From positions 1 through 43,349 of the forward strand of contig CANDQP010000013.1 of the NCBI GenBank assembly GCA_947388185.1: 43,349 bases of DNA. The letters are read 5' to 3'. The notes under the pieces were generated by a model. The model was given only the letters and a program-made list of their open reading frames with translations. It did not search any database and was not told the DNA's origin. Both the position numbers and the translations under genes were made by a program. Positions 1 through 43,349 of this stretch are shown in pieces. The DNA is from an uncultured Dorea sp. (GTDB taxonomy: Bacteria; Bacillota; Clostridia; Lachnospirales; Lachnospiraceae). Each line of letters begins with the position of its first letter. Position 1 is the stretch's first letter.

Positions 1-299
1 ATTATACGTCATTCCGCCATTTCTGACAATTTATTTCACAAAATTTTCATGTTTATATTTTCCAGTTCATGAACCTTCGCACCGGTCCTTGCATATATAT
101 TTATTGAAGAATTTATGTCTGGATATATGCATATGGGACGCAAAAGGAAATGTAAGAAGAGTATCCGTCAGAAACTCTGTGAATTCACTTACCATAGAAA
201 AGGTCTTCACAAGAAGCTGGTCTGCCTGAAAAAATCTATGGATGAAGTATACCGCACATTGAATCCCGGCTGCTGATCTCCGGGCCGAATACATGGAAG

Positions 300-632
300 G
301 TGAACACTATGCTGCATTTGACAGAGAAAAATTTTACGGTTGAGACAAAACGCGGTCCGCTTCCTAACGTTGTCATGTTCTACGCCGTCTGGTGCGGAAA
401 ATGCGCCATGATGAAACCGCTTGTCGAAGAGATAGAGAAAAAGTACCGCAAGAAGATCCGGTTCTGCGAAGTAGATATCGATGAATCCCCCTTACTTACC
501 GCGGACTATGAAGCAGATACCGTCCCGACCTTCGTCTTTTTCCAGGATGGACAATTCCTTGGCAGCATGCAGGGAATCATAGATGAGAACGTATTTGAGC
601 GCCGTCTACAAAAAATCTTTAGAAATTGTTAA
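300..632 (+). CDS. Thioredoxin-family protein
   Basis: 110 aa with WCGKC active site and 'DIDESPLLTADYEADTVPTFVFF' thioredoxin-fold cis-Pro segment. Confidence 0.9.
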   Translation: MNTMLHLTEKNFTVETKRGPLPNVVMFYAVWCGKCAMMKPLVEEIEKKYRKKIRFCEVDIDESPLLTADYEADTVPTFVFFQDGQFLGSMQGIIDENVFERRLQKIFRNC

Positions 633-745
633 GGCTAATTTTATTTGCAATTTTTACGGAATATGTTATATTAGGTAAGAAATCTGAAACATACAGGCAT
701 ATATGCCTGAACAAAGGGGGTATAGGTGATTACACACCAGACATT

Positions 746-2068
746 ATGAAGAACATGAAAAGAATTATACCTGTTATGATGGCGGCCGTGCTGACCTGCA
801 CAGGGCTTCCCTTAACAGCAAGAGCAGACAGCGCGAAGGTCGTCACTTTAGGCGCTAACCTGACCGCAGAGCAGAAGACTTCTATGTACAAATACTTCGG
901 CACGACCGCAGACGCAGTAGACACCATAGAAGTCACCAACGCAGACGAGAGAAAATACATGGAAGGCATCGCTTCTGAGGCGCAGATCGGAACACGCACT
1001 TATAGCTGTTCTTACGTGGAGCCGACAACCAGCGGCGGTATACAGGTCAAGGTAGGCAATCTTACCTTCGTGACCAGCTCCATGATTGCCAGCACCTTGC
1101 TGACTTCCGGCGTAGAGAACTGCAACGTTGTTGCGGCTTCTCCGATCGAGGTGTCCGGCACCGGAGCGCTGACCGGTATCATGATGGCATACGAGAAGGC
1201 AAGCGGCACGACCTTAAGCGAAGAGCAGAAGGCTGCTGCCACAGAAGAACTTGTGACGACCGGTGAACTTGCCGATTCCATCGGGCAGAAGGACGCAGCG
1301 GATCTGATGAACGAGGTCAAGCAAGAAGTGATCAAGGATGGGCTGACGGATGAGGGCGAGATTCAAGACGCCATCAACGACGCGGCTAAGACCTACAACA
1401 TCACGCTTACTGAGGATCAAATGGCGAAGATCTCATCCCTGATGCAGAACATTTCCCAATACGATTATGATGTCAATGCATTGAAGAAGACGCTGGAGAA
1501 CTTAGAAGGCAAGGGCAGCAAGGAAGGCTTCTTCTCAAGTCTGTGGTCCTCCATCAAGGGGATCTTTACCGGTGACTCCGGCAGCGGAGACGGCGGCATC
1601 ATCAATGACACCAATGATGATGTTCTTGGGGCGGACGCAATTATCGACAGTACCTTAGAGGCTCTGGATGAAGAGACTAAGAAGGAAGGCTTCTGGGATA
1701 AGGTGTCTAACTTCTTCAAGGGACTCTTCGGCGGCAGCGATGATGACGCAGACGAGGAAGAGACTGACGAGGAAGAGGATGCCGACGGAGAAGATGCAGA
1801 GGATACAGAGAATTCTGACGACGCCTTAACAGACGGCGAGAACTCGGATACTGACAATCCAGACGGCGCTGCAGACCCGAATTCCGATCCAACTCTGAAT
1901 AATGCAGACGGCGCCGATCCGAACACCGTTAACGACCAGGCAGCGCCGGAAGACGCAGCCTTGGGCGACCCGGCCGCAGCCGATCCCGCACAGAACGGCG
2001 GTGCCTCCGACGGACCCACGGACGGAAGCAGCCAAACAGCGGATCCTGCATCAGGAACCGTACAATAA
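746..2068 (+). CDS. Secreted DUF1002-type protein with acidic disordered C-terminus
   Basis: Signal peptide from internal ATG at 746 (MKNMKRIIPVMMAAVLTCTGLPLTARA), 'VVTLGANLTAEQKTSMYKYFG' DUF1002-like start; D/E/N/P-rich tail. The first 40 aa of the tracked ORF are unlikely to be translated. Confidence 0.8.
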   Translation: MKNMKRIIPVMMAAVLTCTGLPLTARADSAKVVTLGANLTAEQKTSMYKYFGTTADAVDTIEVTNADERKYMEGIASEAQIGTRTYSCSYVEPTTSGGIQVKVGNLTFVTSSMIASTLLTSGVENCNVVAASPIEVSGTGALTGIMMAYEKASGTTLSEEQKAAATEELVTTGELADSIGQKDAADLMNEVKQEVIKDGLTDEGEIQDAINDAAKTYNITLTEDQMAKISSLMQNISQYDYDVNALKKTLENLEGKGSKEGFFSSLWSSIKGIFTGDSGSGDGGIINDTNDDVLGADAIIDSTLEALDEETKKEGFWDKVSNFFKGLFGGSDDDADEEETDEEEDADGEDAEDTENSDDALTDGENSDTDNPDGAADPNSDPTLNNADGADPNTVNDQAAPEDAALGDPAAADPAQNGGASDGPTDGSSQTADPASGTVQ

Positions 2069-2093
2069 ATAACATTAAATAACCTCATTACAG

Positions 2094-2118
2094 ATGGATG
2101 CTGTTACACAGCATCCAT
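2094..2118 (+). terminator. Hairpin downstream of the DUF1002-type gene
   Basis: ATGGATGCTG-ttaca-CAGCATCCAT followed by tgttatta. Confidence 0.55.
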
Positions 2119-2123
2119 TGTTA

Positions 2124-2954
2124 TTATGCAAACATATATTGGTACTTCCTTCTCTGCTGCAAAAGTATCGTATACACCCTCTGCTTTATCTCCTCCGGGT
2201 ACACGGTATCCGCCTCCAGCAGTTGCCGGATCTCCCGTTCCCCGTAAGAAAAACTTACCGCTTCTCCGTATAGATCCTGTGCGGCGTCCAACTGCTCATC
2301 GAAGGAACGGCAGAACGTCTTCGCCTCCGCTCTGGACATCTGCTCTATGACATCCTGCCCCAGGGGATAATCCATTACCGTATCTGCAAGCAGCGCCGCC
2401 CCCTGGTCGAAGAGCGGACAATAATCGTATTCGTCCTGACCGTCCCACAATACGGCAATATTGTGCGTATGCCGATCCTCATTCAGGAACACTGCGTCGA
2501 TCGTCAGCAATTTGCTCATATATGTTCCAAAATCCGTAAGCCCGGTCATCCTCTCCGTCTGCTCAACCAGGAACTTCAGACGATTCTTGTAGTCCCCGAT
2601 CCGAAAGATACTCTGATACAAGCTTTCGCCGTAGTTCTGATAGAACAGCCTCTCCAGTGTGATCATCTGCCGCCTCCCATCCGGCTTCCCCGAAGAATCC
2701 GTCAGGAAATCCCGGCTCCTGCACCCCGTATAATTCTGCTGTCTGTACCGGATCTCCTCTGTCTCATACAGTACATATTCTCTCCTCTCCAGAGAAGAGA
2801 AGTTAAGCAGATACGAGACCATATATTCCGCCAGGCCTTCATATCCGGTATAGTCTGCCTTGTACCAGTAACCGTCCTTCTTCCACTTCAACTGATTCCC
2901 CTTGGATGAAGGCCTGGCCTCTTCCCACCTCTCCTGTTCAAATAACTCTACCAT
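2124..2954 (-). CDS. Compact HipA/CtkA-like kinase domain protein (putative toxin)
   Basis: 'DAVFLNEDRHTHNIAVL' catalytic-loop-like and 'PLFDQGAALL' metal-binding-like motifs; 276 aa; 3 nt downstream of an HTH gene. Confidence 0.75.
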   Translation of the reverse strand: MVELFEQERWEEARPSSKGNQLKWKKDGYWYKADYTGYEGLAEYMVSYLLNFSSLERREYVLYETEEIRYRQQNYTGCRSRDFLTDSSGKPDGRRQMITLERLFYQNYGESLYQSIFRIGDYKNRLKFLVEQTERMTGLTDFGTYMSKLLTIDAVFLNEDRHTHNIAVLWDGQDEYDYCPLFDQGAALLADTVMDYPLGQDVIEQMSRAEAKTFCRSFDEQLDAAQDLYGEAVSFSYGEREIRQLLEADTVYPEEIKQRVYTILLQQRRKYQYMFA

Positions 2955-2957
2955 CCG

Positions 2958-3500
2958 TTACCTCTCTATCCGTATCCAGAAATCATCCTCCGCCATCCTT
3001 CCTTCTGTCTTCTCTATGATCATCATCGGATCGTAAAAGGGGATGCCATACTCTCTCAGTAAAAGCTTCATCTTATCTCTGGTAGGCGGGAAGCATCTGG
3101 ATTCAAGGAATTCTTCATACTGCTGATAAGAGGGCTTCTCGATCTTCCCAAAAGCACGCTTCAGCAGATGTCTTGAGTAATTGACGATCTCTACGCTTCG
3201 GTTGATCTCATCTACATCTATCACCGTACATAATTCGTCGCGAAACATATAAGACAATCTAAGGGCAGTCCTCCTCTTCGGGATCTTCTTCTCTTCCTCA
3301 ATCTGAGGACGGTCCCTTAAAATATTGATCAGCGTCACGATCGGCCCTGTTACCGGCGACTTGCTGTACTCCCACCGTTCTACCGTCTTCTTCGATACAT
3401 TCGCAAATCTTGCAAAATCTTCCTGTGTAAGCCCAAGCCTTTTCCGGCACTGTCTGATCTCTTCACTTGTAACTTTTTCTTCTAATGCATATTGTCTCAC
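2958..3500 (-). CDS. XRE/MqsA-like helix-turn-helix protein with C-terminal extension (putative antitoxin)
   Basis: 'EEIRQCRKRLGLTQEDFARFANVSKKTVERWEYSKSPVTGPIVTLINIL' HTH; additional ~100-aa C-terminal domain; adjacent to kinase. Confidence 0.8.
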   Translation of the reverse strand: MRQYALEEKVTSEEIRQCRKRLGLTQEDFARFANVSKKTVERWEYSKSPVTGPIVTLINILRDRPQIEEEKKIPKRRTALRLSYMFRDELCTVIDVDEINRSVEIVNYSRHLLKRAFGKIEKPSYQQYEEFLESRCFPPTRDKMKLLLREYGIPFYDPMMIIEKTEGRMAEDDFWIRIER

Positions 3501-3651
3501 TCTATCCCCTCCTCCCTTACCCTAATTTATAGAATTTTTTATTTTATAATATCCTATATATTAGGTCTTGTCAATTATTATCCTTTATTCTATGCTATCA
3601 GAATCAAATTATTTATATTCTGTCATGATTTCTGTCATTCATACCAAGAAA

Positions 3652-3684
3652 AAAGCCGCATGCCTTTCTCAGGCATGCAGCTTA
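3652..3684 (-). terminator. Terminator of glgB
   Basis: Minus strand GCATGCCT-gagaa-AGGCATGC followed by ggcTTTTTTc. Confidence 0.7.
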
Positions 3685-5595
3685 TTAAAATTCAAAAATC
3701 GCAACTCCATACGGCGGCAGCTTGTAAGCGAATGAAAACGGCCTTCCGTCGCATTCCTGCTTCACAGCCTTATATACAACCGGTCTCTCTTCTCCTTTTC
3801 CGCCATACTTCACATCATCACTGTTCATGATCAGCTTATACTGCTTCTTCCTTGGCACGCCTACCCGGTAATCATCCCTCGGCATCGGCGTAAAGTTGCA
3901 TACGAACAGCAGGTTCTTCTTCTTCCCCTTCGAATGTCTCACGAAACTGAAGATACTCCTGCTCGCATCATCCGCATTGATCCACTCGAAGCCTTCCCAA
4001 CTGTCATCCATCTCGTACATAGCCCTATTACGCTTATACAGATGCAGCAGATCCCTCATCCAGTTCTGTATCTGCTGATGCTCGTCTTCCGCCAGCAGGA
4101 ACCAGTCAAGCTCTCTCTCCTCGCTCCACTCCCGAAGCTGCGCGAATTCCTGTCCCATGAATAACAGCTTCTTGCCGGCATGTCCCATCATAAATGCATA
4201 CCCGACCTTAAGATTGGCAAACTTATCAAATCCCAGCCCCGGCATCTTATTCAGCATGGAACATTTCAGATGCACCACCTCGTCATGGGACAGCACCAGA
4301 ATATAGCGCTCGCTGTGCGCATAACTCATGGCAAATGTCATCTGATTATGATGATCCTTCCTGAAATACGGATCCAGCTTCATATATTCCGTAAAGTCAT
4401 GCATCCAGCCCATGTTCCATTTCAAACTGAATCCAAGACCGTCGTCCTCAACACTTCCTGTTACCATCGGCCATGCCGTCGACTCCTCAGCGATCATGAC
4501 TGCTCCCGGATTCCTGCCAAGCACTACAGAATTCAGATGCTTGAGGAAATCTATCGCCTCCAGGTTCTTATTGCCGCCGTATTTGTTGGCAATCCACTGT
4601 CCGTCCTGCTTGCCGTAGTCCAGATACAACATGGACGCCACCGCATCCACACGAAGTCCGTCCACATGGAACTGCTCGACCCAGTACAGCGCGTTGGAGA
4701 TCAGGAAATTGCGCACCTCATTCTTACCATAGTCGAAGATCTTCGTACCCCAGTCCGGGTGCTCCCCCTTCTTCGGATCCGCATATTCATAAGTAGGTGT
4801 TCCGTCAAAATCCGCAAGGCCGTGAATATCCCTTGGGAAATGAGCCGGTACCCAGTCCAGGATAACACCGATCTTATTCCGGTGAAGATAATTGACCATC
4901 CACGCGAAGTCCTCCGGCGTCCCATACCTTGAAGTAGGCGCAAAATATCCGATAACCTGATATCCCCATGAACCGTCAAACGGATGCTCCGCAATACCGA
5001 TCAGCTCGACATGCGTATATCCCATATTCTTCAGATATACGGTGATCTCCTTCGCAAACTCCCGGTAATTATAGAAGCCCTCGTCCTCTCTTCCCGGATG
5101 ACGCTTCCAGGAACCAATATGCGCCTCATAGATCGACATCGGCTGCTCCGTGTGCTTCCAGGTCTTGCGGTTCTCCATCCATACATTGTCCGTCCACTTG
5201 ATCTTCGTAAGATCTGCGACTCTGGATGCCGTGCCCGGTCTCAGCTCCGCATAGGCGCCGAAAGGATCTGCCTTAAATACAAACTCCCCCTGATAAGTCT
5301 CTACGCAGAACTTGTACAAATCATATTCCTTCACATCCGGAATAAAACAAGTATATATGCCAAGAGGTTCACTTCTCTCCATCGGATTCGCTTCCATATT
5401 CCACTCATTGAAATCGCCCACCACGGACACGGAACGCGCATGCGGTGCCCACACCGCAAAATATACACCTTCCTTTTTCCCTTTCTTCACCTTATGGGCG
5501 CCCAGCTTCTTATAGATCTCATAGTGATTACCCTGTCCGAAAAGATAATGATCCAGTTCTCCGACCTCATATGGTTTTGCTTTTCTTTGTGCCAT
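3685..5595 (-). CDS. glgB: 1,4-alpha-glucan branching enzyme
   Basis: 'GVYFAVWAPHARSVSVVGDFNEWN', 'DGLRVDAVASMLYLDY', 'LSHDEVVH'; start set at MAQRKAKPYEVGELDHYLFG. Confidence 0.96.
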   Translation of the reverse strand: MAQRKAKPYEVGELDHYLFGQGNHYEIYKKLGAHKVKKGKKEGVYFAVWAPHARSVSVVGDFNEWNMEANPMERSEPLGIYTCFIPDVKEYDLYKFCVETYQGEFVFKADPFGAYAELRPGTASRVADLTKIKWTDNVWMENRKTWKHTEQPMSIYEAHIGSWKRHPGREDEGFYNYREFAKEITVYLKNMGYTHVELIGIAEHPFDGSWGYQVIGYFAPTSRYGTPEDFAWMVNYLHRNKIGVILDWVPAHFPRDIHGLADFDGTPTYEYADPKKGEHPDWGTKIFDYGKNEVRNFLISNALYWVEQFHVDGLRVDAVASMLYLDYGKQDGQWIANKYGGNKNLEAIDFLKHLNSVVLGRNPGAVMIAEESTAWPMVTGSVEDDGLGFSLKWNMGWMHDFTEYMKLDPYFRKDHHNQMTFAMSYAHSERYILVLSHDEVVHLKCSMLNKMPGLGFDKFANLKVGYAFMMGHAGKKLLFMGQEFAQLREWSEERELDWFLLAEDEHQQIQNWMRDLLHLYKRNRAMYEMDDSWEGFEWINADDASRSIFSFVRHSKGKKKNLLFVCNFTPMPRDDYRVGVPRKKQYKLIMNSDDVKYGGKGEERPVVYKAVKQECDGRPFSFAYKLPPYGVAIFEF

Positions 5596-5658
5596 ATAAT
5601 CATCCCTCACATTCTGTTGCGATATATCTCTATTATACTTTAGACTGGCACAAAAAGA

Positions 5659-5692
5659 AAGAGTTTTGACCAATCTTACGGTCAAAACTCTT
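5659..5692 (-). terminator. Intrinsic terminator of the TPR/ATPase gene
   Basis: AAGAGTTTTGACC-aatctta-cGGTCAAAACTCTT perfect dyad with T-rich tail on minus strand. Confidence 0.75.
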
Positions 5693-5734
5693 CTTTTATT
5701 GTGTAAATCAATATCGTTCGCTTCCGAGCGGACA

Positions 5735-8700
5735 TTATATCTTGAAATCCTCTTCTTTCAGAATGATCCGGTCAGATTCATCCGTACCTCTTCCGAACAC
5801 TCTTCTGGCAAGATGCTTGACATTGGCCTTCTGTGAATGCTCGATCGCTTCATCCATGATATCCTTGACCTCCGCAACCGATACGGCATGATCCTCGCGC
5901 TGCATCACATCAATACGGCTGTACAGAGCCAGAATACCCATCTCATCCAGCTTGTATCCGTTCTCCTTCGCATATGTCTGGCCAAAAGTAACCAGTTCAT
6001 CATTGACGAATACCGGAAGCTCCAGCTTAGATGTGAACTTCTTCTTGAATTCCGGGTTCGCTGTCAGAATACGCTCCAGCGGCTTTCTCTGATCCTCCAG
6101 TACGAAGAGCATCTCTCCTGTCTTTCTCTCCATCAGGCGGTTCAGCTCCTTGATAGTCCTGGAATTCAACTTGCCTGCTTTCTCGACGATGATCGCTCCC
6201 CCGCGCAGCTTCTGGATAATATTGGTCAACTCCTTCTTATTCAGAGATTCTCCTGTTACGATCGCAACCTTCCCTTGCTTGAGATTCCGCTGCTTCTGGA
6301 TCGCTTTGACGATATCTACCGCCAGCACCGTCTTACCGGAACCCTTGCGTCCGATCACCAGAAGATTCCCCGTCCTGGAAGTTCCTTCCTTGCGGGCTCT
6401 CCTGTCATTATCCAGCACTTCCACGATCTGCTCGCTCATTCCCCTTACCGGAACAAAATACGAGAACAGCTTCTTCTGCTCTTCAGTAAGCCCCGCTTTC
6501 AGACCGATCTCGCTGGTCGCACTCAGATCATAACGTCCCGTAACAACGAATCCGGTATCGAATGGAACCCCGCTGCCCTTCGCCTTCTTGATCCTTGCCT
6601 GGATCTCTTCTTCGGACGGCTCTTCAATTTCAAGCTCCTCTTCTTCGTCGAATTCATCCTCATCTTCGAAGTCTTCTTCGTCCTCTTCCTCAAAGTCCTC
6701 CTCGTCCAGATCCTCTTCCTCGTAATCTTCCTCTTCAAAGTCCTCTTCGCCGAAGCCCTCTTCCTCAAAGTCTTCTTCGATGAAGTCTTCTTCGTAATCT
6801 TCCTCTTCCTCGAAGTCTTCTTCTTCCAGATCCTCTTCCTCAAAATCCTCTTCCGGCTCTTCTTCGTAATCCTCTTCTTCTAGTTCCTCCTCGTAATCTT
6901 CCTCCTCGAAGTCTTCCTCTTCCTCAAAGTCCTCTTCTTCAAAATCTTCTCCGAAGTCTTCTTCCTCTTCCTCTTCCTCAAAGTCCTCTTCTTCAAAGTC
7001 TTCTTCTTCAAAGTCTTCTCCGAAGTCTTCTTCCTCTTCTCCAAGGTCCTCCTCAGATTCTTCTCCTGTCTCCTCATCAGCGGCTTCTTCGTAATCTTCC
7101 TCTTCCTCAAAGTCTTCTTCCAGATCTTCCTCTTCGAAGTCTTCTCCTTCGTAATCTTCCCCGTCAAAGTCTTCTTCCAGTTGTTCGGCACTGATATCTT
7201 CCTTTTCAGAATCAGAAGCGTCTTCGCCCAATTCTTCCATGAGCCTTACAATGTCATCCGGTATCCGCTGTGTCTTGCCGTCGACAGCATCCGGCTTCTC
7301 TTCTGGTTTGTCCGCCGCAACCGTCTTCTTCGTAGTCTGTTTTACCTTACGCTTAACCGGCTTCTCTTCTGCTTCTTCATCCAGGCTTCCCGGCTCGCCT
7401 TCAACCATCAGATCTATATCCGGAATACTATCCATCAGGTCTGCCAGATCGATCTCCTCTTCCGGTTCCATATCGGCCAAAGCTTCCGCCGGCTCTTGCA
7501 CAATTGCCTCTTCTGCTGCCGCCTTCTCCGCTTCTGCCTCCCCGGCTGCTTCGACTGCCGTTTCTGCTGTATCCGCCTTCCCGGACGCTTCTTCCGCCGC
7601 TTCTGCTGTATCCGCCTTCCCGGCTGCGATCGCGCTTGCTTTGCGCAGCGCTTCTTCCGTAATCTTACGCGCTTCCTCTTCTGCCCTGCGCACCGCCTCT
7701 TCCGCTGCCGCCTTGCGTGCCGCAGCCTCCTCTTCCGCCTTGCGCGCAGCCTCTTCCGCCGCAGCCTTTCTCGCAAGCGCAGCTTCCTCCGCCTTGCGCG
7801 CGGCTTCTTCCGCTGCCGCCTTGCGCTCTTCCGCCGCTTTCAGAGCCGCCTTCTCCTTAGCTTCCTTCTCCTCAGCCGCCTTGCGCTCTGCTGCTTTGCG
7901 CAGCGCCTCCTTTTCTGCCAGCTTATTTGCAGCCTCCATCTCCTCAGGAGTCATACCTTCTTCTTTCGCCTTGCGCTCCGCGTCTCTGCGCGCAAGTTCT
8001 CTCTGCAGGCCGATCTCGTCCCGTTCTCTCCTTAGCTTCTCATCATCCTCTTCCCGCTGTCTCTCTATGGCTTCCGCATTCGCTCTCTGTTTTGCTTCCC
8101 ATTCCTGAAGGATCTCTTCGATCCGCATCTGACCCGTTGCACGGAGCGCACTGGTCTTCCTGTCCGTCATAATCACGCCAGTCTTCTCCTTGCGTACCGG
8201 TTCCTCCTGCTGCGGCTCCTCCGGCTCCTCTATCTGCAAAGTCTCCTCTGCAGGAACCGGCTCTTCTGCCTTCTCTTCATCCTTCTTACCATTAATAAGC
8301 GCTTCCATATGTATCTGACCGGTAACCTGGCGAATACCCTCCTTCACCCTGGCAACCGTCTTCTCTACGCTCCTCATACCGCTCGCGAATGCCATACCGT
8401 TCGCAAGCGCCTCCTGAAGCGTCGCACCCTTCACAACCTTCTTAATAGAAGAGCCCGCATCCGCTGACAATTCCTGCGGCGCCTCTTCTCCTTCCGGATC
8501 CGGAGTCTCAGGCTTCTCTTCCGCGTCAATAACAGGCTCCTGCGGCTCTCCCCTGCCGGCAGGCGCACTCTCCCCGCCTGGTGAGACCGGCATCTTCGCC
8601 GAAGTGTTCCTCTTCAACGGGCGCGGCTTCTTGGACGCACCGGGCCATGCGTCATATTTCTCCTGCTGCAGAGGCGTCAACGGCTTATACTGCATCTTAA

Positions 8701-9259
8701 GCTCCATAGCCTGATAAACATACTTGCCTTCACTGAACCACAGGATCAGATCGTCACACTCTTCCAGACACTCTGCCGTCATCCCGGCTTCATGATACAG
8801 CCTTGCCAGCTCAAATGCCCATTTCTCAATATATTCTGACTTCTTAAAATCCTCCAAGGCAGCAATCTGCTCACTGAGCGGCGCTCCCTGCGCACTCAGT
8901 ATCCTGTATTTTAATATGTACTGATTCGGATCCTTCGGCGCCAGTTTCACAAATTCTTCATAACAATCCGCTGCTTCTTCCACATCATTGATCTTCAATG
9001 CCAGCAGCCCCAGTCGATACGCTATCTTCCTGCTCCCCGGAGAACGATCGAACGCTACAAACAGAATATCCCGGCTCTTCTGAAATTCGCCGTTATATTC
9101 ATAAATCTCACTTACAGAATTCAGAGTTGCTACATTCTTGACCCTGCGCCAGTCAATCGTATCCGCGATCTCCATCGCTTTCTTGTACTGCTTCTTCTCC
9201 ATGTACTCCTGCATCTGCTCTGTTTTCACCCTATATTCATATTTATCCAAACTTCTCAC
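5735..9259 (-). CDS. TPR N-terminus / Ala-Lys-Glu coiled region / acidic E-D-F-Y low-complexity region / AAA-like P-loop ATPase C-terminus
   Basis: 1174 aa; TPR-like helical repeats; Walker A 'VIGRKGSGKT'; 'GGAIIVEKAGKL' Walker B-like; long (EEEDFEEEDY)n tract. Confidence 0.85.
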   Translation of the reverse strand: MRSLDKYEYRVKTEQMQEYMEKKQYKKAMEIADTIDWRRVKNVATLNSVSEIYEYNGEFQKSRDILFVAFDRSPGSRKIAYRLGLLALKINDVEEAADCYEEFVKLAPKDPNQYILKYRILSAQGAPLSEQIAALEDFKKSEYIEKWAFELARLYHEAGMTAECLEECDDLILWFSEGKYVYQAMELKMQYKPLTPLQQEKYDAWPGASKKPRPLKRNTSAKMPVSPGGESAPAGRGEPQEPVIDAEEKPETPDPEGEEAPQELSADAGSSIKKVVKGATLQEALANGMAFASGMRSVEKTVARVKEGIRQVTGQIHMEALINGKKDEEKAEEPVPAEETLQIEEPEEPQQEEPVRKEKTGVIMTDRKTSALRATGQMRIEEILQEWEAKQRANAEAIERQREEDDEKLRRERDEIGLQRELARRDAERKAKEEGMTPEEMEAANKLAEKEALRKAAERKAAEEKEAKEKAALKAAEERKAAAEEAARKAEEAALARKAAAEEAARKAEEEAAARKAAAEEAVRRAEEEARKITEEALRKASAIAAGKADTAEAAEEASGKADTAETAVEAAGEAEAEKAAAEEAIVQEPAEALADMEPEEEIDLADLMDSIPDIDLMVEGEPGSLDEEAEEKPVKRKVKQTTKKTVAADKPEEKPDAVDGKTQRIPDDIVRLMEELGEDASDSEKEDISAEQLEEDFDGEDYEGEDFEEEDLEEDFEEEEDYEEAADEETGEESEEDLGEEEEDFGEDFEEEDFEEEDFEEEEEEEDFGEDFEEEDFEEEEDFEEEDYEEELEEEDYEEEPEEDFEEEDLEEEDFEEEEDYEEDFIEEDFEEEGFGEEDFEEEDYEEEDLDEEDFEEEDEEDFEDEDEFDEEEELEIEEPSEEEIQARIKKAKGSGVPFDTGFVVTGRYDLSATSEIGLKAGLTEEQKKLFSYFVPVRGMSEQIVEVLDNDRRARKEGTSRTGNLLVIGRKGSGKTVLAVDIVKAIQKQRNLKQGKVAIVTGESLNKKELTNIIQKLRGGAIIVEKAGKLNSRTIKELNRLMERKTGEMLFVLEDQRKPLERILTANPEFKKKFTSKLELPVFVNDELVTFGQTYAKENGYKLDEMGILALYSRIDVMQREDHAVSVAEVKDIMDEAIEHSQKANVKHLARRVFGRGTDESDRIILKEEDFKI
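6630..7190. repeat. Low-complexity tandem-like DNA encoding the acidic-aromatic tract
   Basis: Repeated tcttcctc(g/a)aagtcttc-type units throughout. Confidence 0.85.
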
Positions 9260-9306
9260 CTCAAAAATTTGTTAAAACTGCATCATTCTACATTTTTACG
9301 AATATA

Positions 9307-9335
9307 ATTCTATCATACGCCATGTGTAATGTCAA
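9307..9335 (-). promoter_or_regulatory. Sigma-A type promoter for the TPR/ATPase gene
   Basis: Minus strand TTGACA-N17-TAGAAT. Confidence 0.75.
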
Positions 9336-9421
9336 AATATACGACGAAAAATGCCAAAACTTCTCAAAAGTTTCCGTCCGCCCCCTGCGGCGCGGTGCAC
9401 GGTCCAGAAGAGAACAGTAAC

Positions 9422-9471
9422 AAAAAAGGAGCATCCCTTAAACTATCAATTTAGTTATCCGGTAATGCTCC
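9422..9471 (-). terminator. Intrinsic terminator of putative ncRNA
   Basis: Minus strand GGAGCAT...AACTA-aattga-TAGTT...ATGCTCC followed by TTTTTTG. Confidence 0.8.
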
Positions 9472-9966
9472 GTTATTTTTCTATATTAAGTTTTATCATA
9501 TTCTTATATAAATCGGAGGATTCTTATTTAGATTCAGATGTTCCCTTCTGCCTTTTTATCTTATACCTGTCCCGCTACTCTATACATCGTGTCCAAGGTA
9601 AATGTATAAAATAAGCTTGCCCCTCACTGGTACAGATCGTTATCCCTTCTATAAATCTTATGGACGCTCGCTACAGCTTGCACAAATCATATCCGTCCTG
9701 TTAGGTAATGTTCCTATGTACATCGTCTAATCGCTTCGGATCTATGTGGTATAATTCTCAATATGTCTGCAAATCTTCATCTATCTCTTATATCCGGTCT
9801 CTTCTTCTCCGACTCTTCTTTTCATTCAATTTACCGGCTTATCTCTCTATGGTTAAGGCTTAATCTGCGGGAACTTATATCTGCCATACCACTAACATAT
9901 TGAGTTGTTGAATTCTTTACATTGTCCAATGGATTAAGCCTCCTTCCTTTTATTGTCTTTTGGATT
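9422..9966 (-). ncRNA. Putative large (~545 nt) structured non-coding RNA
   Basis: Perfect promoter upstream, terminator at the end, frequent stops in the SD-proximal reading frame and no tracked minus-strand ORF, multiple perfect dyads: AGGCTTAATC/GATTAAGCCT (9856-9865 with 9932-9941), TATACAT/ATGTATA (9581-9587 with 9602-9608), GGACG/CGTCC (9662-9666 with 9694-9698), TAGG/CCTA (9702-9705 with 9713-9716). Confidence 0.65.
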
Positions 9967-9972
9967 GAGTTA

Positions 9973-10001
9973 ATAATACCACTCCCTTGCACATTTGTCA
10001 A
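9973..10001 (-). promoter_or_regulatory. Sigma-A type promoter driving the putative ncRNA
   Basis: Minus strand TTGACA-N17-TATTAT. Confidence 0.8.
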
Positions 10002-10110
10002 TACTATTTTTGAATTTTCATCTTATAAATTTATAATAAATATATTCCATCAAAATATTCTGATTATTATATTCTTTTTCATCAATTCACACAATACTAT
10101 ACAATTCCAT

Positions 10111-10141
10111 TTGTTAACCATCACATGTTTTTGGTTGACAT
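10111..10141. promoter_or_regulatory. Putative BirA operator upstream of bioY
   Basis: TTGTTAACC-N13-GGTTGACAT (imperfect dyad; GTTAAC-N15-GTTGAC), overlapping the -35 box. Confidence 0.75.
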
Positions 10142-10163
10142 TTCACCTAATCTAACATATACT
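10135..10163 (+). promoter_or_regulatory. Sigma-A type promoter for bioY
   Basis: TTGACA-N17-TATACT. Confidence 0.8.
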
Positions 10164-10208
10164 TAGTCACATACAACTATTCAATCCAGCCAAGAAAGGA
10201 ATATTTCA

Positions 10209-10787
10209 ATGAAAAACATTACGACAACCAACCATCCCTCTGATAAGTCCGGGCGTCTGACCACGCACCGCCTAGTCCTGATCTCCATGGTGACTGCTAT
10301 TACCTGTATCCTTGCCCCATTCGCCATCCCGATCCCGGTCAGTCCTGTTCCGATCTCTCTTACGAATCTGGTACTGTTGATCAGCGTCTACATACTCGGA
10401 TGGAAAGACGCCTCAATCAGCTATTTTGTATATCTGCTGCTGGGCGCCGCCGGACTTCCGGTATTCTCCGGATTCGCCGGAGGTCCCGGCAAGATCGCCG
10501 GACCAACCGGAGGGTATCTGCTAGGCTTCATCTTCATGACCATACTGGCCGGAATCTTCATTGAGCGATTCTCTGACCGGCGTTTCCTTACCGTGATCGG
10601 AATGGCGCTTGCAACCGCCGTCGCTTATGCCTTTGGTACAGCATGGCTGGCTTTCCAGATGGAGCTTCCCTTCACGGCGGCTCTCTCGATCGGTGTAATC
10701 CCCTACCTCCCCGGAGATACCCTGAAGATCCTTCTTGCAGTCATCATCGGCCCTGTCTTGAAGATCCGCCTGCAAAAACTGCGTTAA
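10209..10787 (+). CDS. bioY: Biotin transporter BioY (ECF S component)
   Basis: 'FAIPIPVSPVPISLTNLVLLI', 'LGAAGLPVFSGFAGGPGKIAGPTGGYLLGF'. Confidence 0.95.
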   Translation: MKNITTTNHPSDKSGRLTTHRLVLISMVTAITCILAPFAIPIPVSPVPISLTNLVLLISVYILGWKDASISYFVYLLLGAAGLPVFSGFAGGPGKIAGPTGGYLLGFIFMTILAGIFIERFSDRRFLTVIGMALATAVAYAFGTAWLAFQMELPFTAALSIGVIPYLPGDTLKILLAVIIGPVLKIRLQKLR

Positions 10788-10806
10788 TAGAATCTCTTTT
10801 CGTTAT

Positions 10807-10844
10807 CCGGCGCGGTCTGGTAAGGTTGTACCAGACCGCGCCGG
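10807..10844. terminator. Bidirectional hairpin between bioY and the beta-propeller gene
   Basis: Perfect 16-bp stem CCGGCGCGGTCTGGTA-aggttg-TACCAGACCGCGCCGG between convergent genes. Confidence 0.75.
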
Positions 10845-10855
10845 TCATATCACAT

Positions 10856-12892
10856 TTACAGGATCAGATCATCTACTTTCTTATATTCCTTCAGGCTGTA
10901 TGCTTCTATAATATTTCCCTGAACCACATACAGGGTATCTTCTATATAGAGACCTCTTGAACTCCTCATTCCATTTCCATTGATCTTCTCTTCCATATTA
11001 CAGATGAATCCATTGTCCTCATCATACTCAAAGAGGAAATATTTCTGACCGCCTTCGGAATCCCCGGGGAATCCGATAATATTCCGTTCCGGGCTGATCA
11101 GCGCCGCCTTATAATCATAAGAAACCTCCGTGCTATATACATTGTTCAGCACATGGGTATCTGACTCCTTCACATCCGTCTTGTCGGAAATGTCGAACAT
11201 GGTAAGCTTCACGCCGTCTGTTACCAGCGTCTCTTCATCCACATTCATCCCGATTCCAAGAAGCCGGTCTTCCCCATAGAAATGAAGATACTCCGAGAAT
11301 CCCGGGATCTTGAGCTCCCCGACGATCTTCGGCTTCTTCGGGTTTGACAGATCTGCACTGAACAGCGGGTCTGTCTCGCGGAAGGTCACGAAATAAGCCG
11401 TATCTCCCATGAATCTCGCCGAATAGATCCTCTCATCCTTCGCAAGCCCCTCGATGGCCCCGAACTGCTCTAATTCTCCGTCCAGAATATACACGGCATT
11501 GGAATCTCCTCCCACTCTGTCTTGCTTGGTCACAACCACTCTCAAGCATCCATCATACTCGTCGATGCAGAAGGAATCTTTCAGATATCCGTCAAACTGC
11601 CCCTGTGCCTTCGCCTTTAGCTGTCCGTCCTTGTACGCGACCTTACGAAGGGTTGTGACACACCCGCTGGCCGAAGCTCCCCATTCCTCTTCATAGAAGT
11701 AGATATTCTGATTGCTCACATACAGGCTGCCGCCTTTCGATAATATTGCCTTGCTGTCCTTCGTCTTATCCGGCTTCTTCAGATCTACCGCCGTGATAAC
11801 TTCATACATATTAGCCTGGGAGACCGGAGGAAGATAGATATCATCCGCACTCATCACGTCTCCGCCGATCAGCGGAATGAATTCCCTTGGCTCATTCTGG
11901 CTTACTTCGCTCCAGATATGGTATTCGCTGAACAGATACAGATACCCGTCCGACATCCTCGAAGAATTATAATATCCGCTCTGGCTGACCCTTCCCTCCT
12001 CCACAGGATTCGCGGGATCCCCTATATCATAAGTCACAGCTACAACCGCCGAGCTATCGCCTGCTCCCTGGTAAGAAGGGTCCGCCGAATATAACAGGTC
12101 TGAACCGCCCCGGTTACAGACTGCAACCAACTTCTTCTGTTCCGGCACAACATAGAATTCCTCGATATAGCAATTACCGCCCACCTCTATCGATGCCGCC
12201 TTCTTCATATCCTGGTTCCTGGAATCAACCACGGCGATCTTATCTCCATCATCTTCCAGAACGTAGAGATAAGTTCCGTCCGTCTTCACGATATCTCCCT
12301 CGTCTACGCCCTCCTGCCTTACGTTCGTCTCCGAGTATCCGCCCGCTCCGCTTGTGTCCTGTGCTATCTCTGCAGGAGCGCTGTCTGTCGACGCCCTGTC
12401 TTCCGCAGTGCTCTCCATCATCTTGGTCTCCCCGTTCATACCTCCGTCAGCCGCCCCTGTTTCCGCCTCATACAGCTCCTCATGCTTTATAACGGACTCT
12501 TCCATCTCTCTTAGCCGCCTCTGATATTCCTCCAGGTAACCATAGACCTGATCATAGCTCTCTGCCCGGGCAATCATACGGCTGTCGTCAATCTGTATCT
12601 CATCTTGCATATCAATCCCCGATGCCCAGTTCCCAGGCCTTGAATCTGCCGTACCGCCCGCTCCCGAAGTCTTCCATGCAGCTATACCGATCACAGCCGC
12701 CGCGCACGCCGCCGCCAATGCACTGGTCTTCCGGACTCCCCATCTGGACTTTTTATTTTCTTTCTTTTCCTTCTCCCTCTCCTTCTCTTCCAGCATTCGG
12801 CGGATATTGTCCGGCTCAAGCTTCTCCGGGACCTTTATGTCCGCCGTCCTCTGCCTTACCTGATCTAATACATCCTGTTCTCTCTTATTCAT
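10856..12892 (-). CDS. Membrane-anchored beta-propeller domain protein, putative anti-sigma factor
   Basis: Short charged cytosolic N-terminus, TM 'TSALAAACAAAVIGIAAW', 'YSETNVRQEGVDEGDIVKTDGTYLYVL' beta-propeller family signature; follows ECF sigma gene. Confidence 0.85.
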   Translation of the reverse strand: MNKREQDVLDQVRQRTADIKVPEKLEPDNIRRMLEEKEREKEKKENKKSRWGVRKTSALAAACAAAVIGIAAWKTSGAGGTADSRPGNWASGIDMQDEIQIDDSRMIARAESYDQVYGYLEEYQRRLREMEESVIKHEELYEAETGAADGGMNGETKMMESTAEDRASTDSAPAEIAQDTSGAGGYSETNVRQEGVDEGDIVKTDGTYLYVLEDDGDKIAVVDSRNQDMKKAASIEVGGNCYIEEFYVVPEQKKLVAVCNRGGSDLLYSADPSYQGAGDSSAVVAVTYDIGDPANPVEEGRVSQSGYYNSSRMSDGYLYLFSEYHIWSEVSQNEPREFIPLIGGDVMSADDIYLPPVSQANMYEVITAVDLKKPDKTKDSKAILSKGGSLYVSNQNIYFYEEEWGASASGCVTTLRKVAYKDGQLKAKAQGQFDGYLKDSFCIDEYDGCLRVVVTKQDRVGGDSNAVYILDGELEQFGAIEGLAKDERIYSARFMGDTAYFVTFRETDPLFSADLSNPKKPKIVGELKIPGFSEYLHFYGEDRLLGIGMNVDEETLVTDGVKLTMFDISDKTDVKESDTHVLNNVYSTEVSYDYKAALISPERNIIGFPGDSEGGQKYFLFEYDEDNGFICNMEEKINGNGMRSSRGLYIEDTLYVVQGNIIEAYSLKEYKKVDDLIL

Positions 12893-12910
12893 ACAGCCGC
12901 CTCCTTTCAC

Positions 12911-13390
12911 TCATCTCAACACACATTCCATCTTCTGCAGCGCACGGCTCCTCTTGGAACGAACCGTATTGGGGTTCATCTTCAAGGCATCCCCGATCTC
13001 CTTGCTGTTATAGCCGCCGAAGACCGATAATCCCACGATCGTCTGCTCCTCCTCCTCCAAAAGGAAGAATGCCTTCCTGACGTCCACAGCCAGGCCAACA
13101 TCTGGGTCCTCATAGGCCGCCTGCACATATGTCTCTTCCCCGAAGTAATCCCGCCTTGCCGCTTCTTTTTTCAGTCTCTTCTTGCATATGTTCGACACTA
13201 TCGTAAATATCCAGCTTCTGAAAGCGTCTGGTTTCTTAAGCTTCCCTATGTTCTCATAAGCTGCAACCACCGCTTCGCTGACCGCGTCCTCCGCCTCCTG
13301 CTGATTCTGCATCATGCAAAGGGCAAACCGGTACAGATCCACATAGACAGTCTCATACATCTGCGCAAATGTCTTCGCGTCGCATCTCAT
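12911..13390 (-). CDS. ECF-type RNA polymerase sigma factor
   Basis: 'QEAEDAVSEAVVAAYENIGKLKKPDAFRSWIFTIVSNICKKRLKK' and sigma4 'GGYNSKEIGDALKMNPNTVRSKRSRALQKM'. Confidence 0.92.
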   Translation of the reverse strand: MRCDAKTFAQMYETVYVDLYRFALCMMQNQQEAEDAVSEAVVAAYENIGKLKKPDAFRSWIFTIVSNICKKRLKKEAARRDYFGEETYVQAAYEDPDVGLAVDVRKAFFLLEEEEQTIVGLSVFGGYNSKEIGDALKMNPNTVRSKRSRALQKMECVLR

Positions 13391-13451
13391 ATCTTCTCCT
13401 CCCTGCAATAATCAATTTGCACCGTCTCATTTCCGTATATACATAAGAGTC

Positions 13452-13483
13452 AAAAAAAGAGGCTACTGTTGCAGCCTCTTTCG
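13452..13483 (-). terminator. Terminator of the hydratase gene
   Basis: Minus strand AAAGAGGCTGC-aaca-GTAGCCTCTTTTTTT. Confidence 0.8.
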
Positions 13484-13495
13484 AAATATTTCATA

Positions 13496-15781
13496 TTATC
13501 CTCTATAATAATTGATCAGGCATCCTTTTAATATAATCTCGCGTTCCGCATCCGTCATATCTCCTGTCTTAAGCGTGATCTCCTTCCAGGCTTCTCCAGC
13601 CCCCACTACATAGGCCTTGATCTCGGCCTGCTTCTCTTCGACCGCTTTCCTGATCTTTGGCACGAAGATATAATCTCCGTTCTTAAAGCTTAAGCTCTCA
13701 TGATCTTCTTCCGTGGTAAATGGAAGCATGCCCCAGTTGATCAGATTGGAGCGGTATCTCTTGGTCGCATACTCATTGGCAATATTCGCCCAGCCGCCAA
13801 GCACCTTCTGACATGATGCAGCCTGTTCCCTGGCAGAACCGTCTCCCGGCTTCACTGCGAAGATCGTGCTGCCGATCCCCAGATTCACACTTCCAATCTC
13901 CGGATATGTCTCATGGATCTTCACCATCACCGGCTTAAGCTCCCCAAGCACCTCCGCCGGACACTCACCTGCCTCGATCGCCTTCTCCGCCTTCTGTACC
14001 TCTTTGGCCCGGCCCACATACGCCGGATCCTTCCTTGACAGTGCGAACTCCGCCAGTCCCAGAGGATTGGAACGGTAAGAAGATGTCTCCCCGGACGGGA
14101 TCAGCTCGTCTGTCGTCGTAACCGGGTCGTGGATCTCAGATACTACTTTCAGAAGCAGATTCTCCGGCAATGCCGCCATCTTCGGCCAATCCTTGATATT
14201 CGGGCCAAACTTGATCTCCACAGACGGATCCGCCTCCCCCTTGCTGTCGAATACACGGTTCGCGTAGATCTTCCGGTCGAAATGATACTTCCGCCCCTGA
14301 TACTCCACATCCATAACCGTCGCCGGAGTCAGGAAGCCCTTGTTCGCCGCCGTCGCCGCGATCGAACGCGCATCCATAAGAGCCACGGACGCGATCTGAC
14401 CGCTCTGTAGCTTAGAGCCTTCACGGTTGGGGAAGTTCCTCGTTGAGTGACGGACGGAGAACGCATTGTTCGCCGGCGTATCTCCCGCACCGAAGCACGG
14501 TCCGCAGAACGCCGTCTTCACGATCGTCCCCGCCTGCATCAGATCCGCAACCGCGCCGTTCTTCACCAGTTCCATATAGATCGGCGTACTCGCCGGATAC
14601 ACACTGAAGGTGAATTCATCCGCACCGATATAGCGACCGCGTATGATATCTGCCGCCGCGCAGATATTCTCGAATCCGCCGCCTGCACATCCCGCGATGA
14701 TTCCCTGCTCCACGTACAACCTGCCGTCTACAATCTTGTCCTGCAGCGTATAGTCCACAGCCCCGTCAAGACTAACCTTCGCCTTCTCCTCCACATCATG
14801 AAGCACATCCTTAAGGTTCGCGTTGACCTCGTCGATCGTATATACATTAGACGGATGGAACGGCATCGCGATCATAGGCCTGATCTCACTTAAGTTCACG
14901 TATACCAGACCGTCATAATATGCCGCAGCTCCCGGATTCAGTTCCTTATAATCTGCTTCCCTTCCGTGAGTCTCATAGAACTCCCGGATCGTCTCGTCCG
15001 TCTTCCAGATGGAAGACAGGCAGGTGGTCTCCGTAGTCATAACGTCGACTCCGATACGGAAATCCGCACTTAAGCTCTTGACGCCGGGCCCTACGAATTC
15101 CATGACCTTATTATTCACATATCCGTTGCCGAATGTTGCGCCGATAATGGCAAGCGCCACGTCCTGCGGTCCCACGCCCTTAACAGGCTCTCCGTCAAGA
15201 TAGATAGCTACCACTCCCGGCATCTTGATATCATAGGTCTTATTCAATAACTGCTTCACAAGCTCCGGTCCGCCTTCGCCCATCGCCATGGTTCCAAGAG
15301 CTCCGTACCGTGTATGGCTGTCCGATCCCAGGATCATCTTACCGCCGCCTGCAAGCATCTCCCGCGCATACTGGTGAATGACCGCCTGATGCGGAGGTAC
15401 ATACACACCGCCGTATTTCTTCGCACAGGTAAGGCCGAACATGTGGTCATCCTCATTGATGGTTCCGCCCACCGCACACAGAGAATTGTGGCAGTTTGTC
15501 AGCACATACGGAATCGGGAACCGCTCAAGCCCTGATGCCCTTGCTGTCTGAATGATCCCGACAAACGTAATGTCATGGGAGGTCAGCTTGTCGAACCTGA
15601 TCTGCAGCCGCTCCATATTCCCTGACGTATTGTGATCCGCCAATATCCGATATGCCATCGTCTCCTTCGCCGCTTCTGCCTGGGATACCTCTCTTCCGGT
15701 CTTCGTCCGGACCTCATTCACGTCTTCCACGATCTCTGTTCCATTTAACAGATAAACACCTTTATCATATAATTTTACCAT
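13496..15781 (-). CDS. Aconitase-family hydratase (YbhJ-like)
   Basis: '[29 protein letters not shown]', '[34 protein letters not shown]'. Confidence 0.88.
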
Positions 15782-15844
15782 ATCTTTGTCTTCTCCTGTT
15801 CTACTTATCCGCATTCCTGTCTCCGTGTTACCTTAACAGTGCTC

Positions 15845-16945
15845 CTATCCGCCAATATACTTCATATGGTCGGCCACCATCATGGCGATCTTGAAGGTCA
15901 GCGCATCCTCGAACACTCTGACGTCAAGGCCTGTCCTCTTCTGGATCTTCTCAAGCCGGTACACCAGCGTATTGCGGTGCACGTACAGCTGTCTCGCTGT
16001 CTCCGAGATATTCAGGTTATTGTCGAAAAATGTATAGACCGTGATCAATTCTTCTTCCTCGAACTGATCCGCTGTATTTCCTTCAAACACCTCATTCAAG
16101 AACATCGAACACAGAGAGGCCGGAAGCTGGTGGATCAGCCTGCCGATCCCAAGCTCATTGTAGGCGAGAATGTTCTTATCCGCATAGAATACCCGCCCCA
16201 CTTCCAGCGCCATATCTGCTTCCTTGTATGACTTGGACACATCCTTAAGCTCGCTTATGATCGTCCCGTAAGCGATCCGCACACTGACCATGGCCTCCAT
16301 ATTCAAGGTATCCACCAGCTCCCTGGCGATCTGGTCAAGCTGCGGATAATCATCCGTATTCTCCAGCGCCTTCACAAGGATCACGTGCCGCTCGTCCACA
16401 GCCGTCACGAAATCCTTCGTGCCGGTAGCATACAGCCCCTTCAAGGTCTCCAGGATCAGATTCTCCGCCTCATTCCTGGCTTCGATCAGGAACACCGTCC
16501 GCCTGAGCTCCACCGGGATCTTCATCTTCTTAGCCTGATTATACACATCAACCAACAGCATATTGTCCAGGATCAGATTTTGGATAAAACGATTCTTATC
16601 CATCTTCTCCTTGTACGCAAACAATAGATTCTCCAACTGGCTTACACCAAGTCTCCCCGCCATCTCCATCTGCGGGCTGCCGCCCTTCAGCACAAGGCTG
16701 TAACAGGGATCCTCATCGTCATGCACAAAGAACATCCCCACATCCTTCTCTATCCGAAAAAGAAGTTCCTCCGCCGACACCGTCGGCGCCGCCCCGCAGA
16801 ACTTTGCAACCGCCTGATCAAGGCTTGTCATACGCTCATTCGTCATGACTAAGCAGATTCCCTTCATATCCCATACGGCACATTCTAAACCGGTAATTCT
16901 CTTAATATCCTGTACTGCTTTATGTAGTATCTGATTTGATAACAT
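15845..16945 (-). CDS. CdaR/PucR-family transcriptional regulator
   Basis: C-terminal HTH 'NLNISETARQLYVHRNTLVYRLEKIQKRTGLDVRVFEDALTFKIAMMV'. Confidence 0.9.
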   Translation of the reverse strand: MLSNQILHKAVQDIKRITGLECAVWDMKGICLVMTNERMTSLDQAVAKFCGAAPTVSAEELLFRIEKDVGMFFVHDDEDPCYSLVLKGGSPQMEMAGRLGVSQLENLLFAYKEKMDKNRFIQNLILDNMLLVDVYNQAKKMKIPVELRRTVFLIEARNEAENLILETLKGLYATGTKDFVTAVDERHVILVKALENTDDYPQLDQIARELVDTLNMEAMVSVRIAYGTIISELKDVSKSYKEADMALEVGRVFYADKNILAYNELGIGRLIHQLPASLCSMFLNEVFEGNTADQFEEEELITVYTFFDNNLNISETARQLYVHRNTLVYRLEKIQKRTGLDVRVFEDALTFKIAMMVADHMKYIGG

Positions 16946-17033
16946 TCGATTACCTCCTTGTTTTGTAACGTACATTTTTTATTCTACCACACAACACCGT
17001 ATACGGACAAGAGTATACTCTAATTTTCACATA

Positions 17034-17066
17034 TAAGAACGGCAACCTAAAAGGCTGCCGTTCTTA
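17034..17066 (-). terminator. Terminator of the ABC ATPase gene
   Basis: TAAGAACGGCA-acctaaaaggc-TGCCGTTCTTA dyad. Confidence 0.65.
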
Positions 17067-17112
17067 TCACTTATCAGATATTTTATTATCACCAAATTAA
17101 TACAAAACAAAA

Positions 17113-18225
17113 CTAGTTCGTAATTGTGTTCTCTGTCTCTTTGTCGAATACGTGAATTCTGTCAGCATCCAGTGCAAACTTAACAGTATCGCCTGTTCTT
17201 GCAGCAGTTCTTGGATCAACTCTTGCTGTCATAGTAGATCCCTCGTAATCGAAGTGCAGGTATACTTCTGCACCAAGCATCTCGTATACACGGATCGTAG
17301 CTTCGATGATCGTGTTAGGAGACTTAGCAAGGAAGTCTGGCTCATCATGTACATCCTCTGGACGGATACCAAGTACAACGGTCTTTCCGTTGTATCCGCC
17401 GTCGATCAGCTTCTTAGACTTAGCTTCCGGAAGCTCGATAGATGCAGGTCCGGCAACGAGAGAAACCTTCTTGCCCTCTACCTTACACTTAGCATCTACG
17501 AAGTTCATCTGCGGTGATCCGATGAATCCTGCAACGAACAGGTTGCACGGACGATCGTACAATGTCTGAGGAGTATCTACCTGCTGAACGATACCAGCGC
17601 TCATAACTACGATTCTGGTACCAAGTGTCATAGCCTCTGTCTGGTCATGTGTTACATAGATGATAGTTGTACCCAATCTCTGATGAAGCTTGGAGATCTC
17701 AATACGCATCTGTCCACGCAGCTTAGCATCCAGGTTGGAAAGAGGCTCATCCATAAGGAATACCTTAGGATTACGAACGATCGCACGTCCCATAGCAACA
17801 CGCTGTCTCTGACCACCGGAAAGAGCCTTCGGCTTACGGTCTAATAATGCTTCCAGGTCAAGGATCTTAGCAGCTTCGCGTACCATCTTGTCGATCTCAT
17901 CCTTCGGTACTTTTCTCAGCTTAAGACCAAATGCCATGTTGTCATATACTGTCATATGCGGATACAGAGCGTAGTTCTGGAATACCATCGCAATATCTCT
18001 GTCCTTAGGCTCTACATCGTTAACCAGCTTGTCGCCGATCCATAACTCACCAGAAGAAATATCTTCCAGACCTGCTACCATACGAAGTGTTGTTGACTTA
18101 CCACATCCTGAAGGTCCTACGAAGATGACGAATTCCTTATCTTCAATCTCAAGGTTGAAGTCCTTTACAGCTTCAAAACCATTTGGATATGTCTTATTAA
18201 TGTGTTTTAATGATAAACTTGCCAT
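17113..18225 (-). CDS. Carbohydrate ABC transporter ATP-binding protein (MsmK/UgpC type)
   Basis: Walker A 'GPSGCGKST', 'LSGGQRQRVAMGRAIVRNPKVFLMDEPLSNLDAKLR', C-terminal TOBE-like region. Confidence 0.95.
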   Translation of the reverse strand: MASLSLKHINKTYPNGFEAVKDFNLEIEDKEFVIFVGPSGCGKSTTLRMVAGLEDISSGELWIGDKLVNDVEPKDRDIAMVFQNYALYPHMTVYDNMAFGLKLRKVPKDEIDKMVREAAKILDLEALLDRKPKALSGGQRQRVAMGRAIVRNPKVFLMDEPLSNLDAKLRGQMRIEISKLHQRLGTTIIYVTHDQTEAMTLGTRIVVMSAGIVQQVDTPQTLYDRPCNLFVAGFIGSPQMNFVDAKCKVEGKKVSLVAGPASIELPEAKSKKLIDGGYNGKTVVLGIRPEDVHDEPDFLAKSPNTIIEATIRVYEMLGAEVYLHFDYEGSTMTARVDPRTAARTGDTVKFALDADRIHVFDKETENTITN

Positions 18226-18296
18226 TTTGGGTTTCCCTCCATAATTAAAAAAATTTGTATCTGTGATACCGTCTTGCTCTGTTAAAAAGTATATAA

Positions 18297-18340
18297 AAAA
18301 AGTCCAACTTCCGGTATACCCAAGTTGAACAATCTTTTTG
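18297..18340 (-). terminator. Terminator of the rsmI operon
   Basis: Minus strand GTTCAACTT-gggtataccgg-AAGTTGGAC then TTTTTTTA. Confidence 0.75.
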
Positions 18341-18388
18341 TGAAATATTATACAAGTTGACTATAAATCTGTTGCTGTTCACGATGTG

Positions 18389-19264
18389 TTACAGTTCGCG
18401 GGCGGTTAGGCCGTGAACTGTATCATAAATCTCTCTCTTACTGACTCCCCGGTCCTTCGCCACCTGCTTCATGGCTTCTTTCTTCTCCATACCGCCCTTA
18501 AGATAGTGCTCCATATGCTCTTCCACGCTCATGCTCTCCCATCTGGCGATCTCCCCGGCGCGTATCTCCTCCCGGCTCTTTCCCTCGATCACAAGCACAC
18601 ATTCCCCCTTGGGCGCATTCGACTCATAATATGCAAGCGCTTCCTCAAGGCTTGCCGCATATACCGTCTCATGCCTCTTCGTCAGCTCCCGGCATACCCG
18701 GATCCTGCGGTTCCCAAGAGTCTCCAGCAATACCCCAAGCGTCCGGACAAGTCTGTGGGGCGCCTCGTACACCACCATGGTCCGAGTCTCTTCTTTCATT
18801 TCTTCAAGAACCGCCTGCCTCTCCTTCTTATCCGCCGGCAGAAATGCCTCGAAGGCAAACCTTCTGGTCGGAAGCCCGGAGACAGTAAGCGCCGTGATAC
18901 ACGCCGCCGCACCCGGCACCGCCGTTACTGCAACGCCTGCCTCCCGGCACATCCGCACCAGCTCTTCGCCGGGATCAGAGATCCCCGGAGTCCCGGCATC
19001 CGTGATCAGCGCGATATCTTCCCCTTGAAGAAGACGTTCTACAAGCCTGCGTCCCTTCTCGATCTTGTTATACTCGTGATAACTGGTCATAGGCGTCCGG
19101 ATCTCGAAATGATTCAGCAGCTTGATACTGTTGCGGGTATCCTCCGCAGCAATCACATCCACTTCCTTCAGGATACGGATACACCGCAGCGTCATATCCT
19201 CGAGGTTGCCGATCGGCGTCGCACACAAATATAATGTTCCTGATGTATTCCCATATTCTGACAT
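18389..19264 (-). CDS. rsmI: 16S rRNA (cytidine(1402)-2'-O)-methyltransferase
   Basis: 'GTLYLCATPIGNLEDMTLRCIRILKEVDVIAAEDTRNSIKLLNHF', 'ITDAGTPGISDPGEELV'. Confidence 0.95.
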   Translation of the reverse strand: MSEYGNTSGTLYLCATPIGNLEDMTLRCIRILKEVDVIAAEDTRNSIKLLNHFEIRTPMTSYHEYNKIEKGRRLVERLLQGEDIALITDAGTPGISDPGEELVRMCREAGVAVTAVPGAAACITALTVSGLPTRRFAFEAFLPADKKERQAVLEEMKEETRTMVVYEAPHRLVRTLGVLLETLGNRRIRVCRELTKRHETVYAASLEEALAYYESNAPKGECVLVIEGKSREEIRAGEIARWESMSVEEHMEHYLKGGMEKKEAMKQVAKDRGVSKREIYDTVHGLTAREL

Positions 19265-19323
19265 ATCTACCACCTTATCTGCACGGATAAGCCTGCCCGT
19301 TCCATCCGCTTCTGCCGCACGTC

Positions 19324-20073
19324 CTACCCACAGCCGTAGATCCGCCGCAGCTCATCCGTATAGCTTCCGTCCTTCTCATACACGATCAGCGGCGGCTCCG
19401 CCTGCATCCTGGGATTGCCGCCCCGAAGCCCCTCGATCAGCACCATATTAGGCTCTCTGTCCACACGCGGATAGACCATGCGCATCCGCTTAGGCTCGAT
19501 CCGGTATGCCGTCATCTTCGACAAGATCTCCGGCAGCCGGAAAGGCCGGTGCACCATATAGAACCTGCCCCTTGGCGGCAGGAGCCTTGCGCTTTCCTTA
19601 AGAATATCCTCCAGCGTACACAGCGCCTCATGCCTTGCTATATACAGCGCCTCATTCTCATTCTTAAGCCCGTGCTCGCCGATCATATAGGGCGGGTTCA
19701 CCGTGACCACCTGGAAAGAAGCTGGCCCGAAGATCCCCGATGCCTCCCTGATATCTCCTGTTACGATGTCGATCTTCTCCTCCAGGCCGTTATATCTGAC
19801 ACTTCTTCTGGCCATATCTGCGCTCTCTTCCTGTATCTCAAGCCCGGTATAATGAATCCCTTCATTCTTCGCCTCCAGAAGAATCGGCAGGATCCCCGTT
19901 CCCGTCCCAAGATCCAGCGCTCTCTCATTCTTCTTTACATTTGCATAAGATGAGAGTAGAACCGCATCCATGCCAAAACAAAAACGCCCTGGACTCTGTA
20001 TGATCTCATATCCTTTGATCTGCAGATCGTCCAGGCGTTCTCCTTCTCTCACTAATTCCCGCTTATTCATCAT
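19324..20073 (-). CDS. tRNA1(Val) (adenine(37)-N6)-methyltransferase-like
   Basis: 'ALDLGTGTGILPILLEAK', 'VVTVNPPYM' (NPPY); operon position as YabB. Confidence 0.88.
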   Translation of the reverse strand: MMNKRELVREGERLDDLQIKGYEIIQSPGRFCFGMDAVLLSSYANVKKNERALDLGTGTGILPILLEAKNEGIHYTGLEIQEESADMARRSVRYNGLEEKIDIVTGDIREASGIFGPASFQVVTVNPPYMIGEHGLKNENEALYIARHEALCTLEDILKESARLLPPRGRFYMVHRPFRLPEILSKMTAYRIEPKRMRMVYPRVDREPNMVLIEGLRGGNPRMQAEPPLIVYEKDGSYTDELRRIYGCG

Positions 20074-20974
20074 CTAATTTTGAAGCCGCATTCTTCTCTT
20101 CCAGCGCCTTAAGTTCCGCCATCTCTTCCCTGGACAGCCTCATATCCTTCTTCTTGCGCCTTGGCTTGAACTTAAGCTCCCTGGCCTTATACTCACGGAT
20201 CTCTTTCTCGTCGTTATCCAGTGTCACAATCACCTTCACAAGCTGCCGCAGCACATTGACAGACTGCACGTCGCCCTTAAGCCCGTCCGGCGTCGTCACA
20301 TGATCGCCGCCTGAAGGCAATCTGCTGTTCAATTCCTCATAAGTCTCTTCCTCGTTGGTCAGGCAGCACATCAGCCTGCCGCACACACCCGAGATCTTGG
20401 ACGGATTCAGAGACAGATTCTGTTCTTTCGCCATCTTGATAGATACGGGAGCGAATTCGGTGAGATACGTGTGACAGCACAGAGGGCGTCCGCAGATCCC
20501 AATCCCTCCGCGGATCTTCGTCTCGTCCCGCACGCCGATCTGTCGAAGCTCAATCCTTGTCCGAAAGACACTCGCCAGATCCTTGACCAGTTCACGGAAG
20601 TCGATCCTCCCGTCCGCCGTGAAATAAAAGAGAACCTTATTATTGTCAAACGTATACTCCGCATCGATCAGCTTCATCTCCAACCCATGCTTGCGAATCT
20701 TCTCCAGGCAGATGTTGAAGGCTTCCTTCTCCTTCTCCCGGTTCTTCTCCTCCTTGCGGATATCATCCTGGGTCGCGATCCTGATCACAGACTTCAGCGG
20801 CTGGGTGATCTTGTCATCCTCCACTTCCTTAAGTCCCAGGACGACCGAGCCGAACTCCACGCCCCTCGCCGTCTCAACGATGACCTTATCGCCGGTCTTG
20901 ACATCATATTTCCCCGGTGAGAAGAAATAGATCTTCCCCGCCGGGCGGAACCTCACTCCAATCACTCTCGTCAT
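20063..20974 (-). CDS. ricT: PSP1-domain protein RicT/YaaT
   Basis: 'VIGVRFRPAGKIYFFSPG', 'TKIRGGIGICGRPLCCHTYL', 'KISGVCGRLMCCLTNEEETY'. Confidence 0.93.
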   Translation of the reverse strand: MTRVIGVRFRPAGKIYFFSPGKYDVKTGDKVIVETARGVEFGSVVLGLKEVEDDKITQPLKSVIRIATQDDIRKEEKNREKEKEAFNICLEKIRKHGLEMKLIDAEYTFDNNKVLFYFTADGRIDFRELVKDLASVFRTRIELRQIGVRDETKIRGGIGICGRPLCCHTYLTEFAPVSIKMAKEQNLSLNPSKISGVCGRLMCCLTNEEETYEELNSRLPSGGDHVTTPDGLKGDVQSVNVLRQLVKVIVTLDNDEKEIREYKARELKFKPRRKKKDMRLSREEMAELKALEEKNAASKLDDE

Positions 20975-20978
20975 ACTA

Positions 20979-21968
20979 TTAATTCTCCTTTATTGTCAGG
21001 AACAACAGCTCCATCGTCAGTTCAAAATTCACATTCGCCTTAAGCCTTGATTTGGCTCTCTCGAAACTGCTCAGAATCAGCTGGATTCCTTCATAAGAGC
21101 TGTTCTTCGCCTGCTCTTTGATATAATTGATCTGATCCTTAAACACAACCGTCTCTATATCCCTCGTCGCTTTATATAATAAGACATCCCGATACCATAC
21201 CATTACAATATCCAGATAATCACTGATCTCTACTTTATATACGGTGATCCTGTTCACCGTCTCGATAATCTCACTTAACTCCATCTCATGGATATTCCGA
21301 AGCATCTGAACCGCTTCCTCGCGGATCTCATTAAAATGCTCCGAGTTCGCCAGCATGATCGCATGCCCCATATTCCCCTGGGCAAATGCTGTACACAGAT
21401 CGGCTTTATAATCCGGCACCTTCAGATTCTCCATCAGATACTTCTTGATCAGCACATCCTTGATATACCGAAGCCGTAACATCACACACCTGGAATTGAT
21501 AGTAGGAAGCAGGATCTCCGCATTCTCCACCAACAGCATGATCACTGCGTACTGCGGCGGTTCCTCGATCGTCTTAAGCAATGCATTCTGCGCCTGGGGC
21601 GTCATCATGTCTGCATGATCGATGATGTAGACCTTATACGGACCCTGGTACGGCTTGATCATAATCGTATTATTGACCTGCCCGCGAATATCATCCACAC
21701 TGATTGAATTCGGCTTCTCATGCATCACCCTGATAATATCCGGATGGTTGCCGCTCTCCGCCTGCCTGCAGGAATGGCAATTGTTGCAAGGATCCGGCCC
21801 TCCCTTTTCACACAGCAGAGTTGCAGCAAACAGATTCGCCAGCAGCTTCTTGCCGGCTCCGCGCTCTCCGTTCAGAATATATGCATGCGATACCTGATCG
21901 TTCTCTACCGCACTCCTGATATAATTAATGATATCTTTGTGGCCTACCACATCCTTAAAGCTTCCCAT
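20979..21968 (-). CDS. holB: DNA polymerase III subunit delta'
   Basis: 'FKDVVGHKDIINYIRSAVENDQVSHAYILNGERGAGK', zinc motif CEKGGPDPCNNCHSC, 'QNALLKTIEEPP'. Confidence 0.95.
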   Translation of the reverse strand: MGSFKDVVGHKDIINYIRSAVENDQVSHAYILNGERGAGKKLLANLFAATLLCEKGGPDPCNNCHSCRQAESGNHPDIIRVMHEKPNSISVDDIRGQVNNTIMIKPYQGPYKVYIIDHADMMTPQAQNALLKTIEEPPQYAVIMLLVENAEILLPTINSRCVMLRLRYIKDVLIKKYLMENLKVPDYKADLCTAFAQGNMGHAIMLANSEHFNEIREEAVQMLRNIHEMELSEIIETVNRITVYKVEISDYLDIVMVWYRDVLLYKATRDIETVVFKDQINYIKEQAKNSSYEGIQLILSSFERAKSRLKANVNFELTMELLFLTIKEN

Positions 21969-22542
21969 TTTGTATTTCCCCTATAATCTCTTCTAAGCAT
22001 CGTGTTCTGTCATAGTTCAAGTATCTCTTGCCAATTCCCGCCTTCGCAAGGTTCTCTTCCGAATAATCAGCCATATCCGCAAGATATCTTCTGCACAGCT
22101 CCGCGTATCCCGGAACTTTGCGCCCCTTCTCCCGTTCGAGGGCGCGTGTAAGCCGCTCTCCGTCTTCTACCTCTATATAGATCGGCCTGACACTGTCCTC
22201 TCCATAATATTCCCGCATCCGATGATAAGACTCAAGCGTACCGATCACCAGATAATCTGCCTCCCGAAGCTCCACCTGCCCGTCGTCAACGGTCGCATAC
22301 CTCCAGATCCCGTGCATGGTGTCATAAGCCCTCTCCTCAATGATCCTGCCCTGTCTCCCGTAAGCATTCAATGTATCCTCCGATACAAAAAAATATTCCA
22401 CTCCGTTCCGCTCTCCGTCCCGGGGCGGCCGGGTCGTATAGAGCGTCATGGTCCGAAGCTCCGGCAGCGCTCTTCTAAGGTCTCTTAACAGTGTATCCTT
22501 CCCGGAAGAGCTCTTACCCATCATATAGTATATCTTACCCAT
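21955..22542 (-). CDS. Guanylate kinase-like nucleotide kinase
   Basis: P-loop 'MGKSSSGKDT', 'LYTTRPPRDGERNGVEYFFVS' GMP kinase signature. Confidence 0.85.
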   Translation of the reverse strand: MGKIYYMMGKSSSGKDTLLRDLRRALPELRTMTLYTTRPPRDGERNGVEYFFVSEDTLNAYGRQGRIIEERAYDTMHGIWRYATVDDGQVELREADYLVIGTLESYHRMREYYGEDSVRPIYIEVEDGERLTRALEREKGRKVPGYAELCRRYLADMADYSEENLAKAGIGKRYLNYDRTRCLEEIIGEIQNGKL

Positions 22543-24010
22543 GCATCAAAACCTCAATACATCCTTCCTGCTTTATGCCTTCCACAGAAAACCCCATCTC
22601 ATAATACCATTGTAACACATCCGCAGCCTCCTGTGATACCCTTTCTCCCGGTACGATCAATGGCTTCCCCGGCGGATACAGGTACGCATACTCTGCCGCC
22701 ACGCGTCCCACGCTGTCCTGCCATGAAAGAACTGCCGTCTGCCAACTCTTCTTCATTTCTTCTATATCAAAACTATTATATACCACATCTGGCCTGGGAA
22801 GGCAAGGAATATCGTATTTTAATCCTGAATTTTGTCTGATACTTTCACCGTCCGCAGCGCCGCACATTCTGCTGCACGGCATCTGGTCCGATAATGCGGC
22901 CGTCCCCGGCATACTGTCAATCTCTTCCAACGCCGTCATAAGCCGTTCCATCCCTTCGTCGGTATCCCCGACAGAAGTCATAGCAAGGACATAGGTCCCC
23001 GCCGCCATCTCCAACTGGAGATGGTATCTTTCCAACAGAATCCTGTACAGTTCTCTGCCCGTAAGCCCTGTATCCCCCGCGGAGACCACAAGCTTCGAAC
23101 GGTCATAACACGCAGTCTCTTCGAGTCTCAGCCGGCGCAGCCCTGCAAGTCTCGTCCGCAGCTTCTCAAGCCGCTCTGTATACGGATCAAATAATTCCTC
23201 TCTCTGGTTCTCAAGGAGATCCACACAGGAATCAATACTTGCCATCAACACATAAGACGGACTGCTGCTCTGCAGCATATGCAGATATCTCCTGACCTTC
23301 TCCCGCCTGACAAGCCCTCCGTTCATATGCAGGAGCGCCGTCTGCGTCAGGGACGGAAGCGTCTTATGCAGACTGTGGATCACAATATCCGCACCTGCCT
23401 GATTGCTATTCTCCGGGAAATAAGGATGAAAACCAAAATGCGCTCCATGGGCTTCATCAACAATGAGTGGAATACCTTTTTCATGGACCGCTTCCGATAT
23501 TGCTTCTACATCAGATACAACGCCGTCATACGTCGGCGACACGATAATGACCGCACGGATTCCGGGAACCCTTCCAAGGGCCCTTCTCACATCCTTTGCA
23601 GAAACTTCTGTATTAAACTGAACCGACGGATTCACTCCCGGCGACAAATACACCGGATTCAACCCGTTCATCTCGATAGCGTGATACACGGACTTGTGGC
23701 AATTTCTTGCCACAAGCACGGTATCGCCTCTATTCGTCACACCGATAACAGCACTTAAGATCCCTACACTGCTTCCGTTGATGAGAAAATGTGTCTCATC
23801 TGCACGATAAACCCTCGCCGCACGGGCCTGAGCTTCCTCAAGAATCCCATCTGCATGATGAAGGTCGTCAAAACCGTCGATCTCCGTAATATCGATCTCA
23901 TACGGCGCCGCCGCCCCCATCATGTTCATCTGCCGCTTGTGCCCCGGCATATGAAATCCATAGTAATCCGAACCGCTGTACTCTATCAATCTGTCATATA
24001 ATGTGCACAT
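22535..24010 (-). CDS. Orn/Lys/Arg decarboxylase-family PLP enzyme
   Basis: 'FHMPGHKRQ', 'VDEAHGAHFGFHPYFPENSNQAGADIVIHSLHKTLPSLTQTALLHM'. Confidence 0.93.
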   Translation of the reverse strand: MCTLYDRLIEYSGSDYYGFHMPGHKRQMNMMGAAAPYEIDITEIDGFDDLHHADGILEEAQARAARVYRADETHFLINGSSVGILSAVIGVTNRGDTVLVARNCHKSVYHAIEMNGLNPVYLSPGVNPSVQFNTEVSAKDVRRALGRVPGIRAVIIVSPTYDGVVSDVEAISEAVHEKGIPLIVDEAHGAHFGFHPYFPENSNQAGADIVIHSLHKTLPSLTQTALLHMNGGLVRREKVRRYLHMLQSSSPSYVLMASIDSCVDLLENQREELFDPYTERLEKLRTRLAGLRRLRLEETACYDRSKLVVSAGDTGLTGRELYRILLERYHLQLEMAAGTYVLAMTSVGDTDEGMERLMTALEEIDSMPGTAALSDQMPCSRMCGAADGESIRQNSGLKYDIPCLPRPDVVYNSFDIEEMKKSWQTAVLSWQDSVGRVAAEYAYLYPPGKPLIVPGERVSQEAADVLQWYYEMGFSVEGIKQEGCIEVLMHG

Positions 24011-25356
24011 TATAATCTCTTCAATAACTCTTCTCTTTCCTTCTCGAATCCAGGCTTGCCAAGAAGTGCGAACATATTCTTCTTATAGCTCTCAACACCC
24101 GGCTGGTTAAATGGATTCACTCCAAGGATATATCCGCTTACGCCGCAGGCAAACTCGAAGAAATAGAACAGCTGGCCAAGGCTGAACTCGTCCTGCTTAG
24201 GGATGTTGACAACCAGATTCGGAACATTGCCGTCCGTGTGTGCAAGCATCGTTCCGTTCATAGCACTCTTGTTGACAAAATCAACATTCTTGCCCGCCAG
24301 GTAATTCAGGCCGTCCAGATCAACCGGCTCTTCCCCGATCACGATCTCTTCTGTGGATTCTTCTACGTTCAGAACCGTCTCATACATAATACGGCTTCCG
24401 TCCTGGATAAACTGACCCATAGAATGAAGATCTGTGGTAAGGTCAACGGATGCCGGGAAGATTCCCTTCTGGTCCTTCCCCTCGCTCTCTCCGTAGAGCT
24501 GCTTCCACCACTCAGATACATAGTGGAGGCTTGGCTCATAGTTGGCAAGGATCTCAACGGCTTTGCCCTTCCTAAGAAGAATGTTGCGGATCGCCGCATA
24601 CATCACCGGATCATTCTCCTCATAAGAATCGTTCAGCGCATGCTCTCTTGCATCTGCAGCGCCTTCCATCAGCTTGTCTATATCTGCACCGCTTACCGCG
24701 ATCGGAAGAAGCCCTACCGCCGTCAATACGGAGAAACGTCCGCCTACGTCATCCGGAACTACGAAGCTCTCATAACCTTCCTCTGTCGCCAGATTCTTAA
24801 GCGCTCCTCTTGCCTTATCTGTCGTCGCATAGATCCTCTTCGCAGCTTCCTCCTTGCCATATCTCTTCTCAAGCATACTCTTGAAGATACGGAACGCGAT
24901 GGCCGGTTCGGTCGTCGTTCCCGACTTGGAGATGATATTTACCGAGAAATCCCTCTCTCCGATCACATCTGTCAGATGCTTCAGATAGGTACTGCTGATA
25001 CTGTTGCCTACGAAATATATCTCAGGAGTCTTGCGGATCTCCTTCGATACCATATTGTAGAAATTATGGCGCAGGAACTCGATCGCCGCCCTTGCACCCA
25101 GGTACGAGCCTCCAATACCGATCACAAGAAGAACCTCTGAATCTCCCTGGATCTTCTTCGCCGCATCCTTGATCCGCGCGAATTCTTCCTTGTCATAATC
25201 TACCGGAAGATCGATCCAGCCAAGGAAATCATTCCCGGCCCCTTCTCTTCCCAGAAGTTCGGCCTTCGCATTCTCTGCGATCTTCTTCATAGATGCGATC
25301 TCATGATCTGAGATAAATGTCTTTGCTTTTGAATAATCAAACGTTACTTTGCTCAT
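24010..25356 (-). CDS. pgi: Glucose-6-phosphate isomerase
   Basis: '[18 protein letters not shown]', '[15 protein letters not shown]', '[23 protein letters not shown]'. Confidence 0.97.
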
Positions 25357-25451
25357 ATTAGGGCTCCTTCCTTCTATTAAAAGTATAATAGATATTTTAC
25401 CAAATCAGGAAGATTTCGTCAACTGTCCCAAACATCCGGTTTACGCCTGGT

Positions 25452-26624
25452 TTACGCCATAAACTCTTCTAATATCCGCCGGATCACAACATCCCTGTCT
25501 GCCTCCTCCGCCGGGCGTTCCCTTCTTGGCTTCTTCTCCTTCGCCATAGCCGGGCGCTGTGCGGCGCTTCTGACCTGACCGGCATAATCTCCCGAATCCG
25601 ATACGGCCGCTGCCAGCGCCTCCCTGACAGGTTCTCTGACCTTCTCTGGTTTGGGAAGCTCAACGATATTCTCTTCCGGCGCTGACTCTGCGACGCGAAA
25701 AGCACTGGCGACCTCGCCTGCCTCCAACTCTGCGGAATGATATATCTCTGCGCTCTTACCCGTACCTGTCTTCACCGCCCGGTATGTATCCTGCTCTTCC
25801 TCCCGTTCTGCCTCCTCTGCTTTCAGCTCCGCTGCAAGAAATGCACTCACGGCGCTCTGTCCCTTCATTGGTTCACGCTTCCTCGTAGCATAGACCTCTT
25901 CGTCCGGTTCCCGGGTCTTCGCCGCAAAAAGTGGCTCAGCTTCTTCCTGCGTCCTGTTCTCATATATCTTGTCGGCAGTCTCCAGATTCTTTCCCCCATA
26001 TGCCTTGCCCGCATATTCAGAGGTATTCCCCTGGTCATCCGCCGGCATACTGGTAAAATCCGCCGCCGTTCCTTCCTGTGCCAGGATCTTGATCTCCTTC
26101 TGATTCGTCTTCTCATACTTATGGCGACATACATTCTCCAGATAATCCACCATATAATTTCTTACGGCTTCCATCTGATACTTCTCATCCGTCGTCAGGT
26201 GAATCAGGAATACGATCGCGGCAAGCCCGCCTCCGACCGCTCCGGTCTTCCACACCGTGTTGCTCATTCCATTTACGCTGTATTCAATCCACGCCCCCGC
26301 TGCGCCCGCCAGCAGACACAGGCCCGCTGCTGTTTTCTCCATCCGTCTCCAACTGTGAAGCCTCACCCCAAGCACCTTATATTCATACAGATACTTGTCC
26401 ACAAATACTCTCACGTTCTCCACCTTGTCGCTGATCATACTGACATGCTCGAATTTGGCACGTACCAGGCGCATCAGCGGGTGGGTGCTCTTATTCATAT
26501 TTCCCGCTGCCCGAATCAGCCGTTTCAATGCGACATTCGCAATACACTTACTCATAATCCCTACGGCTGCCAGAATTCCCATAAGCACGAATATGATGTG
26601 CCTGTCCAACATTGTCTCTAACAT
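25452..26624 (-). CDS. Membrane protein of unknown function with charged cytoplasmic tail
   Basis: Three predicted TM stretches in first ~170 aa then ~220-aa charged tail; own RBS AAAAGGAGGG upstream. Confidence 0.8.
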   Translation of the reverse strand: MLETMLDRHIIFVLMGILAAVGIMSKCIANVALKRLIRAAGNMNKSTHPLMRLVRAKFEHVSMISDKVENVRVFVDKYLYEYKVLGVRLHSWRRMEKTAAGLCLLAGAAGAWIEYSVNGMSNTVWKTGAVGGGLAAIVFLIHLTTDEKYQMEAVRNYMVDYLENVCRHKYEKTNQKEIKILAQEGTAADFTSMPADDQGNTSEYAGKAYGGKNLETADKIYENRTQEEAEPLFAAKTREPDEEVYATRKREPMKGQSAVSAFLAAELKAEEAEREEEQDTYRAVKTGTGKSAEIYHSAELEAGEVASAFRVAESAPEENIVELPKPEKVREPVREALAAAVSDSGDYAGQVRSAAQRPAMAKEKKPRRERPAEEADRDVVIRRILEEFMA

Positions 26625-26753
26625 AAAAAACCCTCCTTTTGATTAGAATTATAACCGAAATTCAAAAGGAGAGCACAAAAACCGTTCTACAGATTCCGCA
26701 TCCTTCCATGGGATAATCTGTCATTTCCGAAAATATCATGGGAGATCTTTCTT

Positions 26754-27446
26754 CTATATAGCAGGCAGCAATTCCTTCACAAGCCTTACACTGTGGGCAA
26801 TTGCCTGCCGTTCAAAGGCAGGGTAATCCATGGTCGCACTATTGTCAGCTTTGTCCGAAATGGCACGTATTATGACATACGAAACTTTATTCAAGTGCGC
26901 TGCCTGGGCAATCCCCGCTCCTTCCATCTCAACGCAGAGCGGATGGAAATTCTTCACAATATTCTCCTTAACCTCTCTGGACGCGATAAACTGATCGCCG
27001 CTTGCGACCCGTCCTGTAAATGTATGGATATCCGGGTTCGCCTTCTCATTGGCCTCCACCGCCTTCTTCACCAGATCCTCGTCCGCCGCAAAGGACAGAA
27101 CCTCCATCCTTGGAACCTGGCCGATCGGATAGCCAAACTGAGTCGCATCCATATCGTGATGCAGCGCATCCGTAGAGATCACCATATCCCCGATATCGAT
27201 CCTCGCATCCAGTGAACCGGCAATCCCTGTATTGATCAGCACGTCCGCCTGAAATCTATCCACAAGAATCTGTGCACATATCCCCGCGTTCACCTTGCCG
27301 ATCCCGCTTCTCACTACGACTGCCTCTTTGCCGCACAGAATTCCTCTGCAGAAGACCATAGACGCCTGCTCCACCGTCTCTTGAACCTCCATAACCTCCT
27401 TCAATGCTGCAACCTCTTCCTCCATTGCTCCGATAATTCCTATCAT
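26754..27446 (-). CDS. mtnN: 5'-methylthioadenosine/S-adenosylhomocysteine nucleosidase
   Basis: 'MIGIIGAMEEEVAAL', 'NTGIAGSLD', 'VEMEGAGIAQAAHL', 'IRAISDKAD'; start set at internal ATG. Confidence 0.95.
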   Translation of the reverse strand: MIGIIGAMEEEVAALKEVMEVQETVEQASMVFCRGILCGKEAVVVRSGIGKVNAGICAQILVDRFQADVLINTGIAGSLDARIDIGDMVISTDALHHDMDATQFGYPIGQVPRMEVLSFAADEDLVKKAVEANEKANPDIHTFTGRVASGDQFIASREVKENIVKNFHPLCVEMEGAGIAQAAHLNKVSYVIIRAISDKADNSATMDYPAFERQAIAHSVRLVKELLPAI

Positions 27447-27594
27447 GGTTCTAATTTCCTCCTTTCGTACCCTTACCAGATTAGCACATTCTGTAAACAT
27501 AACGCAATATGAAATATTTGAATAGATATAGATTTTAAAATACATTTTTGTTATAATCTCTATGGATAAAATATTTATAAGGAGGCTTATTGAT

Positions 27595-27837
27595 ATGGAT
27601 TTTAGACCATCTGGTGTCTGTTCACAACTGATCAGGGTAGATGTGGACGGAGATATTATTAAGAACGTAGAATTTGTCGGAGGATGTAACGGCAATACCC
27701 AGGGGATCGCCAGCCTTGTCGTTGACATGGACGTGCATGACGCTATCTCCCGCATGGAAGGAATAACCTGCGGAAATAAATCAACATCCTGCCCGGACCA
27801 GCTCGCCAAAGCTCTCAGACAGGCAATTGGAGAGTGA
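27595..27837 (+). CDS. TSCPD domain-containing protein (TIGR03905-like)
   Basis: 'CGNKSTSCPDQLAKAL'; AAGGAGG upstream of ATG at 27595. Confidence 0.88.
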   Translation: MDFRPSGVCSQLIRVDVDGDIIKNVEFVGGCNGNTQGIASLVVDMDVHDAISRMEGITCGNKSTSCPDQLAKALRQAIGE

Positions 27838-27907
27838 TGTCTCCTTCACAGAATACGTCTGCAAAAAGCCTCCGGATCGTCTTATGGCTTTTTGCAGCCA
27901 AGTGAGC

Positions 27908-28984
27908 CTATGGCTTCTCCGGTAACAGACCGACCCAGCTCTTGACCGTTTCGACGGCATAGCCTAAGCCCTGCGCAATCTTTTCTATCTCTATTCCCAA
28001 ATTATAAAAGTTTCTGGCGGCTTCCTGTGCTTTTTTCAGTTCTCCTTTCTTTTCGCCTCTTCTCTCGCCTCTTATCTCGCCCCTTATCTCTCCTCTCATC
28101 TCTCCTCTTATCTCTCCTTTTCTCTCTGCTTCCATTCTCATCTCTCGGATTGCTTGGCACATGTCTACTTTCCCCTCTCTTTCTTCATAGTTCAACTGAG
28201 TATTCGTAATCACCTCTATTACATCTACCGCTCTTCGCTCTACTTCCTTGAACCGTTCCCCATTTTCTCTCAGGATTCTCTCCAGCTCTTCTTTATTCTT
28301 CGAATACTTGATAAATAGCAGTACTTCCCGGAGACTGGACTGCAATTTCCCAATCTCTTCATCCGACATCTGCGCCGGCGCGATCACATGCAGCTTATAA
28401 TCATTCAAACATACCTTCACCTTCGGGTCGGTCACTTCCATCATTTCTAACAGACTCAGCGGTCCTGTCCACTCGTCCGCACCAAAATATATGGTCACCG
28501 TTACAGACGGGATTAATCTGTCGTCATTCCAGAATCCACTTAAGAACTCTTGGGAATCCGGTGTTTTCTTCCCATCTTCTGTACTCTCTTCACCTGATTC
28601 CTGTTTCTGTTCTTTCTTCTTCTGCATCGTTTTTCGATGGGACTTTGCCGCCTCACTCACCTGTCCGGCATACTCCAGTGCATCGTAAAGATTATTCCGG
28701 ACTGCCATTGCATTGTGGATACTCGCTTGGGCTTCCGCTCCATAGATCACATATTCCAGCTTCCCATCTGTCATTACCGCACACAGCTTCTGTACGTCCC
28801 GGAACTTCTGCACCGGTACTGCCGCTCCATCCGCTCCGTATGGAAGCGCAATCTCTTTAGGATCCCGTTCTTCTAACTGTTCTGGTGTGATTATCTGTTG
28901 GCCACCATATATATAATAGTTAAATACGTCCGAGAATATATCTCTGTCCGATATATAATCTTTTGTAATTGTGTCTGCCTTCAA
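27908..28984 (-). CDS. Rpn-family recombination-promoting nuclease/putative transposase, paralog 1
   Basis: 'DRDIFSDVFNYYIYGG', 'YVIYGAEAQASIHNAMAVRNNLYDALEYAGQV', (GEIR/GEMR)n tail; TTG start. Confidence 0.85.
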   Translation of the reverse strand: MKADTITKDYISDRDIFSDVFNYYIYGGQQIITPEQLEERDPKEIALPYGADGAAVPVQKFRDVQKLCAVMTDGKLEYVIYGAEAQASIHNAMAVRNNLYDALEYAGQVSEAAKSHRKTMQKKKEQKQESGEESTEDGKKTPDSQEFLSGFWNDDRLIPSVTVTIYFGADEWTGPLSLLEMMEVTDPKVKVCLNDYKLHVIAPAQMSDEEIGKLQSSLREVLLFIKYSKNKEELERILRENGERFKEVERRAVDVIEVITNTQLNYEEREGKVDMCQAIREMRMEAERKGEIRGEMRGEIRGEIRGERRGEKKGELKKAQEAARNFYNLGIEIEKIAQGLGYAVETVKSWVGLLPEKP

Positions 28985-29025
28985 TTGACTCTCACCGCCT
29001 TTCTGACCTTCCACGTGAAAATCCC

Positions 29026-30090
29026 TTAATTTTTTTCCGATCTTAGGCCAACCCAGACTTTGACCGTTTCGACGGCATAGCCTAAGCCCTGCGCAATTTT
29101 CTCTACTTCTATTCCCAAATTGTAAAAGTTTCTGGCGGCTTCCTGCGCTTTTTTCAGTTCTCCTTTCTTCTCGCCTTTTCTCTCGCCCCTTATCTCTCCT
29201 CTCATCTCTCCTCTTAGCTCTCCTTTTCTCTCTGCTTCCATTCTCATCTCTCGGATTGCCTGGCACATGTCTACTTTCCCCTCTCTTTCTTCATAGTTCA
29301 ACTGGGTATTCGTAATCACCTCTATTACATCTACCGCTCTTCGCTCTACTTCCCTAAACCGTTCCTCATTTTCTCTCAGAATTCTGTCCAACTCTTCTTT
29401 ATTCTTCGAATATTTGATAAATAGCAGTACTTCCCGGAGACTGGACTGCAATTTCCCAATCTCTTCATCCGACATCTGCGCCGGCGCGATCACATGCAGC
29501 TTATAATCATTCAAACATACCTTCACCTTCGGGTCGGTCACTTCCATCATTTCTAGCAGACTCAGCGGTCCTGTCCACTCGTCCGCACCAAAATATATGG
29601 TCACCGTTACCGACGGGATTAATCTGTCGTCATTCCAGAATCCACTTAAGAACTCATGGGAATCCGGTGTTTTCTTCCCATCTTCTGTATTCTCTTCACC
29701 TGATTCCTGTTTCTGTTCTTTCTCCTTCTGCATCGCTTTTCGATGGGACTTTGCCGCCTCACTCACCTGTCCGGCATATTCCAATGCATCGTAAAGATTA
29801 TTCCGGACCGCCATTGCATTGTGGATTTTCGCCTGGGCTTCCGCTCCATAGATCACATATTCCAGCTTCCCATCTGTCTTCACCGCACACAGCTTCTGTA
29901 CGTCCCTGAACTTCTGCACCGGTACTGCCGCTCCATCCGCTCCGTATGGAAGCGCAATCTCTTTAGGATCCCGTTCTTCTAACTGTTCTGGTGTGATTAT
30001 CTGTTGGCCACCATATATATAATAGTTAAATACGTCCGAGAATATATCTCTGTCCGATATATAATCTTTTGTAATTGTGTCTGCCTTCAA
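29026..30090 (-). CDS. Rpn-family recombination-promoting nuclease/putative transposase, paralog 2
   Basis: Same motifs as paralog 1; one fewer 4-aa repeat unit in the tail; TTG start. Confidence 0.85.
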   Translation of the reverse strand: MKADTITKDYISDRDIFSDVFNYYIYGGQQIITPEQLEERDPKEIALPYGADGAAVPVQKFRDVQKLCAVKTDGKLEYVIYGAEAQAKIHNAMAVRNNLYDALEYAGQVSEAAKSHRKAMQKEKEQKQESGEENTEDGKKTPDSHEFLSGFWNDDRLIPSVTVTIYFGADEWTGPLSLLEMMEVTDPKVKVCLNDYKLHVIAPAQMSDEEIGKLQSSLREVLLFIKYSKNKEELDRILRENEERFREVERRAVDVIEVITNTQLNYEEREGKVDMCQAIREMRMEAERKGELRGEMRGEIRGERKGEKKGELKKAQEAARNFYNLGIEVEKIAQGLGYAVETVKVWVGLRSEKN

Positions 30091-30186
30091 TTGACTCTCA
30101 CCGCCACTTTCATTATACTAGAATCAACACCTAACTTCAACCAATCCCGAGAATCAGAATTCCGCAAATATCCATATAAAAAGCGG

Positions 30187-30221
30187 AAAGGGACACAGAG
30201 CATTGCTCCATATCCCTTTTG
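30187..30221 (-). terminator. Terminator-like hairpin downstream of DUF6147-like gene
   Basis: Minus strand AAAAGGGA-tatggAGCaatGCTctgtg-TCCCTTT then ccgcTTTTTa. Confidence 0.55.
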
Positions 30222-30236
30222 TCTTACTGTACGTTC

Positions 30237-30385
30237 CTGTATCCGGGAAGACTGTGTGAAGTACCGCATACGACGACTTTGACCCGTTTCGTGGGCCTAC
30301 GGTTTCTCAAATGTAAGGTCGAAATCAAATTAATAGTTTCCTATTTTGCACCGGATGCGGTACTTCCCACAATCTTCCCGAACAG
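30237..30385. repeat. Imperfect ~35-bp inverted repeat with ~79-bp interior
   Basis: CTGTATCCGGGAAGACTGTGTGAAGTACCGCATACG (30237-30272) vs reverse complement of 30352-30385, CTGTTCGGGAAGATTGTGGGAAGTACCGCATCCG; right arm followed by T7. Confidence 0.8.
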
Positions 30386-30518
30386 TTTTTTTGTTTTTTC
30401 CGCTAAGTCTTTTGTTTTTTTCGGACTCCCGTCCTCAGATTGCATTTTTTCAATATTCAGTTTTAATGTACTACATTGGTTTTCTTATTTTTTTAACACT
30501 CTGGATGGATGGTTTGTA

Positions 30519-30995
30519 CTACTCAACATAGACGCCATCAGTAAAGGAACTACTCATATCATGGTTCGCAAGATGTGTACACCGTACTCGATAGTAATAA
30601 CCACCTTCTACCTGCAAAGTTCTGGTTGATGCTGCCCGGTCAGTATTTGAATTTTCTTTCTGCCATCCAGTATACATAGACCAAGCCGTATCTCCTTTTT
30701 TAGCTCTTTCTATTGAAACTCCTATAGCAACTCTATCTACCGTATGAGCAGCAATAGTGGTTCCACCGGCATATATTTTGCCAGGTCCGAGTCTAACACA
30801 CTTGGAATATCCTGTAAGAAGATCCACTCCTCTGGTTATTTGGGTACCATATCCTATCGACTCTTCTTCATGCGTCAAATAGGACCCATCCAATACAGGA
30901 TCTTGTGACGCTGCTTGCGCATTATCTGTCAATGTAAGTAGCATGCAAATCATCAACATCAGCACACAGCATATGGATCCAATTCTCTTTATCAT
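30519..30995 (-). CDS. Secreted small protein, DUF6147-like
   Basis: Signal peptide 'MIKRIGSICCVLMLMICMLLTLTDNAQA'; 'VEGGYYYRVRCTHLANHDMSSSFTDGVYV'. Confidence 0.75.
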   Translation of the reverse strand: MIKRIGSICCVLMLMICMLLTLTDNAQAASQDPVLDGSYLTHEEESIGYGTQITRGVDLLTGYSKCVRLGPGKIYAGGTTIAAHTVDRVAIGVSIERAKKGDTAWSMYTGWQKENSNTDRAASTRTLQVEGGYYYRVRCTHLANHDMSSSFTDGVYVE

Positions 30996-31068
30996 AATTC
31001 ACCTCCTCTTATACTAAATCCTTACCCTCGTTATATATACACATAACTCGCCAAAAACTGACGCGGAT

Positions 31069-31932
31069 TTAGGAAAAAAATAAATTATCTACAATTATTT
31101 CAAATTCTGCTTTACTCATTGTACCTATTAAAAAATATTCCAATCCTTGATATTCGAAATTAGCCGAATATCGCCTTGTCAATGAATCCTTTATTTGATA
31201 CTCTTTTATCTTTATTTTGCAATCACTTTTTTCTACTATATATTCTTCCACCTTTTCGTCTTCGATATCAATCCCCCATGACGTACCAGAAAAGGATGCA
31301 TTAATAAAATACCTAACATTCTCCTCTCCGTAACTATAACTCAATTCTGCTATTTGAAATTTTTTATCTATTTCTACTTCCCGAAATACCATTCTCTGAG
31401 GTCCTGTTAAAATTTTTACAGGATCTACCCCAAATACATCTTTAATTTCCTGGTATGCCTCCTCTTCATCCTCCTGTACAATTATCAAATTATCATCACT
31501 AGAATTTATCTTCTGTACTTCTCTATTCCCAACCATCTGAGTGACCATCTGTATTATCCTCTCCGGTCCTCCCAAACTATTCACCCCAACAGCCATTGCC
31601 AGCACCAACGCTGCCGCAAGCCCGATATACATCCGAAACCGCTTTTTCTTCCGTCTCGTCTTGCTCCTGGCCTCTTCTCTCGCTTCTTCCTCCATAACCC
31701 TGCGTCCAATCTCAAGTGCTTTCTTATCCGCTTCTGACATATTCGCATACAAGTCTTCTTGCCTCATGGCTTCTATCTTCTCGCTAATCCCCGCAAATAG
31801 AGCTGCTTCCATCCCTTCCGGTACACTAAGATTATCGTCTTCCAGAATGGATGCCTCTTCCTCTCTTGCGGCTCTGTCAAACTCTTCTTTTATTGCTTGT
31901 TCCAGTCGATCCATATTTTCCTTCATTCTCAT
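31069..31932 (-). CDS. Anti-sigma-like single-pass membrane protein (DUF4367-like ectodomain)
   Basis: Cytosolic N-terminus, TM 'MYIGLAAALVLAMAVGVNSL', ectodomain ending 'GTMSKAEFEIIVDNLFF'. Confidence 0.7.
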   Translation of the reverse strand: MRMKENMDRLEQAIKEEFDRAAREEEASILEDDNLSVPEGMEAALFAGISEKIEAMRQEDLYANMSEADKKALEIGRRVMEEEAREEARSKTRRKKKRFRMYIGLAAALVLAMAVGVNSLGGPERIIQMVTQMVGNREVQKINSSDDNLIIVQEDEEEAYQEIKDVFGVDPVKILTGPQRMVFREVEIDKKFQIAELSYSYGEENVRYFINASFSGTSWGIDIEDEKVEEYIVEKSDCKIKIKEYQIKDSLTRRYSANFEYQGLEYFLIGTMSKAEFEIIVDNLFFS

Positions 31933-32010
31933 TCCTCATAATCAGTCATGTGGTTACCTTAATAACCGGCTGCCATACAGCATAGCGCATGGCGCCGTGA
32001 GAGTTATTGT

Positions 32011-32190
32011 TCACTCCTGGACTATGCACCACGCTGCACGGTCACAGACCAGCACATTATCAGGGCAGAAATCCGGCCTCTTGCCGTAAGGCAACTTGAC
32101 ATAGTCCGGATTCGTTGCTGCGAACACCATAGGCGTGAACTGTAACCCGTGTGAACTGTAACCTGAAATCTTCTTCTTTCTCTTGACCAA
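32011..32190 (-). CDS. Possible 59-aa small ORF (uncertain)
   Basis: TTG start; LVKRKKKISGYSSHGLQFTPMVFAATNPDYVKLPYGKRPDFCPDNVLVCDRAAWCIVQE; not in ORF track; promoter-like TTGACA upstream. Confidence 0.25.
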   Translation of the reverse strand: MVKRKKKISGYSSHGLQFTPMVFAATNPDYVKLPYGKRPDFCPDNVLVCDRAAWCIVQE

Positions 32191-32272
32191 ATCACCTGTA
32201 AACGTATAATATAATTATAACACATATGTCAAAATATATATTCTCATACATTATCAAGATTGGGAGGTCATT

Positions 32273-33337
32273 ATGAAACGCATTATCCTAACTGGCGGCG
32301 GCACTGCTGGCCATGTAACACCGAATCTGGCTCTGCTTCCACGCCTTAAAGAATTACAATACGATATCCATTATATCGGCTCTTACCACGGTATTGAGAA
32401 GGAATTGATCGAGCAATTTGGTATTCCCTACCATGGTATCTCTTCCGGAAAGCTGCGCCGCTATTTCAGTGTGCAAAACTTCACTGATCCTTTCCGGGTG
32501 ATCAAAGGACTTGGAGAAGCCAAGAGACTTGTCAAGCTCCTGAATCCTGATGTGATCTTCTCCAAAGGCGGATTTGTCTCTGTCCCTGTCGTTCTTGCAG
32601 GCAAGAGCCGCCATGTGCCGACGATCATTCATGAATCAGATATGACCCCCGGTCTTGCAAACAAACTATCCATTCCTTCTGCGACCAAAGTCTGCTGTAA
32701 TTTTCCAGAGACTCTAAAACATCTGCCTGAAGGGAAGGCTGTATTAACAGGTTCTCCGATCCGGCAGGAATTGTTGTCCGGCGACAAATACAAAGCGAAA
32801 GAATTCCTGCATTTTACGTCCGACAAACCTGTAATCATGATCGTCGGCGGAAGTCTGGGTTCTGTAGCTGTCAACGAAGCTGTCCGAGGCATCCTTCCCG
32901 AGCTTCTGAAGTCTTTCCAGGTCGTCCATCTCTGCGGCAAAGGGAAGGTAGATCCATCCCTCAAGGACCTAGAAGGCTATGCGCAGTTTGAATATGTCAA
33001 GGAAGAACTGAAAGACCTGTTCGCACTGACAGAGCTTGTAATCTCCAGAGCCGGAGCCAATGCTATCTGCGAATTACTCGCACTGCACAAGCCAAATCTT
33101 CTGATTCCGCTATCTGCCAATGCAAGCCGCGGCGATCAGATCCTCAATGCCCGTTCTTTTGAACGGCAGGGCTACAGCGTCGTACTGGAAGAAGAAGAAC
33201 TTACTAATCAAGTACTTCTGGATTCCATCATACATTTGTATGAAAACCGCAGTTCCTACATAGATGCCATGAAGAATTCTCCGCAGCAGAACTCCATTGA
33301 CACGATCATAGATCTGATCGAAACTGCCGCAAGATAG
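32273..33337 (+). CDS. murG: UDP-GlcNAc:undecaprenyl-PP-MurNAc-pentapeptide GlcNAc transferase
   Basis: 'GGGTAGHVTPNLAL', 'HESDMTPGLANKL', 'GGSLGSVAVNEAV', 'ISRAGANAICELLALHKPNLLIPL'; RBS gggagg. Confidence 0.94.
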   Translation: MKRIILTGGGTAGHVTPNLALLPRLKELQYDIHYIGSYHGIEKELIEQFGIPYHGISSGKLRRYFSVQNFTDPFRVIKGLGEAKRLVKLLNPDVIFSKGGFVSVPVVLAGKSRHVPTIIHESDMTPGLANKLSIPSATKVCCNFPETLKHLPEGKAVLTGSPIRQELLSGDKYKAKEFLHFTSDKPVIMIVGGSLGSVAVNEAVRGILPELLKSFQVVHLCGKGKVDPSLKDLEGYAQFEYVKEELKDLFALTELVISRAGANAICELLALHKPNLLIPLSANASRGDQILNARSFERQGYSVVLEEEELTNQVLLDSIIHLYENRSSYIDAMKNSPQQNSIDTIIDLIETAAR

Positions 33338-33344
33338 CCCAGTG

Positions 33345-33444
33345 CCCCTTCAGAGTGGGCGGACTTTGTCCGGTAAGGTATACCCAAGGGCATACCGTAA
33401 TGCATACCCTTTCAGGGCGGGCGGACTTCGTCCAGCAAGGTATA
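33345..33444. repeat. Two ~38-bp imperfect direct repeats, each with a GGAC-tt(t/c)-GTCC mini-hairpin
   Basis: CCCCTTCAGAGTGGGCGGACTTTGTCCGGTAAGGTATA (33345-33382) and ACCCTTTCAGGGCGGGCGGACTTCGTCCAGCAAGGTATA (33406-33444). Confidence 0.75.
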
Positions 33445-33446
33445 GA

Positions 33447-33477
33447 AAACAGGTGTCGGGATAATCGGCACCTGTTT
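33447..33477. terminator. Hairpin between convergent murG and sigma gene
   Basis: AAACAGGTG-tcgggataatcgg-CACCTGTTT. Confidence 0.7.
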
Positions 33478-34064
33478 CATGCTTTATCTAAATGCGCATA
33501 CTCTTCCGCATAATTTTCGCGCATCCATCTTCTTGCACGATACAATACAGCTTGCAGAACCTCCAGAGTCACACCCATCTTTTCTGCGACTTCTTTCTGT
33601 GGTTTTTCCAAAACATATGTAATCGTAACGGCATCATACCATCTTGGACTCTTCGCATACAATGCTTCAAATATTTTCTCTTTCAACTTCATGTACTGCC
33701 GCTCCTTCATCTTTCTCAAGAATATATCCTCTGGATTCTCCGCGATCTCAGCAGAATCTGCTTCCTCTCCGCCAATGAAATCCTCTACCAGATATTCCCG
33801 TTCCAGGTCTCTATTCCGATTCAACGCCATATATTTGGTTGTCAGAATCAGCCATCCTCTGGCCGCTTCCGGGTTAATATTTTCTCTGTTCACATACAGT
33901 TTCAGAAAAACAGTCTGTGAGATTTCTTCTGCTTCATGGTGATTCCCAGAGTACTTTACAGCCGTTTTGTATACGATTTCCGCATTTGTTTTATAAATTT
34001 TATCAAAATCTGTATTCCCTCTTAGTTCCATCTCCATTTGCCTATCTTTTGTTTCCGTATCCAT
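33477..34064 (-). CDS. ECF-type RNA polymerase sigma factor
   Basis: 'FDKIYKTNAEIVYKTAVKYSGNHHEAEEISQTVFLKLYV' sigma2; 'QKEVAEKMGVTLEVLQAVLYRARRWMRENY' sigma4. Confidence 0.88.
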   Translation of the reverse strand: MDTETKDRQMEMELRGNTDFDKIYKTNAEIVYKTAVKYSGNHHEAEEISQTVFLKLYVNRENINPEAARGWLILTTKYMALNRNRDLEREYLVEDFIGGEEADSAEIAENPEDIFLRKMKERQYMKLKEKIFEALYAKSPRWYDAVTITYVLEKPQKEVAEKMGVTLEVLQAVLYRARRWMRENYAEEYAHLDKA

Positions 34065-34065
34065 T

Positions 34066-34476
34066 CTACCATCTCATCTTAGCCAGTAATTCCTCTTTAT
34101 CTTCGTCTGCTAACTCACCCATCTTCCATCCAAGTCCAACGCCATCGTCCTTATACCTTGGAATCATATGCAGGTGAAAATGAAACACCGTCTGTCCTGC
34201 AGCCTCTCCGTTATTCTGTACAATATTATAGCCGTCACATCCAAGGATTTCCGTAAGCTTCGTGATCATCTTCTTTGCCAGAACCAGCACCTTTGCCGCT
34301 AACTCATCATCCAGCTCATAAAGATTCGCATAATGTTCCTTTGGGATGATCAGCGCATGCCCCTTCGCCGCCGGGCTGGCATCCAGGATCACCCGGAAAT
34401 CTTCATCCTCATACAATGTAGCCGTAGGAATCTCTCCATTAGCAAGTTTACAAAATATACAATTTTCACTTTTCAT
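34066..34476 (-). CDS. HIT-family protein
   Basis: 'CIFCKLANGEIPTATLYEDEDFRVILDASPAAKGHALIIPKEHY', 'GQTVFHFHLHMIPRY'. Confidence 0.95.
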   Translation of the reverse strand: MKSENCIFCKLANGEIPTATLYEDEDFRVILDASPAAKGHALIIPKEHYANLYELDDELAAKVLVLAKKMITKLTEILGCDGYNIVQNNGEAAGQTVFHFHLHMIPRYKDDGVGLGWKMGELADEDKEELLAKMRW

Positions 34477-34559
34477 ATCTCTCTTCCTCCCTGAAAAAAA
34501 TAATTGATTATTTTCACCGCCAATGCTAAACTGATACATCAGAAAGGGCGGTAATTACT

Positions 34560-35342
34560 ATGTTCTCAACGACAGACTATGACAAACTACGACTTATTAT
34601 GGAAGAAAGTCCCGAGAAAAAAGAACTTCTCACAAGACTTCTGGAATCTCATCGGATGGAAGTCAGTACCATCAGCCATGAAATCCGTAATCCACTGACA
34701 CTTGTATACAGTACGCTCCAATTGATCGAAGCACAGCATCCGGAAGTCCGCTCTATCCGTCACTGGGACTCCATGCGCCAAGATATCGAATATATGAACC
34801 AATTACTGGCAGAACTCTCTTCTTACAATAACGGGGAGAAGCTGACTCTTACAAGTTCTGACACAACCGTATTCCTCAGAACACTCGTATTATCCTTCGC
34901 TTCTTCTCTTATGGATACCGAGATTGAATTCACCTCCAGGATCGCACCGAACCTTCCGGCGCTCCTTATAGATTCTGTCAAGATCCGCCAGACACTTCTG
35001 AATCTCCTGCGCAATGCACAGGATGCGGTCTCTTCCTGTACGGATTCACAGAATGCAGTCTCTTCCCCCGGAGACTCCTATCATCCTTCAATCCGTCTGG
35101 ACGCAGAATATAAGGGCCATGCGGTCACTATCTCGATTACCGATAACGGTGTTGGAATCGATGCCGGAGAACTGACATCCATCTTCGATCCCTTTGTCAC
35201 TCACAAAAAAGGCGGAACCGGCCTTGGACTTGCCATTGCCAAACGGATCGTCTCGGCTCACGGCGGCTCCATCCATGCCGAATCAACGCCCGGCGAAGGC
35301 TCTTCCTTTATGATCACTCTTCCGGTACAGCAGGACGCTTAA
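34560..35342 (+). CDS. Soluble sensor histidine kinase
   Basis: 'ISHEIRNPLTLVYSTLQLIE' H-box, 'LLNLLRNAQDAV', 'ITDNGVGI', 'KGGTGLGLAIAKRIVSAHGGSIHAES'; no TM segment. Confidence 0.93.
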   Translation: MFSTTDYDKLRLIMEESPEKKELLTRLLESHRMEVSTISHEIRNPLTLVYSTLQLIEAQHPEVRSIRHWDSMRQDIEYMNQLLAELSSYNNGEKLTLTSSDTTVFLRTLVLSFASSLMDTEIEFTSRIAPNLPALLIDSVKIRQTLLNLLRNAQDAVSSCTDSQNAVSSPGDSYHPSIRLDAEYKGHAVTISITDNGVGIDAGELTSIFDPFVTHKKGGTGLGLAIAKRIVSAHGGSIHAESTPGEGSSFMITLPVQQDA

Positions 35343-35897
35343 CACAAATCCAGTCATCAGCCCTCCAATATGTGCCATATTGTCCACGCCGCCGCTGGTT
35401 ATTCCATAATAGAGGCTGATAACGATCATAAATAAGATCCCCTTACCGGAAATATCCCTGATTCGTCCTCTGTTACGCATTACTACATATAACAATGCAC
35501 CGATAACCCCAAAAATCGCGCCGGATGCACCGGCTGATACAGCATACTCTCCTGTCCAGACATCATAAACTGCAGACAGGAGATTGCCTCCCAGACCGCT
35601 CAAGATATAGATAAGCAGAAAACGGAACTTACCGATCTCTATCTCCAGGTTCCATCCGATCACAGCCAAAGTGATCATATTATTCATCAGATGCTCAAAA
35701 CCAAAGTGAAGAAACATACTGGATAAAAAACGGTAATATTCTCCTTCCTCCTGGATCATCGGAACAAACATTGCACCATGATCTAACAGGAACCTTCCAT
35801 CCTCCGTCATTCCCTGGCTGGTAAGTAAAAAGAACACGATCACATTGGTCGCTGCCAGTATAACGGTACAGGGTGCCTCTACTCTTCTATTATTCAT
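35283..35897 (-). CDS. Rhomboid-family intramembrane serine protease
   Basis: 'FEHLMNNMITLAVIG', 'VSAGASGAIFGVIGALLYV' (GxSG), 'HIGGLMTGFVLSVLL'. Confidence 0.93.
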   Translation of the reverse strand: MNNRRVEAPCTVILAATNVIVFFLLTSQGMTEDGRFLLDHGAMFVPMIQEEGEYYRFLSSMFLHFGFEHLMNNMITLAVIGWNLEIEIGKFRFLLIYILSGLGGNLLSAVYDVWTGEYAVSAGASGAIFGVIGALLYVVMRNRGRIRDISGKGILFMIVISLYYGITSGGVDNMAHIGGLMTGFVLSVLLYRKSDHKGRAFAGR

Positions 35898-36097
35898 GTG
35901 TGATACAGTCGCTTTCTGGTATATTTTTTTGTTTCTTTTGTCAGTATACCATATTTACTTAGATATAGTAACCGGCATTTGTTATATTTTACCATTCTTC
36001 TTAGATATCCACAATCTGATTCCTATAAAATTGTATCTTCTTTAACAAATTCTGTCCAGAAATAGTTGCGACTCGAAACAAAATCAAAACAAACGGC

Positions 36098-36811
36098 CTA
36101 TAATTCTTCTTCCTCAATATGCAATCCATCCCAGTCTCCCCATTTTGGCTTTCTGCGTTTGCCAAGAAGATGCTTCACCGGAGTCCAAGTCCAGAAGTTC
36201 CCTGTCTCCCGCATAACAGCTCCTTCCCATTTCTGTTCCTGGTTCAGGTCATATCCGCTCCCGGCTTCCAGTTCTTCCTCATCTGCCGCTTCATCTGCCT
36301 CTGCCGGCTTCTGCAGACATTCCGCCGTAAGCTTTTCCAGGCTGTAGTTTTCCTCCATCGTCCTTTTATGTAGCAGGAATATCATCTCAATGCCTTCCTG
36401 GTCCTGATAATCCGCCTGCTTGACAAAATACTCCGTAAGCCCATGAAACTCCTCCCACAAGTCTTGCTGTGCCGGCGGATAGTAGCAGAAGAAATACCTG
36501 TCGTTCTCGTAGAAGATATATTCCGGGCTGAGCAGGATACAGTGAATGTTCAACAAAAAAGTTTCCACTTCCTTCACCACCATTCTCATATCCCTGAGAA
36601 ACATTTTTATGTCTTGTGAGCTTATTTTACTTCTTTCATACATTGCTTTCATCGATATCTTCCCGCTGACATCATAATCATAATAACTGCTTTCATTCAT
36701 TCCTCTGCCTCCAGTCTTAAGCAGCCCTTCCAGATTATTCGCCTTCAGCATCCGCATCTGATAATCTTCTCTGTAGAATACTTTCTCCTCAATAGTGATC
36801 TTACGCTCCAA
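36098..36811 (-). CDS. DUF6382-type protein of Flp/Tad cluster
   Basis: 'MNESSYYDYDVSGKISMKAMYERSKISSQDIKMFLRDM...ILLSPEYIFYEN'; TTG start at 36811 preceded by AAGGAG. Confidence 0.75.
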   Translation of the reverse strand: MERKITIEEKVFYREDYQMRMLKANNLEGLLKTGGRGMNESSYYDYDVSGKISMKAMYERSKISSQDIKMFLRDMRMVVKEVETFLLNIHCILLSPEYIFYENDRYFFCYYPPAQQDLWEEFHGLTEYFVKQADYQDQEGIEMIFLLHKRTMEENYSLEKLTAECLQKPAEADEAADEEELEAGSGYDLNQEQKWEGAVMRETGNFWTWTPVKHLLGKRRKPKWGDWDGLHIEEEEL

Positions 36812-36813
36812 TC

Positions 36814-37221
36814 CTACTCCTTCTTTCCCTTCCATCTTCTCAGGTCCCTGATGGTTTTCTCCGGCTCTGTGACCGAAGCTCTCTTCATGACAGACACCCT
36901 CATATATCTCCGTGACGCATCCGCCGTCACTTCGATCTCGTCTTTGCTGATTCTGACTGCCGCACGGGGTCTGGCGAATAATATGCACTTATTCCCTGTG
37001 CGTTGATGGAACAGGCTTTCCAGTTCCCCTTCCTTCACACCATCCTTCTCCCGAGCCTTCACACTTCCGACAACGGCAGTCTCATATGCCGCGCCAGACA
37101 ATATGTTCTTATCGTGATAATAGAAGACTGCCAGTATACAGCTCATGATCAGGAATAGTATCATGGGTATGAGAAACGACATCTCTACCGTGATACTCCC
37201 CTGCAGTTCATATCTCTTCAT
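36814..37221 (-). CDS. TadE-like pilus assembly protein
   Basis: 'LQGSITVEMSFLIPMILFLIMSCILAVFYYHD' class III prepilin-like N-terminus. Confidence 0.82.
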   Translation of the reverse strand: MKRYELQGSITVEMSFLIPMILFLIMSCILAVFYYHDKNILSGAAYETAVVGSVKAREKDGVKEGELESLFHQRTGNKCILFARPRAAVRISKDEIEVTADASRRYMRVSVMKRASVTEPEKTIRDLRRWKGKKE

Positions 37222-37252
37222 CCTCTCCACCCTCTTCACTCTCTTCCATTCC

Positions 37253-37684
37253 TTACCGCAGCACACTCATCAAATACCCCGCCGACAGAAACGGGAAGAA
37301 GGGAATACTCAGCTTTCTGGACATTTTCTTCACTGTTAACCCGGCAGCGGAGAACACTGCAAGCAGGAAAAAAGCTCCCGCAAGCACCATGAGCAGTTCC
37401 CACAGCCCAAGATAGATCCCCAGGATCAGAATCGCCAGGCTGTCCCCATATCCCAGGCTCTCCCCGGTAATTCTGCTGACCAGGAGAAACGACATACCAA
37501 CTCCTATCCCGCCCAGAATCAATATGATATCTCCTCTTCCAATAAAAATCTGATATCCAACCGCCAGCAAGCTTCCTATAATCAAACACTTTGACGGTAT
37601 TCTTCTCTTATAAATATCCGCCAGAGACAAGCCTGCCAGCATCCCCATGCAGACTATCCTGCTTACCGTCCACATCTGGAACAC
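37253..37684 (-). CDS. A24-family prepilin peptidase (TadV/CpaA-like)
   Basis: 'SLADIYKRRIPSKCLI' and 'SLGYGDSLAILILGIYLG' (GxGD). Confidence 0.9.
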   Translation of the reverse strand: MFQMWTVSRIVCMGMLAGLSLADIYKRRIPSKCLIIGSLLAVGYQIFIGRGDIILILGGIGVGMSFLLVSRITGESLGYGDSLAILILGIYLGLWELLMVLAGAFFLLAVFSAAGLTVKKMSRKLSIPFFPFLSAGYLMSVLR

Positions 37685-38481
37685 GCCCCCTTCCCAACCA
37701 CTTCCGACATCGGAACTGCATAAACCGTCCGCTTTAATCCGCTGCAGGACAGGGAGCTGTGATACCTGTCTCCAGAATCTGTAATATATACTCCTCTCTT
37801 CCCATGCCCCATGCAGCGTTCACAGGGATAATATTTTCCCCCTCCGTTATTGCGGAGCCCCTCGAGCTCTTCTGGCTGAACCATATGGATCGATAATTCC
37901 AAATATGTACAGTGATAATCCTTATGATAGACAAGGCCCGTCTCTGTCACATATACCGTCTTCTCATCATCCTTTTCGAATCCCGGCTTCTCATATCCGA
38001 CCCACGCCTTTATCCGCATTTTTTCCCGGCATGTGACCGGCGGCACTCCAAACATCGGAATCGGCAGGCGGATCTGATACGTTACTTCCAGTTCTCCGAT
38101 ACCGGTCCGGGAAGACATCCTGGAACCGCCGCACCGTATCCCGCCGCTTCCTCCTTCCACAATACTCCGGTCCAGCCTATTGGCGCCTGCTGCATGGACC
38201 ACATCATCTTCCAGCCGTGCCGGCAATACAGCCGTGAGCATGTATGCCTCCTCTGCGGCTTCTTTCCCCGCATATTGAAGCCCTGAGCGCACTGCCGTAC
38301 GAATAGCTGTCATCTCCATCAAATACAGAAGGCTCACCACGGCAAGGAAGAATATGGGTACAGCCATCGCTGCCTCCACTGTGATGCTGCCTTTTCTTGT
38401 TCTTCCTTCAGAGACAGATGCAGATATCCTCCCGGTAATGTATGAATAGATAGATTTTGAGGGGAGCTGTTTCTTATTCAT
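37663..38481 (-). CDS. TadE-like protein with duplicated YHxxxxC...CxxC module
   Basis: 'KGSITVEAAMAVPIFFLAVVSLLYLMEMTAIRT'; two copies of VYxTxxGxxYH..C..L....CxRC. Confidence 0.82.
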   Translation of the reverse strand: MNKKQLPSKSIYSYITGRISASVSEGRTRKGSITVEAAMAVPIFFLAVVSLLYLMEMTAIRTAVRSGLQYAGKEAAEEAYMLTAVLPARLEDDVVHAAGANRLDRSIVEGGSGGIRCGGSRMSSRTGIGELEVTYQIRLPIPMFGVPPVTCREKMRIKAWVGYEKPGFEKDDEKTVYVTETGLVYHKDYHCTYLELSIHMVQPEELEGLRNNGGGKYYPCERCMGHGKRGVYITDSGDRYHSSLSCSGLKRTVYAVPMSEVVGKGACSRCGR

Positions 38482-38593
38482 CGAACGAATCCTTCTCCTT
38501 TCTTTATATTTTTGTCCTATATTTGGATCCTGCTATTTCTTTTGGATTTCTAAGATATCCGGAAGGATATCTGTATCTGTCCCTGTTGATTTA

Positions 38594-39997
38594 CTATCGG
38601 TAACCATAATACGTCTTAAAATCATAACGGATTCCTCTTCTTAAGCTGCAGACCGACTTCATCTCTAACCGGCTGACACACAGATCAGCCCGAAAATACA
38701 TCTGTCCATGTACTTTTCTAAGATTCTGTTCTATGATATCGAGCGCCCGCAGCGCGGCCGTGTCCTTCTTCGTCAGAAACAACAGAATCCGAAGATATTC
38801 CGAATAATCCAGCCCATTTTCCGCATCCCGGCCTTCACTATGGTCTTCCTCCGTTCCAAGAGTGAGAAGCTTCGACAATTGAAGCTGCCAGCTCTCTTTT
38901 GTTTTGATCAGCGGCACCTTATTTCCCTTCAGCAGCGACCTAAGATCCATCACAGACTCTCCGTAAGCCCAGGCCAGGAGAATCCCCTGCGCAGCGGCTT
39001 CCGTAATCGCCGGTACTGCTAACAGCGTACACAGGGTAAGCGCCATGGATTCTGCCTCTGCTCTCATCTCACTGTCCGTCTGGATATACGTATAGTTTGG
39101 AACAAACCGCATAAGCAACAGCTTCTTTACAACCGACTCCAGATTCTCCCGGTCGCTGCCCTTTCCCGCCAGAATATACTCCACTTCATACATAACCGGA
39201 CGCAGTCCGTCCGCATCCAGGGAAGCCGCATCCGGGGATGCACCTGGAGTATTGTCTGTAAATCTGGTAAAATGCTCCAGAAGATATTCCCCCAGAATCA
39301 GAGAAGACAGATTCCCGTTCTCTTCCCCGACATCCGCAAATTCCCCGTATCCTGTATTTCGTTCTCTTGCCGACAACAATTCCTGACTGTCCACCCGTTT
39401 CTCCGATACTGTCCTATCCTTTGGCACTACCAGTGACAATATCGGTGATTTCTTTAACTGCCCTGCATATGCGATAGGGTTTCCTTCGTCAGGCAATTCT
39501 CCGTCCTGTTCACTTAGCAGCTCATCCAGGCGATCCTGGCACGCCTGGTCTTCCCGGGCATACGACTCTGCCTTCTCTTCCTGCTGCCCCCACACAGATG
39601 TCATTCCCAGCATATCCTTCATCACATTCAGCCCGTACTTATGCTCCATGTATGCCGAGATCTGGCCACAGAACCCAAGACACCCCCGGTCCGTAAGGAA
39701 CTGGATCCGCTCCAGTTCATGCTCCATGCTTCCGGCGCCGTAATATGTCAGTCTGTCTATAATATTCTGCTCCCCATACTGCCCCGTCTCATAGCTGCCG
39801 TCCAATGCAAATATATCATACTCCTCCAGAAGCTCCTTCTGATACTCCGCAAAGACACTTTCCATTGCCCGGTCCGTATCGGCTCTCCGATAATTCTTGG
39901 CCAACTGGATAGACGCGCTCTCCATGATTCCCCCGATAAAGGCAACCAACAGAATAAAGATCAGGCTCAGAAATGCCGTCACCTCTCCCCTGCACAT
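38594..39997 (-). CDS. DUF5702-type pilus cluster protein
   Basis: 'GEVTAFLSLIFILLVAFIGGIMESASIQLAKNYRRADTDRAMESVFAEYQKELLEEYDIFALD'; upstream part of tracked ORF overlaps the Flp pilin in another frame. Confidence 0.78.
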   Translation of the reverse strand: MCRGEVTAFLSLIFILLVAFIGGIMESASIQLAKNYRRADTDRAMESVFAEYQKELLEEYDIFALDGSYETGQYGEQNIIDRLTYYGAGSMEHELERIQFLTDRGCLGFCGQISAYMEHKYGLNVMKDMLGMTSVWGQQEEKAESYAREDQACQDRLDELLSEQDGELPDEGNPIAYAGQLKKSPILSLVVPKDRTVSEKRVDSQELLSARERNTGYGEFADVGEENGNLSSLILGEYLLEHFTRFTDNTPGASPDAASLDADGLRPVMYEVEYILAGKGSDRENLESVVKKLLLMRFVPNYTYIQTDSEMRAEAESMALTLCTLLAVPAITEAAAQGILLAWAYGESVMDLRSLLKGNKVPLIKTKESWQLQLSKLLTLGTEEDHSEGRDAENGLDYSEYLRILLFLTKKDTAALRALDIIEQNLRKVHGQMYFRADLCVSRLEMKSVCSLRRGIRYDFKTYYGYR

Positions 39998-40020
39998 TCC
40001 GCATTTACCGCATACTTGTA

Positions 40021-40197
40021 TCAGATACCTGCACTCTCGCTTACGATCTTGCTGAAAATATTCTGCACCAGACTGGTAAGCTGAGATTTGAAGATAATAA
40101 CCAATCCGATCAACACAACCAGGATCAATATGACCTCTACCACACCGACTCCGTCTTCCTCTTTTAACTTCTTCAACACATACCCCATTCTCCACAT
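40021..40197 (-). CDS. Flp1-family type IVb pilin (58 aa)
   Basis: AAAGGAGG-ttatgat-ATG; MWRMGYVLKKLKEEDGVGVVEVILILVVLIGLVIIFKSQLTSLVQNIFSKIVSESAGI*; absent from ORF track. Confidence 0.92.
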   Translation of the reverse strand: MWRMGYVLKKLKEEDGVGVVEVILILVVLIGLVIIFKSQLTSLVQNIFSKIVSESAGI

Positions 40198-40210
40198 ATC
40201 ATAACCTCCT

Positions 40211-41482
40211 TTATATCTGCACCGACAGAAATGCCGGTACGATCACGATCACCAGGACGATCGCAAGCATCAGGAACATGGGCAGCAGCAGCTTCGTTCC
40301 CGCTTCCTCTCCAAGCCTTCTTGCCCTGGCTTTTCGTTCCTCAAAAGCCTGAATCGCTTCCAGCTTAAGCATCTGTGTCAGCCCCTTCGTCCCTTTTCTT
40401 AAGTTCTGCGACAGCAGCGCCCCAAATCTTACATAGACCTGCACATCACAGCGCTTTCCAAAATTCTCATAACTTTCTGGTTCCGTGACACCGCTCTCCA
40501 TCTCATAACAGGTACGCTTCATCTCCTCATATGCATACCTTTCTCCCCGCGTTCCCTTCTGCCGTTCATAATCCTCCACTACCTTTTTCCAGGCGCGTTT
40601 GGCAGTCATCCCAGCCCCAAGGAAAAGCGTCATCTTGTTCACGATCTCCGGATAATCCAGGAGCATCTGCTGCTTTCTCTCTTCTCTCGCCTTTCCTCTG
40701 TTCTGAATCTCTAACGCATATAACAGAATTCCAATCAACACAGCCATAACTATCAGCACCAGTCCGCGGCGGTCCATTCTCTGATAGTAGGCGGCTTCCT
40801 TGCCTAAGAGCGTGTCTGGAAGCTGGAACTCCCTCTGTACCCGGCTCTCTTCTTCTATCTTCCGGAGCTCTCCTGCCGCCTGTTCTCTGCGCTTCTCCTC
40901 TTCCTCCAATGTCCTGGGGAAAATATTCGCAGTACACTGGTACAATGCCTGTTCTTCCTCATTCTCACTGTAGGTAAGAACGGCGCTTAAGGTAACCAGG
41001 GTTCCTTCCTCCTTCAGCGCATCTTCCTGTATCTCGCCCCTGATATTCATCACATCATAGCGGTCAAGCTCCCAGGCGATCATAACCGGCTCGCCCGGAA
41101 CCTCCGACAATAGATTCATATCCTTCTCAACCCTGTCAAGGCTTCTGTTTTCTCCCAGAATCAGCTTCTCCATGTGCCGGATGACTCTTTGAAATAATTC
41201 CTGGATCTCCTCTGTACTATACTGCTGTTCTGCCACCTGGATCTCTGCGGGGAATCTTACTTCTCCTCCCTCTATCGATACCTCCAGCTCTTCTGTTCTG
41301 CTTCCCTGTCCATATGTATTTCTCTGAATACTCCCATCTGTTTCCCTCACTGAGCGCAGATAATCTGCCGCCAGAAGAAAGATTCCGCCTGCCAGCAGGA
41401 CGCCCACTGCCAACACCTTCACACTTCGATCCTTATCATCCTTACACCAAGATAATAAGCGCCCATATAGATTGCCAAACAT
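40211..41482 (-). CDS. Type II secretion F-domain protein, TadC-like, with long N-terminal ectodomain
   Basis: 'DYPEIVNKMTLFLGAGMTAKRAWKKVVEDY' and C-terminal TM; N-terminal TM followed by ~180-aa region. Confidence 0.85.
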   Translation of the reverse strand: MFGNLYGRLLSWCKDDKDRSVKVLAVGVLLAGGIFLLAADYLRSVRETDGSIQRNTYGQGSRTEELEVSIEGGEVRFPAEIQVAEQQYSTEEIQELFQRVIRHMEKLILGENRSLDRVEKDMNLLSEVPGEPVMIAWELDRYDVMNIRGEIQEDALKEEGTLVTLSAVLTYSENEEEQALYQCTANIFPRTLEEEEKRREQAAGELRKIEEESRVQREFQLPDTLLGKEAAYYQRMDRRGLVLIVMAVLIGILLYALEIQNRGKAREERKQQMLLDYPEIVNKMTLFLGAGMTAKRAWKKVVEDYERQKGTRGERYAYEEMKRTCYEMESGVTEPESYENFGKRCDVQVYVRFGALLSQNLRKGTKGLTQMLKLEAIQAFEERKARARRLGEEAGTKLLLPMFLMLAIVLVIVIVPAFLSVQI

Positions 41483-42213
41483 ACCGTCATCACCCCTATT
41501 CCAAGGATATTCCCATATAAGCAGTCCATGAATTCCGGGAAGCTTAGAGACATATACCCAATGATCGCATAAGGAACCGCCGACATTACCCGGAACTCAT
41601 ACCTCTTGGATGCAAGTATCGTGTCGATCTCCCGCTTCACATCAATCTTATCTCCGATCTGCCTGACCGTATCCTGTATGATCGCGATCATATTGCCGCC
41701 GCTTCTCTTGGCCGCCGCAAATACTGTCACAAAGTTCTGAACATCCTCTGTCTGTGTGCGCTCCCCGAATTCCTCCAGAATCTGCTCCAAAGGCACATGG
41801 ATCTGAAGCTGCCGCGTTATGATCAACAACTCCTTAGAGATCCTTACTCCTTCCGGATAGATCAGCCGAAGTTCCTTCTGCGCTTCCTTGAACGCATTTT
41901 CTACCGAATAACCCGTATTCAGCGCAGAAGACACCGCCTGTATCGCTTCCTTGAACTGCATCTGAAATTCCGTCTCCTTCTTCTTGATCCCCTCTGCTTC
42001 CATCATCCGCAGATGCCAGATCAGCAATGGAATCAACGGAATGGCCATCAGTAAAGACCGGTAATACAGCCACGCCGTAATCATCGTCAAGCCCGCCGCT
42101 TTTGCCGCATACCACAGATACTCTTTCTTCGTCACATCCTGCTGCCAGCAATTCTTCCTGTCACGCGTCACACCCCGCCGCCCAGAGCTTCCCCCGGTGC
42201 GTGATCTCGCCAT
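41419..42213 (-). CDS. Type II secretion F-domain protein, TadB-like
   Basis: 'FKEAIQAVSSALNTGYSVENAFKEAQKEL', 'FAAAKRSGGNMIAIIQDTVRQIGDKIDVKREIDTILASKRYEFRVMS'. Confidence 0.9.
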   Translation of the reverse strand: MARSRTGGSSGRRGVTRDRKNCWQQDVTKKEYLWYAAKAAGLTMITAWLYYRSLLMAIPLIPLLIWHLRMMEAEGIKKKETEFQMQFKEAIQAVSSALNTGYSVENAFKEAQKELRLIYPEGVRISKELLIITRQLQIHVPLEQILEEFGERTQTEDVQNFVTVFAAAKRSGGNMIAIIQDTVRQIGDKIDVKREIDTILASKRYEFRVMSAVPYAIIGYMSLSFPEFMDCLYGNILGIGVMTVCLAIYMGAYYLGVRMIRIEV

Positions 42214-43321
42214 ATTTTCTCCATTCTCCCTGTATCTTCCCATCCTGTTCCCCTGTCTCTATGAATTTATACAGTGTCTTAAGCCGGATCTCGCCGTCCT
42301 CATATCCCAATATCTCCGATGCCTCAAGCACCTTCCGGCTCCTGTCCCTCAACCTTCCCAGATGAACGATCAGATCAATCCCAGAGGCAATCTGTCTCTG
42401 GATAGCCGGGAGCGGCAAGTCCATTCCCATCAAGACCATTGTTTCCAGCCTGCTCAGCATATCCCGCGGACTGTTGGCATGACCGGTGCTTAAGGAACCG
42501 TCATGGCCCGTGTTCAGAGCTTGCAGCATGTCTATCGCCTCCTCGCCGCGCACTTCTCCTACCACGATCCGATCCGGCCGCATCCGAAGCGCCGACCGGA
42601 TCAGATCACGGATCGTAACCGAACCCGTCCCTTCCACATTCGCATTCCTTGCCTCCAGCCTTACCAGATTCGGTACATCCTGAATCTTAAGCTCGGCATT
42701 GTCCTCTATAGTTATGATCCTCTCTGTCTTTGGGATATACTGTGACAGCGCATTTAAGAAGGTGGTCTTCCCTGATCCTGTCCCGCCGCTTATGAAAATG
42801 TTATAGCCTGCCGCCACCAGACCGGCGAGAAATCCCGACACCTCCGCACTGACAGAATTCCAGGATATCAACTGTTCCATGGTAATTGCCTCTTTGGAGA
42901 ATTTGCGGATCGTAACGATCGGCCCGTCCAATGCTATCGGATCCAAGACCACATTGACTCTGGAGCCGTCCTGAAGCCTGGCATCAACGATCGGCGAAGC
43001 CTCGTTTACCAGACGGTTTGACCCTGCAGCGATCTGTTGGACCACATCTTCCAGCTTGTCCTTGGACAGGAACCTCTTACCCGACTGCAGGATCCTGCCG
43101 TTTCTTTCATAGAATATATTCTGCGTTCCATTGATCATAATCTCTGTGATCGTCTCATCCTCCAGGAATTCCTGAAGAAGATCAAGCTTCCGGAATGCAT
43201 TGAACAGCTCCCGGCCCAGTATGGTCTTCTCGTCAAGAGACAGATATTCCTCCTCCGACGCTTCCTTAAGAACATGATAGATCAACTGCGTCAGTTCCTC
43301 GTCTTCAATCTCTCTTGTCAT
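42161..43321 (-). CDS. CpaF/TadA-type secretion ATPase (start may lie beyond right edge)
   Basis: '[22 protein letters not shown]', '[13 protein letters not shown]', '[39 protein letters not shown]'; frame stays open to the window end. Confidence 0.94.
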
Positions 43322-43349
43322 ATCCAGTCTCTCCAGTATCCTGGCATGG

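Follow-up and report, generated by a model that had tools for sequence, protein, structure and literature searches.

A putative family of large structured RNAs with an embedded reading frame in Lachnospiraceae and a possible role of translation as its input

The question raised by this locus is what kind of gene lies on the minus strand between a TPR/ATPase gene and bioY in an uncultured Dorea sp. The window analysed here is the whole 43,349-nt stretch of DNA, and within it the earlier note had read positions 9422-9966(-) as a stand-alone structured RNA gene without a convincing ORF. The first part of this reading was upheld by negative Rfam searches, covarying helices and the recovery of homologues, but the second part was not. 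Two things had been missed, an embedded ORF and a long-range pseudoknot. The sequence comparisons thus support a structured RNA gene that stands alone, ends in a terminator and is new to Rfam, with a putatively translated segment added to the picture.

The transcript is predicted to be a discrete unit of about 545 nt in the window (9422-9966(-), with the 5' end inferred from the -10 element) and of about 300-900 nt across the family, with a sigma-A-type promoter and an intrinsic terminator. The near-consensus promoter described previously is present at 10001-9973(-) (TTGACA-N17-TATTAT), matches at 11 of 12 positions, additionally has the TG of an extended -10 and is kept in the genus alignment. 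The hairpin with T6 at 9422-9471(-) was likewise confirmed as a terminator. Its position is conserved across the genus while the stem sequence is swapped among members (GGAGC../GCUCC, GGCGG../CCGCC, GGCUGC../GCAGCC), and every copy read at full length ends in a terminator of its own. A pattern-based terminator search left the hairpin at 9471-9422 unflagged, probably due to its interrupted stem.

Searching the window with the Rfam covariance models gave no match at the gathering score and none at E<=5, and relaxed thresholds applied to 15 homologues returned only three matches to miRNA models, which were regarded as chance or artefacts. Membership in the ROOL, GOLLD, OLE, HEARO or raiA classes, which had been considered possible, was therefore not supported, and the novelty with respect to Rfam stands. 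The RNAIII model was also unmatched in the window and the 15 homologues. The raiA motif (ModT) is, like the RNA described here, a structured RNA of Bacillota (PMC11706538), but the two differ in genomic context and no covariance-model match connects them. The accessible part of the open-access literature names no such RNA; fragments of it may be among the unnamed candidates in the PMC8040213 supplements.

In the genus itself, the RNA was found in 12 of 12 genomes, there located upstream of the TPR gene, with a single copy in the genome of the window. A profile search with the embedded ORF added about 20 further genera. An exact-pattern scan of the GTDB species genomes yielded 104 matches, comprising 102 genuine loci and two chance matches, in Nostoc (L094) and Streptococcus (L125), which were rejected because neither has a ribosome-binding site or an ORF. 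The genuine matches listed come from Dorea, Mediterraneibacter, Faecalicatena, Schaedlerella, Sporofaciens, Extibacter, Muricomes, Tyzzerella and other Lachnospiraceae or Clostridia. In a family-wide search with a covariance model of 49 diverse members, the RNA was detected in 73 of the 397 Lachnospiraceae genomes sampled, representing 63 of 334 genera. Searches at the order and class level returned no convincing member beyond Lachnospiraceae, and a match in G758 (E 0.009) from the search wider than the family was treated as chance. All homologue counts given here vary with filters and sampling. The RNA would add an uncatalogued large family that is common in gut Lachnospiraceae such as Dorea, Mediterraneibacter, Faecalicatena and Schaedlerella.

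Two further observations concern copy location and number. The only match on a viral contig (L178, IMG/VR, positions 27-48) sits right at one end of a 15-kb contig and is probably host flank. One genome, G117, has two copies (L244, C7:23814-24008; L245, C12:353108-353287). One of them precedes the TPR gene by about 1.7 kb and its ORF is frame-shifted yet open over 30 codons, and the other is located elsewhere with an ORF closed after two codons.

Contrary to the claim that no convincing ORF is present, a Shine-Dalgarno sequence (AAGGAGG, 9939-9945(-), overlapping helix H0) leads a 32-codon ORF (MDNVKNSTTQYVSGMADISSRRLSLNHREISR) with a TTG start at 9929 and a TAA stop (9831-9929(-)). AAGGAGG-9-TTG is the best conserved block of the RNA, and the ORF is present in every genome of the genus. 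In 113 distinct homologues, the ORF opens with ATG (65), TTG (40) or GTG (8) and never with CTG, and the stop always falls within 24-36 codons. The QY codons follow the start at a distance of 24, 27 or 30 nt, a multiple of three in all 111 homologues measured, whereas the spacing right after helix H1 varies freely among the 113 homologues.

As a single sequence, the RNA folds no better than its shuffles (z -1.25, with 9 of 100 shuffles as good). For this reason the dyads named in the earlier note, all of which exist at the places given there, prove nothing alone, and comparison between homologues is needed. Three helices emerged from such an alignment. H1 joins UCAAUAUGUU (9894-9903(-)), inside the ORF at about codons 9-12, to GACAUAUUGA (9758-9767(-)), downstream of the ORF stop. 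H2 pairs CCGGU (9833-9837(-)) with ACCGG (9794-9798(-)). H4 is a long-range pseudoknot in which the H2 loop (UCGGAG; strand GUCGGAG, 9807-9813(-)) pairs with the conserved CCUCCGA motif near the 3' end (strand CUCCGAU, 9512-9518(-)), about 300 nt apart in the window.

For H1 and H2 together, 98.9 % of positions were paired in 49 sequences, compared with 92.9 % in shuffled alignments and 20-40 % when the strands were slid, and eight pairs had double changes; none of 500 shuffles reached any of these measures. A second set of 38 more distant matches gave 93.8 % versus 79.9 % for shuffles, with 13 of 15 pairs double-changed and again none of 500 shuffles reaching this, although this alignment was fitted to the covariance model and hence leans towards it. 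H4 was paired at 96.6 % in 108 sequences, above the shuffle maximum of 94.4 %, with six of eight pairs compensatory. The changes are also evident in individual groups. H1 takes the forms UCAAUAUGAG/CUCAUAUUGA, UCAAUAUGGU/ACCAUAUUGA, UCAAUACAUC/GAUGUAUUGA and CCAGUGUAAG/CUUACACUGA and, by eye, UGCGACG/CGUCGCA in G016, and in a Tyzzerella-type group UCGGAG/CUCCGA becomes UUGGAG/CUCCAA with U-G intermediates. Compensatory changes in the predicted helices H1, H2 and H4 were thus shown to exceed all shuffles.

The remaining proposed pairings fared less well. RNAalifold on the 12 genus members recovered H1, H2 and a GGAGG/CCUCC pairing, but the latter was set aside as the main pairing because CCUCCGA covaries with UCGGAG in the wider set. 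For the same motif, the suggested AAUC-cucc-GAUU hairpin is not the conserved pairing, as in H4 the partner of its CCUCCGAUU is UCGGAG, located some 300 nt further upstream. The dyads UAUACAU/AUGUAUA and GGACG/CGUCC do exist, but only in the closest three to four genomes. Further elements of the alignment are a conserved block AUACCACA (9745-9752(-)), a hairpin H5 (9704-9724(-)) that is degenerate in the window and has a GUGURAAGAAAC loop in most homologues, and a small hairpin around the start codon (UCC-AUU-GGA, 9925-9933(-)), which was read directly from the alignments.

Some homologues carry additional hairpins. Of 113 homologues, 28 (e.g. L046, L053, L055, L061) have, in the 5' UTR ahead of the ORF, a hairpin with a variable complementary stem and the invariant loop UGACGAGAAAG, which is missing in the window copy. 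In the 3' half of L046, L053, L054, L063 and L066, hairpins of the type GUUAU-AGAAGRA-AUAACUUAAUA are repeated two to three times per RNA and seem to explain much of the length variation.

The 10-bp dyad AGGCUUAAUC/GAUUAAGCCU noticed at the outset corresponds to H0, in which the ribosome-binding region pairs with the 3' half of its own ORF. The 5' strand (9932-9941(-)) spans the end of the Shine-Dalgarno sequence and the spacer, and the 3' strand (9856-9865(-)) lies inside the ORF; in L121 the pairing is GUAAAGGCC/GGCCUUUAC. Counting H0 on a MAFFT alignment was uninformative due to register shifts between clades. Duplex energies were supportive in the two scorable clades, with -13.3 and -12.5 kcal/mol for cognate strands and -10.3 and -8.6 kcal/mol for cross-clade combinations between them, but the energies of a third clade were invalid, and its 5' strands paired well with the 3' strands of another clade. 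Therefore, H0 is less secure than H1, H2 and H4, with its register shift and its reliance on duplex energies. Since H0 and H1 cross, the full fold would either contain a second pseudoknot or alternate between the two helices.

The peptide encoded by the ORF behaves differently from its frame. In the ORF frame, pN/pS was 1.0-2.5 at all divergence levels, compared with about 0.7-0.9 in a neutral simulation, but the values for the whole ORF are inflated by low synonymous divergence because RNA pairing partly holds the synonymous sites. Codons 2-9 are a fairer test since they are mostly outside the named helices, and these alone gave 1.0-1.2. At the level of sequence comparison, it is shown that the frame is kept and that the predicted peptide is not under purifying selection. 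As the peptide is not conserved, this suggests that translating itself, rather than the peptide, is what matters. An intact protein in the interval had been named in advance as an argument against an RNA gene. The ORF is indeed intact, but as it lacks codon constraint and the covariation is strong, the RNA call survives.

The ORF is not retained everywhere. In a second clade it often comprises only about 15 codons, and in six members of this clade (L245, L246, L250, L251, L258, L262) it is closed or startless while H1 still has 9-10 of 10 positions paired. Because such members keep H1, it is concluded that the RNA fold is primary and the ORF a usual, not a universal, input; that some lineages can dispense with translation is evident from the ORF-less members. 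Genus g61 offers a separate observation of stepwise decay in two genomes, with the ORF and H1 disappearing before H2 and H4: by reading, L190 (G071) has lost the ORF and H1 and retained H2 and H4, and L198 (G387) has lost all of them.

Downstream of the RNA in the window lies the TPR/ATPase gene (5735-9249(-)), which has its own promoter at 9335-9307. Its 1174-aa product comprises an N-terminal TPR region, long Glu/Asp-rich repeats and a C-terminal P-loop ATPase-like domain. In 77 of the 84 close homologues whose flank is long enough, the gene comes next downstream of the RNA on the same strand, and bioY is upstream in only 15. This old linkage suggests a possible partnership between the RNA and the TPR/ATPase protein.

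The reading preferred here, with a probability of roughly 0.5, is that the RNA is a translation-gated structured riboregulator of a new family. In a more specific form, which can only be put forward tentatively, it would be a large ornate RNA, present in about one fifth of the sampled Lachnospiraceae genomes, whose conformation is set by the ribosome on the embedded ORF while the product is irrelevant, with translation as the input and the H2/H4 pseudoknot as the output. We infer that the ORF is translated and that translating it constitutes the signal. When the RNA is folded, H0 would pair the ribosome-binding region with the 3' half of the ORF, the start codon would be placed in the loop of the small hairpin, and codons 9-12 would be paired past the stop by H1. 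A translating ribosome must then open both of these helices, which would make the fold incompatible with ribosome loading, and loading ribosomes would thereby set the state of the RNA. The H2/H4 domain would serve as the output module. As a guess, it may act in trans by mRNA pairing or protein binding and report the translation status, and the neighbouring TPR/ATPase protein is, equally as a guess, the first candidate for a bound protein. The base-pairing scheme is firm enough for direct mutational tests. The retention of start codon and frame alongside a drifting peptide makes it testable whether an RNA can read translation per se as a signal.

A fairly unlikely alternative is a ribonucleoprotein scaffold or large RNA-only particle of the OLE, ROOL or GOLLD sort, with the TPR/ATPase protein as partner and the ORF as a ribosome-contact site instead of a switch. 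This would fit the size, the pseudoknot, the repeated hairpins in longer homologues and the deep synteny with one protein gene, but the RNA outlives its adjacency to that gene, and ornate RNAs are not known to us to conserve the start of an ORF. ROOL, GOLLD and OLE are large ornate RNAs with pseudoknots and of unknown function (PMC12286853), and thus share the length class and the pseudoknots with the RNA described here, which differs from them in having no covariance-model match and in containing an ORF. Furthermore, ROOL and GOLLD sit in phages near tRNA islands, whereas the synteny with the TPR gene and the single contig-edge match in the viral-contig scan place this RNA on the chromosome.

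That the RNA is merely the mRNA of a functional protein of about 30 residues, with the structure tuning its translation, is unlikely. It would explain why all close homologues retain the ribosome-binding site, the start and the frame, and why the M-D, Q-Y, G and A positions of the peptide are invariant or nearly so. However, Q-Y overlaps a strand of H1, and compensation in H1 overrides the peptide (QYVSG to QYGCG or QYESG). In addition, ORF-less members retain H1, second-clade ORFs are often half-length, and a dedicated mRNA needs no conserved 3' structure of several hundred nucleotides. The peptide as product was dropped because of the pN/pS of at least 1 together with this overriding compensation. 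RNAIII of Staphylococcus aureus, with 514 nt, 14 stem-loops and the delta-hemolysin ORF (PMC9266662), is one of the two nearest comparisons, as both are stand-alone structured RNAs of about 500 nt with a short ORF. The peptide of RNAIII is functional, whereas that of the Lachnospiraceae RNA is unconstrained, and the conserved CCUCC motif of the latter serves the internal pseudoknot H4. As in dual-function RNAs, the structured RNA keeps its ORF start, ribosome-binding site and frame, but selection on the peptide was not found; a start and frame that are kept while the peptide drifts are the opposite of what is expected of them.

It is quite improbable that the RNA is a cis-acting leader or attenuator of the TPR/ATPase gene, despite their adjacency. 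A leader would have to accompany its target gene in cis throughout, whereas the two are apart in eight genomes, by 170 kb in G226, on different contigs in G112, G236 and G351, and by kilobases in G266, G357, G340 and G067. The TPR gene also occurs in 372 of 397 Lachnospiraceae genomes, most of which lack the RNA, and has its own promoter. Since the RNA persists in genomes with the gene at another place and ends in its own terminator, it is not simply the leader of this gene, and the relocated copies led to this role being dropped.

A hok-like type I toxin mRNA, silenced by folding and an antisense RNA, would share Shine-Dalgarno sequestration and long-range pairing in an RNA of several hundred nucleotides bearing a short ORF, but is highly improbable, as the peptides are, by reading their sequences, polar, poorly conserved and without the membrane-spanning stretch of a hydrophobic toxin, and no conserved antisense promoter was noticed in the window. 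For hok mRNA, activity is tied to 3' processing and refolding (PMC8309996). Both RNAs would have in common a short ORF that is translated according to how the RNA folds, as inferred for the Lachnospiraceae RNA, whereas the toxin-like peptide, the antisense partner and the helices are not shared. By analogy, the translation-gated RNA may work partly like RNAIII or hok mRNA while being a member of neither.

Elsewhere in the window, at 10856-13408(-), a sigma-factor-like ORF (12911-13408) is followed by a gene for a beta-propeller domain protein (PF09826, E 8e-154) that has a transmembrane-like stretch close to its start, and the two may form a sigma/anti-sigma pair.
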